Origin: Colwellia sp. 20A7
GTDB taxonomy: Bacteria; Pseudomonadota; Gammaproteobacteria; Enterobacterales; Alteromonadaceae
Direction: 5' to 3'
Length of the DNA stretch: 64,000 nucleotides
Assembly: GCF_009832865.1 (NCBI RefSeq)
Contig: NZ_CP047130.1
Location: 2,604,001-2,668,000 of the forward strand
Each line of letters begins with the position of its first letter. Within the stretch, counting starts at the first letter, position 1. Shown in pieces: positions 1 to 64,000 of this stretch. The notes under the pieces were generated by a model. That model had not been told where the DNA came from, searched no databases, and saw only the letters and a list, made by a program, of their open reading frames with translations. The position numbers and the translations under genes are program-made.

Positions 1-750
1 TAAAAACTCAAATGATGCTTGCTTATTCCAAGTGCTATCTATCATTGAATCATCAGTGCCATCTGAATAGATTTTTTTATCATCAATAAAGATTGTTAAT
101 TGATGCTCAACTAGTAAGTATGAAGGCAGAACTTTATTAATATAGGTATTTAATAAAAGGATACTGCCAATACCCAATTCTAACTCTTGGCTTGTTTTAG
201 TATTTTTATAGATGGGAATAAAAATTCCCAAACCTAAATCGCCTTGATTTGAATTTACGGCAATAATAAGACCTGCTCCACTATTTATTTTTTCTTTAAT
301 TGCGGATAAATGTACTGGTGACCTTAATGCTACATCAAAATCACTGGTTGATTGCTTAGTTTTAACCGGTGTTATTTTTCTGATTTTATAAGCTTTATCA
401 AACCATGTAATCACCTGATAACCATAATCAGTATCTGATAAAGCATGACTGATCATAGCCCAATCATCATCTGCTATTTGGCTCGGCGAGGTAGATAAAG
501 GTGCGGCATATAAATGGGCTAATTCAGACAATGATGTTATTTGCTTTCGGATGTCTTTTTCAAGGAGTGTTTTAACCCCATTGGCTACGCTTTGGGTAAC
601 TCTATCAATATGGGCCTGTTCCTGTGACTCAATATACAGAACGACAAATGTTATTAAGCCAGCAGATAAAACACTGGCTATTATTGAATACCATAAAATG
701 GCAAGTTGAGGGGAGAAAGAGATTAACTTGTTTTTACTATCAAATTTCAT
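1..750 (-). CDS. Membrane sensor protein, N-terminal part (CHASE-like periplasmic domain), cut by window edge
   Basis: An open frame begins at the ATG whose complement is at 748-750 and stays open for 250 codons to base 1, so the C-terminus lies outside the window. The protein starts with a short cytoplasmic stretch and one membrane segment (about residues 16-38), followed by a long extracytoplasmic region. Its middle resembles CHASE-type ligand-binding domains (a D-x-x-x-R-SP-x-H stretch and a GLGIFIPIY strand near residue 185). By family habit such N-termini are joined to GGDEF/EAL or histidine-kinase outputs, but the output domain is not visible. The CHASE assignment is by resemblance only. 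No close upstream partner: the next gene is 368 bp away. Confidence 0.7.
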   Translation of the reverse strand, partial: MKFDSKNKLISFSPQLAILWYSIIASVLSAGLITFVVLYIESQEQAHIDRVTQSVANGVKTLLEKDIRKQITSLSELAHLYAAPLSTSPSQIADDDWAMISHALSDTDYGYQVITWFDKAYKIRKITPVKTKQSTSDFDVALRSPVHLSAIKEKINSGAGLIIAVNSNQGDLGLGIFIPIYKNTKTSQELELGIGSILLLNTYINKVLPSYLLVEHQLTIFIDDKKIYSDGTDDSMIDSTWNKQASFEFL

Positions 751-1118
751 GAATAGAGTTAACAGATTATTTAAAAAACAATTGGTCGTTTGATTGTACA
801 CCTATTGGAAGAAAATTGAAGTTGTGTTGAATCTTCTCCATTCTAACTTTATATACGCTATTACGTAAATTATTCACCATAGTTTTAAGTTTAAATAACT
901 AACCGATATAACTGTTTACCCGCACTTAAAATAGAGCACAACCGTTTACCTGTCGGCTATATAAGCAATTCAACTGAGAATAGCTTATATAGCTCCCTTG
1001 GAAAAACTTATGATTAAGCTAACAGTAAATATTGCTGATTAAATCGGCATATATTTACGTTTACTGTAACGAAGTAATAATTAAAATGGCAAGTATTATC
1101 GCTACCCTCTTTAATTTT
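751..1118. other. Intergenic region between the sensor gene and perM-like gene
   Basis: No coding frame of note. It should carry the promoter of the sensor gene (minus strand) and the end of the perM-like transcript. An 11-bp perfect inverted repeat, GCTATATAAGC at 956-966 and its complement at 983-993, could form a hairpin. It lacks a T-tract, so a terminator role is uncertain. Confidence 0.4.
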
Positions 1119-2189
1119 TTAAGTTATAGATTCAAAGTCTTCCTGCGTTGTAGACCAAGCATTAATTACCGCTTTTACTAAAGTTGCTAAAGGTATCGCG
1201 AAAAATATTCCCCAAAATCCCCACAGCCCGCCAAAGAGTATTACTGCAATAATAATAGTCACAGGATGAAGGTTAACTGCTTCTGAAAAGAGCAATGGCA
1301 CAATAACATTACCGTCTATGGCTTGAATAATCCCATAAGCCAACATTACATAGCCTAGTTCTTGGCTAAAACCAAACTGAAATAGCGCTACCAAAAAGAC
1401 AGGAATGGTTACAATAGTTGCCCCAACATAAGGTACTAATACTGACAAACCAACGAGTACGCCTAATAAAACAGAATAACGTAAATCAAGAAAAACAAAC
1501 GCGATAGTGGTAGAAGCGCCAACAATAAGAATTTCAATCACTTTACCGCGTATATAATTTAATATTTGTTGATTCATTTCTTTACCAACTGCAGTGGCCA
1601 TACGACGCTCTTTAGGTAAGAATCGACTGAAAGTAGCAAACAAATCTTGCTTATCTTTAAGAAAAAAGAACACCATTAAAGGCACTAAAATAAGATAAAC
1701 CATTAAGGCCACAATATCAGAAATAGAATTAAGAGACGCCTTAAGAGCAACTTCCCCCCATTCAAGAGACTTGTCTTTAATCGTATTAATAAAGGTTTCA
1801 ATCTGTGAAGCTTGAATGATGTCTGGATATTTTTCAGGTAACGTTAATAGATATTTTTGTCCTTCAGTCACCATGTTGGGTACTTCTTGCAATAAATTAC
1901 TACTTTGCTGCCAGATAATTGGCAGTAAACCAAGCAGAGAAATTAACGATATACCCACAAAACTAGCAACAATAACAACGGTTGAGCCAGTTCTGGAAAG
2001 CTTTAAAGCCACTAATTTATTTACGGGTAAATCTAATAAAAAGGCTATCGCTAGCGCGACTAATACTGGCATTAATAAATGACTAAATAAGGCGAGGAAT
2101 AAAAATAGACCGAGCAAAATAACCACAAGCGTAACAGCATGAGGGTCTGAAAACTTACGGGTATACCAGTCGCTAAAAAGCTTAAACAT
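1119..2189 (-). CDS. perM: AI-2E/PerM family membrane permease
   Basis: 356 residues with the multi-helix pattern of the AI-2E transporter family: paired hydrophobic segments at about residues 15-50 and 65-90, then a long amphipathic loop (about 95-150). Further helices follow at about 155-175 and 210-345, with the family's glycine/proline-rich C-terminal region (PLLFSEAVNLHPVTII, then GGLWGFWGIFFAIPLATL). Family members have been linked to autoinducer-2 export or ion/proton antiport; the substrate here cannot be read from sequence. It sits beside a TusA-like gene and bepA; in E. coli perM is likewise adjacent to bepA and the arsC-like yfgD, which supports the PerM call. It is probably co-transcribed with the TusA-like gene that ends 14 bp upstream of its start. 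Confidence 0.85.
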   Translation of the reverse strand: MFKLFSDWYTRKFSDPHAVTLVVILLGLFLFLALFSHLLMPVLVALAIAFLLDLPVNKLVALKLSRTGSTVVIVASFVGISLISLLGLLPIIWQQSSNLLQEVPNMVTEGQKYLLTLPEKYPDIIQASQIETFINTIKDKSLEWGEVALKASLNSISDIVALMVYLILVPLMVFFFLKDKQDLFATFSRFLPKERRMATAVGKEMNQQILNYIRGKVIEILIVGASTTIAFVFLDLRYSVLLGVLVGLSVLVPYVGATIVTIPVFLVALFQFGFSQELGYVMLAYGIIQAIDGNVIVPLLFSEAVNLHPVTIIIAVILFGGLWGFWGIFFAIPLATLVKAVINAWSTTQEDFESIT

Positions 2190-2203
2190 ATATTTCCTTT
2201 ACT

Positions 2204-2464
2204 CTACTGTGTTTTATCATATTTTATATTAGTTAAATTTAATTGTTTTTTAGATAACGTTATTTCTACAATATTATTGCCAAGAATATTTTGCTTAAAA
2301 ACATAGCCTAACTTAGACAATAATTTAGGTATACTTTCTTTAGAGCCTGAATCACGTATTTTTAACACACAAACATCATCTTTTGTCATTTTCTTCAAAA
2401 TCAAGCGTAACTGAACCAATGGAAGTGGACACTTTTCTTGACTAGCATCATATTGAAAGATCAT
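2204..2464 (-). CDS. TusA/SirA-family sulfur-carrier-like protein
   Basis: 86 residues with the TusA-fold signature CPLPLVQLR (Cys at residue 12), the site that carries persulfide sulfur in TusA, and the beta-alpha-beta spacing of the family. The tail is basic and rich in N/K. TusA homologues relay sulfur for tRNA thiolation or other sulfur transfer; the single CPxP cysteine is present, so sulfur binding is plausible. It stands between perM-like and bepA genes, a position where several Gammaproteobacteria carry a SirA-like protein. Whether this is TusA itself or a paralogue (YedF/YeeD type) cannot be settled. The start ATG at 2464 is followed directly by the conserved first strand. Confidence 0.8.
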   Translation of the reverse strand: MIFQYDASQEKCPLPLVQLRLILKKMTKDDVCVLKIRDSGSKESIPKLLSKLGYVFKQNILGNNIVEITLSKKQLNLTNIKYDKTQ

Positions 2465-2697
2465 TATTTAGTTCTTTTTTTTAACAAAGTAATCTGAGAC
2501 AATCTATTAGATATCTTATCTTAACTGTTCTTATATAAATAGCTAAATGAACAGCTTACTTAAACAACTTAATTGATAATAATTTAATTTAAACCGAATT
2601 TTTCTTCATAATCGGTGTCAAAGAATGATGGGTATTTAGCATCAATATACTGCATTTATTCATATCATTCTCATAATACTAGTGACAGGATTACATA

Positions 2698-4164
2698 TTG
2701 TTTAACATAAAACCTTTATTGATAGGCTTTGCTATCACAACGTTAATGGCAAGTACGTTTGCTTTAGATGCCAAGGCTAATGGGCAAAATAATAAAAACA
2801 AATTACCCGAGATAGGCATTTCAGGCTTTAGTGTTCTCTCTTTAGACAAAGAAGGACAAATAGGCACAGCTATGATGCGTCAGCTTCGTGCTAGCCAACC
2901 TGTTATTCAAGATCCTGTTTTAATAGAATACATCAATCATTTAGGCAATCAATTAGTTAAAAATGCTAATGATGTTAATTATCCGTTTGAATTTTTCTTA
3001 ATCAACAACGATGAACTTAACGCATTTGCGTTTTTTGGTGGTCATGTTGGTATTCATAGCGGTTTATTAACGACTGCAGATAATGAAAGTGAACTTGCAT
3101 CTGTTATTGCTCATGAAATATCTCATGTGACTCAACGCCACTTAGCGCGCCGTTTAGAATCGCAAAGTAATAGCCAATCCTTAACGATGGCAGGTATGAT
3201 TTCAGGTATATTACTTGCCTTAGTAAATCCTACCGTCGGTATGGCGGCCTTAAGTGCTTCTATGGCTGCTTCTCAGCAAGCAAGTATTAATTATACTCGT
3301 AGTAATGAAAAAGAAGCCGATAGAGTCGGCATAGCTTTATTGGCGAATAGTAATTTTGATCCTCAAGGTGCGCCCAGTTTCTTTGCTAAAATGTCAGAGA
3401 AATATCGCTACGCGAGCAAACCACCGGCAATGTTACTCACGCATCCCTTACCTGAATCTAGAATAGCTGACGCAAGACAAAGAGCACATAACTACCCTAT
3501 AAGACGCTTAGCGCCTAGTCTCAATTTTGAATTAGCAAAATCTAGAATTCAGGCACGATACCAAGGTAACTCTAAAGATAATATTGCATACTTTGACCGA
3601 CAATTACGAACACAAAGTTATGGTTTAGAAGCTGGTGCAAAATATGGATTAGCGTTATCATATTTCGAAAATAAAAATAATGACCAAGCCAAAGCCATTT
3701 TAGAATCGCTAAGACAAGAAGATAAGAATAACTTGTTTTATATTGATGCCCTAACAGATGTTTATTTATCGTTAAAAGAATATGACAAAGCAATAGCAAT
3801 GCTGAGCGAGTTAAGTTTACTGATGCCTAATAATCAGGTCATTAGTTTAAACCACGGAAATGCTTTACTTACTGCTGGTAGGTATGAACAAGCAGCACGA
3901 GTTCTTCAAGACTTTTTAATCGTTAGTCCGGAAAACTTTATTGCTTATGATATATTGACAAAAGTATATAGAAAACAAGAGAAAAAAGGCTTAATGCATA
4001 TAACAAACGCTGAAGTGATGGCCTTATTAGGCGCATATAAAAAAGCAGTGGATGAACTACAAACGAGTTATGAGTTTATTGAAGGGCAACCTCTTTTACA
4101 AAAACGCGTTAAAGCCAGAATATTACAATTTCAAGAACAAGAGAATAAACTTAAACGTTTATAA
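2698..4164 (+). CDS. bepA: Periplasmic M48-family metalloprotease/chaperone BepA
   Basis: 488 residues. The start is a TTG at 2698 preceded by AGGA 8 nt upstream; a signal peptide (residues 1 to about 25, cleavage near ALDAKA) follows directly, which fixes the start. The M48 protease domain has HEISH at residues 139-143 as zinc ligands and the third ligand in NEKEAD (about 203-208). The LTHPLPESR loop after it matches the autoinhibitory histidine region of BepA. The C-terminal third (about 300-488) is built of TPR-like helices. In E. coli BepA helps assemble or degrades LptD and interacts with the BAM complex in the periplasm. It is followed 30 bp later by the arsC-like gene, as in E. coli bepA-yfgD. 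Confidence 0.93.
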   Translation: MFNIKPLLIGFAITTLMASTFALDAKANGQNNKNKLPEIGISGFSVLSLDKEGQIGTAMMRQLRASQPVIQDPVLIEYINHLGNQLVKNANDVNYPFEFFLINNDELNAFAFFGGHVGIHSGLLTTADNESELASVIAHEISHVTQRHLARRLESQSNSQSLTMAGMISGILLALVNPTVGMAALSASMAASQQASINYTRSNEKEADRVGIALLANSNFDPQGAPSFFAKMSEKYRYASKPPAMLLTHPLPESRIADARQRAHNYPIRRLAPSLNFELAKSRIQARYQGNSKDNIAYFDRQLRTQSYGLEAGAKYGLALSYFENKNNDQAKAILESLRQEDKNNLFYIDALTDVYLSLKEYDKAIAMLSELSLLMPNNQVISLNHGNALLTAGRYEQAARVLQDFLIVSPENFIAYDILTKVYRKQEKKGLMHITNAEVMALLGAYKKAVDELQTSYEFIEGQPLLQKRVKARILQFQEQENKLKRL

Positions 4165-4194
4165 TACAAAACCTTACTGATTAAGAAATATATT

Positions 4195-4536
4195 ATGTTA
4201 ACAATTTATCACAACCCAAGATGTTCAAAAAGTCGAGAAACACTTGAACTAATTAAAGAAAACTCAAAAAAAGAAATTAAGGTAATTGAATATCTTAAAG
4301 AGCCACTTAGCGTTACAGAGATTGAAAAAGTATTATCATTATTGTCTTGTTCTCCTATAGAAATGATGCGAGTAAAAGAGGCCGAATTTAAGGAGCAAAA
4401 CCTTAAAGGCGCTGATGATAAAACACTTATAGCTGCTATGGCTGCTACACCAAAACTAATTGAACGCCCTATTGTAAGTGACGGTAATAAAGCCGTAATA
4501 GGCAGACCGCCAGAAAATGCCCTCGCTTTATGTTAA
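4195..4536 (+). CDS. arsC: ArsC-family (thioredoxin-fold) reductase, YfgD-like
   Basis: 113 residues of the glutaredoxin-linked ArsC family. The active-site CSKSRETL motif has its cysteine at residue 10, and the later arginines in MRVKE, ERPIV and IGRPPENAL match the anion-binding residues of ArsC. The usual family length is 110-140 residues. True arsenate reductases reduce arsenate with glutaredoxin. However, the bepA-linked members (E. coli YfgD) are not part of ars operons and their substrate is unproven, and no arsenite pump or ArsR lies nearby. The gene lies 30 bp after bepA and 32 bp before a DUF2069 gene, suggesting one operon. Confidence 0.88.
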   Translation: MLTIYHNPRCSKSRETLELIKENSKKEIKVIEYLKEPLSVTEIEKVLSLLSCSPIEMMRVKEAEFKEQNLKGADDKTLIAAMAATPKLIERPIVSDGNKAVIGRPPENALALC

Positions 4537-4568
4537 CTTGGCTCTAGATTAAAGGTTGTAAGCAATAG

Positions 4569-4970
4569 ATGAAAACTCAAAGAATCTCTACCCCGAATCT
4601 AAGAAAATTAGCATTGTTTGGCTATTTTTCTTTACTTATTTTTATGCCGCTATGGTTATTAGTCTTATCTCCAAGTGAAAGTTTAAGTACTTTAACAACA
4701 TTTTTGCTCTTTATTTTACCACTACTCTTCCCTATGAAGGGAATTTTGCAAGGCAATCCATTTACTCATGCTTGGGCAAACTTTATTGTTTTAATTTACT
4801 TTTTACATTCATTAACAACATTATGGGTCTTACCAAGTGACAGGATCTGGGCTTTATTAGAGCTTATATTTGCTTCTACTATGTTTTTGGGATGTAGTTA
4901 TTATGCAAAATATAAAGGACAAGAACTTGGTCTTAGTATTCGTAAACCTAAAACGGATAAAGCTGATTAA
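4569..4970 (+). CDS. DUF2069 inner-membrane protein
   Basis: 133 residues with four hydrophobic segments (about 13-35, 40-57, 66-85 and 93-110) and a short charged tail ending KPKTDKAD. Length and pattern match the DUF2069 family of small inner-membrane proteins found next to the arsC-like gene in Alteromonadales and Vibrionales. No function is known. It follows the arsC-like gene by 32 bp on the same strand and precedes the lipoprotein gene by 36 bp, so the four genes may form a transcript starting at bepA. Confidence 0.78.
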   Translation: MKTQRISTPNLRKLALFGYFSLLIFMPLWLLVLSPSESLSTLTTFLLFILPLLFPMKGILQGNPFTHAWANFIVLIYFLHSLTTLWVLPSDRIWALLELIFASTMFLGCSYYAKYKGQELGLSIRKPKTDKAD

Positions 4971-5006
4971 CTTGGTTGTTTTATCTGCACTTAAAGGATT
5001 CACAGC

Positions 5007-6908
5007 ATGACACTTAAAAATACTCTCTTACACTTAACACTTTCATCAACGCTTGTGTTGTCAGCTTGCGGTGGTGGAACCTCTCAGCCTGATAATACTA
5101 ATAATGTTGATACTATAGGAAGTATTTTACAACTTGAAGAGTCACTTTCAATAAACCAAGGGATAGATTTAATTTTATACTTTCCTGAGGGTGACTTAAC
5201 TAATATACAGTGGCAACAAACAGCTGGTGACTCCGTAGATATACTCGCTCCTACAAGTAAAGCTATAGGTTTTACACCTAATAGTGCTGGTGAATACAGC
5301 TTTTCAGTCAGTTTTAATAATGACGGCGGTACAAGTCAAACATTAACAAAATCTATAACCGTAGCAGAAGAATCAAGTTTAATCACAACGCGATTAACAC
5401 ATGAAGTACGCAGCGGTAACAAAGTGTCTTTAAGAGCTGAAGTTGATGCAGACATTGATAGTGACTTATTGAATTGGGAACAAGTTGCCGGTCCTACCGT
5501 AACATTAACCGATACTAACACTAACGGAAAGTTAGCAATATTTTTCGACGCACCACAAGTAAATCAAGATACTTACTTAAGTTTTGAAGCCTCAATTTCT
5601 GCGGACGGAATAAAACATACTGATACAGTAACAATACTTGTTGAATCAGCCGATACAATTAGTAATAACGCTTATTTTGATACACGCGTAGCTAAGGTAT
5701 TTCCTTATAATGAATCTAGCCCTTACAAAGATAATGTAGTTGATTGTGTTTACTCTAATACCTTAACGAGTTCTTGTACATTAAGTAAATTACCTCTTAT
5801 TGCGAGTGAAGTTCAAAACGCTGCTGATATTCCATCTGTCGATACTATTATGGATAGAGTTGTTGTATCGCACCAATGGATGGGTGAAAAGTTTGAATCA
5901 TTTTTAATTAACAATGATCCTCATGATGATATAAAACGTCTACTTAGAGCAACAACAGCAATTGTTATCAGCTACGATGTTCGTCCCTCTTTTTACTGGG
6001 CTGCAACAGGTGCTATCTATCTTGATGCCAATAATTTTTGGCTAACAGCACAAGAACGAGACACAATAAATGAAGCACCAGATTATCGAGCAGATTTTGG
6101 TAATGATCTTCAATTTGTGATGCCTTGGCGCTATGTAAAAGATAATGATTACGCTTATTTGACTATTCCTACTTCAGTACGCACTGACCGTACCGAAAGT
6201 GATGATTTATATCGACTAACATCATTGATGTACCATGAATTAGCGCATGCAAATGACTTTTTTCCTAGTAGTCGATGGTCGACCTACTCGTCTTCACAGC
6301 GTATATTAGATGCCGCTGTTAGCAATAGTACTCAATCAGACAACTTGTCTGTAGCACTTCCTCTACAAAGTCAAACGATGCGTGATTTGGCTCAAGTAAA
6401 CTTTGCCGGTGAAAGTGCGACAAATACGCAAAAATCGTATTTACCAACTGATATAGAAACCTTTTTTAGTCCTGATGCTGCCACCGACTTTTATGCTTAT
6501 TCAAGTTTACGAGAAGATTACGCCATGTTATTTGAAGAATTGATGATGCAAAAGCGTTTTGATATTTTTAGAGATGTTGCAATAACAAACCAACCTATTG
6601 GTGATAATATTTTCAGTAGTGATTATAAGGTTACTTGGGGTCAGCGCGGTAGAATAGGAGAGCAAGATGTTCAACCAAGAGTATTGTTTAGTGCGAGTCG
6701 AGTATTACCTGAATTTGATAGTGAAACTGCGCTAATGACTGTACCTACCCCTATTCAAATGACAAGTGGAAATGATTGGATAGAAAATTTAACAATAAGT
6801 CCAATCCAGTCAAATAAACAAAAAAATGCAAAACGCGTATATACAACGATACAAGAGCAACAAGTTATCCCTTATCAGTATCATCATAAATCACTACCTA
6901 AACATTAA
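5007..6908 (+). CDS. Putative zinc-metallopeptidase lipoprotein with PKD/REJ-like repeats
   Basis: 633 residues. A lipoprotein signal peptide ends in the lipobox LSAC (Cys 21), followed by a GGG linker, so the protein should be lipid-anchored in the envelope. Residues about 40-115 and 120-215 each look like beta-sandwich repeats of the PKD/REJ kind (WQQTAGD... and WEQVAGP...). The C-terminal part holds YHELAH (HExxH, residues 410-414), and about 90 residues later EDYAMLFEE (503-511), the spacing and character of a gluzincin third ligand. This combination suggests a zinc-dependent peptidase, but I do not recognise the family. Downstream the C-terminal 60 residues are basic. RBS AAGGA lies 11 nt before the ATG. 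It follows the DUF2069 gene and precedes a noncoding gap. Confidence 0.7.
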   Translation: MTLKNTLLHLTLSSTLVLSACGGGTSQPDNTNNVDTIGSILQLEESLSINQGIDLILYFPEGDLTNIQWQQTAGDSVDILAPTSKAIGFTPNSAGEYSFSVSFNNDGGTSQTLTKSITVAEESSLITTRLTHEVRSGNKVSLRAEVDADIDSDLLNWEQVAGPTVTLTDTNTNGKLAIFFDAPQVNQDTYLSFEASISADGIKHTDTVTILVESADTISNNAYFDTRVAKVFPYNESSPYKDNVVDCVYSNTLTSSCTLSKLPLIASEVQNAADIPSVDTIMDRVVVSHQWMGEKFESFLINNDPHDDIKRLLRATTAIVISYDVRPSFYWAATGAIYLDANNFWLTAQERDTINEAPDYRADFGNDLQFVMPWRYVKDNDYAYLTIPTSVRTDRTESDDLYRLTSLMYHELAHANDFFPSSRWSTYSSSQRILDAAVSNSTQSDNLSVALPLQSQTMRDLAQVNFAGESATNTQKSYLPTDIETFFSPDAATDFYAYSSLREDYAMLFEELMMQKRFDIFRDVAITNQPIGDNIFSSDYKVTWGQRGRIGEQDVQPRVLFSASRVLPEFDSETALMTVPTPIQMTSGNDWIENLTISPIQSNKQKNAKRVYTTIQEQQVIPYQYHHKSLPKH

Positions 6909-6938
6909 TTTAATTATTAAACCTAAACATCAAAAACA

Positions 6939-6984
6939 GTAAGAAATATTATTAGTGAGCGTTAACAATAGTAATATTTCTTAC
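6939..6984. terminator. Hairpin after the lipoprotein gene, within the 6909-7230 gap
   Basis: A perfect 13-bp inverted repeat, GTAAGAAATATTA at 6939-6951 and its complement at 6972-6984, with a 20-nt loop, lies 30 bp after the stop codon. There is no clear T-run after it, so it may be an imperfect or factor-assisted terminator. The rest of 6909-7230 is AT-rich with no coding frame and holds the chemoreceptor promoter. Confidence 0.45.
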
Positions 6985-7106
6985 AATTCTGTAGAATCTC
7001 TTAAATAAAGTATGTGTAGTTTTAGTTCACATCACTTGTGAATTCCATTTTGCTTATCTATTAGAGTTCCTTCTAATAATAAAACAAAAAACTTATACTC
7101 ACTTCT

Positions 7107-7134
7107 TTGTAGAAAAAAATAATTTGTCTATACT
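7107..7134 (+). promoter_or_regulatory. Candidate promoter of the chemoreceptor gene
   Basis: TTGTAG at 7107-7112 and TATACT at 7129-7134 are separated by 16 nt, about 100 bp upstream of the chemoreceptor ATG. I found no convincing sigma-28 (flagellar) box, which many chemoreceptor genes use. Confidence 0.35.
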
Positions 7135-7230
7135 CCTTGATAATTAAACAATTATTTAAACAAGCATATAGAAACTATTTAACGTTTAGCTTTATCTGCT
7201 TTAAAAACACTCTGACTGGTAAGGATTATC

Positions 7231-8922
7231 ATGAACACACTTAGTATTAAGCAAAGGATTTTATTGCTTTCAATAGTCCCTCTCATATTGGCTGTTTTAG
7301 TCATTATGTTTTTGGTGAATATCCAACTTCAAGCACTTGGCGAAGAACAAGTTAAAAATACTAAAATCACTATGATGGCAGATAAACGAACAACACTTAA
7401 AAATTATGTTGATATATCGTTATCTTCAATTAATAAATTAGTTGAACAAGCTGTCGGTATTGATGATGAACAGAAGAAAAATGAAGTCGCCAGTTATTTA
7501 CGTGATATTGTTTTTGAAGAGTCGAAAGATGGTTATATTTTTATTTATGAATATGACGGTGTAAACATTGCCCATAAAGAAAAACCAGAGCTTGAAGGAA
7601 AAAACCTTTATAACTTAAAAGATCCAAACGGTGTACTTGTTATTAAGGAATTAATAGAGCAAGCCCAAAATGGTGGTGGTTATGTAGAATACATGTGGCA
7701 CAAACCTTCTAAAGATATGGAAGTGACTAAATTAGGTTATGCGAAATCTATTGATAAATTTAAATGGATGGTAGGCACTGGTTTCTATGTCGATGATATT
7801 GAAGATGAAATTGCAAATATCCGTATGAAAGTTGATGCTGGTATTAATAAAGCCATGTTGCTTATTGGTACTGTCGGTGCTTCTTTAGTCGCACTTGTGA
7901 TTTTTATCAGTCTTTACATCTCTGCTAGAATTACGCGACCTTTATGTGACACTGCGCTTGCATTAGACGATATTAGCCAAGGAGAAGGTGATTTAACTCG
8001 TCGTTTAAAAGTATATGCTGAAGATGAAGTTGGTCAAGTATCTAAGGGTTTCAACTTATTTGTAGAAAAAATGCAGCAATCTGTTTTAGAAGTTAAAAGT
8101 GGCATTATTGATCTAAGTAGCTCTTCTCATCAGATGGAAACAGTCGTAATAAGTACCAATGGTAATGTCGAAAATCAAAGACAAGAAACAATTCAAGCAG
8201 CAACGGCCGTACACGAAATGGCCGCAGCAACACAAGAAATAGCAACAAATGCTGCCAATGCCGCAACTTCTGCACAAGAAGCTGATACAGAAGCGATGAC
8301 TGGTCAACGTATTGTTGAAGAGACTATTGCGGCAATTTCTGCACTTTCTGACAATATAAATGGTGCGAGTGAAGTTGTTAATCAACTGAGCACTGATGCA
8401 GATGAAATAGGCAATGTACTTAATGTTATTAAAGCAATCGCCGACCAAACTAATTTACTTGCACTTAATGCAGCGATAGAAGCCGCCCGTGCAGGTGAAC
8501 AAGGTCGAGGTTTTGCGGTTGTTGCTGATGAGGTTCGTGCATTAGCAAGTCGTACTCAGCAAAGTACAGAAGAGATACAGCAAATGATAGAACGTTTACA
8601 GCAAGGAGCCAGTGAAGCAGTAAATGTTATGGGAACTAGCCGTAAACAAAGTCAAGACACGGTAATGATGGCAGCCACAGCAAGTGATTCATTAAGAACC
8701 ATTACTAATTCAGTAAGCACTATTACAGATATGAATACCCAAATAGCTACTGCGGCAGAAGAGCAGACAACGGTTGCCGATGAAATTAGTAAAAATGTAC
8801 AACAAATAGCTGATATTGCTGAAGACTCTTCAGAGCGAGCTGTTGAACTTGCTAATACAACGAATGGACTTATTCAACTTGAGCAACGTCTATCAAAGAT
8901 TGTGGCACAGTTTAAAGTTTAA
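7231..8922 (+). CDS. Methyl-accepting chemotaxis protein with single Cache sensor domain
   Basis: 563 residues. Order: a membrane segment (about 10-30), a periplasmic sCache_2-type domain (about 35-195, with [11 protein letters not shown] and the later [12 protein letters not shown] motif typical of the family), and a second membrane segment (about 208-230). Then come HAMP (about 231-285) and a long coiled-coil signalling domain. The signalling tip (about 405-440) reads [18 protein letters not shown], the near-invariant hairpin that binds CheA/CheW. No C-terminal NWETF-type CheR tether is present. sCache_2 domains commonly bind small organic acids; the ligand is unknown. It stands alone in transcription: RBS AAGG is about 10 nt before the ATG, and the downstream neighbour is convergent. 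Confidence 0.95.
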
Positions 8923-8939
8923 GGTTAAAGCCAGACTCT

Positions 8940-8969
8940 AAATACAGTCAAAATACAGTCAAAATACGG
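8940..8969. repeat. Short 11-bp tandem repeat after the chemoreceptor gene
   Basis: AAATACAGTCA occurs twice in tandem, followed by a partial third copy (AAATACGGT), directly after the chemoreceptor stop and before the hairpin at 8971. Probably slippage-generated noncoding sequence. Confidence 0.6.
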
Positions 8970-8970
8970 T

Positions 8971-8999
8971 GAGTGTTAGTTCGCGATGAACTAACACTC
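8971..8999. terminator. Hairpin between two convergent genes
   Basis: A perfect 12-bp inverted repeat, GAGTGTTAGTTC at 8971-8982 and its complement at 8988-8999, with a 5-nt loop, sits between the chemoreceptor gene and the FAH-family gene, 8 bp before the latter's stop. A bidirectional terminator is likely from position, although T-tracts are short. Confidence 0.6.
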
Positions 9000-9007
9000 T
9001 GTATTAA

Positions 9008-9658
9008 TTAATTAGCCAACCATGAAGCAGAGATAAGTGTTTCATTACCTTTTTTTACTTTGCCTATAAACTTACTGTTAGCAACAATTCCCCCTACTCC
9101 CTTAGGAGTACCAGTCATTACAATATCACCGTCTTCAAGCGTAAAAAAACTGCTAAGTTGAGCTAGAATAGTATCCGGTTTATACATCATGAGTTCAACA
9201 CCGCCTGATTGCATCACTTTACCATCAATAATTAATTCTAATTGTAAGCTATTATCAATAGTATCAATCGCGACAAAATCACTAAATAACGCCGCGCCAT
9301 CAAACCCCTTAGCACGCTCCCAAGGTAGCCCTTTCGCTTTTAACCTTGCTTGCAAATCACGTTTAGTTAAATCTAACCCAAGAGCAACCGCAGTAAATTT
9401 TCCCTGCTCATTTTCACTTTTATGATTATTTTTTTGATTGTTTTTTTGATATAGGAAGCATAATTCAGCTTCATAGTGCAGTGGTTCTTGATGAAAAGAC
9501 GCTAACTGATCAGAAATAGCTGAATTAGGTTTTAAAAATACAATCATTTCATCTGGTATTTCATTCCCTAATTCGGCTATGTGAACAACATAATTACGAC
9601 CGATACAAATAACTTTAGAGGGTGTTATCTTCTTCCCGTCAAAATTTACTGTTTTCAT
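9008..9658 (-). CDS. Fumarylacetoacetate hydrolase (FAH) family protein
   Basis: 216 residues of the FAH/2-hydroxyhepta-diene-dioate isomerase fold, the YcgM/FAHD1 size class. Visible family marks are the RNYVVHIAELGNE start, the metal-binding EAELCF, the DLTKRDLQ segment, the substrate-loop KGFDG and the GTPKGVG motif near the C-terminus. FAHD1-type members act as acylpyruvate hydrolases or oxaloacetate decarboxylases using Mg2+; which reaction is catalysed here is not certain. A lysine/asparagine-rich insertion (about residues 75-85, NQKNNHK) in place of a short loop is unusual. It is separated from hda by 53 bp, with the hda stop upstream on the same strand. Confidence 0.85.
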   Translation of the reverse strand: MKTVNFDGKKITPSKVICIGRNYVVHIAELGNEIPDEMIVFLKPNSAISDQLASFHQEPLHYEAELCFLYQKNNQKNNHKSENEQGKFTAVALGLDLTKRDLQARLKAKGLPWERAKGFDGAALFSDFVAIDTIDNSLQLELIIDGKVMQSGGVELMMYKPDTILAQLSSFFTLEDGDIVMTGTPKGVGGIVANSKFIGKVKKGNETLISASWLAN

Positions 9659-9711
9659 CCTATTCTCTTGTAATTAAATTAATCTAAAGGGTTTATCGTT
9701 ATCAAGTAATA

Positions 9712-10431
9712 TTAAGCTATATTTAGAATATCTTTGATAAAAGGAATAGTTATCTTACGTTGCTCTCTAATTGAAGCTTTATCTAGCACATCCAATGAGT
9801 CAATTAAATTTGTCATCGCACGAGACAACCTATTGAGAAGAAAGGTTGCAGCATCATCACTGAGCATTAAACCACGTTTAGATGCTCTATATTGCAGCGC
9901 AGAAATCTTTTCATTATCATTTAATGGTTTAAGCTGCTCTGTTAACCCCCAACTTAAACGAGAAACTAAATCAGGTAATGTTAAACCTAATTGAACAGCA
10001 CTTTGATCACCACTAATTAATAAACTATTGTTCTGTTCTAAAACTCGGTTATACAGATCAAAAATAGCTTGCTGCCATAGCTCATTATTAGCAATTAATT
10101 GAATATCATCCAAGCAGATGAAATCAATTAGCTCTAAGCCGTCTAAAACTTCTACTGATAATTGTAATAACTCTGCACAAGATAAGCAGACAGACGTTTT
10201 ACCTAATTGAGAAGCATAAGCACTAGCAGAGTGTAATAAATGTGATTTACCAACACCTGTTAAACCAAACAAATAAAAACAGTTAGGTTGTTTAGAATTA
10301 GGTAACAAGGTATTTTCAACAAATAGAGATAATTGACTGACCACAGCACTATTTGATTCACTTAGGTAGCTATCAAAAATTTCATCGTCTGGGAGTTGTA
10401 CAGATAAAGCCAATTGCGCAGTTTTACCCAT
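9712..10431 (-). CDS. hda: DnaA regulatory inactivator Hda
   Basis: 239 residues from the ATG at 10431. This start overlaps the DUF2066 stop codon as TAATG and has GGAG 6 nt upstream, so I prefer it to the TTG at 10443. It is a DnaA-like AAA+ protein without a DNA-binding domain: Walker A GLTGVGKS, Walker B FICLDDIQ, and a sensor region typical of Hda. The N-terminal QLALSVQLPDDE contains the clamp-binding QLxLxV/L motif by which Hda docks on the beta sliding clamp. With the clamp it stimulates hydrolysis of DnaA-bound ATP after initiation. The coupling to DUF2066 and divergence from purM is the standard arrangement in Alteromonadales. Confidence 0.93.
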   Translation of the reverse strand: MGKTAQLALSVQLPDDEIFDSYLSESNSAVVSQLSLFVENTLLPNSKQPNCFYLFGLTGVGKSHLLHSASAYASQLGKTSVCLSCAELLQLSVEVLDGLELIDFICLDDIQLIANNELWQQAIFDLYNRVLEQNNSLLISGDQSAVQLGLTLPDLVSRLSWGLTEQLKPLNDNEKISALQYRASKRGLMLSDDAATFLLNRLSRAMTNLIDSLDVLDKASIREQRKITIPFIKDILNIA

Positions 10432-11636
10432 TACTTGCTCCAATTAAAAACTGGTACCAATATCCCTTCACCTTTTGGTGTAGGTGAATTGAATTGAGCT
10501 AAAGGGTCAATAATTTGAACAAGCGTATTATCAAGCTTCAACGAAGCCAGTAAAGCATCACTAGAACCAAGTAATTGAAGATTAAAGCGCCTTGCACTAC
10601 CTTTAGCACTAAGTAATGTTGCAGATTTTACTGCAGATAAATTATTTAAAAAATTAAATACGTCAACATAAGTCGCTAAGTTATCTATATTAGCAACTTC
10701 AATAACTAAGTCGTTCTGTTTAGCTGTAGATAAAGCATAACGTTGGTAAATTAACTCTGTTATGTCAGCCAAACCTTGCTCTAATAATTCTTGTGGATTA
10801 TCACCTAAATATTGTTGACTTAATTTTTGTTGTCCTTCAATAAGCCCCCAGTCTAATAAGCTCCAATCAAGCACATAATTATGGTTTTTTACTTTTGACT
10901 CTACACAAGGTAAAGCACAATCACTCGTTTCAACTTTAGCCGTGTCTGTATAATTGTCAGTATAGCTATCTGTAAGTAAACTTGAATTTGAAATTCTCAT
11001 TACAACAATTGCTTCAGCTAAATAACGATTCGACGCTTCTTTTATAGGCTGTTGGAAACGCCCCCATACATCACTAATGGTTAATTGATTAAAATCAGTT
11101 AAATCCATTAATGGCATAATAATAGGCAAGCCTCGTTGAATAGAAAATTCATTCACTTTATAAGGTAAAGTAGAAGAAGAGGAATTAGAGACAATACTAC
11201 GTTGTAACCCTTGCTCTTCAATTAACCAAAGTAATATTTGAGGTCGTAAACTACCCCATAAGGGTAAATTCGCTTGTTGAAATAACTGATTTATTTTTTC
11301 TTCATTGAAGCTAGCTAAAATAAATAATTGTTTTGTAGAGCCTAGCTGACCTTCAACCTTAATTGACTTTTCTTGGTATCGGTATTGATTTAGATAAGAA
11401 TCGAAATCTTTCAAAGATTGTTTGATAATTTCATTATCTAAAACGCTTTGTTCGCCACCTACTTTTAACATCACTGCAGCAAGTGCCTTTTTCAAAGCAT
11501 TAGCTCTATCACCACTGCTTTGTGATTTAATAGCAACACTGGCCTGATATAAATCTTTTATTTCAACCGCTTCAATGGTTATAGAAGATAAAATGGTAAG
11601 AATAACAAACAGTAAAAAATTAATTTTTTTGAACAT
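10431..11636 (-). CDS. DUF2066 domain-containing protein
   Basis: 401 residues with an N-terminal signal peptide (about 1-23, FLLFVILTILSSITIEA) and a predicted exported body. The DUF2066 core lies in the first 250 residues (KALAAVMLKVGG, then LWGSLRPQILLWLIEEQG, the most conserved stretch). The function is unknown; the family is consistently encoded next to hda and opposite purM in marine Gammaproteobacteria. Its stop overlaps the hda start by one base, so the two are translationally coupled. The gene is divergent from purM with about 280 bp between, which should carry both promoters. Confidence 0.85.
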   Translation of the reverse strand: MFKKINFLLFVILTILSSITIEAVEIKDLYQASVAIKSQSSGDRANALKKALAAVMLKVGGEQSVLDNEIIKQSLKDFDSYLNQYRYQEKSIKVEGQLGSTKQLFILASFNEEKINQLFQQANLPLWGSLRPQILLWLIEEQGLQRSIVSNSSSSTLPYKVNEFSIQRGLPIIMPLMDLTDFNQLTISDVWGRFQQPIKEASNRYLAEAIVVMRISNSSLLTDSYTDNYTDTAKVETSDCALPCVESKVKNHNYVLDWSLLDWGLIEGQQKLSQQYLGDNPQELLEQGLADITELIYQRYALSTAKQNDLVIEVANIDNLATYVDVFNFLNNLSAVKSATLLSAKGSARRFNLQLLGSSDALLASLKLDNTLVQIIDPLAQFNSPTPKGEGILVPVFNWSK

Positions 11637-11808
11637 ATTAAAAAAAACAAGCTATTTTGTAGGTCTGATTCTATCATAATCAAATCAATATACATATCTC
11701 TACAATCAATGCCTTGGCTAAAATCGTTACTAATTCTAGTCTAATCCTTACATAGAAGTGAATTAGGCAATGACTAAATAAAAAAATTGATTAATTAAGA
11801 TAAAGATT

Positions 11809-11837
11809 TTGAGTATATGTGCTTGCACTGGTAGAAT
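11809..11837 (+). promoter_or_regulatory. Promoter of purMN
   Basis: TTGAGT at 11809-11814 and TAGAAT at 11832-11837 are separated by exactly 17 nt, with TGG directly before the -10 (extended -10 character), about 75 bp before the purM start. No PurR-type palindrome (ACGCAAACG...) was found between here and the gene. Confidence 0.65.
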
Positions 11838-11917
11838 ACGCATCTTTTTAAACCTTAGTAAGTCTAAAATTTACGCTTATTTAGGTATTATTCTATCGGT
11901 AATTTTTGAGGTTTCCT

Positions 11918-12958
11918 GTGAGCGAACAAAAACAATCTTTAAGTTATAAAGATGCTGGTGTTGATATTGACGCTGGTAATGCCCTTGTTGAAAACATTAA
12001 AGGTGCAGTAAAACGTACTACTCGCCCTGAAGTTATGGGTGGTTTAGGTGGTTTTGGTAGTGTTTGTCAGTTACCTACTGGCTATAAAGAGCCTGTATTA
12101 GTTGCGGGCACAGACGGCGTAGGAACCAAATTACGTTTAGCAATTGATTTAGCAAAGCATGATACTGTTGGTATCGATTTAGTTGCTATGTGTGTTAATG
12201 ACTTAATTGTTCAAGGTGCAGAGCCATTATTCTTCTTAGATTATTACGCAACAGCAAAACTTGATGTTGCCGTAGCTTCTTCAGTAGTTGAAGGTATAGC
12301 AGAAGGTTGTATTCAAGCAGGTTGTGCTTTAGTTGGTGGTGAAACGGCTGAAATGCCAGGTATGTACCATCAAGGCGATTACGACATTGCAGGGTTTTGT
12401 GTTGGTGTTGCTGAAAAATCACGCTTACTTGATGGTAGTAAAGTGGCCGCAGGTGATCAGTTAATAGCATTAGGCGCCTCAGGTCCTCATTCAAATGGTT
12501 TTTCATTAATTCGTAAAGTATTAGAAGTTAATAATACTGATACAAGTGAATTACTTAATGGAAAAGCGATTAGCGAACATTTACTTGAACCAACAAAAAT
12601 TTATGTGAAGTCTGTATTAGCCTTACTTAAAGAAATTGATGTTCATGCGCTTTCACATATTACTGGTGGTGGTTTCTGGGAAAATATTCCACGTGTTTTA
12701 CCTGAAACAGCGCAAGCAGTGATTAATGGTGAAAGCTGGCAGTGGCCAGAAATTTTTAATTGGTTAAAAGAAAATGGCAATATCACTGAACACGAAATGT
12801 ACCGTACCTTTAATTGTGGTGTCGGTATGATTATCGTTGTTCCTCAAGATAAAGTTGAACAAAGCATTGAAGTTTTAACTGCCCACGGCGAAAAAGCTTG
12901 GCATATTGGCTCAATAGCTGACAAAGCCGACGGTCAAGAACAGGTTGTTTTTTCTTAA
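11918..12958 (+). CDS. purM: Phosphoribosylformylglycinamidine cyclo-ligase PurM
   Basis: 346 residues from a GTG at 11918, preceded by GAGG 6 nt upstream. This gives the usual family length (345 in E. coli), so an upstream in-frame TTG at 11906 is not the start. PurM closes the imidazole ring, converting FGAM to AIR with ATP in the fifth step of purine synthesis. Visible marks are [10 protein letters not shown] at the N-terminus, the glycine-rich GTDGVGTKL nucleotide motif, [11 protein letters not shown], and [12 protein letters not shown]. It is followed by purN 41 bp downstream, the usual purMN operon. The sequence looks intact. Confidence 0.97.
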
Positions 12959-12999
12959 GTTAGATACAAATCTAATAGTTAATTTTATAAGGAAAGCAA

Positions 13000-13656
13000 A
13001 TGTCTAGCCGAATAGTTGTACTTATTTCAGGCCGTGGCACTAATTTGCAAGCAATCATTGATGCTTGTAAATTAGGCGATTATCCTGGTTCTGTTGTTGG
13101 TGTGGTTTCAAATAAACTTGATGCTTATGGCTTAGTTCGTGCCAAAGATGCTGATATTGAAGCCATTGCGCTTTCACATAAAGGTTTTGAGAGTCGTGAA
13201 AGTTACGATCAGGCTCTAATCACTAAAATTGATAAGTTCTCTCCTGATATTATCGTACTTGCGGGTTTTATGCGTATATTAACACCTGCTTTTGTTCAGT
13301 ATTATCAAGGGAGATTAATCAATATCCACCCTTCTTTGCTGCCTAAGTATCAAGGTTTAAATACACACCAACGTGCCATTGATGCCGGTGATAAAGAGCA
13401 TGGTGTGAGTGTACATTTTGTTACTGAAAAATTGGACGGTGGTCCTGTTATATTACAAGCTAAAGTGCCTGTATTTGACGGTGATACTAGCGATGATTTA
13501 GCTGCACGCGTACATGAACAAGAGCATAGAATTTACCCTTTAGTCGTTAAATGGTTATGTGAAAATCGTTTAAGAATGGAAACTAAAGATAAAAATGAAG
13601 TAGCAATATTAGATAATAATATTCTCTCAATTTCAGGTTATGCGAACGACGAATAA
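13000..13656 (+). CDS. purN: Phosphoribosylglycinamide formyltransferase PurN
   Basis: 218 residues. PurN transfers a formyl group from 10-formyl-THF to GAR in purine synthesis. The N-terminal VLISGRGTNLQAII binds the GAR phosphate. NIHPSLLPKYQGLNTHQRAI holds the catalytic Asn and His, and EKLDGGPVI holds the catalytic Asp. Start ATG at 13000 with AAGGAAAG upstream. Second gene of the purMN operon, with a strong intrinsic terminator 7 bp after its stop. The C-terminus has about 20 residues beyond the usual end, of no recognised role. Confidence 0.97.
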   Translation: MSSRIVVLISGRGTNLQAIIDACKLGDYPGSVVGVVSNKLDAYGLVRAKDADIEAIALSHKGFESRESYDQALITKIDKFSPDIIVLAGFMRILTPAFVQYYQGRLINIHPSLLPKYQGLNTHQRAIDAGDKEHGVSVHFVTEKLDGGPVILQAKVPVFDGDTSDDLAARVHEQEHRIYPLVVKWLCENRLRMETKDKNEVAILDNNILSISGYANDE

Positions 13657-13662
13657 GCTGTT

Positions 13663-13700
13663 AGTATAAAGGTAGTTAATTTTTTACCTTTATACTTTTT
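13663..13700 (+). terminator. Intrinsic terminator after purN
   Basis: A perfect 12-bp stem, AGTATAAAGGTA at 13663-13674 and its complement at 13685-13696, followed by TTTT within a run of five T. It ends the purMN transcript, just before the DUF3108 gene's RBS. Confidence 0.85.
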
Positions 13701-13711
13701 CAGGATAAACC

Positions 13712-14509
13712 GTGCCAATAAAACACTCTCTACTTTTTTTACCTGCCCTTTTACTTATTTTGATATCTACTACTAGTATTGCCGATACTATTGAAAAAGT
13801 AGTCACTACTCATCAAGACAGTAATCAATATAAAAATATTATTCCTGAATTTACAGCTGAATATACGGTGTTACATAAGGCTGACCCGGTAGGTACTGCA
13901 GTTAGGTCATTAAGTTATCAAACTGATGGTAGTATTGATTATCATTATAAAACTTATGTTGAATGGCTTATTTTTTCACAAACTCGCAGTGAAACCTCAA
14001 TTCTAACAATAACAGATAACCAAGTAACACCACTACATTATAAATATAGTAGAGAAGGTACAGGTAAAGATAAACATTACGAGTGGCTTTTCCATGCATC
14101 AGAAAATAAAGCTGAAGATATTCAACGCAAAAGAGCGCACACAGTAGACTTCTCTAATAATCTACAAGATAAACTCAGCTATCACCTTCAACACAGGTTA
14201 AACCTAATAGCTGATGCCACACAAAAAACTTACACCTACTCGGTGATTAATACTGCAGGTTCAATTAAAGATTATATCTATGAGTATGATGGCGAAGAAG
14301 AATTGATTCTGCCGTACGGTTTAGTAAAAACCGTACGCTTTAAGCGTGAAATCAAAGACAAAGAACGTATTACTTATGCTTGGTTTGCCCCTGAACTCGA
14401 TTACTTATTAGTAAAACTGTACCAAACAAAAGCAGGAAATGAACAGTTTGAAGCCCAGCTTTCAGGCTATACGTTAAATGTAAAAACAGACAAAGGCATA
14501 GTAAAGTAG
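13712..14509 (+). CDS. DUF3108 domain-containing exported protein
   Basis: 265 residues from a GTG at 13712 (AGGA 7 nt upstream) that begins a signal peptide (about 1-24, ending near TTSIA). The body matches DUF3108, a family found directly after purN in many Gammaproteobacteria: FTAEYTVLHKADPVGTA near the start, and TYAWFAPELDYLLVKLYQTK near the end. Predicted to be a periplasmic or outer-membrane-associated beta protein; function unknown. The purN terminator lies directly in front, so it may be transcribed by readthrough or by its own promoter. Confidence 0.85.
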   Translation: MPIKHSLLFLPALLLILISTTSIADTIEKVVTTHQDSNQYKNIIPEFTAEYTVLHKADPVGTAVRSLSYQTDGSIDYHYKTYVEWLIFSQTRSETSILTITDNQVTPLHYKYSREGTGKDKHYEWLFHASENKAEDIQRKRAHTVDFSNNLQDKLSYHLQHRLNLIADATQKTYTYSVINTAGSIKDYIYEYDGEEELILPYGLVKTVRFKREIKDKERITYAWFAPELDYLLVKLYQTKAGNEQFEAQLSGYTLNVKTDKGIVK

Positions 14510-14542
14510 CAGAAACGATACTGAAAAAAATCTGGAATATAA

Positions 14543-14566
14543 GGATGACGACTTTACTCGTCATCC
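14543..14566. terminator. Hairpin between the DUF3108 gene and the YafJ gene
   Basis: GGATGACGA at 14543-14551 pairs with its complement at 14558-14566 around a 6-nt loop, between convergent genes. No T-tract follows, so it is only a possible terminator. Confidence 0.45.
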
Positions 14567-14644
14567 CATAAATAGCTCTATATCACGTCTTCTATATAGC
14601 GCTGCTTCTAAATAAATAAGTCGAGAGTTACCGCTAGTTTTTGA

Positions 14645-15430
14645 TTATTCTTTTCTACCACACGATATTGATTCACCCAATCGAAATAAATGCCAATCTC
14701 CGGCACTCATCTTATGCCAAGTTTCATCATCGGTCAGTGGTTTGGTTGCGATCACAGTAACAATATCTTTATCTGTCGTCTCTTGGTGGAAATCTACTGC
14801 CATTTCGGCATCAATTAAACTAGCTTTTCCAAAAGGTGCTCGACGTGTTATCCAATGTAGATTGTTAGAACAATAAGCAAATAAGCACTCACCATCGCTG
14901 ATAATAATATTAGCAACACCTAGGCTGTCAATTTGACTGGTTAATGTTGCGATAAATTCAAATAACACAACTGATGACGGCTCTTGCTCAGCGAACTTAA
15001 AATGAAGCTGGTCTAAAATCCAACAAAAAGCATGCTCACTATCAGTCGTTCCAATCGGTAAGTGCCATTTAATAGGCAATGCTTTTTGAAAATCATTTAA
15101 TTGCCCATTATGTGCATAAGTCCAATTTTTACTCCACATTTGTCTAATAAAAGGATGGGTATTTTCTAAACAAACACCACCTGAATTAGCTTGTCGAATA
15201 TGGCAAACTACAGACTCGCTTTTCATCGGATACTTTGTCACTAAATCGGCAATAGGCGAATGAGCACTCGGTTGTGGATCTTTAAAGCTACGACAGCCTT
15301 TACCTTCATAAAATGTGATACCCCAACCGTCTTTGTGAGGACCTGTATTTCCTCCTCGCTGCATTAAACCACTAAAACTAAAACAAATATCTGTTGGTAC
15401 ATTAGCTGACATAGCTAAAAGTTCACACAT
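14645..15430 (-). CDS. yafJ: Class II glutamine amidotransferase, YafJ-like
   Basis: 261 residues. The initiator Met is followed by Cys2 (MCELLAMSANVPTDICFSF), the N-terminal nucleophile of class II (Ntn-type) glutamine amidotransferases. Further family marks are HKDGWGITFY, CHIRQANSGGV and THPFIRQMWSKNWTYAHNG, which form the glutamine site. YafJ has no known synthase domain partner and its substrate is unknown; structural homologues release ammonia from gamma-glutamyl compounds. It is convergent with the DUF3108 gene and divergent from fadE; yafJ lies near fadE in E. coli as well. Confidence 0.9.
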   Translation of the reverse strand: MCELLAMSANVPTDICFSFSGLMQRGGNTGPHKDGWGITFYEGKGCRSFKDPQPSAHSPIADLVTKYPMKSESVVCHIRQANSGGVCLENTHPFIRQMWSKNWTYAHNGQLNDFQKALPIKWHLPIGTTDSEHAFCWILDQLHFKFAEQEPSSVVLFEFIATLTSQIDSLGVANIIISDGECLFAYCSNNLHWITRRAPFGKASLIDAEMAVDFHQETTDKDIVTVIATKPLTDDETWHKMSAGDWHLFRLGESISCGRKE

Positions 15431-15581
15431 AATTAACCTTAAAGAGAATCAAATAAAATAAAATTGAAAAGCAAAATAAAACCAATATAACCCAAACAAA
15501 TACTTGGTTATCTTGTTAATATAATCTATATATAGATTATACAATTACTTTTATTCAATGTAACAAAAACAAGGATATTTT

Positions 15582-18008
15582 GTGGATATTTTACTTTGGT
15601 TAATTTTAGCGCTTTCGCTTACTTGGTTTATGAGCTACTCGCGTGCTTCGCTATCATCATTTACTTTTGCATTTATGGGATTAATGGCTGTTGGTACTTT
15701 TTTCGATATTATCGGGTTTGTATCTTGGCTACTTTTTGCTGTGATTGCTCTTCCATTGAATATTGATAATATTCGCCAACAATTTATTAGTATGCCGTTA
15801 TTAACATTATTTAAAAAAATAATGCCAAAAATGTCGGAAACAGAACAACAAGCTATAGACGCCGGTACTACTTGGTTTGAAGCTGAATTGTTTCGGGGCA
15901 ACCCAAACTGGTCAAGGTTACATAACTATCCTCAACCTCGCCTTAGCGCTCAAGAAAAAGCATTCTTAGAAGGCCCTGTAGAAGAAGTATGTGGCATGGT
16001 TGATGAGTGGCAAACTACCCATGAAATTGCAGATTTATCACCAGAAGTTTGGCAATTCTTAAAGGATAATAAATTTTTTGCCATGATTATTAAGAAAAAG
16101 TATGGTGGCTTAGAGTTTTCTGCTTTTGCTCAATCAAGAGTATTGCAAAAATTAACAGGAGTAAGCTCGGTTCTTGCGAGTACTGTCGGTGTACCAAACT
16201 CTCTTGGTCCAGGTGAGTTATTACAAGAATATGGCACTAAAGAACAACAAGATTATTACTTACCACGTTTAGCTACCGGTGAAGAAATTCCGTGTTTTGC
16301 ATTAACAGGTCCAGAAGCAGGATCTGATGCAGGCGCAATTCCAGATACAGGTGTCATTTGTAGACAAGTATTCGAAGATAAAGAAGTATTGGGAATAAAA
16401 CTGAATTGGGACAAACGCTATATTACGCTTGCACCTGTTGCGACGGTGCTAGGATTAGCATTTAAGCTTGAAGATCCTGATGGGCTACTTGGCGAAACTA
16501 AAGAATTAGGTATTACTTGTGCGCTAATTCCTACAAATATGAACGGCATCACGATAGGCCGCAGACACTTTCCGCTTAATGTTCCATTTCAAAATGGTCC
16601 AACACAAGGTAAGGATGTGTTCGTTCCACTTGATTATATTATTGGTGGAAGTGAAATGGCTGGACACGGCTGGCGTATGCTGGTTGAGTGTTTATCTGTT
16701 GGCCGAGCAATCACATTGCCTTCAAATAGTGCGGGTGGAATAAAAACAGCTGCATTAGCTACTGGTGCTTATAGCCGAATTCGACGTCAATTTAAATTAC
16801 CTATTGGTAAAATGGAAGGTGTTGAAGAGCCTCTTGCAAGAATTGGTGGTAACGCCTATTTAATGGATGCTGTTACAACGTTGTCAACCGGCGCAATAGA
16901 TCTTGGCGAAAAACCGTCAGTTATTTCTGCTATTTCTAAATACCACTTAACAGAGAAAATGCGTTCATCTATCATTGATGCTATGGACATTCATGGTGGC
17001 AAAGGTATATGTATGGGACCTAACAACTATCTTGCTAGGAGTTACCAAGGTGCGCCTATCGCGATAACGGTTGAAGGTGCAAATATTCTGACCCGCAGCT
17101 TAATCATCTATGGTCAGGGGGCTATACGTTGCCATCCTTATGTTCTAGCTGAATTAGAAGCGGCCAATGAAAGTAACCCAGAACAAGCATTGAATGATTT
17201 TGACCACGCACTATTTGGTCATATTGGTTTCAGCATTAGTAATATAAGCCGTAGTTTATGGTGCTCTCTTACTGGCGCTCATTTATTACCTGCCCCGTTT
17301 AATGATGAAAGTAAACGTTATTACCAATTATTAACTCGCTTTAGTTCCAATTTAGCGATGCTTAGTGATGTTTCGATGTTGGCCTTAGGTGCAGATTTAA
17401 AACGCAGAGAGCGTATATCAGCACGATTGGGTGATGTATTAAGTCATTTATACCTAGCAAGTGCTTGTCTAAAACGTTTTAATGACGAAGGTAGACAAGC
17501 CGATGACTTACCATTATTGAAATGGGCTGTAGAAGATTCTTTATATAACATACAAGTCGCCATAGATGCTTTACTTAGCAACTTTCCGAATCGCTGGCTC
17601 GCATGTACATTAAGAGCTGTAATATTCCCGTTCGGTACTTGGCTAACTAAACCATCAGATCATTTAGACCATCAAGTAGCAAGCTTATTACAAACACCTT
17701 GCCCCGCCAGAGATAGATTAGGTAAATGGCAATATTTAACCAGAGATGGTAAAAATGTTTATGGTTTATTAGAACAAACATTAGAAGATATTATTGCTTG
17801 TGAGCCAATCTTTAAAAAAGTATGTGACGCTATTGATAAGAAATTACCTTTTTATCAATTAGATAATGCCGCTAAATTAGGGTTAGCTGCAAATGCTATC
17901 ACCGAAACAGAAGCACAGTTACTAATCAAAGCCGAAATAGGAAGAAAGGCTGTTATTAGTGTTGATGATTTTGATAGTAATGAGTTAGCAGCCTCAAAGT
18001 CTTCATAA
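15582..18008 (+). CDS. fadE: Acyl-CoA dehydrogenase FadE
   Basis: 808 residues (814 in E. coli) from a GTG at 15582 with AAGGA 6 nt upstream; no better start is available. The N-terminus has two or three hydrophobic segments (1-65), the membrane-associated extension peculiar to FadE. The acyl-CoA dehydrogenase core follows at about 115-540, with [18 protein letters not shown] for FAD/substrate binding and [17 protein letters not shown] near the active site. A C-terminal domain of about 250 residues (DUF1974 in family nomenclature) completes it. The enzyme performs the first FAD-dependent oxidation in fatty acid beta-oxidation. The gene is monocistronic, and no clear FadR operator was recognised upstream. 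Confidence 0.95.
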
Positions 18009-18022
18009 TAAAATTGCATAAA

Positions 18023-18058
18023 TATAACGTTATAACAAAGTATTGTTATAACGTTATA
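18023..18058. terminator. Long perfect hairpin after fadE
   Basis: A 16-bp perfect inverted repeat (arms 18023-18038 and 18043-18058, loop AGTA) starts 14 bp after the fadE stop. Each arm also contains the palindrome ATAACGTTAT. There is no T-run, so it is either a terminator of unusual type or a protein-binding palindrome. Confidence 0.5.
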
Positions 18059-18214
18059 AATACCGTCACTATTAATTAGTTGTATATAACGTCTGTAGAA
18101 TAATATCCCCTTTCCCCCTAAAATAATCAAAAAATCAATGTAATAAATAGCTATAATCATTTATATATTAAGTGAAGCCTCTCTATTTAACTAATTAATC
18201 TCAAAGGTTTTAAA

Positions 18215-18607
18215 TTGTCTAAATCTAAACAAATCCCAACTGATTTTTTTGATATGTTACCAATTCCTATTGCTGTACTGGAGCTTAAGGATAATACGCT
18301 TAATCATCCTATGATTTACCTAAATAGTAGCTTTAATCGTACTATAGGTTGGAATTTAGACGATATACCTGATAAAGATCATTAGTGGGCAAAGGCATAT
18401 CCGGATCCAAATTATCAAAAAACGGCTGAAGATTTATGGGAGCTCTATATGGAATCGGCTAATTATAACGATGAGAGTTTTGCAATGATGACGGTGAATA
18501 TTACAACGAAGTATCATGGAGTTAAGCGCTTTAAAGTCCATACAGAGTTAAAAGGTGCGTTGATCGACGGATATTATGTTGTAGCATTTAAAGAAGTATA
18601 TGACTAA
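18215..18607 (+). pseudogene. PAS-domain protein gene with an in-frame TAG
   Basis: A continuous reading frame from a TTG at 18215 (AAAGG upstream) to a TAA at 18605-18607, interrupted once by TAG at 18383-18385. Conceptually 130 codons. The N-terminal part (TDFFDMLPIPIAVLELKD, then YLNSSFNRTIGW) is a typical PAS beta-strand/loop region. After the stop, WAKAYPDPNYQKTAEDLWELY continues in the style of PAS domains of Colwellia/Shewanella signalling proteins. The TAG precedes a TGG and probably replaces a tryptophan codon. Both halves retain good coding character, so the mutation looks recent, or a short second-half protein may be made. No output domain is encoded, so even the intact form would be a stand-alone PAS protein. 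Confidence 0.75.
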
Positions 18608-18748
18608 AAATAACACGGCAAGAATTAACTTGATGAATATCAAATTATAATATAGAAATATCTAACTCAAATCTAATATGAAATAGCACCTAAAATAGGA
18701 GCTTAACATATTAGACCTGAGCTAATACAGATATTGAACTAAAGGTAT

Positions 18749-19042
18749 TTAGTCGCTATTTCCATCTTCAACACGACTTTTTAACTTTTGACCTGGTCGG
18801 AAAGTAACAACTTTACGAGCAGAAATAGGAATATCCTCTCCTGTTTTAGGGTTTCGCCCTGGACGTTCGCTTTTTTGACGTAAGTCAAAATTTCCAAAAC
18901 CAGAAAGTTTGACTTGTTCGCCACTTTCTAATGTTTCGCGAATATCTTCAAAAAACATTTCAACCATGTCTTTTGCGTCGCGCTTGCTAAGCCCAACTTT
19001 CTCAAATAAATGTTCTGCTACTTCTGCTTTAGTAAGCGCCAT
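18749..19042 (-). CDS. ihfA: Integration host factor subunit alpha
   Basis: 97 residues, nearly the standard length of IhfA. It starts [22 protein letters not shown], and the DNA-bending arm region [12 protein letters not shown] with the [12 protein letters not shown] tail is characteristic of the alpha subunit. IhfA pairs with IhfB to bend DNA at specific sites, affecting recombination, replication and transcription. It begins 3 bp after pheT, the standard pheS-pheT-ihfA arrangement of Enterobacteria and relatives. No defects are seen. Confidence 0.97.
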
Positions 19043-19045
19043 TGC

Positions 19046-21484
19046 TTAGTCCCTCAGTGATGCTTTCAACTCTGTTTGTAAAGAATCAACGACTCGATCA
19101 ATGACATCTGTGATGTCTTTGTCTTCAAGCGTTTTGTTTGTATCTTGTAATACTAAGGCTATGGCAAGACTTTTATAACCATCGTCTATACCTTGACCTT
19201 TGTATACATCAAATAAGTTTAGATCAATTAGTAGACTTCCGCCAACCTTTTCAATAAGTTGTAACACTTTTTTTGCATCAACATCATCTTTTACCACTAC
19301 AGCAAGGTCACGTCTGTTTGCAGGAAAGCGAGAGAGATCACAGGCTTCAGGGATTTTTTGACCTAAAATTTCAGGTAATAATAATTCAAAAATTAATGTT
19401 CGACCATTTAATCCTAATTTCCTTTCTAATTCAGGATGTAAAGTACCGACAAAGCCAACTAACTGACCATTTTTAGTGATTTGAGCCGTTTGTCCTGGGT
19501 GTAGTGCACTAACTTCAGCTTTAGAAAATTCATATGATGCGGCATCACACGTTAGTGAAAGAAGCGCTTCAACATCGCCTTTTATATCATAAAAGTCTGT
19601 TGCTGATTTTTCTACACTCCAATGTTCATCAGCACAATTACCACTGATAACACCAGCAATCATATTTTGTTGACGAACACCATTTTCTGCATTTTCATCA
19701 GGTACAAAACGTAAGCCAGCTTCAAATAAGCGTACTCTACTTTGTTGACGGTTTTGGTTATAAACAACTGACTGCAATAAACCTGTCCATAAACTTAAAC
19801 GCATTACCGACATTTCTGACGATATAGGATGAGGTAAAGTCATCACTTCTTGATTAGGATGAATTATCGATTGTATTTTAGGGTCAACAAAACTGTAAGT
19901 TATCGCTTCTTGATAATCACGGTTTACCAACGTATTTTTTAATTTAGCTAAATCAATAATCGCTTCTTTTTTATTGACCATTTTTAAACTCGCTTTTGGT
20001 GCAATATTAGGAATATTGTTATAACCATAAATACGAGCAACTTCTTCAATTAAGTCGACTTCAATTTTTATATCAAAACGGTAAGCGGGAACTACCACTT
20101 TCCATTTTGTTGCACTACCCTCACCTTCAACATTAACAGTGAAACCAAGGCGTGTTAAAATTTCAGTTACTTTAGTATCTTCGATATGATGACCAATACG
20201 GCTATCTAACTTTTCACGTCTTAAAGAAACATTTTTAGTTTGAGGGATATCGCTTTCTGATTTGGCTTCAACGATAGGTCCTGCCTGACCACCAACAATA
20301 TCCAACAATAGCTGTGTAGCGCGCTCCATCGCATCATTTTGTAATGTAGGGTCTATTCCACGCTCATAACGATGTGATGCGTCAGTATGCAAACCGTATT
20401 GACGTGCTTTACCTAAAATAGCCAATGGAGCAAAAAATGCACTTTCCAAGAATATATCAGTAGATTCTGTTGTTACACCAGAATCAAGGCCACCAAAAAT
20501 ACCGGCAATGGCTAATGCTTTACCATTACCATTAGCTGGTTCATCAGCAATCACTAATGTTTTATCTTTAAGTGTTACTTCATTCTCATCTAATAAGGTT
20601 AGTTTTTCCGCTTTATTTGCAAAACGTACTTTTATGCCACCGTTAATTTTTGATAAATCAAAAGCATGCATAGGATGACCAAGCTCTAACAACACATAAT
20701 TAGTCACATCAACCACAGGATCTATTGAACGCGTACCACAACGACGTAGTTTTTCTACCATCCATAATGGCGTTTGTGCTGCAGGATTAATGCCTTTAAT
20801 CACACGACCTAAATAACGAGGACATGCTGTGCCTTCTTCAATTGTAATATCAATAACATCATCAATTGTTGATTTAACCGCACTAATTTCTACTTCAGTT
20901 ACTTCTTTTGAATTAAGTACGCCTACTTCACGAGCTAAGCCTTTTATACCTAAGCAGTCACCACGGTTAGCCGTTAAATCAACATCAATAGTAACATCGT
21001 CTAGATCTAAATATTCACGTAAACAAGTACCTACTGGAGCATCTTGCACTAGCTCCATAATACCATCAGAGCTATCACTTAAACCTATTTCAGACTCACT
21101 ACACAACATACCAAATGAAGGTACACCACGTAATTTAGCCTTTTTAATTTTAAAATTACCCGGTAATACTGCGCCAACTGTCGCAACCGCGACTTTAAGC
21201 CCAGTACGACAATTTTTTGCACCACAAACAATGCTAACCAACTCGCCTTTTTCTACTGTAGTAGAGCTATAATCGCCAAGACTTATTTTTGTTACTTGCA
21301 GTTTATCTGCATCAGGGTGAGGTCCACATTCAACCACTTCACCAATAATAACATTGGTGAATTCGCCTGCAACAGGATCGACTCCGTCTACTTCAAGACC
21401 AGCCATAGTAATTTGATGAGCTAATTCATCAGATGAAAGTGCAGGATTTACCCACTCACGTAACCAAGATTCACTAAATTTCAT
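19046..21484 (-). CDS. pheT: Phenylalanine-tRNA ligase beta subunit
   Basis: 812 residues (795 in E. coli). Domains in order: N-terminal WLREWV anchor, tRNA-binding (EMAP/OB) domain about 40-150, the B3/B4 editing domain about 210-390 ([21 protein letters not shown]), the B5 domain about 405-480, the synthetase-like core, and a ferredoxin-fold anticodon-binding domain at the C-terminus (about 715-810, [14 protein letters not shown]). With PheS it forms the alpha2-beta2 enzyme that charges tRNA-Phe and hydrolyses mischarged Tyr-tRNA-Phe. It starts 10 bp after pheS, is followed by ihfA, and is likely regulated with pheS by the leader upstream. Confidence 0.97.
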
Positions 21485-21494
21485 TTGGGGTTTC

Positions 21495-22544
<1,050 letters not shown>

Positions 22545-22598
22545 TCAATAAATAGACTTAAAAAATGAGGTCAATTTTACATTAAAGTCTATAACCAT
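22545..22598 (-). CDS. Possible Phe-codon leader peptide of pheST
   Basis: A 17-codon frame on the minus strand, MVIDFNVKLTSFFKSIY, starts at the ATG complementing 22596-22598 with AAGGTGG 1 nt upstream of its C-ATG. It contains three Phe codons, two of them adjacent, and ends just before the first hairpin at 22542. E. coli pheM encodes a comparable 14-residue leader with five Phe. A candidate promoter on the minus strand is TTGAAA (22655-22660 complement), 16 nt, TATCCT (22633-22638 complement). Chance occurrence of such a short frame is possible. Confidence 0.35.
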   Translation of the reverse strand: MVIDFNVKLTSFFKSIY

Positions 22599-22724
22599 GC
22601 CACCTTAAGATGATATGAGTCTATGATTATGTAGGATAAACTGCTTTTATTTAGTTTCAAGAGGGCTTGAAGTAGGAAATAAACACGATTTAACACCATT
22701 AATTGCTTAATAAAATGAGGATAT

Positions 22725-22751
22725 AAAAAACCAGTGACATGCACTGGTTTT
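22725..22751 (-). terminator. Intrinsic terminator of the nap operon
   Basis: On the minus strand AAAACCAGTG pairs with CACTGGTTTT around a 5-nt loop (arms 22742-22751 and 22727-22736), followed by a T-run. It lies 77 bp after the napC stop and ends the napEFDABC transcript. Confidence 0.85.
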
Positions 22752-22827
22752 AATTTATTAATGTTAGATTCGTCTTTAATTAGTAAAAATGCGGCAATAA
22801 CAATTAGTCATCACCATTACAATGCAA

Positions 22828-23415
22828 TTACCAACCGTCTACATCTTTCATATCAGGTAATTGATGTGCAATACCTTTATGACAATCAATACACGTTTTT
22901 TCACCTGCCGCTAATGCGGTTGAATGTTGGTAAGCAGCACGTTCACTTTGCTCAGTAAAATCCATATAATCAAAATTATGACAGTTACGGCATTCTAAAG
23001 AATCATTAGCTTTTAAACGCGTCCATTCATTTTGAGCTAAACGTTTACGGTGATCCAAAAATTTTTCACGCGTATTAATAGTACCAAAAATAGTACCCCA
23101 CACTTCTTTCGACGCTTGCATTTTTCGTGCTATTTTATCTGTCCACTTATGCGGTACATGACAATCAGGGCAAGTAGCTCTAACACCTGAACGGTTTGAA
23201 AAATGGATAGTTGTTTTTAACTCTTCATAAACATTATTTTCCATTTCATGACATGAAATACAAAACTCTTCCGTGTTGGTCACTTCTAGAGCCGTATTGA
23301 AACCACCCCAAAAAATTATACCCGCGATAAAACCACCAATCACTAAAACACCAAGGCTATAATAAGCACTAGGTTTTGTTAAGGTTCGCCAACCTATTAA
23401 TAGTATATTTTTCAT
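22828..23415 (-). CDS. napC: NapC/NirT-family tetrahaem quinol dehydrogenase
   Basis: 195 residues. One N-terminal membrane anchor (about 18-40) is followed by four CxxCH haem sites at residues 52-56, 82-86, 142-146 and 175-179. This is the NapC/NirT pattern: the protein oxidises menaquinol or ubiquinol in the inner membrane and passes electrons to NapB-NapA in the periplasm. The length is close to E. coli NapC (200). Last gene of napEFDABC, 8 bp after napB, with an intrinsic terminator downstream. A histidine-rich end (PDMKDVDGW) closes the protein. Confidence 0.95.
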
Positions 23416-23423
23416 AATAGCTC

Positions 23424-23930
23424 CTAATGCTGGTCGGTATTAACGGTTTTACTCTTCATTAAACTGTTCATATCAATAAAGCTATTTTCTATTAACGGTT
23501 CAGTATCTAACTGAGTAACGTGACATTGATTACAAAAATAACGACGTGGTGAAACATCTGCTAAGAAATTCCCATCACGATCCATATAGTGTGTAACGCT
23601 TACCATTGGTGCTTGTGACTTTTCAGTACGATGACGAGAATGACAAGACATACATTTATTGTTGTTTTTATTTACTTCATAACCACGAACAGTATGCGGA
23701 ATAATAGGCGGCTGCATAGGATAATTACGTCCTTGCTTTATATCCTTATTAATAACTTTAGGAATTCTGTTTGGTTCTTTTTGTGTCAAAATTTCAGTAT
23801 GGTCACGTAATGTTGCGACCGTATTTATTTCTGATTTATCTGCAGCGAGTACCATAAAACTAGAAGAAATAATCAGTGAAAATATGACTAAAAGGTTAGT
23901 AATAGCTGATTTAATATATAAATTTTTCAT
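23424..23930 (-). CDS. napB: Periplasmic nitrate reductase dihaem subunit NapB
   Basis: 168 residues with a signal peptide (about 1-29, ending MVLAA). Two haem-binding CxxCH motifs lie at residues 93-97 (CMSCH) and 133-137 (CNQCH). The conserved [13 protein letters not shown] stretch precedes the first haem, and VTHYMDRDG lies between them, both typical of NapB. It receives electrons from NapC and feeds the NapA iron-sulfur cluster. It lies 9 bp after napA and 8 bp before napC. Confidence 0.95.
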
Positions 23931-23939
23931 ATCCCTCCC

Positions 23940-26435
23940 CTAAACTTTAACAATTTTGATAGCACACTTTTTATAATCCGTTTGTTTGGATAACGGGTCG
24001 GTCGCATCTAACGTGACTTTATTTACTAAACGGCTAGCATCAAACCAAGGCATATACACTAAACCAATAGGAGGTTTATTACGGCCTCTAGTCTCTACAC
24101 GCGTTTGTACTTCACCACGACGAGAAACCAGCTTCACTAAATCACCACGACGCATGTTACGTGCTTTAGCATCATCCGGGTGCATGTAAACCAATGCATC
24201 AGGCATAGATTTGTATAGTTCAGGTACACGTTGAGTCATTGAGCCAGAATGCCAATGCTCTAATACACGACCTGTTGATAACCATAAATCATATTCTTCG
24301 TCTGGTGATTCTGCTGGTGGCTCATAAGGTAAAGCGAAAATAATCGCACGGCCATCTTTGTGACCATAAAAGTCCCAGCCACTGCCAGGTTTGACATAAG
24401 GATCAGAGCCTTCTTTGAAACGCCATTGTGTTTCTTTACCATTTACGACAGGCCAACGTAAACCACGTTCTTGATGATATCTGTCATACGGTGCTAAATC
24501 ATGCCCATGACCGCGACCAAAACTGGCATACTCTTCAAATAAACCTTTTTGAATATAAAAACCGAAATCACGAGCTTCATCGTTTAAGCGATCTTTTGGT
24601 ATTTCATCCAATGAATAATTTCCGACTGAAGAGTCTTTATAAAGCACATCAAATAAGGTTTTACCACGAACGTCTGGTTTCTTAGCGATTAGTTCTTCTG
24701 GCCAAACGTCTTCAATTTTAAAACGTTTTGAAAACTCAACCAATTGCCATAAATCAGATTTAGCCCCTGTTGGAGCTTCCACCATTTGATACCAAGATTG
24801 TGTACGACGTTCAGCATTCCCATACACCCCCTCTTTTTCTACCCACATTGCCGTAGGCAAAATTAGATCTGCAGCTTGAGCTGTTACAGTTGGGTAAGGA
24901 TCAGAGACAACAATAAAGTTTTTAGGATTACGGTAGCCAGGATAAGCTTCTTCATTAATATTAGCCGCTGCCTGCATGTTGTTATTACACTGCACCCAAT
25001 AAAAATTGAGTTTACCGTCTTTTAACATACGATTTTGTAGTGCTGCGTGATAACCAGGTTTAGGCGGCACAGTACCATCAGGTAAATCCCATATTTTTTC
25101 AGCCGTAGCTCGATGTTTTGGGTTAGTAACCACCAAATCAGCAGGTAAACGATGTGAAAAAGTGCCAACTTCACGTGCTGTACCACAAGCTGAAGGTTGA
25201 CCCGTTAACGAAAATGGACTGTTACCCGGAGTTGAAATTTTCCCTGTTAATAAGTGAATATTATAAGCAAGGTTATTAGCCCATACACCTCGTGTATGCT
25301 GATTAAATCCCATCGTCCAAAAAGAAGTTACTTTAATTTTAGGGTCTGCATAAAGTTCAGCTAAGGCTTCAAGTTTATGTACTGGCACCCCTGATAATTT
25401 AGCAGTGTATTCAGCAGTATAAGTACTAACAAATTTAGCATAAGTATCAAAATCTATTTCGGTAGAGCTACCCGCTGTTTTACCATTATTTTTTGCTGCT
25501 TGTTCTAAAGGATGTTCTGGACGTAAACCATAACCAATATCTGTTTCACCTAACCTGAAATTAGTGTGTTTATTTACAAAGTCTTTATTAACGCGATCAG
25601 TTTTAATGATGTAGTTAGCAATAAAATTCAAAATAGCTAAATCAGTTTGTGGTGTGAAAATCATCCCATTATCGGCTAAATCAAAGCTTCTATGTTCAAA
25701 CGTAGATAATACCGCTACTTTTACATGAGGCGCACTTAAACGACGATCTGTTAAACGCGTCCATAAAATAGGATGCATTTCAGCCATATTTGAGCCCCAC
25801 AATACAAAAGCATCAGCCGCTTCTAAATCGTCGTAACACCCCATAGGCTCATCAATACCGAAAGTACGCATAAAGCCGCCAACGGCAGAAGCCATACAGT
25901 GACGTGCATTTGGATCAATATTATTGGTACGAAATCCTGCCTTCATTAACTTTACTGCAGCATAACCTTCTTGCACTGTCCATTGGCCTGAGCCAAACAT
26001 ACCAACAGCCTCAGGACCACTTTTATTCAATGTTTCTTTTGCTTTTTCAGCCATTACATCGAACGCTTTATCCCATGATACCGGTGCAAACTCTCCTTGT
26101 TTATCGTACTTACCATTGGTCATACGTAATAATGGTTGGGTAAGCCTATCTTTACCATACATAATTTTAGAAAGAAAATAGCCTTTAACACAGTTAAGGC
26201 CTTTATTGACAGGAGACTTGATGTCACCGTGAGTGGCAACAACTTTACCATCCATAACCCCAACATTGACACTACAACCTGTACCACAAAATCGACAGGG
26301 TGCTTTATCCCATTTGAGTTTAGTAATATCTGAACTTGTAATTAAGTTTGATGCTAAAGCTGGCACGGACACCCCCGCAACAGCCGCTGCGGCGGCAATA
26401 GCATTAGCTTTAATAAATTCTCGGCGATTAATCAT
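23940..26435 (-). CDS. napA: Periplasmic nitrate reductase catalytic subunit NapA
   Basis: 831 residues, the family's standard size. The Tat signal NRREFIK (residues 3-9) followed by an Ala-rich hydrophobic stretch directs folded export. The [4Fe-4S] cluster ligands are Cys 47, 50, 54 and 82. The Mo ligand Cys lies in [12 protein letters not shown] near residue 180, and the C-terminal molybdopterin-binding domain ([18 protein letters not shown]) is complete. It reduces nitrate to nitrite at bis-MGD. It needs NapD for export control and NapB/NapC for electrons, all encoded around it. An unusually long 105-bp AT-rich gap separates it from napD. Confidence 0.97.
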
Positions 26436-26459
26436 TTTGTCACCTTCCCCATCGTGTTA

Positions 26460-26498
26460 AATTTAGTTTCAATTTAGTTTTAATTTAGTTTTAATTTA
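26460..26498. repeat. 11-bp direct repeats between napD and napA
   Basis: AATTTAGTTTC/T occurs three times in tandem from 26460 to 26492, with a partial fourth copy to 26498. It forms an AT-rich spacer in the napD-napA gap; no protein is encoded. It may reflect replication slippage. Confidence 0.6.
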
Positions 26499-26540
26499 TT
26501 TATTGTAGTTTTAAACCAGAGTCATGAGCATTTATGCTTC

Positions 26541-26828
26541 TTAATTACTGTCACTATCAGTACTTTCATCTAGAATCTGATGGTAAACGGGTGATAAATT
26601 AATAATGCATTTATGGTTTCTTATCGTATCCATTTTATTACCAATATCTTTATAACTATGCCCTTCAATCGTAAAAACAATTTTACCTTCTGCACTGGTT
26701 GCATGAATTTCAGTGCCATCAACCGTTGTTATTGCTTTTTTCACCTCGGTTAGCTTCTCAAAAATAGGGTAAGCAACGAAACTTGCCACATGATATTCAT
26801 CTGTTCTACTTTCATTATTTTTCGTCAT
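26541..26828 (-). CDS. napD: NapD chaperone for NapA export
   Basis: 95 residues with the small ferredoxin-like fold of NapD. It begins with EYHVASFVAYP near residue 11-21, the segment that contacts the NapA twin-arginine signal, then GTEIHATSAEGKIVFTIEG, and ends with a short acidic Ser/Asp tail. NapD binds the NapA Tat signal peptide in the cytoplasm and keeps it from being exported before cofactor loading. It lies between napF (46 bp before) and napA. Confidence 0.92.
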   Translation of the reverse strand: MTKNNESRTDEYHVASFVAYPIFEKLTEVKKAITTVDGTEIHATSAEGKIVFTIEGHSYKDIGNKMDTIRNHKCIINLSPVYHQILDESTDSDSN

Positions 26829-26874
26829 ATTATTTCTTAAATACCGATAATTTTAATATAAATACAGCTAAAGG

Positions 26875-27438
26875 TTAGTTTGCCTTTGGCTCGAATATGA
26901 AGGTAATAGCATCTTGTGGGCATTTACTAATACAAGCTCCACATTGTGTGCAATCAGCATCATTTAAATTAGGCTCAGGAATACTCGAATTAACATATTG
27001 AAATTTAATAACATTCGTTTCACATTCATCACGACAACTTTGGCAATAAATATTATTTTTAGCTAAACACTTATCACTAATATCTATATTTACTGGCCAA
27101 GGCTTTTTATTATCAGCAACCTTACCTTCCCTGTTTTCATCATCAGAAAAATCGCTAAAGAAAAGCGGTTGTTCACAAACATCAATACACTTATTACAAA
27201 AAGTACATTCGCCTAAATTAAAGTCTACTGTTGGAAAACCATCATTATCTTTAATAATGATCTTGGTTTCACAGCTACTTATGCAGTCTTGGCACTGTGT
27301 ACAACCTGAGGTGAATACGGATTCATTGATGATCCAAGGTAAGCGTAATATTTGTTTAGTGTGTATCTGACCACGAAAAAGTCGCCTTCTCGCAGGGTTA
27401 TCAACACGTTCAGTGGTTTTAAATGTTGTAGTAGACAA
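26875..27438 (-). CDS. napF: NapF ferredoxin-type protein
   Basis: About 187 residues with several cysteine clusters: CTQCQDCISSCE, CTFCNKCIDVCE, a degenerate CQSCRDECE and CTQCGACISKCP. Three or four [4Fe-4S] sites are therefore likely. The N-terminal PARRRLFRG matches the NapF start region. There is no ATG: candidate starts are a TTG at 27438, 4 bp after the napE stop, and an upstream TTG at 27462 overlapping napE. I chose 27438 because it abuts the napE stop, but neither has a strong SD, so translation is probably coupled to napE. NapF is cytoplasmic and interacts with NapA maturation in E. coli. Confidence 0.85.
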   Translation of the reverse strand: MSTTTFKTTERVDNPARRRLFRGQIHTKQILRLPWIINESVFTSGCTQCQDCISSCETKIIIKDNDGFPTVDFNLGECTFCNKCIDVCEQPLFFSDFSDDENREGKVADNKKPWPVNIDISDKCLAKNNIYCQSCRDECETNVIKFQYVNSSIPEPNLNDADCTQCGACISKCPQDAITFIFEPKAN

Positions 27439-27442
27439 GGAA

Positions 27443-27607
27443 TTAAGACCCAGGAGGACCAAATAAAAACATTTGGCTTATCCAAATAGCAAAGCCAAAA
27501 CCAGCAACGATAAATATGGATAATATGGGAGCAAGGAAAACAGTAAGAAAAATAAAAGTATTACGCTCATATTTTTTTTGTTTCTCATTAAGTATTGTTT
27601 GGCTCAT
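27443..27607 (-). CDS. napE: NapE small membrane protein
   Basis: 54 residues. It has one long hydrophobic helix (about 17-48) and ends FLFGPPGS, close to the NapE signature in which a Gly-Pro-Pro-Gly motif follows the membrane helix. The ATG complement is at 27605-27607 and its stop at 27443-27445, directly before napF. NapE is of unknown function but opens nap operons in many Gammaproteobacteria and Alphaproteobacteria. The gene is short enough to be missed by length-filtered gene finders. Confidence 0.9.
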   Translation of the reverse strand: MSQTILNEKQKKYERNTFIFLTVFLAPILSIFIVAGFGFAIWISQMFLFGPPGS

Positions 27608-27678
27608 ATTGCACTCGATACTATATAATTAGATTAAAATTATGGTACCTACTGTAATATTATAGTTAAGCTGAGGAC

Positions 27679-27692
27679 TTGATATAGATCAA
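27679..27692 (-). promoter_or_regulatory. Perfect FNR-type binding site upstream of napEFDABC
   Basis: TTGATATAGATCAA matches the FNR consensus TTGAT-N4-ATCAA in every fixed base. Its centre is about 78 bp upstream of napE. Downstream on the minus strand, TATAAT (start 22 nt past the centre) and TACAGT (30 nt past) are possible -10 hexamers; the latter gives the class II spacing of about -41.5. Anaerobic induction of nap by an FNR/EtrA-like regulator is therefore likely. Confidence 0.85.
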
Positions 27693-27695
27693 GAT

Positions 27696-27944
27696 TTATT
27701 TCAACTTATGATTTTGGGGCTTATTTTCCGTTTCTCGCTTAACAAGTAAAAAGGTTAAATACATTTTTGTAGGCAAAGAAAAAACTAAACCAAAAGCGAT
27801 ACAGACTGCACTAATAATGATGCCTGTAACGCCTAAAGAATCTATATAGTCACTATAGTTATGTAAATAAACACCTAAAATTAACAAACATAAGCCAATA
27901 CAAATAGATATTTTCAATAATAAAATTAATTTTTTATCTGACAT
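27696..27944 (-). CDS. Small two-helix membrane protein of unknown function
   Basis: 82 residues from the ATG at 27944, which has GAGG 5 nt upstream; a GTG 6 nt earlier is the alternative. Two hydrophobic helices (about 5-25 and 35-58) frame a short polar loop, and the tail is basic (KRETENKPQNHKLK). I do not recognise a family. It ends 4 bp from the FNR box and starts 28 bp after the ydiJ-like stop, on the same strand, so it is probably co-transcribed with that dehydrogenase. It could be a small accessory membrane subunit. Confidence 0.6.
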   Translation of the reverse strand: MSDKKLILLLKISICIGLCLLILGVYLHNYSDYIDSLGVTGIIISAVCIAFGLVFSLPTKMYLTFLLVKRETENKPQNHKLK

Positions 27945-27978
27945 AGCCACCTCAAATAAAATGGTTATTTAATTTTGG

Positions 27979-30900
27979 TTATTGTAATTTAGCTAATAAC
28001 GCCTCAACAGGATGTTTGGCTTTCAGTGCTGTTAAACGTTTGACTTGTGAGCGACAAGAAAAACCGGTTGCTAATATTTGTGTTTGCTCCAATTTAGCTA
28101 ACTTGGGTTGCCAACTTAAATTAAATAATTCTTTTGAATTATCTAAATTAGACTTTTCATGTCCATAAGTACCCGCCATACCACAACAACCCACACTAAC
28201 CTTTTCTAAATTCAAACCAAAATGACTAAAAATACTCGTCCATTCGTTTTCACTATTTACTAAAGCTGTTTTCTCAGTACAGTGAGCAAATAATTTGAAC
28301 GCCTGTTGATTTTTATCAGCAATGCTTTTAAATTTTTCATCTTGTTCAGTAAACGATAACAACCATTCATGCGCGAGCAATACATTAAAATCACCGCGTT
28401 TATCACCCAAAATTTTTGCGTATTCATCACGATAGCAAAGCACCATCGACGCATCCATTCCTAGCATAGGTATATTCAACTTGGTTAGTTGATTTAAAAA
28501 ATCACTTGATGATTTGGCCGTATTAGCAAAACGAGCTAAGAACCCTTTAACGTGTTGAGCCTTACCGTTTGGTTTAAAAGGTAATAAAATAGGCTCTAAA
28601 CCTAATGCTTTTATTAACGCCATCATGCTTTCTACAGTATTAGCATCATAAAAAGATGTAAAGGGATCTTGTACAATTAATACATAACCTTTACGTTGTA
28701 AGTCCGTTAAACCTTGTAATTTAACTAAATCGAATCCTGAATAACCTGCTTTTTTTACTTGTTTTTTTAGCGTAGGAACACTTAGTAATGGGGTATTAAC
28801 ATAACCAATCGTTTTTTCTGATAACTTATCATAAGCATTTAAACTCAAAATACTATTCACTAATTTGGGCATTTTAGCCATTAATGGCGCTAATATTTCT
28901 ACATTAGCCACAAGATGATCTTTTAGTGGTCTAGGGTAACGTGAATGATATATGTTGATAAATCGACTTCTAAAATCTGGCACATCAACTTTTATTGGAC
29001 ATTGACTAGCACAAGCTTTACAAGCTAAACATCCTTGCATGGCTTCCATAACTTCATGAGAAAAATCATTTTCATTCTCAGATTTTTCAAAAAAAGTAAG
29101 CTTGAATTTAGCAATGGTAGAGTCTAATAGTTTTTTAACTGACCAATGATTTACTTGCGTTTCTAACGCTAATATATCAACACCTTGCTTCTCTAATAAC
29201 CTTAACCATTCACGCATTAAACCAGCACGGCCTTTAGGAGAATGACGTCTGTCTTTAGTTACCTTACTCGATGGACACATAGGACTATCAACATCATAAT
29301 TAAAACATAAACCGTTACCATTACAGTCCAATGCGGCACTAAAAGAATCTTTTACTGTAATAGGGATTTGTCTATCAAAAGAACCACGTTTAGTATCATC
29401 AACACTCACTAATTGCTCGGTCGAATCAATGGGGGTACATATTTTGCCTGGATTCATTTTATTTAGCGGGTCAAATGCGGCTTTAATTTTTCTTAATTCC
29501 GTAAACAATGCTTCGCCAAAAAATTCAGGGCCATATTCACTACGATAACCTTTCCCATGTTCACCCCACATTAAACCACCATATTTAGCCGTTAGTTTAA
29601 CCACTTTGTCAGATAAGGTTCTCAGTAATTTCTCTTGTTCTGGATCACACATATCAAGGGCTGGACGGACATGTAAAACACCTGCATCTACATGGCCAAA
29701 CATACCATAATGTAAATTATAACTATCAAGTAAGTCTCTAAATTCACTTATAAAATCAGCTAAATTTTCAGGAGGTACTGCCGTATCCTCTGCAAAAGCT
29801 AACGGTTTTTGGCTACCATCGGTGTTACCTAATAAACCCACCGCTTTTTTACGCATGGCATACAATTTATTGATACTACTTAAGTCCGAGGTAACTTGAT
29901 ACCCAATCACCCCACAAGCACTACCACGGTTACCACCATTATCTTCACTTGCAATTGTTTCATCCAAACCTGCAGTTAAGATAGCAACTTGCTCTGCTAA
30001 AGCTTCAACACTTGTACCGTTAAATTCAACAATATTAATACCATCCATGACTTTATTAGGCACGTCAGTAATCAGATCGCTTACGCTATGCCAAACAATA
30101 TCTTGTTTAGCTAGGTTTAACACTTTACTGTCGATAGTTTCTACTGAAGTCGCTTTCGCTCTTACTAAGAAAGGTGAATGACGTAATGCAGAATCAAAGC
30201 TATCATATTTAATATTGATTAACGTTTTAGCTGGACTAATAGGGGTAATATTTAGTGTAGCCTGACAAACAAAAGCTAAAGAACCTTCTGAACCAGTAAT
30301 AATTCGGCTTAAATCAAACGTATTCAGTTCTTCATTTTCACTATCTTGAGCTTGTAATACATTTTCCAAATCATAACCGGTTAAAAATCGATTTAAACGG
30401 GGAAATTTTTTCAGAATAAGCTCACGGTTATCAACACTAGACGCGAGAACCTGTTGAACTATTCTGCCATGACTAGTTTCTTCTTTTGCCAACGCTTGTG
30501 CTTGGGCAATAGTCATAGGTTCAGTATTAAGTACATCGCCATTAGCGAGTACTGAGGTTAAAGCTAAAACATGATCAGATGTTTTACCATACACTAATGA
30601 GCCTTGCCCTGAAGCATCAGTGTTGATCATTCCGCCAATAGTGGCACGGTTACTCGTTGATAAATCAGGTGCAAAGAAGAAACCGTGTGGACGTAAATAA
30701 TCATTTAATTGATCTTTTACAACACCCGCCTCAACTTTCACCCATTTTTCTTCAATATTAATTTCTAATACTTTATTTATATACTTAGATAAATCAACAA
30801 TGATACCAGGTGTTAAACTTTGCCCATTAGTACCCGTACCGCCACCTCTAGCACTAAATTTTATATCCTTGTAGGTATCTTCACTTGCCGTTTTAGTGAG

Positions 30901-31098
30901 CAAAATAATATCTTGTTGTGTACGAGGATTAATAACTAACTGGGGTAGTTGCTGATATATACTATTATCAGTAGCCACAGCAAGACGTGCGCTATATTTG
31001 GCACTAATATCACCAGTAAAATTTTTAGCTTTTAACGCACTAACAAAATTATCGTAAAGAGGAGAAAGGTGTGTTTGATGATCAATACGAGGTAGCAT
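27979..31098 (-). CDS. ydiJ: FAD-linked oxidase/Fe-S protein, YdiJ type (D-2-hydroxyacid dehydrogenase)
   Basis: 1039 residues (E. coli YdiJ 1018). The N-terminal half is a PCMH-type FAD domain (SARGGGTGTNGQSLTPG near 85-100, then the linked oxidase C-terminal domain ending MNPGKICTP). The C-terminal half is a GlpC-like iron-sulfur part with CLACKACASQCP (around residue 685), CCGMAG near 960 and GFSCRSQ near the end. YdiJ-type enzymes oxidise D-2-hydroxy acids; D-2-hydroxyglutarate is the substrate reported for the E. coli protein, and relatives act on D-lactate. Electrons probably reach the quinone pool. It is divergent from the GGDEF/EAL gene. Confidence 0.88.
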   Translation of the reverse strand: MLPRIDHQTHLSPLYDNFVSALKAKNFTGDISAKYSARLAVATDNSIYQQLPQLVINPRTQQDIILLTKTASEDTYKDIKFSARGGGTGTNGQSLTPGIIVDLSKYINKVLEINIEEKWVKVEAGVVKDQLNDYLRPHGFFFAPDLSTSNRATIGGMINTDASGQGSLVYGKTSDHVLALTSVLANGDVLNTEPMTIAQAQALAKEETSHGRIVQQVLASSVDNRELILKKFPRLNRFLTGYDLENVLQAQDSENEELNTFDLSRIITGSEGSLAFVCQATLNITPISPAKTLINIKYDSFDSALRHSPFLVRAKATSVETIDSKVLNLAKQDIVWHSVSDLITDVPNKVMDGINIVEFNGTSVEALAEQVAILTAGLDETIASEDNGGNRGSACGVIGYQVTSDLSSINKLYAMRKKAVGLLGNTDGSQKPLAFAEDTAVPPENLADFISEFRDLLDSYNLHYGMFGHVDAGVLHVRPALDMCDPEQEKLLRTLSDKVVKLTAKYGGLMWGEHGKGYRSEYGPEFFGEALFTELRKIKAAFDPLNKMNPGKICTPIDSTEQLVSVDDTKRGSFDRQIPITVKDSFSAALDCNGNGLCFNYDVDSPMCPSSKVTKDRRHSPKGRAGLMREWLRLLEKQGVDILALETQVNHWSVKKLLDSTIAKFKLTFFEKSENENDFSHEVMEAMQGCLACKACASQCPIKVDVPDFRSRFINIYHSRYPRPLKDHLVANVEILAPLMAKMPKLVNSILSLNAYDKLSEKTIGYVNTPLLSVPTLKKQVKKAGYSGFDLVKLQGLTDLQRKGYVLIVQDPFTSFYDANTVESMMALIKALGLEPILLPFKPNGKAQHVKGFLARFANTAKSSSDFLNQLTKLNIPMLGMDASMVLCYRDEYAKILGDKRGDFNVLLAHEWLLSFTEQDEKFKSIADKNQQAFKLFAHCTEKTALVNSENEWTSIFSHFGLNLEKVSVGCCGMAGTYGHEKSNLDNSKELFNLSWQPKLAKLEQTQILATGFSCRSQVKRLTALKAKHPVEALLAKLQ

Positions 31099-31490
31099 GA
31101 ATATTTATCTGTAAACAAGAAAGAATTGCTTGAGTATATCATGTAAAAAGTGACTTTTGCTCAGCTTATTAATGTTCCTTTATATTAAAATTATATTTTA
31201 TAAACGTTAAATTTATCAAGAGCATTATATTAACAATAACGTCTCCTAAAAATAATGAAAAGTTAAACTATCAATTAGTTTTCTTTTCATATAATTCATA
31301 TGCCTTTGATTAAGAATATAGATACTTTAACTATAACCATGTGAATATTTATTTTTCCTATTGATTAACCTAACAATTTTGGCCTAACCTTCCCTATTTT
31401 AAACACAAAAAGCTTGCATTAAAAATGATTGCCACTCTATAATCCTAATTACTCTTGTATGTTCTTTATTTTCAAAAGGATTTATTTTAA
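31099..31490. other. Divergent intergenic region
   Basis: No coding frame. It separates the divergent ydiJ-like and GGDEF/EAL genes and should hold both promoters. A two-part hairpin lies at 31255-31290 (ATGAAAAG...CTTTTCAT enclosing AAACTA...TAGTTT), of unknown role. Confidence 0.45.
31414..31443 (+). promoter_or_regulatory. Promoter of the GGDEF/EAL gene
   Basis: TTGCAT at 31414-31419 and a perfect TATAAT at 31438-31443, 18 nt apart, lie 48 bp before the ATG, with AAAGGA as the RBS. Confidence 0.6.
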
Positions 31491-33293
31491 ATGTCTCAGC
31501 AAGTGTTGGTATTATATAATCGTCACTCAAAAATATTCCTTTTACTCTGCCTTATTCCCCTTACTATATTTGCAACAGTACATTATCTAAATCAAAATTA
31601 TGTTTTAGCTAGTAGTCTTTTGTTTAGTTTACTTTTTTTTGCTATCAGCCTTCTGAAAGTTAAAAATAATACCATTAGTGTTCTTTGTAAATTCAGCATG
31701 ATTTTCTCTATGTTTTTTAGCATAGCATTTGCCTGTTACTATATGGGATTACATGGAATTGTTTATGCCTTTCCAGCAATTACAGGGTTATTTTTTCTTA
31801 CATCAATTAGAACGGCTCTATTAATAGCGATACCGTCGATATTCTTATATTTAGTGTTAACTATGCTCCATGGCGAAGTATTTGAAACATTTAGGCTATT
31901 ACCTTCTCTTGTTTTAACTATTATTTTCACCGCTTATTCAGCTTATTATTCACGAAAACAAAAAGATGCCGTAGGTGAAGAAGCCAAAAAGGACCCGCTG
32001 ACCGGTTTAGCAAATCGTCATTCCTATAATAAATGGTTAGATGAATGTCATCTAAACACTAATATTAGAAGTATTACCTCCATCAATTTAGATATTGATA
32101 AATTTCGTATTATTAATGACACCTTAGGTTTTGATGTGGGAGATGAATTAATTCAGCAACTTTCTAAAAAGTTATCAAATGTAATAGAAAACGATATGAC
32201 ACTTACTATTGCTCAGTCATATTATTTTGCACGATATTCAGGTGATTCTTTTGCTATAGGGTTAACCAACCTTCCAGAAGAGTTTGACATATTCCCCTTT
32301 ATTAACAGATTAAAATTAGCTGTTAATGAATTAAAAGTTATATCTAAAAATCCCATTAAAATCTCTGCATCTATCGCAATTGTTAGGGCAAACAGATTAA
32401 AAGGAAAATTCCAAAATATTATCGATAACGTTGATATAACATTAAAACAAGCAAAGCAGCTTGGGGATAATAGTATACAAGTCTTCGATGAGTCTATTAA
32501 TAAGCAATTTAAGGAACAAAAACATATAGCGCAAGAGCTAACACAGGCGCTTAACAACAACGAATTTCATATGGTGTTTATGCCTATTTTTCGTCATGAT
32601 AAAAATAACATTGCGGGTGCTGAGTTATTACTTAGGTGTGATAGAGATGAACTCAAAGAGTATGGACCAGATAAATTTATTCCAATAGCTGAAAGCACGG
32701 GTTTAATTGAACAAATCGACTACTGGGTTCTGAATGAATCATTTAAAATCATCGCTAATACAGATATGTTGAAAATACCAAGTATTGAATTCTATTCTAT
32801 TAATATATCTTCCAAACAACTTCATAATAAAAACTTTATTTTACGCATTAAACAGATCCTTAACCAATATGATTTAGACCCAACAATCATTGAACTTGAA
32901 ATAACTGAAACGAGTTTAGTTGAAAGTGACTTACAAGCAGTTGACACCCTTATTTCTTTAAGACGAATTGGATTTAAACTATCACTTGATGACTTTGGCA
33001 CTGGCTACACGTCCTTTAATCAACTTAAAAAATTCCCACTCAATAATTTAAAAATAGATAGAAGCTTTGTCAGTGGTGATCTCGAAAATACATCACCATT
33101 AATTGGAATGTCTCTTGTTATTTTATCAATAGCCAAACTTTATAATTTTAGTGTTATCGCTGAAGGAGTAGAAACAGAAAAACAGTATCTTGAATTGAAA
33201 AATAATGGTTGTGAATATTTCCAAGGCTATTGGTTCTCTAAGCCTATTACCGTAAAAGAATTTGTATATATGATTGCCCATACAGATGAATAG
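31491..33293 (+). CDS. Membrane-bound GGDEF-EAL protein, GGDEF degenerate
   Basis: 600 residues. Five or six membrane helices (about 15-152) form an N-terminal sensor region, followed by a GGDEF domain (about 165-330) and an EAL domain (about 340-590). The GGDEF signature is SGDSF (250-254), so diguanylate cyclase activity is unlikely, although DPLTGLANR is intact. In EAL, the first motif reads GAELLLR (about 375), keeping the catalytic Glu. DDFGTGYTSF near residue 499 and IDRSF after it keep the metal-binding acids. The protein is thus best read as a c-di-GMP phosphodiesterase with a regulatory GGDEF. It stands alone between ydiJ and alr. Confidence 0.9.
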   Translation: MSQQVLVLYNRHSKIFLLLCLIPLTIFATVHYLNQNYVLASSLLFSLLFFAISLLKVKNNTISVLCKFSMIFSMFFSIAFACYYMGLHGIVYAFPAITGLFFLTSIRTALLIAIPSIFLYLVLTMLHGEVFETFRLLPSLVLTIIFTAYSAYYSRKQKDAVGEEAKKDPLTGLANRHSYNKWLDECHLNTNIRSITSINLDIDKFRIINDTLGFDVGDELIQQLSKKLSNVIENDMTLTIAQSYYFARYSGDSFAIGLTNLPEEFDIFPFINRLKLAVNELKVISKNPIKISASIAIVRANRLKGKFQNIIDNVDITLKQAKQLGDNSIQVFDESINKQFKEQKHIAQELTQALNNNEFHMVFMPIFRHDKNNIAGAELLLRCDRDELKEYGPDKFIPIAESTGLIEQIDYWVLNESFKIIANTDMLKIPSIEFYSINISSKQLHNKNFILRIKQILNQYDLDPTIIELEITETSLVESDLQAVDTLISLRRIGFKLSLDDFGTGYTSFNQLKKFPLNNLKIDRSFVSGDLENTSPLIGMSLVILSIAKLYNFSVIAEGVETEKQYLELKNNGCEYFQGYWFSKPITVKEFVYMIAHTDE

Positions 33294-33418
33294 AAATACA
33301 GGTAATGCAAGCGTTAATGGTAGCTTTATCGATATAATAAAGATCAAATTAAACAAAGACGATTTATCCCTAAAATTCCTTGTTAAATTGTTAGCAAAGA
33401 CTCCCAATAATTTATAAA

Positions 33419-33494
33419 CATGGTAAACTGAGACAAAGGGCTTAGCCTACCAACAACATGGTAAACTGAGACAAAGGGCTTAGCCTACCAACAA
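33419..33494. repeat. 38-bp perfect tandem duplication upstream of alr
   Basis: Two identical 38-bp units, 33419-33456 and 33457-33494, each beginning CATGGTAAACTG and ending CTACCAACAA, lie 26 bp before the alr ATG. Each contains the near-palindrome GGCTTAGCC. They fall where the promoter or leader of alr should be. Confidence 0.9.
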
Positions 33495-33520
33495 ATGAAT
33501 ACTTTGAATCAATAAATTGT

Positions 33521-34603
33521 ATGAACAACCTATCAAGAAAAACTTACTCTACTGTAAATTTACCCGCATTATTAAGTAACTATACTCAAATTGCTAATCT
33601 CGCGCCGACAAGTAAAACAATTGCGGTTATAAAAGCAAATGCATATGGTCATGGTGCCGTCGAAGTGGCTAAATATTTAAGCCCACATGTACCTGCTTTT
33701 GCCGTTGCTTTTATTGATGAAGCAATTCAACTTCGTGATGCAGGTATAACATTACCTATTTTGATTATTGAAGGCGCGTTATCGTACCAAGACTTATCAA
33801 TTGCTTTAGAACAAAATTTTTGGTTAATGGTTCACTCTACCGAGCAAGTTAATTGGTTAAAACAATACCCTACACCCTATGTTGGTAAATTGTGGCTAAA
33901 AGTAGATACAGGAATGAATCGACTCGGTATAAAACCAAGTGATGTTGATGGTATTTTAACTCAATTTTCACCAGAGCAATTAGAAAATTTAGTACTTTGC
34001 ACCCACTTTTCAAGTGCAGATGAATTGGGTAACCCTAAAACACAATTACAAATTCAACAGTTTGAACAAGTAAATGAAAAACATGGCTATAAAAAGAGTT
34101 TAGCTAATTCAGCCGGTATTCTAAGTTGGCCAAAAAGTCATGGTGACTATAATAGACTAGGGCTTGCTCTATATGGCGCAACCCCAATACCTATTAATGA
34201 TTTACCCATTAAGTTAACACCAGTGATGACATTACAGTCTACTATTATGGCTTTGAGAAAATTAAATATTGATGAGTCGGTCGGTTATGGTGAAACATGG
34301 CAAGCTAAGCGCCCTTCTCTGATAGCCACGGTAGCAATAGGTTATGCTGATGGGTATCCTAGAAATGCTAAAAATGGTACGCCTGTTTGTATTAATGGAC
34401 AAATTGCAACGCTTGCAGGAAGAGTATCAATGGATATGATTACCGTTGATGTTACTGATATTGTCGATGTTAACGTTGGTGATAGTGTTGAATTATGGGG
34501 TGAAAACTTAACAATTGAAACCGTCGCAGAACACCTCGACAGTAACAATTATGAACTACTTACTAGGATATCTAACCGTGTTCCTAAATTTTATGTGAAG
34601 TAA
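33521..34603 (+). CDS. alr: Alanine racemase
   Basis: 360 residues, the family's usual size. The PLP lysine is in AVIKANAYGHG (Lys 38). Further family marks are CTHFSSADE, NSAGIL, the YNRLGLALYG phosphate-site region, the active-site GYADGYPR and the C-terminal RVSMDMITVD. Alr converts L-Ala to D-Ala for peptidoglycan. The ATG at 33521 lacks a strong SD, and a 38-bp tandem duplication sits directly upstream. The gene is convergent with queE. D-Ala made here is also the product expected from the D-amino-acid aminotransferase at 54.7 kb. Confidence 0.95.
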   Translation: MNNLSRKTYSTVNLPALLSNYTQIANLAPTSKTIAVIKANAYGHGAVEVAKYLSPHVPAFAVAFIDEAIQLRDAGITLPILIIEGALSYQDLSIALEQNFWLMVHSTEQVNWLKQYPTPYVGKLWLKVDTGMNRLGIKPSDVDGILTQFSPEQLENLVLCTHFSSADELGNPKTQLQIQQFEQVNEKHGYKKSLANSAGILSWPKSHGDYNRLGLALYGATPIPINDLPIKLTPVMTLQSTIMALRKLNIDESVGYGETWQAKRPSLIATVAIGYADGYPRNAKNGTPVCINGQIATLAGRVSMDMITVDVTDIVDVNVGDSVELWGENLTIETVAEHLDSNNYELLTRISNRVPKFYVK

Positions 34604-34708
34604 TCCTCACAATTTAATCAAAATATTTATTCTAGGAACATTGCTGTTAAGCTTTATAACCCGACTATAGGACTTACATGACATAAGTTAAAAAGCTCAG
34701 CAATATTA

Positions 34709-35380
34709 CTACTCTATTCCTATATATTTATGCACTTGTATTGATAAACGCCAATTATTAGCAATACAAGTATCAATTGCCAACTGTGTTGCTCGATCTT
34801 TTTGGCTAATAGGTTGTAAATATATAGGTGTATTTCCTACATTATGCTCGGCCAATAGTGCTTTAAGATCATCAACATGTTGTTCAGTAGCAACCGGATG
34901 CTTAATTTCATTAGCCCGTGCCATTGCACTAGATAAAATTGGATATCCACCACGCATATTAATTTTTGGTGAAACCGTTACCCAGCATTTATTTGACACC
35001 AAAATTTCAAAAGTACCTGATGTTTCAACTTGAGTACTGTAACCAAATTCCTCAAAAGCATTACACAGAGACGTTAAATCAACCATGCAAGGCTCTCCTC
35101 CAGTAATCACTATATGTTTAGCCTTGTATCCTTGTTCGGTAACTAGTGCTTTTAATTGGGTAACAGAAAGATTGCTCCATTGTGGTGTTTCTTGCGATTT
35201 AGCTAGCATCTTTTCTTTCGTTACTTCATCGCTTAATTCAACTTCCCAAGTATGCTTTGTATCACACCAAGAACAGCCTACAGGGCAGCCTTGTAAACGA
35301 ATAAATATTGACGGTTGACCTGTAAAAGAGCCCTCGCCTTGTATTGTTTCAAACATTTCATTAATTTTATATTGAATCAT
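34709..35380 (-). CDS. queE: 7-carboxy-7-deazaguanine synthase QueE
   Basis: 223 residues of the radical SAM superfamily. The cluster-binding cysteines are 32, 36 and 39 (CPVGCSWC), preceded by the QueE start MFETIQGEGSFTGQPSIFIRL. ITGGEPC and the later SPKINM are also characteristic. QueE converts 6-carboxytetrahydropterin to 7-carboxy-7-deazaguanine in preQ0/queuosine synthesis, a step before QueC. It is divergent from queC, with 85 bp between, and convergent with alr. Confidence 0.95.
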   Translation of the reverse strand: MIQYKINEMFETIQGEGSFTGQPSIFIRLQGCPVGCSWCDTKHTWEVELSDEVTKEKMLAKSQETPQWSNLSVTQLKALVTEQGYKAKHIVITGGEPCMVDLTSLCNAFEEFGYSTQVETSGTFEILVSNKCWVTVSPKINMRGGYPILSSAMARANEIKHPVATEQHVDDLKALLAEHNVGNTPIYLQPISQKDRATQLAIDTCIANNWRLSIQVHKYIGIE

Positions 35381-35465
35381 TTTAATTTGTGCTTTTGCCT
35401 AAGATTTTATTCAAGTAAAATGGACATAACTGATTATACCCTATTTATTTTTAAGAGACTTAACT

Positions 35466-36155
35466 ATGACTGAAAAACTATCCACTGAACAAATAAAAAT
35501 AGAAAAAGTTGTTGTTATTTATTCGGGCGGAATGGATTCATTTACCGTATTGAATCGTGCATTAAAAGATGGCAAAGAAGTGTTTGCTCTTTCGTTTGAT
35601 TATGGTCAACGTCATGTAAAAGAGCTTGAGTGTGCCAGTAAAGTTTGTAACTCTTTAGGAGTAAAACATAAAGTGATTGATATTTCGTCTATCAATCAAT
35701 TATTAGCAGGCTCTTCTTTAACTGATGATATTGATATACCTGAAGGTCATTACGAAGCTGAAAATATGAAATCAACCGTTGTACCTAACCGAAATATGAT
35801 TTTATTATCTTTAGCGGTAGGTTATGCAGTTTCAGTAGGTGCTGCTCAAGTATATTATGGTGCTCATAGCGGCGATCACACTATTTACCCAGATTGCCGA
35901 CCAGAGTTCGTTCAAAAAATGAATGATGTTTGTCTCATTGCGAACTATGAAAGTGTAGAAATTTTCAGTCCATATTTAACTGTAGATAAATCGGCTATTT
36001 TATCCGATGGAATAAGTATGGGCTTAGATTACAGCGATACTTGGACTTGTTATAATGGTAGAGAGAAAGCCTGTGGAAAATGTGGCGCTTGTGAAGAACG
36101 TCTTGAAGCATTCAGTGATAATAATGTTGTAGATCCAATTGAATATGAAGCATAG
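35466..36155 (+). CDS. queC: 7-cyano-7-deazaguanine synthase QueC
   Basis: 229 residues of the PP-loop ATPase family. The ATP loop is [11 protein letters not shown] (residues 19-29), and the C-terminal zinc site is formed by [19 protein letters not shown]. QueC makes preQ0 from CDG with ATP and ammonia, the precursor of queuosine in tRNA. Divergent from queE. No preQ1 riboswitch-like pseudoknot was evident in the short intergenic space; queD and queF are not in the window. Confidence 0.95.
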
Positions 36156-36213
36156 CTAGAAATCTAAGCTCAACTTTATATTTAATTTAACAACCACATG
36201 AGCAAGTAACGAT

Positions 36214-37158
36214 ATGTCTACTACAAATAAAAATATTTTACGTGTTAAGGCATATCAATTACTCGAAAGTGATACTAAGTCAGGTATTACTGCAAAAATT
36301 GTCAATTGGCTGTTAATCTTACTTATTATAAGTAACGTTGCTGCAGCGATCACGTCTTCTGACTCTGACTATTATTTAGCGTATAAACATGCATTCATAC
36401 TTTTTGAAACTATCTCACTTTCAATTTTTTGCTTTGAATATTTACTGCGAGTGTGGTGTTGCGTTGAGGCAGAAGAAAATAAGAAAGTCTCAAATGTAAA
36501 AACAAGAATTAACTATATATTCACCCCCATGGCATTAATTGATTTGATTGCCATATTACCTTTCATTATAGCGCTATTCTTTTCTCTAGATCTACGAACC
36601 CTACGGCTAATAAGAGTATTAAGGTTACTCAAGTTAACCCATTATTTTAAAGGGTTTGATATTTTTATTTCTGTTATCACAAAAGAATTAAAAAATATTA
36701 TTGCCGTCATGGTGGTGATGTTGTTTTTTATTATTATCGCTGCAAGTTTGATCTATTCTATTGAAGGAAAAATACAGCCAGACACTTTTGGTAGTATTTT
36801 TGAATCTTTTTGGTGGGCTGTTGTTACCATGACAACAGTAGGTTATGGCGATGCCGTCCCTATTACTACCTTAGGTAAAATTATATCAACTTTCATCATG
36901 CTTGTTGGTGTTGTTTTCGTGGCATTACCTGCTGGGATGCTAGCTGCACGTTTTGGAGAAGAGTTAAGGCGCAGAAAAGAACGTTTAGACGCTAACATCA
37001 AAGGGGCATTAACTAATGGTTATATTGACAATGATGACTTTAAAACATTGCAATCTTTAGCTGAAAAGTTAGAAATTGAACCTGAAGATTTACAACGTAG
37101 TATTACACTACTAAAAGAGAAGCATCATGAAATAAAATGCCCTCATTGTGGTAAATAA
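36214..37158 (+). CDS. Voltage-gated potassium channel family protein
   Basis: 314 residues. Four helices make a voltage-sensor module; the fourth (RTLRLIRVLRLLKLTH) carries regularly spaced arginines. Two further helices flank the pore loop TMTTVGYGDAVP (about 205-216), with the K+ selectivity signature TVGYGD. A cytoplasmic tail (about 250-314) has a SHOCT-like helical end (GYIDNDDFKTLQSLAEKL) and a terminal CPHCGK that could bind metal. This is a KvAP/Kch-type six-helix channel acting in the inner membrane. It follows queC by 58 bp on the same strand, with no obvious functional link. Confidence 0.92.
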   Translation: MSTTNKNILRVKAYQLLESDTKSGITAKIVNWLLILLIISNVAAAITSSDSDYYLAYKHAFILFETISLSIFCFEYLLRVWCCVEAEENKKVSNVKTRINYIFTPMALIDLIAILPFIIALFFSLDLRTLRLIRVLRLLKLTHYFKGFDIFISVITKELKNIIAVMVVMLFFIIIAASLIYSIEGKIQPDTFGSIFESFWWAVVTMTTVGYGDAVPITTLGKIISTFIMLVGVVFVALPAGMLAARFGEELRRRKERLDANIKGALTNGYIDNDDFKTLQSLAEKLEIEPEDLQRSITLLKEKHHEIKCPHCGK

Positions 37159-37306
37159 AAAATTACGCAATAAAAAATCACAACAATAAATCAAAATAAC
37201 TACAATAGTATTTTATTCTTACTTTAAGACGAAATACGTCTACCCCTTATCAAATCATAGTCTACACTTATTAATACCTTGTCTATTAAGCTATTAAGGA
37301 TGATGT

Positions 37307-37519
37307 ATGAATGAAGAATTTAGACATCAAACGCAGTATATAAATAAATTTATTAATGACAATAATGATACTAAAACACATATCTATCTTGAACAGATAC
37401 TATTATTACCCCCTGATATGCAAGACAAAGTCATTAATGAAATTAGCTATTTGAACAATTGTAATTGCTTCGCCATAGCAAAGATAATAGGTAAATATTC
37501 TATTGTTTATCCCAAATAA
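37307..37519 (+). CDS. Small protein of unknown function
   Basis: 70 residues, preceded by AAGGA 6 nt before the ATG. It is hydrophilic, with no signal or membrane segment, predicted mostly helical, with a paired Cys-Asn-Cys near residue 53. I do not recognise it. It stands alone between the channel gene and the uvrB end. The good RBS and ordinary codon use favour a real gene, but it may be lineage-restricted. Confidence 0.5.
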   Translation: MNEEFRHQTQYINKFINDNNDTKTHIYLEQILLLPPDMQDKVINEISYLNNCNCFAIAKIIGKYSIVYPK

Positions 37520-37631
37520 TTTGCCGTAATTAACCTTCAGTCATTAAGGTTAAGTGTTTAAATTAGCATTAATAGGTAATGATTAAAGACTCAATAAAAT
37601 ACATAATTATGTAGCATTGCTAATTCAATCT

Positions 37632-39659
37632 TTAAGTATTTAGCTGTTGAGTTCTTAATTTAGCAATTTCATCACGTGTTGCCGCAGCTTTCTCAAACTC
37701 CAGATTTTGCGCATGTGAATACATTGCTTTTTCTAGCTCTATAATCTTTTTGTCAATTTCTTTTGTCGTTAAGGCTTGATAGTTAGCTACTTTCTCGGCA
37801 ACCTGATCTAACGCTTTTGACTTACTAAAATCACCAACATCCATTACATCTGTTATTTTACGGATAACACCTTTGGGCGTAATATTATTGTCAAGATTAT
37901 ATTGATGTTGTACTCCTCTACGGCGTTCAGTTTCATCAATCGCTTTACGCATAGACTTAGTGATTTTACTCGCATATAAAATTGCTCTACCATTAAGGTT
38001 ACGTGCTGCCCGACCAATCGTTTGAATTAAGGAGCGCTCTGATCTTAAAAAACCTTCTTTATCCGCATCAAGTATCGCAACAAGCGAAACTTCAGGCATA
38101 TCTAAGCCTTCACGTAATAAGTTAATTCCTACCAGCACGTCAAATTTACCTAAGCGAAAATCTCGAATAATTTCAACACGCTCAACAGTATCAACATCAG
38201 AATGTAAATAACGTGCTTTAATACCATGTTCATCTAAATAATCCGTTAAATCTTCCGCCATACGCTTCGTTAGCGTCGTAGCTAAAACACGTTCGTTTAA
38301 TGGTAATCGTTTATTAATTTCTGACAGTAAATCATCAACTTGTGTTTCTACATCGCGTACTTCAATTTCTGGATCTAATAAACCAGTAGGTCTAACAACT
38401 TGCTGGGCGATATCGCCAGCTGACTTTTCAATTTCATAATTGCTCGGTGTAGCTGATACATAAATAGTTTGCGGTGATAAAGCTTCAAACTCTTCAAATT
38501 TCATCGGTCTATTATCAAGTGCAGAAGGAAGTCTAAAACCATATTGCACTAAATTTTCTTTTCGTGACCGATCACCTTTATACATGGCGCCAATTTGTGG
38601 CACAGTAACATGTGATTCATCAATAATAAGTAAACCATCATCGGGTAAATAATCAAACAACGTTGGCGGCGCTTCACCCGCTTCACGACCAGATAAATAA
38701 CGTGAGTAGTTTTCAACACCCGAGCAATAACCAAGTTCGGTCATCATTTCGATATCAAACTGAGTACGTTGAGATATTCGTTGCTCTTCTACTAAACGAT
38801 TATTGTCTTTAAGGAACTGAGAGCGCTCTTTTAGCTCTACTTTTATTTTTTCTACTGCCGATAATATTTTATCGCGTGGTGTTGCATAATGAGTTTTCGG
38901 ATACACAGTAACACGCGCTAAAGTACGTTCAACTTGCCCGGTTAAAGGATCAAACTGACTAATACGTTCAATTTCTTCATCAAACAATTCTACTCGCAGT
39001 GCAAGACGATCTGATTCTGCTGGAAAAATATCAATAACATCACCACGTACACGATAAGTTGCACGTGCAAAAGCAAGATCATTTCGTTTATATTGTAATT
39101 CTGCTAAGCGACGTAATATATCTCGCTGATTAATGATGTCACCTACGCTAATATGTAACATCATTCTTAAATAGGAATCAGGATCGCCCAAACCATAAAT
39201 AGCCGAAACAGATGCAATAATAATAACATCACGGCGCTCTAATAAGGCCTTGGTTGCCGACAAACGCATTTGTTCGATATGTTCATTAACCGAGGCATCT
39301 TTTTCAATAAAAGTGTCTGTCGTTGGTACATAAGCTTCAGGCTGATAATAGTCATAGTAAGACACAAAATATTCCACAGCGTTGTTTGGGAAAAACTCTT
39401 TCATTTCACCATAAAGCTGAGCCGCTAAAGTTTTATTTGGTGCTAATAACATTGTTGGTCGATTAAGCTTTTCGATAACGTTCGCAATAGTGAAAGTTTT
39501 ACCTGAGCCCGTAACACCTAATAAAGTCTGATGAGCTAAGCCCGATTCAATACCCTCTAATAATTGCTTAATAGCGGTTGGCTGATCACCACTCGGTATA
39601 TAATCAGATTCTAATTTTAGTGACTTTACCGTTACTTCTTTAAATAAATCATCTTTCAA
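37632..39659 (-). CDS. uvrB: Excinuclease ABC subunit B
   Basis: 675 residues (673 in E. coli). Walker A GVTGSGKT lies at 48-55; the beta-hairpin [10 protein letters not shown] that grips damaged DNA follows; DESH and the helicase motif [14 protein letters not shown] come later; and the C-terminal UVR domain (about 635-670, [19 protein letters not shown]) binds UvrC. It acts in nucleotide excision repair with UvrA and UvrC. Its start codon overlaps the MATE gene's stop by 4 bp (ATGA), so the two are probably one transcript. I saw no LexA box (CTGT-N8-ACAG) just upstream of uvrB or of the MATE gene. Confidence 0.97.
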
Positions 39660-41044
39660 GACAATTGTTCCTTAGTAATAAACTCATCATTTTTAAACTG
39701 CTTAGTGAATAATCGATAAGATATAAATGCCATCACTAAATTACCAAGTAAGGCCCCAATAAAGAATCCGTGTAAACCATATAAATAACTACCTAAGTAC
39801 GCTAAAGGTACATAACAAATAAATAATCTTATAATACTTAATATCAAAGCAATAATAGGTTTATGAAGCGCATTAAAAGATGAGTTAGTTATAATCACTA
39901 CACCTTGAAGACCGTACCCTAATGGTAAAATCCACATAAATAATACAATAATATCTGCTACTTCTTTCTCTTTAGCGAAAGCAGATGCAATTAAAGGCGC
40001 GGTTATAACTAAGATCACATAAATAAGTATTTGCCAAAACATAATGAACTTAATAGATGTTTTATAGGCTTGTTCAACACGCTCCATGTTATTTGCACCA
40101 AAGTTTTGGCTAATAAAGGGGGGCAATGTCATTGTCATTGCTAAAACGACTAATGAAGCTATAGACTCTATACGAGAGCCAACCCCAAAGCCAGCCACAA
40201 CAGATTCACCATAACTAGCAGCAATAGCAGTCATAATAGCTGCAGCAATTGGTGTTAACATATTAGCACCTGCAGCAGGTAAACCTATTTTCAATATACC
40301 GCGACATGAAGCTATTAATTGTTTCATGGGAATTATATGCGTATGAATTAAGTTTTTTTGTTTTGTGAGAATAATCAATACCAGTAAGAAGCCAACAACC
40401 CAAGAAATTAATGAAGCTATAGCGGCACCTTCAATTCCCATTGCTGGCACTGGGCCAAAGCCAAAAATGAATATAGGGTCAAGCACAGCATTAATTAAGC
40501 CCGAACTACCCATCACTATACTAGGTGTTTTAGTATCACCTGATGCTCTAAGCACCGCATTACCAATCATAGGTCCAATCAGAAACACACTGCCTAAGTA
40601 CCAAATATCCATGTACTCATGAATTAAAGGTAATAATGATTGGTTTGCACCAAGTAGAGTGAAAAGTTCGTCAGTAAATAAATAACCAACAAATGACAAC
40701 ATAACAACGACAATTGCTGACATATATAAAGCCGCTGTGGCTGAGTCTTTTGCCGACTCATGATCATCACGCCCCAAAAATTTAGCAATAACTGCAGAGG
40801 TACCTATACCTAAACCAATCATTAAACTAATAACAGTAAAGGTAACAGGAAAAGTAAAACTAATGGCGGCTAATGGCTGTGTACCCAACATACTAACAAA
40901 AAATGTATCGACTAAATTAAAAGTCATTAACAAAATCATGCCGTAAATCATCGGGATGGTCATTCGTTTAATTGTATTACCAACGGGATCTTTGAGTAAA
41001 TTGATCGGTTGTTTATTATTTTTTATTTTTTTATTTGACGTCAT
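39656..41044 (-). CDS. MATE-family multidrug/Na+ efflux transporter
   Basis: 462 residues with 12 predicted membrane helices in two six-helix halves and the MATE-type first-half motif [20 protein letters not shown]. It most resembles the DinF/VmrA-like branch that exports cationic compounds in exchange for Na+ or H+. [13 protein letters not shown] at the N-terminus is conserved in MATE proteins of marine Gammaproteobacteria. It overlaps uvrB by 4 bp; the pairing of an exporter with an excision-repair gene is unusual but similar to the dinF-lexA pairing. Specific substrate not known. Confidence 0.88.
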
Positions 41045-41459
41045 TAATAAATTTTAGAAAATTCCTGGTGATAATACATAAGTTTAACAATTGCTATTGT
41101 AATCAAAAGCAAAAGAAATTCACAGTAAATGCAATGAAATATCCAGCTGATTAAAAAGCAACCTAAAGTGCTAATAAAAGCACAAAAAACACATAACCTA
41201 CTGATAAACAAATACTAAATAAAACATTCATTTTGTTGTTGACTTACCTACACGCTAAGCAAAACGATAATGTTACTAGTTTTTACAATTTAACTCACAT
41301 AGTTATCCACAAGTTTCGTGGATAACTACATTTTCATCATGTTTTCTAAGTGATTAAAATACCATGCGTACAAAACAGTCAAGAAGCGACGAGAAACTAA
41401 CGTTACTGAGCGCAATTTGAGCAAACAAACTAATAATTCATTTTTTTCTTATTTTAGTG
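41045..41459. other. Intergenic region between the MATE gene and the tRNA-Asn promoter
   Basis: No coding frame recognised. AT-rich, it should contain the MATE/uvrB promoter. It holds the inverted DnaA-box-like pair at 41302-41326, described separately. Confidence 0.5.
41302..41326. promoter_or_regulatory. Inverted pair of DnaA-box-like sites
   Basis: GTTATCCAC (41302-41310) and GTGGATAAC (41318-41326) form a perfect 9-bp inverted repeat around 7 nt. The left site reads TTATCCACA, a perfect DnaA box; the right reads TTATCCACG on the other strand. They lie about 135 bp upstream of the tRNA-Asn promoter and 258 bp from the MATE start. DnaA binding is the natural guess; a repressor operator is also possible. 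Confidence 0.6.
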
Positions 41460-41488
41460 TTGACAGTTTGCCGTCAGGTCTTTAATAT
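41460..41488 (+). promoter_or_regulatory. Strong sigma-70 promoter of the tRNA-Asn array
   Basis: A consensus TTGACA at 41460-41465, 17 nt, then TAATAT at 41483-41488, followed by a GC-rich discriminator (CCGCCCC), which is the pattern of stringently controlled stable-RNA promoters. The first tRNA starts 49 nt after the -10. Confidence 0.85.
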
Positions 41489-41536
41489 TCCGCCCCGTTA
41501 GCCGAGATGGTTAACACGCAATCGAAAGAAAGAAAT

Positions 41537-41612
41537 TCCCCAATAGCTCAGTTGGTAGAGCGATGGACTGTTAATCCATGTGTCACTGGTTCGAGCCCAG
41601 TTTGGGGAGCCA
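41537..41612 (+). tRNA. tRNA-Asn (GTT), copy 1
   Basis: 76 nt. Acceptor arm TCCCCAA pairs with TTGGGGA and is followed by G and encoded CCA. The D-arm GCTC...GAGC, the anticodon loop CTGTTAA with anticodon GTT, and the T-loop GGTTCGAGCCC are all intact. First of three identical copies behind a strong promoter. Confidence 0.97.
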
Positions 41613-41653
41613 AATTTAAGAATGAGAAGTAACGAGCTCATGTAAAAGTTTAT

Positions 41654-41729
41654 TCCCCAATAGCTCAGTTGGTAGAGCGATGGACTGTTAATCCATGTGT
41701 CACTGGTTCGAGCCCAGTTTGGGGAGCCA
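41654..41729 (+). tRNA. tRNA-Asn (GTT), copy 2
   Basis: Identical to copy 1, including encoded CCA. The 41-bp spacer in front (41613-41653) recurs almost unchanged before copy 3, so the array grew by duplication of a 117-bp unit (tRNA plus spacer). Confidence 0.97.
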
Positions 41730-41749
41730 CATTTTAAAACAACGACAAA

Positions 41750-41824
41750 TGTAGAGAGATGGACTGTACTCTCTAATAATAACATGTGTCGCTGTTGGTT
41801 TCCCAAGCTCAGTTTGAGGAGCCA
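41750..41824 (+). pseudogene. Decayed tRNA-Asn copy
   Basis: Retains GTAGAG, GATGGACTGT, CATGTGTC, a damaged T-arm and the final GGAGCCA, but has lost the 5' acceptor arm and D-arm. In the anticodon loop the TAATC of the intact gene is replaced by about 15 nt (ACTCTCTAATAATAA), so it cannot be a working tRNA-Asn. The inserted bases also form TAGAGAG...CTCTCTA with the upstream stem. Confidence 0.75.
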
Positions 41825-41865
41825 TATTAAAGAATGAGAAGTAACGAGCTCATGTAAAAGTTTAT

Positions 41866-41941
41866 TCCCCAATAGCTCAGTTGGTAGAGCGATGGACTGT
41901 TAATCCATGTGTCACTGGTTCGAGCCCAGTTTGGGGAGCCA
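41866..41941 (+). tRNA. tRNA-Asn (GTT), copy 3
   Basis: Identical to copies 1 and 2, with encoded CCA, and followed 4 bp later by an intrinsic terminator. The 41-bp spacer in front matches the spacer before copy 2. Confidence 0.97.
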
Positions 41942-41945
41942 CATT

Positions 41946-41974
41946 AAAGGCTACGAGAAATCGTAGCCTTTTTT
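41946..41974 (+). terminator. Terminator of the tRNA-Asn array, copy 1
   Basis: GGCTACGA, loop GAAA, TCGTAGCC, then six T. It ends the tRNA transcript and recurs identically at 42123-42151. Confidence 0.92.
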
Positions 41975-41990
41975 ATTGCCTAAAATTTAT

Positions 41991-42118
41991 TCCCCTATAA
42001 CTAACCCTATAACTCAAGCTGACTCAAGTAATAAAGAACATAGCAATGGACTGTACTCATTATTAGCCAGGCATGTGTCACTGGCTTGAGCCCTTATTAT
42101 ACAAAGAGCAGGGAGCCA
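41991..42118 (+). pseudogene. Decayed, expanded tRNA-Asn copy
   Basis: Begins TCCCC and ends GGGAGCCA like the intact tRNA and contains ATGGACTGT and CATGTGTCACTGG. The D-arm is replaced by unrelated bases, the anticodon loop carries a 17-nt replacement (ACTCATTATTAGCCAGG), and the T-arm has a further AT-rich insertion before the acceptor end. It lies after the terminator of the array, so it is probably not transcribed from the main promoter. Confidence 0.7.
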
Positions 42119-42122
42119 CATT

Positions 42123-42151
42123 AAAGGCTACGAGAAATCGTAGCCTTTTTT
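42123..42151 (+). terminator. Second identical copy of the tRNA-array terminator
   Basis: Same hairpin and T-run as 41946-41974, 177 bp downstream, showing that the terminator was duplicated together with the adjacent tRNA remnant. Confidence 0.85.
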
Positions 42152-42167
42152 ATTGCCTAAAATTTAT

Positions 42168-42252
42168 TCCTTTATAACTCAAGCTGATTCAAACAATAAA
42201 GAACATAGCGATGAACTGTACTCATTATTAGCTAGGCATGTGTCACTGGTTC
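42168..42252 (+). pseudogene. Decayed tRNA-Asn copy overlapping the cbpM 3' end
   Basis: Contains ATGAACTGT, the same anticodon-loop replacement as the previous remnant (ACTCATTATTAGCTAGG) and CATGTGTCACTGGTTC. Then similarity stops. Read on the minus strand, its 3' part supplies the last codons and the TAG stop of cbpM. Confidence 0.7.
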
Positions 42253-42567
42253 ATTACACACCGCTAATGTTGACTCTAATGTTTCAATTTTCTCTAGTAA
42301 ATCCAAAGCAAGAGCGATCCCTGCTTGATTAACACCAAGATCCCGTTGAAGCCTCATAGCCATTCGAGCACGTTTAAAACTATAAACCGAAAATATCCAG
42401 CTCGTCTGTTCTACTGGTGTTGCTTGGTAATTAATAGGGTCTAATACTCCAACTTCAACTAGTGCTATAACCCATTCTGTAGAACTTGAACACGCATAAG
42501 ACAGTTCCTCAAGAGAAAATTCAGCCTCGTCATCGATAAGTACACCGTCTAATATTATTTCTTTCAT
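42232..42567 (-). CDS. cbpM: Chaperone-modulator protein CbpM
   Basis: 111 residues (101 in E. coli) of the MerR-like CbpM family: SLEELSYACSSSTEWVIALVEVGVL makes the helical N-terminal half, and RARMAMRLQRDLGVNQAGIALALDLL the second helical pair. CbpM binds the CbpA J-domain and blocks its co-chaperone activity. The gene follows cbpA by 4 bp. The final seven residues NEPVTHA and the stop are encoded by the antisense of a tRNA-Asn remnant, so the C-terminus is a late addition or replacement. Confidence 0.92.
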   Translation of the reverse strand: MKEIILDGVLIDDEAEFSLEELSYACSSSTEWVIALVEVGVLDPINYQATPVEQTSWIFSVYSFKRARMAMRLQRDLGVNQAGIALALDLLEKIETLESTLAVCNEPVTHA

Positions 42568-42571
42568 TAGT

Positions 42572-43525
42572 TTATACTCCTAATAAGGTTCGAGGGTTAA
42601 AGTCTAATTCATCTTGCATTTTTTTATAGATCGCTTTAGCAGCCTCACTATCGGCCGGTGGTAAAACAATCTGAGTCACTACGTATAAATCACCCGCTGT
42701 TTTAGCAGGAATACCACGCGCTTTTAAACGTAGCTTCTGGCCGCTTTTTGTCGCAGGTACAATCTTTAAATCTACTGGACCTAATGGTGTAGGCACTTTA
42801 ACCGTTGCACCCAACGCAGCTTCCCAAGGAGTAATGGGTAAATCGAGATATACATCATGCTCGACCACACGATAAATAGAATGAGTATTGAATGATAACT
42901 CTAGGTAAAGATCTCCTGCAGCCCCTCCCCCGTGACTTGGCGTACCTTGACCGGATAATCGAATACGTTGACCTTCTTTGACACCTTTGGGAATTTTAAT
43001 TTTCAAGGTACGTTTTTTATTTACAACATGCCCTTGCTTATCCAATTCCGGTGACTGAAGTACAATACTCCTTGTTGCGCCAAGGTATGCGTCTTCAAGA
43101 TCAATCACCACTTTAGCATGGTAATCTTCACCACGGGCCTTATAATCAGCTTGATGTTGATTGTTTGGTTTCTGTGAGCTATATCCTTTACCAAATAATG
43201 AATCAAAGAAATCACTAAAGCCTGCCTGACTTGCTCCGCTTGACCCACCATCTTTAAATTCAAATCCAGCATCCCAATCAGGTGGTGGATTAAAATCTTG
43301 TCCTGATTGCCAGTCGTTTCCAAGCTGGTCATAAGAAGCACGTTTATCGGGATCTTTTAGTACTGCGTATGCTTCACCAACCTCTTTAAAACGAACTTCT
43401 GCGTCAGCAGCTTTATTAACGTCAGGATGATATTTTCTCGCTAACTTTTTATAGGCACGCTTAATTTCATCCGACGTTGAATCTCGATTGATCCCCATTA
43501 CTTTGTAATAATCTTTAAAATCCAT
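42572..43525 (-). CDS. cbpA: Curved DNA-binding protein/DnaJ-family co-chaperone CbpA
   Basis: 317 residues. It has an N-terminal J-domain (about 5-70, with the HPD motif in KYHPDVNK), a Gly/Phe-rich linker (about 75-125), no zinc-finger domain, and C-terminal substrate-binding domains (KGVKEGQRIRLSGQG, then LDLPITPWEAALGATVKVPTP). This is the CbpA arrangement. It assists DnaK and also binds curved DNA in E. coli. It is co-transcribed with cbpM, its inhibitor. About 138 bp upstream begins an unusual 8-bp repeat array that may influence its promoter. Confidence 0.95.
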   Translation of the reverse strand: MDFKDYYKVMGINRDSTSDEIKRAYKKLARKYHPDVNKAADAEVRFKEVGEAYAVLKDPDKRASYDQLGNDWQSGQDFNPPPDWDAGFEFKDGGSSGASQAGFSDFFDSLFGKGYSSQKPNNQHQADYKARGEDYHAKVVIDLEDAYLGATRSIVLQSPELDKQGHVVNKKRTLKIKIPKGVKEGQRIRLSGQGTPSHGGGAAGDLYLELSFNTHSIYRVVEHDVYLDLPITPWEAALGATVKVPTPLGPVDLKIVPATKSGQKLRLKARGIPAKTAGDLYVVTQIVLPPADSEAAKAIYKKMQDELDFNPRTLLGV

Positions 43526-43662
43526 AAATCACTCCAGTGCGGCCCGTTAACAAAATATATTTTATAAAACGATGAATAGCATAAACTTCATAAATCATTA
43601 TGCGCTTACTGGCTATAGATAAAAGATCTTTTAATCACAATGACAATACAAATCAATAAAAA

Positions 43663-43750
43663 GTTATAAAGTTATAAAGTTATAAAGATATAAAGATATA
43701 AAGATATAAAGATATAAAGATATAAAGTTATAAAGTTATAAAGTTATAAA
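43663..43750. repeat. Eleven 8-bp tandem repeats in a 3-5-3 pattern upstream of cbpA
   Basis: GTTATAAA three times (43663-43686), GATATAAA five times (43687-43726), GTTATAAA three times (43727-43750), with no other variation. It lies in the 331-bp gap between cbpA and the PGPGW-protein gene, both on the minus strand. Nothing else coding is seen in the gap. An 8-bp unit is not a helical period, so simple curvature is unlikely; copy-number variation by slippage is likely. Confidence 0.95.
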
Positions 43751-43856
43751 GTGAAATATCGTAGAACGAAAATTTCATACTAGCGCTTAATCCGTGATAT
43801 TTTTGATATATGTGTACTCTATTAGAGTTAGAGTTGAAGAATAATACTCCATCATG

Positions 43857-44315
43857 TTACTCAAAAATAAAAAGGGGTTTATTGGCTTTTACTCTGATCC
43901 AATTTAGAGAATGCTGCACTGATTTTCGAGCAAGTAGATTTTTTTCAATCTTATTCTTACCAGGAAATGGCACTAAACTCAGACCGATTAATAATGTTAT
44001 TATGCCTTGGCCAGGTAGCACTAACATCACGATACCAGACACAATCAAGACTATTCCAATCATGACTTTTACTATGCTAATTACGTAGGTTATGCTGCGA
44101 CTCATTGACGTTAATTGTTTCTTTTTATTAGCGATATCATTCGGGATATCTTTACGGATAAAGTATTGTGAATCCATTTGTGTAATGATGTAAGTTATCG
44201 CCATAAAATATGCAATTGAAGCAGATGTGGTTGCTAAAAAAATTACAAAAATATAATCGAAATCAACGATTCCTATTAGATAGGTTGAGATAATATTGTA
44301 AAATTCTTTAAGCAT
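43857..44315 (-). CDS. PGPGW-family transmembrane protein
   Basis: 152 residues with three or four hydrophobic segments (about 8-30, 30-48, 75-97 and 99-117). VLPGQGIITLLIGLSLVPFPG (near 100-120) is the signature of the putative transmembrane PGPGW family. It begins on the minus strand, divergent from the cardiolipin synthase gene with 48 bp between starts. Function is unknown; family members are small inner-membrane proteins. Confidence 0.78.
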   Translation of the reverse strand: MLKEFYNIISTYLIGIVDFDYIFVIFLATTSASIAYFMAITYIITQMDSQYFIRKDIPNDIANKKKQLTSMSRSITYVISIVKVMIGIVLIVSGIVMLVLPGQGIITLLIGLSLVPFPGKNKIEKNLLARKSVQHSLNWIRVKANKPLFIFE

Positions 44316-44363
44316 CTTTGTTATCCGTTATTACTTAGTTTCACATTATTTGAGTTGGGTATT

Positions 44364-45818
44364 ATGCAATTATTCGAAACATTGGTTCAATGGCTCACTA
44401 CCCATTGGGTAACGATCATAGTTATCTTTCATATTAGCTTATCTCTTGTGACATCAGTACACGTACTTCTTTTTAAAGAAAATGAACGCACTTCATTGGC
44501 TTGGATTGGGCTAGTGATACTTTCACCCGTTGTTGGAAGCCTATTTTATTGGCTATTTGGCATAAATCGCATCAAACGTTTAGCCCAAAAAAAACACCCT
44601 AATACACTTAAAAAAAGCTTCAGCCAACAAGGTAAGCAAAAAAAGTTTACCAATATCCCTAAAAACTGGCATTCAATCATTACATCTGGTCACTCTATTC
44701 ATTCTATCAATTATGTTGCAAATAACAGTATTGAACCGCTTATTAATGGAGATATGGCCTATCCTGCCATGATTAAATCGATTGAATCTGCGAAACATCA
44801 TATTGTTTTATCAAGTTACATCTTCGATTATGATTCAATTGGCCGACAATTTATCCAAGCTGTAACCGTTGCACATAAAAGAGGTGTGATTGTAAATATT
44901 TTATTAGACGGTATAGGCATTGGCTATGGTTGGCATAAATCAGATCGTGCTTTAAAAAAACAAGGCATAAAAGCTATGCGTTTTTTGCCGGCAATTTCAC
45001 TAACGGGCATTCGGTTCATTAATCTTAGAAACCATAGAAAGATACTTTGTGTTGATGGTGAAGAAGCTTATATTGGCGGGATGAATGTCAGTCAAAATAA
45101 TATTGTTAAGTTGGCAGAAAACCCCATCGATGATGTTCACTTTAAAGTAACAGGCCCTGTAATTGATCAGATTAGTCAGGTATTTATCGAAGATTGGTTT
45201 TTTGCAACACAAGAAGTACTTCAATTTCCTCAGTATCGTGCTACCCCAGAAAAAAATAATGCTGATAGGCCTGTGGTTGCTCGCGTTATTCAAGATGGTC
45301 CAGACGAGCACCATAATAGAATACGTTGGACATTAATTAATGCCTTAGTTTGTGCACAAAAAAGTGTCAAAATTATTACACCATATTTTGTGCCTGACCA
45401 TACATTAATGACTTCTCTTCACGCCGCGGCATTACGAGGGGTATTAATTGAGATTATTATTCCAGAGCACACAGATATATGGTTTTTAGACTGGGTAATG
45501 GAAGCTAATTTTTTAAGAATAATGGAGCATGGGATAAAAATATATAAAAACACAAGGCCTTTTGATCATAGTAAAATAGTTATTATTGATGATATATGGT
45601 CATTTATAGGCTCTTCCAACTGGGATGCTAGAAGCTTAGAGTTAAATTTTGAAATTAATCTTGAATGTTTTGATACGGCTCTCAATAGCGAGTTAAGTGA
45701 TATTTTCACCTTAAAAAAACAAAACTCTCGACTGGTTGATAAAACTAACATTAGTAGTTTGTCGATCTACAGAAAAATTCGCAATAATTTGTTTCGCCTA
45801 TTTTCATCCTATTTATAA
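44364..45818 (+). CDS. cls: Cardiolipin synthase (phospholipase D family)
   Basis: 484 residues from the ATG at 44364; a TTG 9 nt earlier is the alternative. Two N-terminal membrane helices (about 12-35 and 42-65, TSLAWIGLVILSPVVGSLFYW) are followed by two phospholipase D domains. Their HKD motifs are NHRKILCVD (His about 223) and DHSKIVIID (His about 400). It joins two phosphatidylglycerols, or PG and PE, to cardiolipin in the inner membrane. Which of the three E. coli types it matches is not clear; ClsA fits the two-helix N-terminus best. It is divergent from the PGPGW gene. Confidence 0.92.
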   Translation: MQLFETLVQWLTTHWVTIIVIFHISLSLVTSVHVLLFKENERTSLAWIGLVILSPVVGSLFYWLFGINRIKRLAQKKHPNTLKKSFSQQGKQKKFTNIPKNWHSIITSGHSIHSINYVANNSIEPLINGDMAYPAMIKSIESAKHHIVLSSYIFDYDSIGRQFIQAVTVAHKRGVIVNILLDGIGIGYGWHKSDRALKKQGIKAMRFLPAISLTGIRFINLRNHRKILCVDGEEAYIGGMNVSQNNIVKLAENPIDDVHFKVTGPVIDQISQVFIEDWFFATQEVLQFPQYRATPEKNNADRPVVARVIQDGPDEHHNRIRWTLINALVCAQKSVKIITPYFVPDHTLMTSLHAAALRGVLIEIIIPEHTDIWFLDWVMEANFLRIMEHGIKIYKNTRPFDHSKIVIIDDIWSFIGSSNWDARSLELNFEINLECFDTALNSELSDIFTLKKQNSRLVDKTNISSLSIYRKIRNNLFRLFSSYL

Positions 45819-46183
45819 TCGCTATACTTAATACTACGTATTACTACTACCAAATACATTAAGGTTTTAAAGCCGATGTAGCATAGTAGGCTCCCTAAAG
45901 ATTATGGGGAATGCTTAAAAGTAGAGCTGGGACCAAAATTGAAAATATTACTTTGAAATACAGTTAAATGTAAAAAGATAGACTGGTGGGATTGTTTTAA
46001 ATATCTCATGTATAACAGATATTTAATCTTATTATAGGAAGCAATCCAACACTGTTACACTTTCTTTTGCTCGTCATTTCCCCTCTTGTATCATTCGTTT
46101 AATCCATTATTTTATACAATAAAAAAGTCTTATACTCGATAAGAATATAAGACTTTAATTTTAACAGTTAGCTGAGTTAATTT
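45819..46183. other. Intergenic region between cls and clpA
   Basis: No gene recognised in this 365-bp convergent gap. It carries the clpA terminator near 46121-46158; the rest shows no clear signal. Confidence 0.5.
46121..46158 (-). terminator. Intrinsic terminator of clpA
   Basis: On the minus strand AAAGTCTTATA (complement of 46146-46156) pairs with TATAAGACTTT (complement of 46124-46134) and runs into six T. The stem is perfect over 11 bp, 28 bp after the clpA stop. Confidence 0.82.
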
Positions 46184-48445
46184 TTATTTTTCAGAAATTA
46201 GCTCTTTTTTATTTTCAAATGAAATAACCAACTTGTCTTTCTTAACACCTACCTTAGCAACACCGCCATTAGTTAACTCGCCAAAGAGTAACTCATTAGC
46301 CAACTCTTTTTTAAGCTTCTCTTGAATCAAGCGAGACATTGGACGAGCGCCCATTGTTTTATCGTAGCCATGTTCAGCTAACCATTTTTTAGCATCACGT
46401 GTTAATTCTAATGAAACACCTTTTTCATCAAGTTTCGCTTGTAGTTCAACAATAAACTTATCAACTACTTGCTGAATCACTTCATTATCAAGATGATTAA
46501 ACCAAACGATATTATCAAGGCGGTTTCTAAATTCAGGCGAAAATACTTTATTAATCTCACTCATGGCATCTGAGCTATGATCTTGTTGTTTAAAGCCAAT
46601 AGACTGACGAACAGTTTCTTGAACACCAGCATTGGTTGTAAGCACTAGTATAATATTTCTAAAATCAGCTTTACGTCCATTATTGTCAGTTAATGTCCCA
46701 TGATCCATCACTTGTAATAAAATATTGTACACATCCTCATGCGCTTTCTCTATCTCATCAAGCAGGACAACAGCATGAGGATGCTTTATGACTGCATCAG
46801 TAAGTAAACCACCTTGCTCATATCCTACATAACCAGGAGGAGCACCAATCAAGCGACTAACCGCATGCTTTTCCATATATTCCGACATATCAAAGCGTAA
46901 CAATTCAACACCTAAGATTTTAGCTAATTGTTTTGTTACTTCTGTTTTACCAACACCGGTTGGTCCGGCAAATAAGAAAGATCCTACTGGTTTTTCGTCA
47001 TCACCTAATCCTGCACGTGAAAGACGAATTACCGATGATAACTCTTCTATTGCTTGATCTTGACCAAAAACAACTAATTTTAAGTTGCGATCTAGCATTT
47101 TAAGGCTATCTTTCTCAGTCGATGAAACTGATTTCTCCGGAATTCTAGCCATTGTCGCGACAACACTTTCAATATCGGTATTACTGATCGTTTTTTTACG
47201 TTTTGAAGGAGCAACAAGCTGCTGTTTAGCACCGGCTTCATCAATAACATCAATGGCTTTATCAGGTAAAAAACGCTCATTTATATATTTATCTGACAAT
47301 TGTGCTGCTGCACGTAAAGCTGCATTGGTATAACGAATACCATGATGCAATTCATACTTTTCTTTCAAACCTTGTAATATTTTAGTGGTATCTTCAACAC
47401 TTGGCTCAACAATATCTATTTTTTGAAAACGTCTTGCTAGTGCACGATCTTTTTCAAATACACTTTGGTATTCTTGATAAGTAGTCGAGCCCATACAACG
47501 AAGCTTACCCGCTGACAGTAATGGCTTGAGTAAGTTAGAAGCATCTAACATTCCGCCAGAAGCTGCACCAGCACCAATAATAGTATGAATTTCATCAATA
47601 AATAAAATGGCATTTTCATCAGTTTCCAGATCTTTTAACAACGCTTTAAAACGTTTTTCAAAATCACCACGATATTTTGTGCCTGCAAGTAAAGCGCCCA
47701 TATCAAGAGAGTATATTGTTGCGTTACTTAAAAACTCAGGTACATCTTCGTTAACAATCATATTTGCTAAGCCTTCAGCTATTGCAGTTTTACCTACACC
47801 AGCCTCACCTACAAACAAAGGATTATTTTTGCGTCGACGACTTAATACTTGTAAGGTTCTTTCAAGCTCGCTGCTTCGGCCAATTAAAGGATCTATATTC
47901 CCTTTTAATGCTTCTTCATTGAGGTTAACAGAGAAATTTTCAATAGTACGTGGTTCTTCTTCAGTAACCTGTTCACCGTCTTCTAAAGGTGAATTACTCG
48001 AATCATTACCAATTTTAGCAATACCATGTGAAATATAATTAACAATATCTAAACGGCTAATATCTGCTTTCTTCAATATATAAGCGGCTTGAGACTCTTG
48101 CTCGCTAAAGATGGCTACTAAAACATTAGCACCATTTACTTCACTCTTACCTGAAGATTGGACGTGAAAAACAGCGCGTTGTAATACACGTTGAAATCCC
48201 AGAGTTGGTTGAGTTTCTCTTTCTTCTTCTTCAGCTGGAATTACCGGTGTAGTCTCTTGAATGAATTCAAGTAAATTAGCTTGTATCTTACTGAGATCTG
48301 CACCACAGGCCTTTAGCACTTCAATAGCTGAAGGATTATCTAATAGTGCTAATAATAAGTGTTCAACCGTCATAAATTCATGACGATACTCTTTTGCTTG
48401 ACGAAAAGCTAAGTTAAGGGAAATTTCTAAATCTTTATTAAGCAT
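46184..48445 (-). CDS. clpA: ATP-dependent Clp protease ATP-binding subunit ClpA
   Basis: 753 residues. It has an N-terminal Clp-N repeat domain (about 1-145), AAA+ domain 1 with GEAGVGKT at 213-220 and LFIDEIHTIIG, and AAA+ domain 2 with GPTGVGKT (about 490-500) and LLDEIEKAHEDV. The C-terminal LxRRxI-like ClpP-docking tripeptide region and sensor GARPMSRLI complete the family features. ClpA unfolds substrates for ClpP, with ClpS as its N-end-rule adaptor. It lies 54 bp after clpS and faces cspD, the arrangement found in E. coli. The start has GGAG upstream. Confidence 0.97.
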   Translation of the reverse strand: MLNKDLEISLNLAFRQAKEYRHEFMTVEHLLLALLDNPSAIEVLKACGADLSKIQANLLEFIQETTPVIPAEEEERETQPTLGFQRVLQRAVFHVQSSGKSEVNGANVLVAIFSEQESQAAYILKKADISRLDIVNYISHGIAKIGNDSSNSPLEDGEQVTEEEPRTIENFSVNLNEEALKGNIDPLIGRSSELERTLQVLSRRRKNNPLFVGEAGVGKTAIAEGLANMIVNEDVPEFLSNATIYSLDMGALLAGTKYRGDFEKRFKALLKDLETDENAILFIDEIHTIIGAGAASGGMLDASNLLKPLLSAGKLRCMGSTTYQEYQSVFEKDRALARRFQKIDIVEPSVEDTTKILQGLKEKYELHHGIRYTNAALRAAAQLSDKYINERFLPDKAIDVIDEAGAKQQLVAPSKRKKTISNTDIESVVATMARIPEKSVSSTEKDSLKMLDRNLKLVVFGQDQAIEELSSVIRLSRAGLGDDEKPVGSFLFAGPTGVGKTEVTKQLAKILGVELLRFDMSEYMEKHAVSRLIGAPPGYVGYEQGGLLTDAVIKHPHAVVLLDEIEKAHEDVYNILLQVMDHGTLTDNNGRKADFRNIILVLTTNAGVQETVRQSIGFKQQDHSSDAMSEINKVFSPEFRNRLDNIVWFNHLDNEVIQQVVDKFIVELQAKLDEKGVSLELTRDAKKWLAEHGYDKTMGARPMSRLIQEKLKKELANELLFGELTNGGVAKVGVKKDKLVISFENKKELISEK

Positions 48446-48499
48446 AGGTACTCCAATTTAATTCCTTGCTAATTTCTCTTTTAAATAAAAAAGAGAACA

Positions 48500-48820
48500 T
48501 TAAGCCTTTTCTAAAACGCACTTTAATGGATGATCATTATCCAGTGCATAACGTGCTACAAGATCTACTTTCGTTTCAGCTATATCAGCAGTATATGTGC
48601 CACAAAGCGCTTTTCCTTCATAATGAACGGTTAACATAATGTCGGTAGCTTCATCTGAATTTTTATGAAAAAACTTACACAGTACATCAATAACAAAATC
48701 CATTGGTGTATAATCATCATTAAGTAAAAAAACATGGTATTTCGGTGGTTTTTCTACTTCATCTTTTATTTCTTCTTCAATAAACTCATGGTTGTCAATT
48801 AACTCTTTCCAATTACTCAT
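48500..48820 (-). CDS. clpS: ClpS adaptor protein for N-end rule substrates
   Basis: 106 residues, the usual ClpS length. The acidic flexible N-terminus is followed by [23 protein letters not shown], the family hallmark, in which the N-degron pocket residues lie. [20 protein letters not shown] gives the ClpA-facing surface. ClpS delivers proteins with hydrophobic N-terminal residues to ClpAP. It is the first gene of the clpS-clpA unit and divergent from cspD. Confidence 0.97.
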
Positions 48821-49065
48821 ATCTTTATATTAGTCTCTGCTGATAACTTTTGCTGTAACTTATTTGTAAAAAAAAATGTTTTTTTTCTTTATTCACTTGA
48901 CTAATCTTTTAATTTATCTACGATTCATTAAGTGGTTGTTTTTTAGCCACGTACTTAATTGTGTCTATGCTTCATTATATCTCTCTTTTTAAGGGGCTAA
49001 AATCAATTATAAAATTGATATATAGCAAGACATATAATACTAAAGGATATAGAGGAAGTAGAAGT

Positions 49066-49284
49066 ATGGCTCACGGTACAGTTAAATGGTTTAATAACGC
49101 AAAAGGCTTTGGTTTTATTCGTCCTGATAGTGGTGGAGATGATATTTTCGCTCACTATTCAACTATTGAAATGGAGGGTTATCGCACACTTAAAGCTGGT
49201 CAAGATGTTAATTATGAACTAAATGATGGCCCTAAAGGACATCATGCTGCAAGTATAAAGCCCACTGACGAACAATTAGATTAA
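49066..49284 (+). CDS. cspD: Cold-shock domain protein CspD
   Basis: 72 residues from the ATG at 49066, with AGAGGAAG upstream; an open frame extends 105 bp further to a GTG at 48961, but the added residues are unlike the family. RNP1-like KGFGFI and RNP2-like DIFAHYS motifs are present. The GHHAASIKP ending and the location opposite clpS-clpA identify it as CspD. E. coli CspD is a replication inhibitor induced in stationary phase and is degraded by Lon. Confidence 0.92.
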   Translation: MAHGTVKWFNNAKGFGFIRPDSGGDDIFAHYSTIEMEGYRTLKAGQDVNYELNDGPKGHHAASIKPTDEQLD

Positions 49285-49302
49285 TAAATAATTACCTATA
49301 TC

Positions 49303-49341
49303 ATTTTCTACAATATAAAATTTATTTATATTGTAGAAAAT
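49303..49341. terminator. Bidirectional terminator between cspD and the PilZ gene
   Basis: A 16-bp perfect inverted repeat, arms 49303-49318 and 49326-49341 with a 7-nt loop, lies between the convergent cspD and PilZ genes. The arms begin ATTTTCTAC and end GTAGAAAAT, with AT-rich flanks on both sides. Confidence 0.7.
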
Positions 49342-49360
49342 TTATAACAATAAAAAAGTT

Positions 49361-49660
49361 TTAATCTAACTCCTCTATTGCTATGCCAATTAAATATAAG
49401 CTATCGCATTCTTCATCAATACGGACAACTTTACCAAGTATATCAAGTGACTGTATTTGCTCAGAAGCAGAATTAAGCCTAACCTTTACATGAGTAGACA
49501 TGGCAATAGGATGATCAATTTCAATAGCTACTCCTGTAGCGCTTAAGTCTCGACAAGTCGCTTTTATCTGACTATTGCTTTCATCATCAATTATGGTAAC
49601 AACTACTTCAGTATTCAACATCATGCGATAGAAATTACGTTTATCATCAAAATTTATCAT
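49361..49660 (-). CDS. PilZ-domain protein
   Basis: 99 residues from the ATG at 49660 (GAGGT 7 nt upstream); an upstream in-frame start would add 12 residues without an SD. It is a single PilZ domain: RNFYR near the N-terminus and DLSATGVAIE in the middle correspond to the RxxxR and (D/N)xSxxG c-di-GMP-binding motifs. The protein likely binds c-di-GMP and works as a small stand-alone effector. The GGDEF/EAL protein at 31.5 kb would act on the same messenger. Monocistronic; target unknown. Confidence 0.85.
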   Translation of the reverse strand: MINFDDKRNFYRMMLNTEVVVTIIDDESNSQIKATCRDLSATGVAIEIDHPIAMSTHVKVRLNSASEQIQSLDILGKVVRIDEECDSLYLIGIAIEELD

Positions 49661-49806
49661 TTGTACCTCAATATAATCAAACTTAAAAACGACCATATCT
49701 AAATAATTTGGTCACATCCTCCTTTAACGTTTATGGCTAATTTACTTAGAGAATAACTATTTATACTGAGGTTGTGTCTTTGTGTCAAATGACAGTTATG
49801 TATAAT

Positions 49807-52800
49807 CTAAGAAAAATCCTTTAAATGGTTAACTATTCTCTTTAAAGAAATAGGTTGTGCTGTACCTAAATTTTGGGAGAAAAGTGAAATTCTAAACTCT
49901 TCTATCATCCACTTAGTTAATAATATTTCTTGTGCTATTGGCTTATCTTTACGCTGCTGTGATAATACACTAGCGTATAAATCTGATGCCCTTTTTACTT
50001 CAATTAACTTTAATCTATCTTGGTTAGGGTCAATGGGTAACTTTTCTAATCGACGTAAAATACCTTTTAAATAACGTGTAATATCATCTAACTTTTCAAA
50101 ACCTGAAGCGCTGACAAAACCTTTAAAAACTAAAGCTTCGCTTTGTTGTTTAATATCACTATGAGATTGAATTACATTAAGCGCTACATTACCTTTTAGC
50201 TTTCTAGCGATATCATGTCTTAAGCTTAATGTTTGCTCTACTTTAATTGCAGCCGTTAATACACAATCTGATATTTCAGCGCGTACATACTCACGAAGTA
50301 ACTCAAAGCTTTTTTCATCTCGAGGTAAAATAGCCATTTTTTTAGTTAGCATGTACTCTTTAACTAAATAGACACACGCGCCTTGAATACAATCTTGCAA
50401 TAAATCCGTAATGGAGCCAAAAGGATTAAAGTACAAACCTAGTTTAGCTTTATTAGGCATTTTTTCTTGTAAATATTTTAATGGTGATGGGATATTTAGA
50501 AGAATAAGTCGACTAATACCATTTAACATCGCTTGCTCGGCATGCTCTTCTTGCTCAAATAGTTCAATTGCAACACTACTTTTATGATCAACTAGCGCAG
50601 GAAAAGCCTTAATGGTCATATTTGCGACTTTTTTCTCATAACCTTGAGGTAATTTACCAAAATCCCATAAAGTCAATTTAGACTTCTCTATGCCCTTCTC
50701 TGCCACCTGCTTAATGGAAGCTTTTACTTTGCCTTGTAGTTGCGCTTTCAACTCATTAAGATCTCGCCCCTGCTTTAACAACTCCCCTTTTTCATTAACG
50801 ACTTGAAAGTTCATTGTTAAATGTGCAGGTAACTCAACACCTTGCCAAACATCTTCAGGTAATCTAACACCGGTCATGCGCAGTAACTGTTTGGCCAGTG
50901 CATCCACTAAACTCTCTTGGTTTTTACTGGCATTAGCCATATTTTCTAAACACGCTTCTGCATAATTAGGCGCGGGAACAAAGTTACGTCGTAAAGCTTT
51001 GGGTAACGCCTTAATTAACGCCACAACCAAATCATAACGTAGAGCCGGAATAAGCCAATCGAATCCTTCATAATGACACTGATTCAGCAAGGCAACAGGA
51101 ATAATAACACTGATGCCATCGTCAATATCCCCTGGACTAAAATGATAAGCTAACGGTAAAGTAAGATTATTTTGCTGCCATGTGTCGGGATATTCTTTTG
51201 CCGTCACATCATTTGATGATTTGTTAAGTAAGAAATCTTTAGTGAAATTAAGTAATTTTGCGTCTTGTTTTTTAGCTTTTTTCCACCAAGATAGAAAACT
51301 TCGTTGGCAAATAACAGTTTCTGGAACTTTACTTGAATAAAAATCAACAAGCTGTTGTTCGTCAATTAAAAAGTCTTTACGGCGAGCTTTTTGTTCAAGT
51401 ACTTCAATACTTGCTATTAATGCTTGGTTTTCATCTAAAAATTTTTCTTTTATAAAACAATCACCATTAACCAATGCTTCACGGATAAATATTTCTCTAC
51501 AAGTAATCGGCTCAATCGTATTAAAATTAATTTTTCTTTTTGTGACAATCGGTAAACCATAAAGGCTGACTTGTTCAAAGGCCATTACGGCCCCTTGCTT
51601 TTTCTCCCAATGAGGTTCGCTGTAACTGCGTTTTAATAAATGTTCAGCTAAAGGCTCTATCCAAGTAGGATCAATACGCGCATTCATTCGCGCAAATAAA
51701 CGGCTGGTTTCAACCAATTCAGCTGACATTAACCACTTAGGTGGTTTCTTTGATAGCGATGAACCAGGAAAAACGAAGAACTTGCTTCCTCTCGCTCCTT
51801 TAAACTCTCTGTTTTCATCTTGTTGACCTAAATGGCTTAATAGACCAGACAACAAAGCTTGATGCACTGTCACTAAGCTACTAGGTAATGTTTGTTCTTT
51901 TTTATCTTGTTTTTTTTCTGCACCGGTGTCATTAATTGAAAACTGATAATCAACAGACGTTAATGATATTTTTTGCTCTTTTAACGTTAATTTAAGCTGG
52001 GTAAAAATATCTTGCCATTCACGTAGCCTTACATAAGACAAGTATTCGCGCTGACATAGTTTTCTAAAGTGATTTTGTGATAAATCATTTTTTTGCTCAT
52101 TTACGTACTGCCATAAATTAAGCAAACTAACAAAGTCTGAATTTTTATCTTTAAAACGATTATGTTTTTCATCAGCCGCTTGCTGCTTTTCGTGTGGTCG
52201 TTCTCTTGGGTCTTGAATGCTTAGCGCACTCACAATAATAAGCACTTGCTCAATACAACCCAAATCAATTGCGGTTAACACCATTTTTGCAAGTCGAGGA
52301 TCAATAGAGAATTTAGATAATAAACGTCCTGATTTAGTTAATTTTGTCCCTTCATTTTTTTGTGCTTTTGACTGTTTATTTTCATGAGCACCATTATCTA
52401 TCGCAGCTAATTCTTCTAATAATTTAACACCATCGTTAATATTTCTATTATCAGGAGCTTCTACGAAAGGAAAGTCGCCGATCTCTCCCAAATCTAACGC
52501 TAACATTTGTAAAATAACGGTAGCTAAATTGGTACGCAATATTTCAGGATCGGTAAATTCAGGTCTACTTAAGTAATCTTCTTCGCTATACAGGCGTATA
52601 CAAATACCTGATGATACACGCCCACAACGTCCTGAACGCTGATTAGCACTCGCTTGTGAAATAGGTTCTATAGGTAAACGTTGCACTTTAGTACGGTAAC
52701 TATATCGTGATATACGGGCAGTACCCGGGTCAATCACATATTTAATACCAGGCACAGTTAAACTTGTTTCGGCAACGTTAGTCGCTAGTACAATATTACG

Positions 52801-53916
52801 ACCTGAATGCGGTTTAAAAATAAGATTTTGTTCACTAACGGTTAAGCGTGAATAAAGGGGCAATATTTGTGTGTGTCGTAAATTCGCTTTGTTTAAGGCA
52901 GCAGCAGTATCTCGGATTTCTCGCTCACCATTTAAGAAAATTAATATATCGCCTAAGTTATCTGAAGCAAGTTGTGAAAACTCATCAACGGCATTTAAAA
53001 TTCCACTAATAATATCGTTGCCATCATTCGTATTTTCATCTTGCTCGTTATCATCTGAGCCATTGTCATTTAATGGTCTATAACGCATTTCTACTGGATA
53101 AGTACGACCAGAGACCTCAATAATAGGTGCTGGTTTACCATTTTTATCGGCAAAATGATTAGCAAAGCGTTGCGGATCAATAGTCGCTGAAGTCACTATC
53201 ACTTTTAAGTCAGGTCGCTTAATTAAAACTTGACGCAAATACCCTAAAATAAAATCAATATTTAAACTACGCTCATGCGCTTCATCAATAATAATAGTGT
53301 CATACTGGCGCAGTAAGCGATCTCTTTGCATTTCAGCTAACAAAATACCATCAGTCATTAATTTAATATAACTGTGTTGGCTCACTTGATCATTAAAGCG
53401 AACTTTATAACCCACCTGCTCACCAAGTTTAGTATTTAGTTCGTCGGCAATACGATTAGCAACAGTTCTAGCGGCTATACGTCTGGGCTGAGTATGACCA
53501 ATTAAACCATCAATACCTCGTCCTAGTTCAAGGCAAATCTTAGGTATTTGTGTCGTTTTCCCTGAGCCTGTTTCACCTGCAATAATGACTACTTGGTTAT
53601 CACGAATAGCACGAGATATTTGTTCTGCATTGTCGCTAATCGGCAGGCCTTCCGGATAAGTTATTTTTGGAAGGTTATTGATTTTTTGCTGTTTTTCTTT
53701 AATTGACTTTTCAATTGCTTGTACAGTCTTAGTAAACTGTTTAAGTTGCTGGTCAACTTTAGCTTTATCAGACTGAGACTCAAGTTGAGTCATTATTCTT
53801 TTGTGATTAATAATTTGTTGTTTCAAGCGGTGAAAATCAGATTTTTTCACTTGAGTTAACGCATCAAAAGAAGACTGTATATTCGGGGATTCACTTAGAG
53901 AAATGTTTGACGGCAA
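49807..53916 (-). CDS. hrpA: ATP-dependent RNA helicase HrpA
   Basis: 1369 residues (1300 in E. coli). DEAH-box helicase: Walker A GETGSGKT (114-121), DEAH (211-214), motif III TSATID, and the later QRSGRCGR motif VI. Beyond the RecA-like core come the HA2/OB region and a long C-terminal domain (about 700-1369) typical of HrpA. HrpA processes or remodels mRNA and helps rescue stalled ribosomes in E. coli. The residues near 295 hold an acidic insertion (NDNGSDDNEQDENTND), consistent with the longer length. Monocistronic. Confidence 0.95.
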   Translation of the reverse strand: MPSNISLSESPNIQSSFDALTQVKKSDFHRLKQQIINHKRIMTQLESQSDKAKVDQQLKQFTKTVQAIEKSIKEKQQKINNLPKITYPEGLPISDNAEQISRAIRDNQVVIIAGETGSGKTTQIPKICLELGRGIDGLIGHTQPRRIAARTVANRIADELNTKLGEQVGYKVRFNDQVSQHSYIKLMTDGILLAEMQRDRLLRQYDTIIIDEAHERSLNIDFILGYLRQVLIKRPDLKVIVTSATIDPQRFANHFADKNGKPAPIIEVSGRTYPVEMRYRPLNDNGSDDNEQDENTNDGNDIISGILNAVDEFSQLASDNLGDILIFLNGEREIRDTAAALNKANLRHTQILPLYSRLTVSEQNLIFKPHSGRNIVLATNVAETSLTVPGIKYVIDPGTARISRYSYRTKVQRLPIEPISQASANQRSGRCGRVSSGICIRLYSEEDYLSRPEFTDPEILRTNLATVILQMLALDLGEIGDFPFVEAPDNRNINDGVKLLEELAAIDNGAHENKQSKAQKNEGTKLTKSGRLLSKFSIDPRLAKMVLTAIDLGCIEQVLIIVSALSIQDPRERPHEKQQAADEKHNRFKDKNSDFVSLLNLWQYVNEQKNDLSQNHFRKLCQREYLSYVRLREWQDIFTQLKLTLKEQKISLTSVDYQFSINDTGAEKKQDKKEQTLPSSLVTVHQALLSGLLSHLGQQDENREFKGARGSKFFVFPGSSLSKKPPKWLMSAELVETSRLFARMNARIDPTWIEPLAEHLLKRSYSEPHWEKKQGAVMAFEQVSLYGLPIVTKRKINFNTIEPITCREIFIREALVNGDCFIKEKFLDENQALIASIEVLEQKARRKDFLIDEQQLVDFYSSKVPETVICQRSFLSWWKKAKKQDAKLLNFTKDFLLNKSSNDVTAKEYPDTWQQNNLTLPLAYHFSPGDIDDGISVIIPVALLNQCHYEGFDWLIPALRYDLVVALIKALPKALRRNFVPAPNYAEACLENMANASKNQESLVDALAKQLLRMTGVRLPEDVWQGVELPAHLTMNFQVVNEKGELLKQGRDLNELKAQLQGKVKASIKQVAEKGIEKSKLTLWDFGKLPQGYEKKVANMTIKAFPALVDHKSSVAIELFEQEEHAEQAMLNGISRLILLNIPSPLKYLQEKMPNKAKLGLYFNPFGSITDLLQDCIQGACVYLVKEYMLTKKMAILPRDEKSFELLREYVRAEISDCVLTAAIKVEQTLSLRHDIARKLKGNVALNVIQSHSDIKQQSEALVFKGFVSASGFEKLDDITRYLKGILRRLEKLPIDPNQDRLKLIEVKRASDLYASVLSQQRKDKPIAQEILLTKWMIEEFRISLFSQNLGTAQPISLKRIVNHLKDFS

Positions 53917-54065
53917 AATAGACTCAACTAATGTAACAAAAAAAAATGTAGAAAAGTCTATTTTATCAGTTATACCTAAACTACTTCAAGCTGGAGTTTC
54001 AGCCATTGTAATAAACTGCAGTCATATAAAAATGGATAACAAACCAAAACGATAGCTCACAATAA

Positions 54066-54503
54066 TTATTGAGCTGCGTTTACTTTACCTGTTTTTAAAT
54101 TTTCGCGTAAAATTTTATCAATAGAACGTAAAACATCATTACGGCAAATGGTCCCTAATAAGTTATTACTTTCATCAACAACAGGGTAAACTTTTGGCTT
54201 GTTTTGAACCATTAAACGCCCTAATTCAATTACACTGTCATAAGGCTTCATTGATAGGACATCTTTACGCATTAAGTCTGAAACATTAACGATATGCGCG
54301 TTGTGGTACATAGTTTCAAGCATTTTAGCAAGAACATCACTTTCAGATAAAAAGCCAATTAATTTACCATTATTATCAATAACAGGGCCACCTATTTGCT
54401 TTGTTTTCAAAAACCGTAATGATGCCTCTTCAACACCCATATCAGCAGTAAAAGTAACAGGATAGTGGTTCATATATTCTTCTATTTTTAACGACTCCAT
54501 CAT
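54066..54503 (-). CDS. CBS-domain pair protein
   Basis: 145 residues containing two CBS domains: about 10-65 (MNHYPVTFTADMGVEEASLRF, then GGPVIDNNGKLIGFLSESDVL) and about 75-130 (MRKDVLSMKPYDSVIELGRL, then VYPVVDESNNLLGTICRNDVLRSI). Stand-alone CBS pairs usually bind adenine nucleotides and regulate partners. Start ATG at 54503 with AGGGG upstream. It lies downstream of the D-glutamate operon on the same strand but 170 bp away, so co-regulation is uncertain. Confidence 0.88.
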   Translation of the reverse strand: MMESLKIEEYMNHYPVTFTADMGVEEASLRFLKTKQIGGPVIDNNGKLIGFLSESDVLAKMLETMYHNAHIVNVSDLMRKDVLSMKPYDSVIELGRLMVQNKPKVYPVVDESNNLLGTICRNDVLRSIDKILRENLKTGKVNAAQ

Positions 54504-54673
54504 AACCCCTTATACATTAATCAAAAAAAGTTATACATTTATATTAGGATATATCCCTACTATTAATGTAGATAACTATTTTTAATAACACCAATTTTTC
54601 ATAGATTTATCTTGGTTTTATTGTATAAAGTTTTATGATTTCAACTAAGAGCCGCTAAAAAATAGAAACAACG

Positions 54674-55534
54674 CTAATATGAAAATTTATTTTCTGTATA
54701 TAACGTTGATGCTTTCAACCAAATCTCACCCACTTTTCCAGTACCTACCGCTACACCATCTAGCTTAGTGACCGGCGCAATTTCTTTTGATGAGCTAGTA
54801 ATCCAAATTTCATCTGCAGCGCGCACTTCATCTAAAGTGACAATACGTTCTTGAACTGTCAATGTTCCATCTTTAGTCAATATATCAATGATTAAACGAC
54901 GAGTAACACCCGGTAAAATTTGGTTATCTTGAATCGGCGTAGCAATAATTCCATCTTTTACGATGAAAATGTTTGATGCACTCGCTTCCGTTAATTCATT
55001 TTTGCTATTAAACAATAAAGTTTCTTGGCTGCCGGCATCAAAGCCTTCTTGAAAATGTAAAACATTCCCTAACAATGAAGTTGATTTTATATGGCAACGT
55101 TTCCAACGCAAATCTTCTGTACTTGTTAAGGCATATCCATTACCAACCGTATCCAAACAAGGCGTTTTAGGAACAGGAATTTCAAAAGCCATTGCAAATA
55201 CAGTTGGAGATACGTTGGTAGGGAAAGCGTGAAAACGTTTAGTATCAGTACCACGGCTTACATGCAAATATAGCCCTAGAGGGCCACCACCATTGCTACT
55301 TGATAACTTGTCACATAAGGCTAACCACTGACTATCATCCCAATTTAACTCAATGCCAATAGCCTTTAAGCCATCATTCATTCTATCTATATGGGCTTGA
55401 AAGCCAACCATTTTGCCAAAGTACGATGGAATTACTTCATATATCCCATCACCAAATAAAAATCCACGATCTAAAGGGGAAATCTTGGCTTCTTCAATTG
55501 GCATATAATCGCCATTTAAAAATACTGTGCTCAT
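54674..55534 (-). CDS. Fold-type IV PLP aminotransferase, D-amino-acid transaminase type
   Basis: 286 residues of the class IV aminotransferase family. It begins MSTVFLNGDYMPIEEAKISPLDRGFLFGDG, typical of D-alanine aminotransferases. The PLP lysine lies in CHIKSTSLLGN, and NELTEASASNIFIV holds the conserved Glu. D-amino-acid transaminase moves the amino group between D-Ala/D-Glu/D-Asp and 2-oxoacids; an aminodeoxychorismate lyase or branched-chain role is less likely given the neighbours. It is the last gene of the six-gene D-glutamate/5-oxoproline operon and starts 41 bp after the DUF4392 gene. Confidence 0.85.
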   Translation of the reverse strand: MSTVFLNGDYMPIEEAKISPLDRGFLFGDGIYEVIPSYFGKMVGFQAHIDRMNDGLKAIGIELNWDDSQWLALCDKLSSSNGGGPLGLYLHVSRGTDTKRFHAFPTNVSPTVFAMAFEIPVPKTPCLDTVGNGYALTSTEDLRWKRCHIKSTSLLGNVLHFQEGFDAGSQETLLFNSKNELTEASASNIFIVKDGIIATPIQDNQILPGVTRRLIIDILTKDGTLTVQERIVTLDEVRAADEIWITSSSKEIAPVTKLDGVAVGTGKVGEIWLKASTLYTENKFSY

Positions 55535-55575
55535 TTTACTTTTCCTGATAATTTAAGTTTACTATTTAATTTTTC

Positions 55576-56430
55576 TTAACTGGCAGTTGGATAACCAATT
55601 AAGGATCTAATTCTTGCAATTAAGGCAATCCCTTCTGAAGCAGGAAGACTGTCTTCGGTTATTTCATTTCTGCGTGTTACACCATCAACACTGCCTAACT
55701 TTGAAATATATTTCAGAATCTGCTCTGGGCAGGTTTCATTCAATAAATCTTTTTTAGACCAAACACTTAAAAAGGCTAAAATACCATAAACGCCCCAATT
55801 TGATACATCACTTAATATCAATTCATCACACGTAGTCGCGGCAGGAACAATATCAAGTTTTGCTAATAGCTCTTTCACGTTCCCCATGCCTATTTCATTA
55901 CCACCATCACCAATAGCAATCGTTGGACAATTTGCTTCTGTCATAAAGAAATCAAAAGACGCTGATTTAGCACTTATATCTTCACCACGCATATTATGGT
56001 AATTTCCATTTTCCGCAGCGCCAGGACATTCAATAGCTATAATAGCTTGAGGTTTATACTGTAAAAGTGCCGCTTTCGCTTCAGCTAAACCAGATTTTTT
56101 ATCACCAACACTAATAACACAAACGTTATAATCATCTTTGAGTGCATTAGCCATTGGGTTACCACACACTAAAATAGGAGTGGCACCTAAAAGAGCCAAC
56201 GCTTTATATAAAATTAAAGCCCCTACAGGGCCGTCTGTTTCAAACGTGTCCAAAACAGGAAATCCAGTACCTATAAGCACTGTACCTTCTATATTGCTCA
56301 AAGATTTAGCCGCACGTAAACAATAACCTGAAGTAACTTGTTGTTGTAAATCCTTCATACCGCGTAAATTTCGCTCAACAAGCATGCATTCAATTTGTTC
56401 ACTAAGTGATGCTTCATTTTCTATATTCAT
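55576..56430 (-). CDS. DUF4392 protein (D-glutamate cyclase C-terminal-half type)
   Basis: 284 residues matching the DUF4392/GLUCM-like C-terminal family. Marks: VLIGTGFPV near 50-58, DGPVGALILYKAL, an acidic IECPGAAENGNYHNMRG, and IGDGGNEIGMGNV near 180. This family forms the C-terminal half of the mammalian mitochondrial D-glutamate cyclase, which turns D-glutamate into 5-oxo-D-proline. It sits in an operon with the N-terminal-half-type protein at 58919-59731. Whether this half is catalytic alone is not known from sequence. 27 bp after pxpC. Confidence 0.8.
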   Translation of the reverse strand: MNIENEASLSEQIECMLVERNLRGMKDLQQQVTSGYCLRAAKSLSNIEGTVLIGTGFPVLDTFETDGPVGALILYKALALLGATPILVCGNPMANALKDDYNVCVISVGDKKSGLAEAKAALLQYKPQAIIAIECPGAAENGNYHNMRGEDISAKSASFDFFMTEANCPTIAIGDGGNEIGMGNVKELLAKLDIVPAATTCDELILSDVSNWGVYGILAFLSVWSKKDLLNETCPEQILKYISKLGSVDGVTRRNEITEDSLPASEGIALIARIRSLIGYPTAS

Positions 56431-56457
56431 GTTTCTTATACCAAGCTTGATCTAATT

Positions 56458-57405
56458 TTAATCACAAACATTGAGTTTTTTACGATTAAAATAACTTAAA
56501 TTCAAATGAAAACAGTTATGTGCCTGTTCCATACTAATAGGCTCAAAGCGAACTTTATCGCCTTGTTTGAGTTGCCCTAACTTTGCAATATCAATGGATA
56601 TAACAGCGCCAATTTTAGGATAGCCACCAATCGTTTGTCGGTCATTCAACAACACAATTGGCTGACCATCTGCTGGGATTTGAATAGCCCCCTGACAAAT
56701 ACCTTCAGATAAAATGCCTTCAATATCACCCGTAATTTTTTTACCGGTTAACCGATAACCCATTCGATCGAAACTTTTACTCACGCTATAGTCACTAGAG
56801 TAAAATAATCGTTGTTGAAAAGATGAAAAGTTTTTTTGTTGATAGCTTGGTATTGTGCGTAACACCACGTCATTAAAATATTTTGGCCTTAATAATTCAG
56901 GTAAAACCAAATTTGTTTTTCTCTGTTGGCTAGCACAAGGCAATATATTGTCTTTTTTAAGCTTTTCACCAACTAAACCACCAACACCTTCACGACATAC
57001 CGTTGCAGTACTACCAAAACTTTCTTTGATAGTAAAACCACCAGCAACAGCCAAGTAACTTCGTATACCTTCGCTAGCAAACCCTAACTCAATAAGGTCG
57101 CCCGCTTTAATCGCGTAACTGCGCCATAAATCTTTGTTAGTATGATTAATTGACAGCGACATATTTGCACCAGTGACGGCAATAGTTGTATCAACTTGTG
57201 CAATAAGTGCTAAACCGCCAATACTAATTTCAATAGCCGTAGCATTTAATTCATTAGCACATAAGCGATTAGCCCATTGAAATGCCTGTAAATCTATTGG
57301 ACCACCATTGGTTAATCCAATATTAAAAGACCCAAAACGCCCAGCATCTTGAATAAGGCTTAGCATGCCTGGCTCTTTCACTAAAAAACCTGTAGAAAAA
57401 CTCAT
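56458..57405 (-). CDS. pxpC: 5-oxoprolinase subunit C (PxpC)
   Basis: 315 residues of the carboxyltransferase-C/AHS2 family. VKEPGMLSLIQDAGRFG starts it and GGPIDLQAFQWANRL follows; the glycine-rich MGYRLTG with SEGICQGAIQIP and the late LLNDRQTIGGYPKI are signatures of the KipA/PxpC protein. PxpC works with PxpA and PxpB to hydrolyse 5-oxoproline to glutamate with ATP. The start overlaps the pxpB stop by 4 bp (ATGA), a sign of translational coupling. Confidence 0.92.
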   Translation of the reverse strand: MSFSTGFLVKEPGMLSLIQDAGRFGSFNIGLTNGGPIDLQAFQWANRLCANELNATAIEISIGGLALIAQVDTTIAVTGANMSLSINHTNKDLWRSYAIKAGDLIELGFASEGIRSYLAVAGGFTIKESFGSTATVCREGVGGLVGEKLKKDNILPCASQQRKTNLVLPELLRPKYFNDVVLRTIPSYQQKNFSSFQQRLFYSSDYSVSKSFDRMGYRLTGKKITGDIEGILSEGICQGAIQIPADGQPIVLLNDRQTIGGYPKIGAVISIDIAKLGQLKQGDKVRFEPISMEQAHNCFHLNLSYFNRKKLNVCD

Positions 57406-58133
57406 GATAGTTTGCCAAATCCTTCCGGTAATTCACCACCTAATGATAAAAACTCATTCTTATCAATTGACTTAAACCTTACTTTATCACCAACTTTAAT
57501 TGGCATGATTGGAGTTGCCGTGACATCAAACATATCGACTGGGCATAAACCGACTATATTCCAGCCTCCTGGGGAGGTATTTGGATAAACAGCAGTTTGT
57601 TTATCAGCAATAGCAACAGCTCCTTTGGGCACTTTATTTCTTGGGGTACTTAAACGTGGTGAAGCAATTCTTTCATCAACTTCACCTAAATAAGCAAACC
57701 CAGGCGCAAAGCCGATAGCATACACGTGATAATCTTTAACTTGATGAATCTCGATTACTTGCTCAACACTTAATTTATTTCGTTGAGCAATAACGGTTAA
57801 ATCAGGCCCTGATTCTTCAGAGTAATATACCGGTAGCTCAATAATAGAAGATTGCTCTACATCGCTATCAGTTGCTGAATTATCATCTAAACGTCGTAAT
57901 AAAATTCTGAGTTTATTTCGCACCTGGTGATGATCGGTATGAAGTATATTAAATACCACTAACATCGATGCATAAGATGGAATTAAATCCACAATATCAT
58001 CAGACAAGTCAACCTTCATTGCTTGACGAATCAATTGTTCAACGTGTTTTATTTTTGCCGACGTGTCATCGCTAACTTCATCAGAAAAATAAATAATTAA
58101 CGCATTTTCACCTGCAATATTAATCGTTGGCAT
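57402..58133 (-). CDS. pxpB: 5-oxoprolinase subunit B (PxpB)
   Basis: 243 residues from the ATG at 58133, which has AAGGG 7 nt upstream and lines up with the family start (INIAGENALIIYF). An ATG at 58157, overlapping the pxpA stop as TAATG, would add eight residues and is the alternative. It is the AHS1/KipI family: VKDYHVYAIGFAPGFAYLGE near the middle, RLSTPRNKVPKGAVAIA, and YPNTSPGGWNIVG. PxpB and PxpC form the carboxyltransferase-like part of the 5-oxoprolinase. 4-bp overlap with pxpC downstream. Confidence 0.9.
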   Translation of the reverse strand: MPTINIAGENALIIYFSDEVSDDTSAKIKHVEQLIRQAMKVDLSDDIVDLIPSYASMLVVFNILHTDHHQVRNKLRILLRRLDDNSATDSDVEQSSIIELPVYYSEESGPDLTVIAQRNKLSVEQVIEIHQVKDYHVYAIGFAPGFAYLGEVDERIASPRLSTPRNKVPKGAVAIADKQTAVYPNTSPGGWNIVGLCPVDMFDVTATPIMPIKVGDKVRFKSIDKNEFLSLGGELPEGFGKLS

Positions 58134-58156
58134 ACTAAGCCCTTGTTCTTTTAACA

Positions 58157-58882
58157 TTAACCAATGAGCTCCAGAATAGATTCAATCGCCTGTACGCCTT
58201 CAATATTGTCGCCATGAACACACAAGCTATCGGCATTTAGAGTTAAAATGTTGCCACTTACCGAGGTAACGCAACCTTGCTCTTTCAGTTGTTTCACTTG
58301 AGCAAGCATTTTTTCTTTATTATGAACAGCGCCAGGCTTAGTGCGAGCTAACAATTTACCGTCGTCGTCATAACAACGATCCGCAAAAGCTTCGCTCAAT
58401 ATATCAATATTATATTGTTTAGCCTCGGCTCTGTGTTCTTCAATTTTAGGTGTCGCTTGTAACATTAATTTTAAAGGACGATGATAACGACTTAATGCAC
58501 ATAAAATAGCATCTCTGACTTCTTTTTTTACCATCATGTCATTATATAAAGCACCGTGTGGCTTTACATATTCCAATTCAATTCCTATTGACTTAGCAAC
58601 ACCATCAATAGCTGCCACTTGATACATGACCAACGCTATCAATTCCTCAGTTGAGCAATTAATTGAACGTCGTCCAAAACCGACCAAGTCAGGGTATCCT
58701 GGATGTGCACCAACACTAACGTTGTTCTCTTTTGCTAATGCTAGTGTCTTTTGCATCACTAAAGGGTCACCCGCGTGAAAACCACAAGCAATATTAGCTT
58801 GATCGATATGCGGCATAACTTTCTCGTCAAGCCCCATGGTCCAGCTACCAAAACTTTCGCCTAAGTCACAATTCAATTTCAT
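58157..58882 (-). CDS. pxpA: 5-oxoprolinase subunit A (PxpA, LamB/YcsF family)
   Basis: 241 residues starting MKLNCDLGESFGSW, the family hallmark with metal-binding acids, followed by IACGFHAGDP (metal His), VGAHPGYPD and YVKPHGALYN. PxpA supplies the hydrolytic part of the ATP-dependent 5-oxoprolinase. The start is clear. It follows the DUF1445 gene by 36 bp and leads into pxpB, so pxpABC are contiguous and in the usual order. Confidence 0.94.
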   Translation of the reverse strand: MKLNCDLGESFGSWTMGLDEKVMPHIDQANIACGFHAGDPLVMQKTLALAKENNVSVGAHPGYPDLVGFGRRSINCSTEELIALVMYQVAAIDGVAKSIGIELEYVKPHGALYNDMMVKKEVRDAILCALSRYHRPLKLMLQATPKIEEHRAEAKQYNIDILSEAFADRCYDDDGKLLARTKPGAVHNKEKMLAQVKQLKEQGCVTSVSGNILTLNADSLCVHGDNIEGVQAIESILELIG

Positions 58883-58918
58883 TATTTTTCCTTATTTCGC
58901 TAGTAATTTTAGCAAAAC

Positions 58919-59731
58919 TTATAACACTGCTAATGTTGAATTGGCAATATCGGTTACTAACATTTTACCTGGACTATGGGTTATACAAAACGGAGGCTTA
59001 GTTTGTTCTAACACAAGCTGTGGTGTTACACCACAAGCCCAAAATACCGGCACTTCGTTTTCTTTAATAGTGACACTATCGCCATAATCAGGTTTATTAA
59101 TATCATTAATACCAATAAGCTCAGGTTGACCAAAATGTATAGGTGCACCATGAACCGATGGAAAACGACTACATATTTGAATCGCTCTAATTGCATCTTT
59201 AGCTAACATTGGTCGCATACTTACCACTGTTTCACCGCTAAATCTTCCTGCAGTTTTGCAAGGTATATTAGTACGATACATAGGAACATTTTTATTTTCG
59301 CTGATATTGCGAATTTCAAGCCCATCAGCAATAAGTGCATCTTCAAAAGAAAAAGAACAACCCAAAACAAAAGTAACTAAATCATCGCGCCAAAGTTCTT
59401 TAATGTCAGTGAATTCTTGCTTAAATGTGCCATCAACAAATAAACGATAACCTGGGACATCAGAGCGAATATCAATATCTTTGCCCAAATCAGGTAAAAG
59501 ATAATCTCCTGCATTTTCTGACATGCCAATTAATGGACAAGGCTTAGGGTTAAATTGACAAAATTGTAAAAAGTCATTCGCCCAATCTTTTGGCAAAATA
59601 ACAATATTTCCTTGAACACAACCTTGAGCAAAGCCTGATGTGTTTTCTTTGAATTTATCATGACGAATTAATTGACGTAATTCATAAGCACTAAGCTGTG
59701 CTGAAGCGGGATCGTTAATATTTATAGACAT
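58919..59731 (-). CDS. DUF1445 protein, D-glutamate cyclase family (putative hydro-lyase)
   Basis: 270 residues matching DUF1445/PF07286, now named the D-glutamate cyclase family. Marks: [15 protein letters not shown] near 38-52, [40 protein letters not shown], and [12 protein letters not shown] followed by [11 protein letters not shown]. In mammals this family forms the N-terminal half of D-glutamate cyclase. Bacterial members (YcsI) often sit beside pxpABC, as here. It is the first gene of the operon; its promoter should lie in 59732-59960, divergent from pldA. Confidence 0.88.
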
Positions 59732-59960
59732 GGATAATCACTTTATCTGACGAAAAATAAGAAGAATATTTTATAGGTTAATATTATTACTAATAAATAG
59801 GAGAAATACTACGATAATCATGTCGACTTCAGATATATTTTTAAACATGATGAATTGCTAAAATAGCATCATTTACAGTGAATAGACATATTTGTGACAT
59901 TTTACATATTCAACGCTATACTGACCTTCTAATAATAGAATATTCCTTAAGATATTTAAT

Positions 59961-60974
59961 ATGTTAAAACTATTTATCCCACTGATTAGCTTGAGTTGTT
60001 TTTTCGCTATGTCGTATTCCTATGCACAATCATTTGAAACCCTATTAGATAGGTGTTTAATTAAAACGATTAAAAAAACAGACAAAAATAAAACGCTTCA
60101 ACAAATTGAAGACTTTTGCGAAAAAAAAATAGTGAAAGAACAGCTAGGCAGTGAAGAGCTTGGCGCTATTTCTGAACGAATGATTAAAGAAAAAAAATCA
60201 GCGTTTGATCCCTATGTTATTACGCCACATAAAATGAACTATATTTTACCCGTAACTATCACAGATGGTATCAATAAAGAAGCCTACGCTGGTTATTCAA
60301 ACTGGGAAGACGAACTGCGAGATGTTGAAACCAAGTTTCAACTAAGCATTAAAGTACCGTTAACCACCGGCAGTTTTTTAAATAGTGGAGATCAGCTTTT
60401 TTTTGGTTTTACTTTAGAGTCTTGGTGGCAATTATATACTCATAAAATTTCACGACCTTTTAGAGAAACTAACTACCAGCCAGAAATATTTTATTTTACA
60501 CCTACCAGCTGGCACCCTTTTAAGACCAACACAGCCATGATGATCGGTTTTGAACATCAGTCAAATGGTCGTTCTATGCTGCTTTCAAGGAGCTGGAACA
60601 GAGTTTATGCCAACTTCCTTTTTGAAAAAAACAATCTCGCGGTATCATTTCGTACCTGGTATCGAATCCCCGAAGGTAGCCAAGCGACTACTATTGATAA
60701 GATTGGTGATGATAATCCTGATATCAATGAATATATGGGATATTTTGAATTAAGCACTGTGTATAAGTGGAACAATAAATATGAAGCATCGATGAAATTA
60801 CGAGAAAGTTTCGCTCATCACCATGGAGCCATAGAACTTGGTATCACTTTTCCTTTATGGGGAAAATTAAAAGGTTATGCTCAATACTTCAATGGTTATG
60901 GAGAAAGCTTAATTGATTATAATCATAGACAACAACGCTTAGGTATTGGCTTTGCTTTAACAGACATCTTATAG
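59961..60974 (+). CDS. pldA: Outer-membrane phospholipase A
   Basis: 337 residues with a signal peptide (about 1-22, ending SYSYA) and a beta-barrel of about 250 residues. The catalytic residues of OMPLA are recognisable: HQSNG with His 199 and Ser 201, and SRSWNR with Asn 213, the spacing matching E. coli His142/Ser144/Asn156. An N-terminal extension of about 60 residues, charged and Lys-rich (residues 30-75), is longer than in E. coli. The enzyme hydrolyses phospholipids in the outer leaflet after envelope damage. The C-terminus ends in an aromatic-type beta signature (GIGFALTDIL). Confidence 0.92.
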   Translation: MLKLFIPLISLSCFFAMSYSYAQSFETLLDRCLIKTIKKTDKNKTLQQIEDFCEKKIVKEQLGSEELGAISERMIKEKKSAFDPYVITPHKMNYILPVTITDGINKEAYAGYSNWEDELRDVETKFQLSIKVPLTTGSFLNSGDQLFFGFTLESWWQLYTHKISRPFRETNYQPEIFYFTPTSWHPFKTNTAMMIGFEHQSNGRSMLLSRSWNRVYANFLFEKNNLAVSFRTWYRIPEGSQATTIDKIGDDNPDINEYMGYFELSTVYKWNNKYEASMKLRESFAHHHGAIELGITFPLWGKLKGYAQYFNGYGESLIDYNHRQQRLGIGFALTDIL

Positions 60975-61645
60975 AATTTACCGTTTAAATATACATCACC
61001 TTTTTTGTCAACAATATAAAATCAAGTCAAAGAGATGTTGGATAATAAAAGATTTAGCTAATATTTATTATCCAAATCGCCTCAAGCACACAGTATTACA
61101 AGCGATAAAGCGTTAATAGTTTTCGCGCTGAATTTAAAGCAATGCTCGTGGTATATGAATAGCACATTTAAAAGAAAAAGGATCACAACTATTCCTAACA
61201 GCCGATTATGGGCTAAATGTTGTCAACTTACATTCAACGCTACCACATCTAATGTGTAATTAATGTCATCCTTCATTGAACTATATTGCAAACCGTTAAT
61301 GACTACTTATAGCACTTCACACATTGCAGACATAAGGAGTTAGCTTCAATCCTTGCTTTAGAGTAGATATTGTATCTATGTCCTAGCTACTATGAGTGAC
61401 TTCCCTTATAAATTTCTTATAAATTTTTTTAAACTGCATCACCTTTGGCAACATAACAAGACTGTAGTATTACTCGTTTGTTATTAATTATTATTTTTAT
61501 AGGTTTGAGTGAAAGAATTAAATAGTTTTACCTGTCTTATACCCCAAGTATGAGCGCTATTTATATAAAAAGTCTCATCTGTTTGATGTATTCAAATCTG
61601 TTGCATCTATTAAAAGCGTAAAATATAAATTATAAGAGGTAAATA
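60975..61645. other. 671-bp gap between pldA and the next gene
   Basis: No credible coding frame or structural RNA was found. It contains the pldA hairpin at 61038-61075 and, near its end, AGAGG as the RBS of the following gene. AT-rich and otherwise featureless. Confidence 0.5.
61038..61075 (+). terminator. Hairpin after pldA
   Basis: A 12-bp perfect inverted repeat, TTGGATAATAAA at 61038-61049 and its complement at 61064-61075, 64 bp after the pldA stop. No T-tract, so possibly a processing or weak termination site. Confidence 0.45.
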
Positions 61646-62248
61646 ATGGAATTCACGAATAAACGCACCATCCTAATTACAGCATCTTTATTGTTGGTAT
61701 TGGCGATATCACAAACTATTTATTCTGCCCTTTACAGTGCTGAAATTAGTTTTTCAAGGCAGTTTTCATGGGGACTAGAAGCTCTAGTATTTACTTTACT
61801 TGCCGCCTTTGCGGGTTCTGCCATGGTTCAAGTAAAAAACTCTCAGCTAGGATGGTCAGCTATCGCGTTTAGCGCGGTACTTAACATAGTACAGGTGAGT
61901 ATTGGCCTAACTTTGTTTTCAACGTTTGGAAAAGTAGCGGGTACTGTAGAAGGCGCACAACCTTTAATTGGTGGCGTGGTTTCTTTGTCATTCATGATTT
62001 ACTACGCAGCTAAATTATTATTGGGATTAGCAGCACTTGTTTTTGGCCTGTCTTGTATAGCTAAAGGTGGCAAGGCGATAGGTACGCTTACGGCTTTGGC
62101 GGGTGTGGTTGCTATGTTTGCCAATGGTATTTTAATTACCTTTGGCCGTGATGGATTTCTTCCATCAGCTGTTGCTGGCGCTTCAGGCATGATCGCAACG
62201 TTACTTTTAGCAATATGCTTAATAGGCCTTTACCGTAAACAAGACTAA
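61646..62248 (+). CDS. Six-helix membrane protein of unknown function
   Basis: 200 residues with about six hydrophobic segments (10-28, 45-62, 70-93, 105-135, 143-163 and 172-195), a short N-terminal tail and a basic C-terminus. Ala/Gly-rich helices; no signature residue pattern I recognise. RBS AGAGG lies 8 nt upstream of the ATG. The gene is isolated: a 671-bp gap in front and an insertion-type element behind. It may be a small transporter or sensor membrane protein, but no function should be assigned. Confidence 0.75.
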   Translation: MEFTNKRTILITASLLLVLAISQTIYSALYSAEISFSRQFSWGLEALVFTLLAAFAGSAMVQVKNSQLGWSAIAFSAVLNIVQVSIGLTLFSTFGKVAGTVEGAQPLIGGVVSLSFMIYYAAKLLLGLAALVFGLSCIAKGGKAIGTLTALAGVVAMFANGILITFGRDGFLPSAVAGASGMIATLLLAICLIGLYRKQD

Positions 62249-62636
62249 AGCTTAACACCTCACAAGTGATGTAACATTTTTGAATAAAGTATAAACATCG
62301 GCGCATACTAAACCGTTAATTCGCCGATGTTTTACGTTTAGAGCATTGACCTATTACAATAAGTGGCTTTTTCAAAGTCGCTCAAAATTACAATAAATAC
62401 AATAACAATAAAGGACAGTCACTCAAATTTGAACAACACGGGGATTACAACTAATGTTTTTTAAGCGTTATAAGCGAGTGTCCCGTTAAATTTCCTATTG
62501 ATCACTTATACCCAAAGAACTAAACCGCTCCGCGGTAATGGCGTACTTGGCTAGCTCTGTATTACCTTCTAATTTTCATATTCTTTTCTACTCTTAGTAT
62601 TGAGGCATTTCGTCTCAATTAACGAGGAGTTTTAAC
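62249..62636. other. Gap leading into the IS91-type element; possible left end
   Basis: Noncoding. After the hairpin at 62293-62332 it contains GGACAGTCACTC (62413-62424) and an inverted, imperfect partner GAGTGTCCC (62476-62484), about 160-220 bp before the recombinase gene. These could mark the element's left end, but the match is weak. A further small hairpin (ATTGAG...CTCAAT) precedes the recombinase RBS. Confidence 0.35.
62293..62332 (+). terminator. Hairpin terminator after the membrane protein gene
   Basis: A perfect 11-bp stem, AAACATCGGCG at 62293-62303 and its complement at 62322-62332, with an 18-nt loop and a short T-run, 44 bp after the stop. Confidence 0.6.
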
Positions 62637-63539
62637 ATGATTTTTTCTACTTATTTTAATCCTGAGCTGAGCCAACGTTTCACTGAAGACATGGTTATCC
62701 GTAATCTTACAGCTAAAACACAAATAGATTATGTCCGAGCACTAAATCGTTTTTGTGAATATTTTAAACATTCACCTGAACATGCTACCCGTGACAATTT
62801 ACGCGAGTTCCAATTGTTTTTAGTTAAAGACGGCGCAACAGGACCAACGATTAATAGCACCCTTTCTGGTTTAAGGTTTTTATATAATGTTACGTTAGAT
62901 AAACCACAGCTACTCACCAAATTAACCACTGTTTCGGTCGCACGTAAGTTACCTATTATTTTAAGTCTAGAAGAGATAAAGCTGTTTCTTGCAAGCGCTG
63001 CTCACCCCAAATACCATGCTGCATTTTCTGTTGCTTATGGTGCGGGGCTTCGCGTTAGCGAAGTTGTTTCGCTTAAAGTCTCAGATATAGACAGTGAGCG
63101 TATGGTGCTTCGCGTTGAACAAGGTAAAGGAAGCCGAGATAGATACGCTATGTTATCTCCTGCGCTACTCGCGCATTTACGACAATGGTGGTTGTTTGCT
63201 AATAAACATGGGCAAATGCACCGTGAAGGTTGGTTGTTCCCAGGACTTAATCCAATTAATCATATGACGAGTCGTCAGCTTTCTAGAGTTTGTACAGCTA
63301 CAGCCAATAATGCTGGTATTAATAAAAGGGTATCGATGCATACCTGACGTCACAGCTTTGCGACACATTTACTTGAAGCGCATGTTGATATACGTGTCAT
63401 ACAGGTATTGCTTGGGCATGCTAAATTAGGTACCACGGCTTTATATGCTCAGGTCGCAACAAGCTTATTACGCGAAGTTATCAGTCCACTTGATGCTTTA
63501 GAAAACAAGGATAAGACAAAAGATAAGGACAAGTCGTGA
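62637..63539 (+). pseudogene. Tyrosine recombinase, broken by an in-frame TGA
   Basis: A frame of 300 codons from ATG 62637 (GAGGAG upstream) to TGA 63537-63539, interrupted by TGA at 63345-63347 (codon 237). The upstream part has an SAM-like N-terminal domain, then Arg 139 (GAGLRVSEV) and Lys 164 (GKGSRDR). The stop falls between His 235 and Arg 238 of the HxxR box. Beyond it, [12 protein letters not shown] and [16 protein letters not shown] (His 261, Tyr 270) are intact. All six catalytic positions can thus be traced. The codon at 237 is normally a Leu in this family, so a TTA/TGA or similar change is likely. It resembles the integrase that accompanies IS91-type transposases in Shewanella elements. 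Confidence 0.82.
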
Positions 63540-63548
63540 GTATTCACC

Positions 63549-64000
63549 ATGACTCGTCCTCAATTAGAAATATCTGATATATTTCGACATCATGGTCAAC
63601 AATGGCGTGAACACAATCAAGGACATATTAACCTCAGTCAATTGAAAATCATGTCAGCCATTGAAAATTGTCGAACAGAGGTGTTAGGTGGCCATCAACT
63701 TTATTGCCAATCATGTCATAAGACGCATATTTCTTATAACTCATGTCGTAATAGACATTGCCCAAAATGCCAAGCAAGCTCAGCAAAAAGATGGCTTGAA
63801 GCGAGACAAGCGCAACTACTACCTGTCGATTATTATCATTTGGTTTTTACCTTACCAAAAGAAATCGCAGACATAGCCTACTACAACAAGTCGATAATGT
63901 ATGGTTTATTACTGAAAACTGCTGCACAAACGCTTCTAACGATAGGCGCTGATGAAAAGCGACTCGGCGCTAAATTAGGGGTTACTTTTGTCCTACATAC
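63549..64000 (+). CDS. IS91-family transposase, N-terminal part, cut by window end
   Basis: An open frame of 150 codons from ATG 63549 to the window end. It begins 9 bp after the recombinase stop. The N-terminal zinc-binding region has Cys 53, 56, 66, 71 and 74 plus His 70 (CQSCHKTH...CRNRHCPKC), followed by DYYHLVFTLP, the start of the rolling-circle transposase (Y2/IS801-like) core. The catalytic tyrosines lie beyond the window. The gene is intact as far as seen. It would need its own ends to move; the paired recombinase is broken. Confidence 0.9.
   Translation, partial: MTRPQLEISDIFRHHGQQWREHNQGHINLSQLKIMSAIENCRTEVLGGHQLYCQSCHKTHISYNSCRNRHCPKCQASSAKRWLEARQAQLLPVDYYHLVFTLPKEIADIAYYNKSIMYGLLLKTAAQTLLTIGADEKRLGAKLGVTFVLH

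Follow-up and report, generated by a model that had tools for sequence, protein, structure and literature searches.

We read the six genes DUF1445, pxpA, pxpB, pxpC, DUF4392 and DAT, which lie close together on the minus strand of the window (the whole 64,000-nucleotide stretch of Colwellia sp. 20A7 DNA that was analysed), as being on balance a D-glutamate operon tied to peptidoglycan, by which the pools of D-Ala, D-Glu, 5-oxoproline and L-Glu would be connected. The reactions, their directions and the stereochemistry at 5-oxoproline are proposed here from gene order, protein families, conserved sites, the lack of MurI matches and the linkage of subsets of these genes. The DAT would catalyse D-Ala + 2-oxoglutarate <-> D-Glu + pyruvate; in the many carriers in which MurI was not found, including the window's genome, it would probably be, together with alanine racemase, a main source of wall D-Glu, and in carriers with MurI it could work as a salvage enzyme. 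DUF4392, with its intact two-metal site, and DUF1445 would cyclise D-Glu or a gamma-D-glutamyl compound, giving 5-oxoproline, which PxpABC would turn into glutamate with ATP being spent. All six ORFs were located where the initial annotation had put them, on one strand and in tight order:

58919..59731, minus strand, DUF1445 / PF07286 'D-Glu_cyclase' (YcsI, UPF0317), 270 aa, first gene
58157..58882, minus strand, pxpA, 5-oxoprolinase subunit A type, 241 aa
57402..58157, minus strand, pxpB, 5-oxoprolinase subunit B type, 251 aa
56458..57405, minus strand, pxpC, 5-oxoprolinase subunit C type, 315 aa
55576..56430, minus strand, DUF4392 / PF14336 'GLUCM-like_C', 284 aa
54674..55534, minus strand, DAT, fold-type IV D-amino-acid transaminase, 286 aa

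By the coordinates, pxpA overlaps pxpB by 1 bp and pxpB overlaps pxpC by 4 bp, while gaps of 36 bp, 27 bp and 41 bp separate DUF1445 from pxpA, pxpC from DUF4392 and DUF4392 from DAT, respectively; the pxpB/pxpC overlap described earlier was found, and that description was incomplete in leaving out the one between pxpA and pxpB. All six products scored above the Pfam gathering score (PF07286, 227 bits against a cut-off of 25; PF03746, 298; PF02682, 217; PF02626, 277; PF14336, 226; PF01063, 152). Three neighbours were rejected as operon members: the downstream CBS gene, which is preceded by a 170-bp gap and whose cluster was present in 5 of 80 related loci (best 80 of 173), a downstream helicase cluster (9 of the same 80) and the upstream PLA1, which is divergent. 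The frequency of simple promoter and terminator patterns was no better than chance level, and no account of the six-gene operon was found in the titles and abstract openings of the open-licence papers listed by the literature searches.

Related loci were found with DUF4392 alone, in named genomes, and the best 80 of 173 matches were used. The order DUF1445-pxpA-pxpB-pxpC-DUF4392 on a single strand was present in 74 of these 80 loci, counting one (L063) in which DUF1445 is broken into two ORFs, while five of the other six were interrupted by contig ends and L086 (Oceanospirillum sanctuarii) was the one true exception. A DAT on the same strand followed the five core genes in 70 of the 80. PF07286 was found in 55, PF14336 in 10 and both in 8 of 349 genomes sampled evenly within the phylum (hypergeometric P 8e-6 if the genomes are taken to be independent), and together with the ordered core this confirmed a co-occurrence beyond chance. 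The two cyclase domains were moreover joined in 58 of 120 proteins among the matches listed, obtained with a query that favours fusions. Both this joining and the flanking of pxpABC by the two families in the 74 ordered loci argue against an unlikely alternative, in which PxpABC would just recycle spontaneous 5-oxoproline, DAT would be a neighbour because the D-Glu pool cyclises too, and DUF1445 and DUF4392 would act on another substrate. That alternative is favoured by the available text of PMC13274462 and PMC10448178, where PxpABC turns spontaneously arising 5-oxoproline back into glutamate, by pxpA being the single PF03746 match in the whole window genome, and by the presence of DUF4392 on six alpha- and betaproteobacterial plasmids in gene neighbourhoods quite unlike the operon's.

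DUF1445 scored 411 bits with NF003969 ('putative hydro-lyase', cut-off 324) and is related to the solved structures 2pif and 3db9; its Cys65, Cys125 and Cys233 were each kept in 127 of the 128 rows of a wide alignment. DUF4392 is related to structures 4dwz/5gkx, and its E64, D66, E134, D175, E179 and D260 are the counterparts of the six metal ligands of TON_0340, all acidic, that are given in the available part of PMC5132392; each of these six positions was kept in 108 or 109 of 109 alignment rows. The name 'cyclase halves' used in the initial annotation stood in that both families are present by Pfam, while being a family name tied to a fused mammalian enzyme. That enzyme, the mammalian D-glutamate cyclase (DGLUCY, 9030617O03Rik; PMC5339696), resembles the operon in combining PF07286 and PF14336, both of which scored above cut-off here, and the same two-domain make-up is described for animals in the available part of PMC5132392. 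It differs in that the mouse enzyme is a fusion, whereas the operon has two separate genes, the second one past pxpABC, with proteins known by sequence. In the accessible text of PMC5339696 the mouse enzyme was assayed as the fusion, with 5-oxo-D-proline and no L-Glu reported, and no D-Glu assay of either half on its own was found there. The operon offers a bacterial system in which each domain of the human D-glutamate cyclase can be studied separately.

PxpA scored above two subfamily models (NF003816, 341 bits against 213; NF003814, 284 against 226) and did not reach the three PxpA equivalog models. PxpB reached 162.3 bits with TIGR00370 (cut-off 145.6), and PxpC reached 251.5 with the domain model TIGR00724 (cut-off 230.2) and 213.7 with the equivalog NF045499 (cut-off 500); because PxpC misses this last cut-off, we call the operon enzyme PxpABC-type and not a curated 5-oxoprolinase. 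The three subunit families lie in order as in the bacterial 5-oxoprolinase PxpABC, reportedly due to Niehaus in 2017. The operon differs from that system by the addition of DAT and DUF4392, by the low equivalog score of PxpC and by a PxpA that falls in a mostly DAT-linked set of the tree. In this PxpA tree, built from 63 chosen rows, the DUF4392-operon rows and four DAT clusters without adjoining cyclase halves formed one set of 31 (support 99/94), with no DAT seen in two rows (L017 and L073). PxpABC-DAT clusters were present in five genomes without PF07286 and PF14336 (G285, G527, G599, G536 and G547), and the arrangement CysK-like-PxpABC-DAT-Alr was found in G599 and G607. The existence of such clusters where both cyclase halves are absent from the genome points to D-glutamate as the likely product of PxpABC. 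Its documented substrate, in the available text of PMC13274462, is 5-oxo-L-proline, and the earlier caution in leaving the stereochemistry open was right. The Bacillus subtilis pxp operon includes ycsI (PMC10448178, available part), and YcsI is DUF1445/UPF0317 by database names, so that this operon too holds a DUF1445 gene.

The linear D-Glu route of the initial annotation was not supported in the form given, since a D-glutamate cyclase followed by a 5-oxoprolinase would be a futile loop: PxpABC acting on 5-oxo-D-proline merely reverses the cyclase and an L-only PxpABC cannot use its product, so that the route calls either for an extra step that changes the stereochemistry or for a cyclase acting on gamma-D-glutamyl peptides. 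It is a real if minor possibility that DUF4392 converts D-Glu to 5-oxo-D-proline, DUF1445 converts this to 5-oxo-L-proline and an L-specific PxpABC opens it to L-Glu, which would remove the loop and give an ATP-driven, one-way conversion of D-Glu to L-Glu. In favour of this possibility, DUF1445 accompanies PxpA in the absence of DUF4392: 46 of the 55 PF07286 genomes carry PF03746 against 121 of 349 overall, a pxp gene was present in 15 of 28 DUF1445 stretches without DUF4392, and L182 has the cluster LysR-DUF1445-TRAP-pxpABC; however, the other 13 of the 28 stretches had no pxp gene. The three near-invariant cysteines of DUF1445 would fit a cofactor-free two-cysteine racemase but could be metal-binding instead, and we know of no DUF1445 racemase. 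An L-only PxpABC fits poorly with the five PxpABC-DAT genomes, and the product reported for the mouse enzyme also speaks against a step to L-Glu. The three steps would resemble the acylate-racemise-deacylate route of DgcN-DgcA, a D-Glu pathway of marine bacteria. DgcN, which we take to be the DUF1611 family PF07755, had no match in the window's own genome, a point in favour of epimerisation by the operon. If the epimerase reading is true, an N-acylated intermediate would lie between D-Glu and L-Glu in both systems, but the operon would use a lactam and not an acetyl group, with other enzymes, in a genome without DgcN; the DgcN-DgcA pathway is mentioned in the available text of PMC10845958 and PMC12363236.

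The best two of the 22 NCBIfam matches of DAT were the D-amino-acid transaminase models TIGR01121 and NF005209, and its 219 bits were below their cut-offs (277 and 320, respectively). Its Y32, R100 and H102 match the carboxylate trap set out in PMC10003956, K150 is the catalytic lysine, and the R-x-H motif of D-amino-acid transaminases was present in all 80 DAT sequences checked. An alanine racemase gene (Alr, one member identified) directly followed DAT in 15 of the 80 loci (best 80 of 173). A homologue of this Alr lies outside the operon, about 20 kb off in the window:

33521..34603, plus strand, alanine racemase, TIGR00492 352 bits (cut-off 168)

This racemase is a candidate supplier of D-Ala for DAT. 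The carboxylate-trap residues, the alr in the window and the adjoining Alr genes recall the DAT and alanine racemase source of D-Glu (EC 2.6.1.21), with the difference that DAT here goes together with pxp and cyclase-type genes and that the hosts are gammaproteobacteria, often without a MurI match.

D-glutamate is a component of the bacterial cell wall, and the enzyme that normally makes it is the glutamate racemase MurI. MurI is a studied antibiotic target, usually counted indispensable in Gram-negative bacteria, and was not found in the window's genome. MurI was scored with TIGR00067 in 50 author-chosen genomes that are related to each other, many carriers being possibly incomplete drafts, and DAT was taken as linked when within about 5 kb of pxp, so that its absence in the controls refers to the vicinity of pxp and not to the whole genome. 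Among the 32 genomes with a linked DAT, MurI was missing in 23 and the other nine had MurI or a match near the cut-off; in 14 of 14 genomes without the linkage it was above the cut-off (Fisher P 7e-6 if the genomes are taken to be independent). Two MurI-less carriers (G624 and G628) had no DAT in nearly 8 kb past DUF4392. In three relatives (L214-L216) murI, recognised by its model match, lies between zapA and metK, which were named by eye; tblastn for this site over about 1.6 Mb of the window genome, with a positive control that worked, gave no match, and the zapA-metK site is outside the 1.6 Mb searched. A weak PF01177 match in L010 was rejected as a racemase, as it sits by eye in a PanB-like gene. 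A YgeA-type Asp/Glu racemase is encoded in the window's genome and might be an alternative supplier of D-Glu.

Since MurI was not found in the window's genome and was missing in 23 of the 32 DAT-linked ones, DAT is a likely source of D-glutamate for the cell wall, and the purely catabolic direction first proposed was not supported. In this marine group, many members of which apparently lack MurI, and with a conserved operon that could replace it, D-Glu supply and disposal become directly testable. We regard as speculative and improbable the fuller scheme in which marine gammaproteobacteria have dropped MurI repeatedly, the operon DAT makes wall D-Glu and the rest is an ATP-driven lactam valve, DUF4392 closing D-Glu to 5-oxo-D-proline, DUF1445 being a new 5-oxoproline epimerase and PxpABC reopening the ring, with D-Glu/L-Glu exchange controlled without MurI.

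The 23 MurI-less genomes argue against an operon that would only salvage or break down the D-Glu and D-Ala of peptidoglycan debris and play no part in D-Glu synthesis, as does the salvage island of the window's genome, which is 1.3 Mb from the operon. Pure salvage, which seems to us doubtful, would suit the MurI-bearing genome G579, where DAT, a VanX-like dipeptidase, NamZ, GH3, DUF1445 and DUF4392 share one island. In G387, G494 and G579 the operon, or some part of it, has salvage genes (NamZ, GH3 and others) next to it, and GH3 is such a neighbour in three Pseudoalteromonas plasmids. Such neighbours are also consistent with a route we hold to be rather improbable, in which DUF4392/DUF1445 would act on gamma-D-Glu peptides of murein and set 5-oxo-D-proline free, PxpABC would convert this to D-Glu, DAT would pass the nitrogen to D-Ala and Alr would give L-Ala. 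Every gene would be accounted for without a futile loop, and a D-Glu intermediate shared by PxpABC and DAT is suggested by their clusters without cyclase halves in G285, G527, G536 and G547 and by those with CysK-like and Alr genes. However, an NlpC/P60 protein and an enzyme resembling L-Ala-D/L-Glu epimerase (247 bits, cut-off 500) are already encoded in the salvage island of the window's genome, the cyclisation documented in the available part of PMC5339696 is that of D-Glu by the mouse enzyme only, and PxpABC is documented on the L-form. The preferred reading, a D-glutamate operon tied to peptidoglycan, would link marine peptidoglycan D-amino acid turnover to named genes. The D-glutamate/peptidoglycan theme of the initial annotation was upheld by the salvage neighbours in some relatives, by Alr after DAT and by six proteins in which both cyclase halves are fused to a MurD-like piece.

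Six ORFs run along the minus strand from 59731 to 54674, each matching its family above the Pfam gathering score:

58919-59731, minus strand: gene 1, DUF1445 (PF07286)
58157-58882, minus strand: gene 2, PxpA (PF03746)
57402-58157, minus strand: gene 3, PxpB (PF02682)
56458-57405, minus strand: gene 4, PxpC (PF02626)
55576-56430, minus strand: gene 5, DUF4392 (PF14336)
54674-55534, minus strand: gene 6, DAT, fold-type IV D-amino-acid transaminase (PF01063)

The intergenic gaps are 36, -1, -4, 27 and 41 bp, and the tight same-strand operon of six genes proposed in the initial annotation was borne out. NCBIfam agreed with Pfam for DUF1445, PxpA (at the subfamily level only) and PxpB. PxpC passed the domain model TIGR00724 and no stricter NCBIfam model, scoring 214 bits against the PxpC equivalog, which requires 500; the top NCBIfam matches of DAT were D-amino-acid transaminase models, with scores below their cut-offs, and the profile search of the DUF4392 protein gave no NCBIfam match. 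Profile searches of the genome, one contig of 4.58 Mb, found a single PF07286, a single PF14336 and a single PxpA gene. Elsewhere in the window, 27979-31098 encodes a 1039-aa FAD/Fe-S oxidase that, judged by eye, resembles D-2-hydroxyglutarate dehydrogenase.

The search of genomes for this gene order, also proposed in the initial annotation, showed that DUF1445-pxpA-pxpB-pxpC-DUF4392 occurs in this order on one strand in 74 of 80 loci, these being the best 80 of 173 matches to DUF4392 alone in named genomes, a set of closer relatives in which distant arrangements are under-sampled. Five of the other six loci are interrupted by contig ends, and L086 is a genuine exception. The 74 include a locus of Aliamphritea spongicola (L063) in which DUF1445 is present as two ORFs (4607-5394); this locus is without DAT and its genome is without a match to TIGR00067, the glutamate racemase (MurI) model, over the cut-off. 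In 70 of the 80 loci DAT lies downstream in the same orientation, directly in 27 and with a LysR-type regulator in between in 43; the ten loci without DAT either stop right after DUF4392 (two) or continue with nearly 8 kb of DAT-free sequence (eight). An alanine racemase (Alr) gene follows DAT in 15 of the 80 loci by clustering, one member matching TIGR00492 with 357 bits. The hosts, by record titles, are chiefly Colwellia and oceanospirilla-type gammaproteobacteria, genera that we take to be marine. The operon, read as one for D-glutamate, is real and conserved, and no earlier description of it was found in the literature searched; what is new is the gene combination and the missing MurI, the component families being already known. 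Niehaus 2017 is said to be a study on PxpABC, and another paper reportedly deals with the DgcN-DgcA D-Glu pathway. Other literature consulted comprises several papers (PMC5339696, PMC13274462, PMC10003956, PMC12363236, PMC10845958, PMC6131576, PMC12547972).

MurI was not found in the window's genome, where the best TIGR00067 score was only 25 bits. This model, which weaker racemases may escape, was then run against 50 chosen genomes, 25 of them reached through named loci and of unstated completeness. In 32 genomes DAT lies no more than about 5 kb from the pxp genes; of these, 8 had a match over the cut-off, 23 were without one, and one (G632) was borderline at 134.5 against a cut-off of 146.7 and was counted as present. 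Four genomes (G527, G615, G616, G622) had no TIGR00067 match at E 0.001, and DAT is present in all four. All 14 genomes without DAT near pxp, judged by the pxp surroundings only, had a match over the cut-off; in 13 no DAT was seen in the pxp neighbourhood, the stretch extending just 1.6-3.8 kb past the genes in six, and the fourteenth (G107) has no PxpA. Of the four remaining genomes, G579, with DAT in a salvage island, has MurI, and three have DUF4392 operons without DAT nearby, with MurI absent from G624 and G628 and present in G631. MurI absence was associated with DAT linkage (Fisher P 7e-6, 46 genomes treated as independent although related), and in the window's own family MurI was absent from 7/9 DAT-linked genomes versus 0/4 others, G579 among the four (P 0.02). 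DAT together with Alr, the latter encoded in the window at 33521-34603, is the obvious candidate source of D-Glu in MurI-less carriers. An alternative candidate is a YgeA-type Asp/Glu racemase, found in the window's genome with PF01177 (L009). A second PF01177 match there was rejected as a racemase, being a chance match in a PanB-like gene.

The modules of the operon also occur apart. PxpA-B-C-DAT without an adjoining cyclase half (DUF1445 or DUF4392) was found in G285, G527, G536 and G547 (L158, L159, L211, L212), and pxpABC, DAT and Alr are grouped with a cysteine-synthase-like gene in G599 and G607 (L162, L168). Neither PF07286 nor PF14336 matched anywhere in G285, G527, G536, G547 or G599; G607 has the pair at a separate place without pxp (L137). 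Pseudoalteromonas megaplasmids carry GH3-DUF1445-pxpA-DUF4392-DAT without pxpBC, and the G387 cluster has pxpB and pxpC without pxpA. In a PxpA tree of 63 sequences (22 of the 80 loci hand-picked for spread, the window and later loci, without G536 and G547), 27 DUF4392-operon sequences, two of them with no DAT seen, and four from DAT-only clusters formed one set with support of 99/94. The PxpC tree was less clear, with G285 outside and G387 on a long branch. We infer that DAT and PxpABC have a metabolite in common, the simplest candidate being D-Glu made from 5-oxo-D-proline. Cysteine synthase/desulfhydrase-fold PLP enzymes recur near the operon, its parts or a salvage island (L026, L162, L168, L137, L208).

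Peptidoglycan-salvage genes adjoin the operon in G387 (GH3, sodium:solute symporter, NagK-MurQ fusion, the exo-N-acetylmuramidase NamZ and a PBP4-like gene). In G494, NamZ and GH3 lie at most about 8 kb upstream of it; the genes in between resemble G387 and G579 proteins and were named accordingly as a symporter, a NagK-MurQ-like gene and a MurR-like regulator. The genes of the G579 island, about 27 kb long, include those for DAT, DUF1445 and DUF4392, for NamZ, GH3, an amidase and a VanX-like D-Ala-D-Ala dipeptidase, a MurQ-like end, a MurR/RpiR regulator and an FAD/FeS oxidase; NlpC/P60 and epimerase genes were also seen by eye. The comparable island of the window's genome (L208, 1.298-1.318 Mb), with GH3, NlpC/P60, Ala-Glu-epimerase-like, symporter, NagK-like kinase, MurQ, NamZ and MurR-like regulator genes, is 1.3 Mb away from the operon. 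In most of the 80 loci, whose neighbours were identified in part, the surroundings of the operon showed no such genes; a fused amidase/beta-lactamase gene (cluster c34) is close to it in four. NamZ occurs in 30/349 genomes of an evenly drawn phylum sample versus 5/10 of those with PF14336 (P 6e-4), an association that is weak on its own because all five carriers come from one family.

DUF4392 retains 6/6 acidic ligands of the TON_0340 metal site. The weak Mn-dependent phosphatase activity reported for TON_0340 (PMC5132392) does not speak for a cyclase role of DUF4392. The three near-invariant cysteines and three histidines in the DUF1445 alignment would be compatible with either a racemase or a metal site, and DAT retains the carboxylate trap. 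A cyclase and PxpABC both acting on the D form would only burn ATP.

A fusion search with both proteins joined as one query, which favours fusions, gave 795 matches; both Pfam domains were on one chain in 58 of the 120 matches listed, the 58 including one Clostridia and one Gemmataceae record. Six proteins of 864-945 aa (P0253, P0254, P0268, P0272, P0274, P0325) have the order DUF4392, MurD-like, DUF1445. The MurD-like part scored 183-196 bits against TIGR01087, not reaching the cut-off of 212, and spans at most positions 1-299 of 441, the last third being absent. MurD joins D-Glu to the wall precursor, and the six fusions therefore give independent support to the D-Glu theme.

The phylum sample contained PF14336 in 10 genomes, PF07286 in 55 and PxpA in 121. 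PF07286 accompanied PF14336 in 8/10 (all except G321 and G370), and by coordinates the two genes were at most about 5 kb apart in 6/10 (G000, G387, G494, G579, G587, G607). DUF4392 was clustered with pxp genes in only 3/10 (G000, G387, G494), so the full operon is the arrangement of one lineage and not a rule of the DUF4392 family. PxpA was present in 46 of the 55 PF07286 genomes, and 15 of 28 DUF1445 stretches examined without DUF4392 had a pxp gene while 13 had none. One cluster (L182) has the order LysR-DUF1445-TRAP transporter-pxpABC, and the Bacillus subtilis pxp operon includes ycsI, according to PMC10448178. An evenly drawn class sample of 274 genomes contained PF14336 in two, both with PF07286, and PF07286 in six.

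On plasmids, tblastn with DUF1445 matched 240 records, 93 from Klebsiella; among the 40 matches listed, many Klebsiella ones also touch PxpA and two Lactiplantibacillus ones touch a biotin carboxylase gene. On two rhizobial plasmids and one Paraburkholderia plasmid (L130, L132, L133), a DUF4392 pair flanks a gene annotated as selenocysteine synthase, with oxidoreductase and aldehyde dehydrogenase genes adjoining and amino-acid ABC transporters in the rhizobial ones; these pairs probably have a different substrate. On an Agrobacterium plasmid (L129), DUF4392 has a hydroxyaspartate ammonia-lyase-like gene on one side and a RidA gene on the other, and the bhc beta-hydroxyaspartate cluster is a few kb away.
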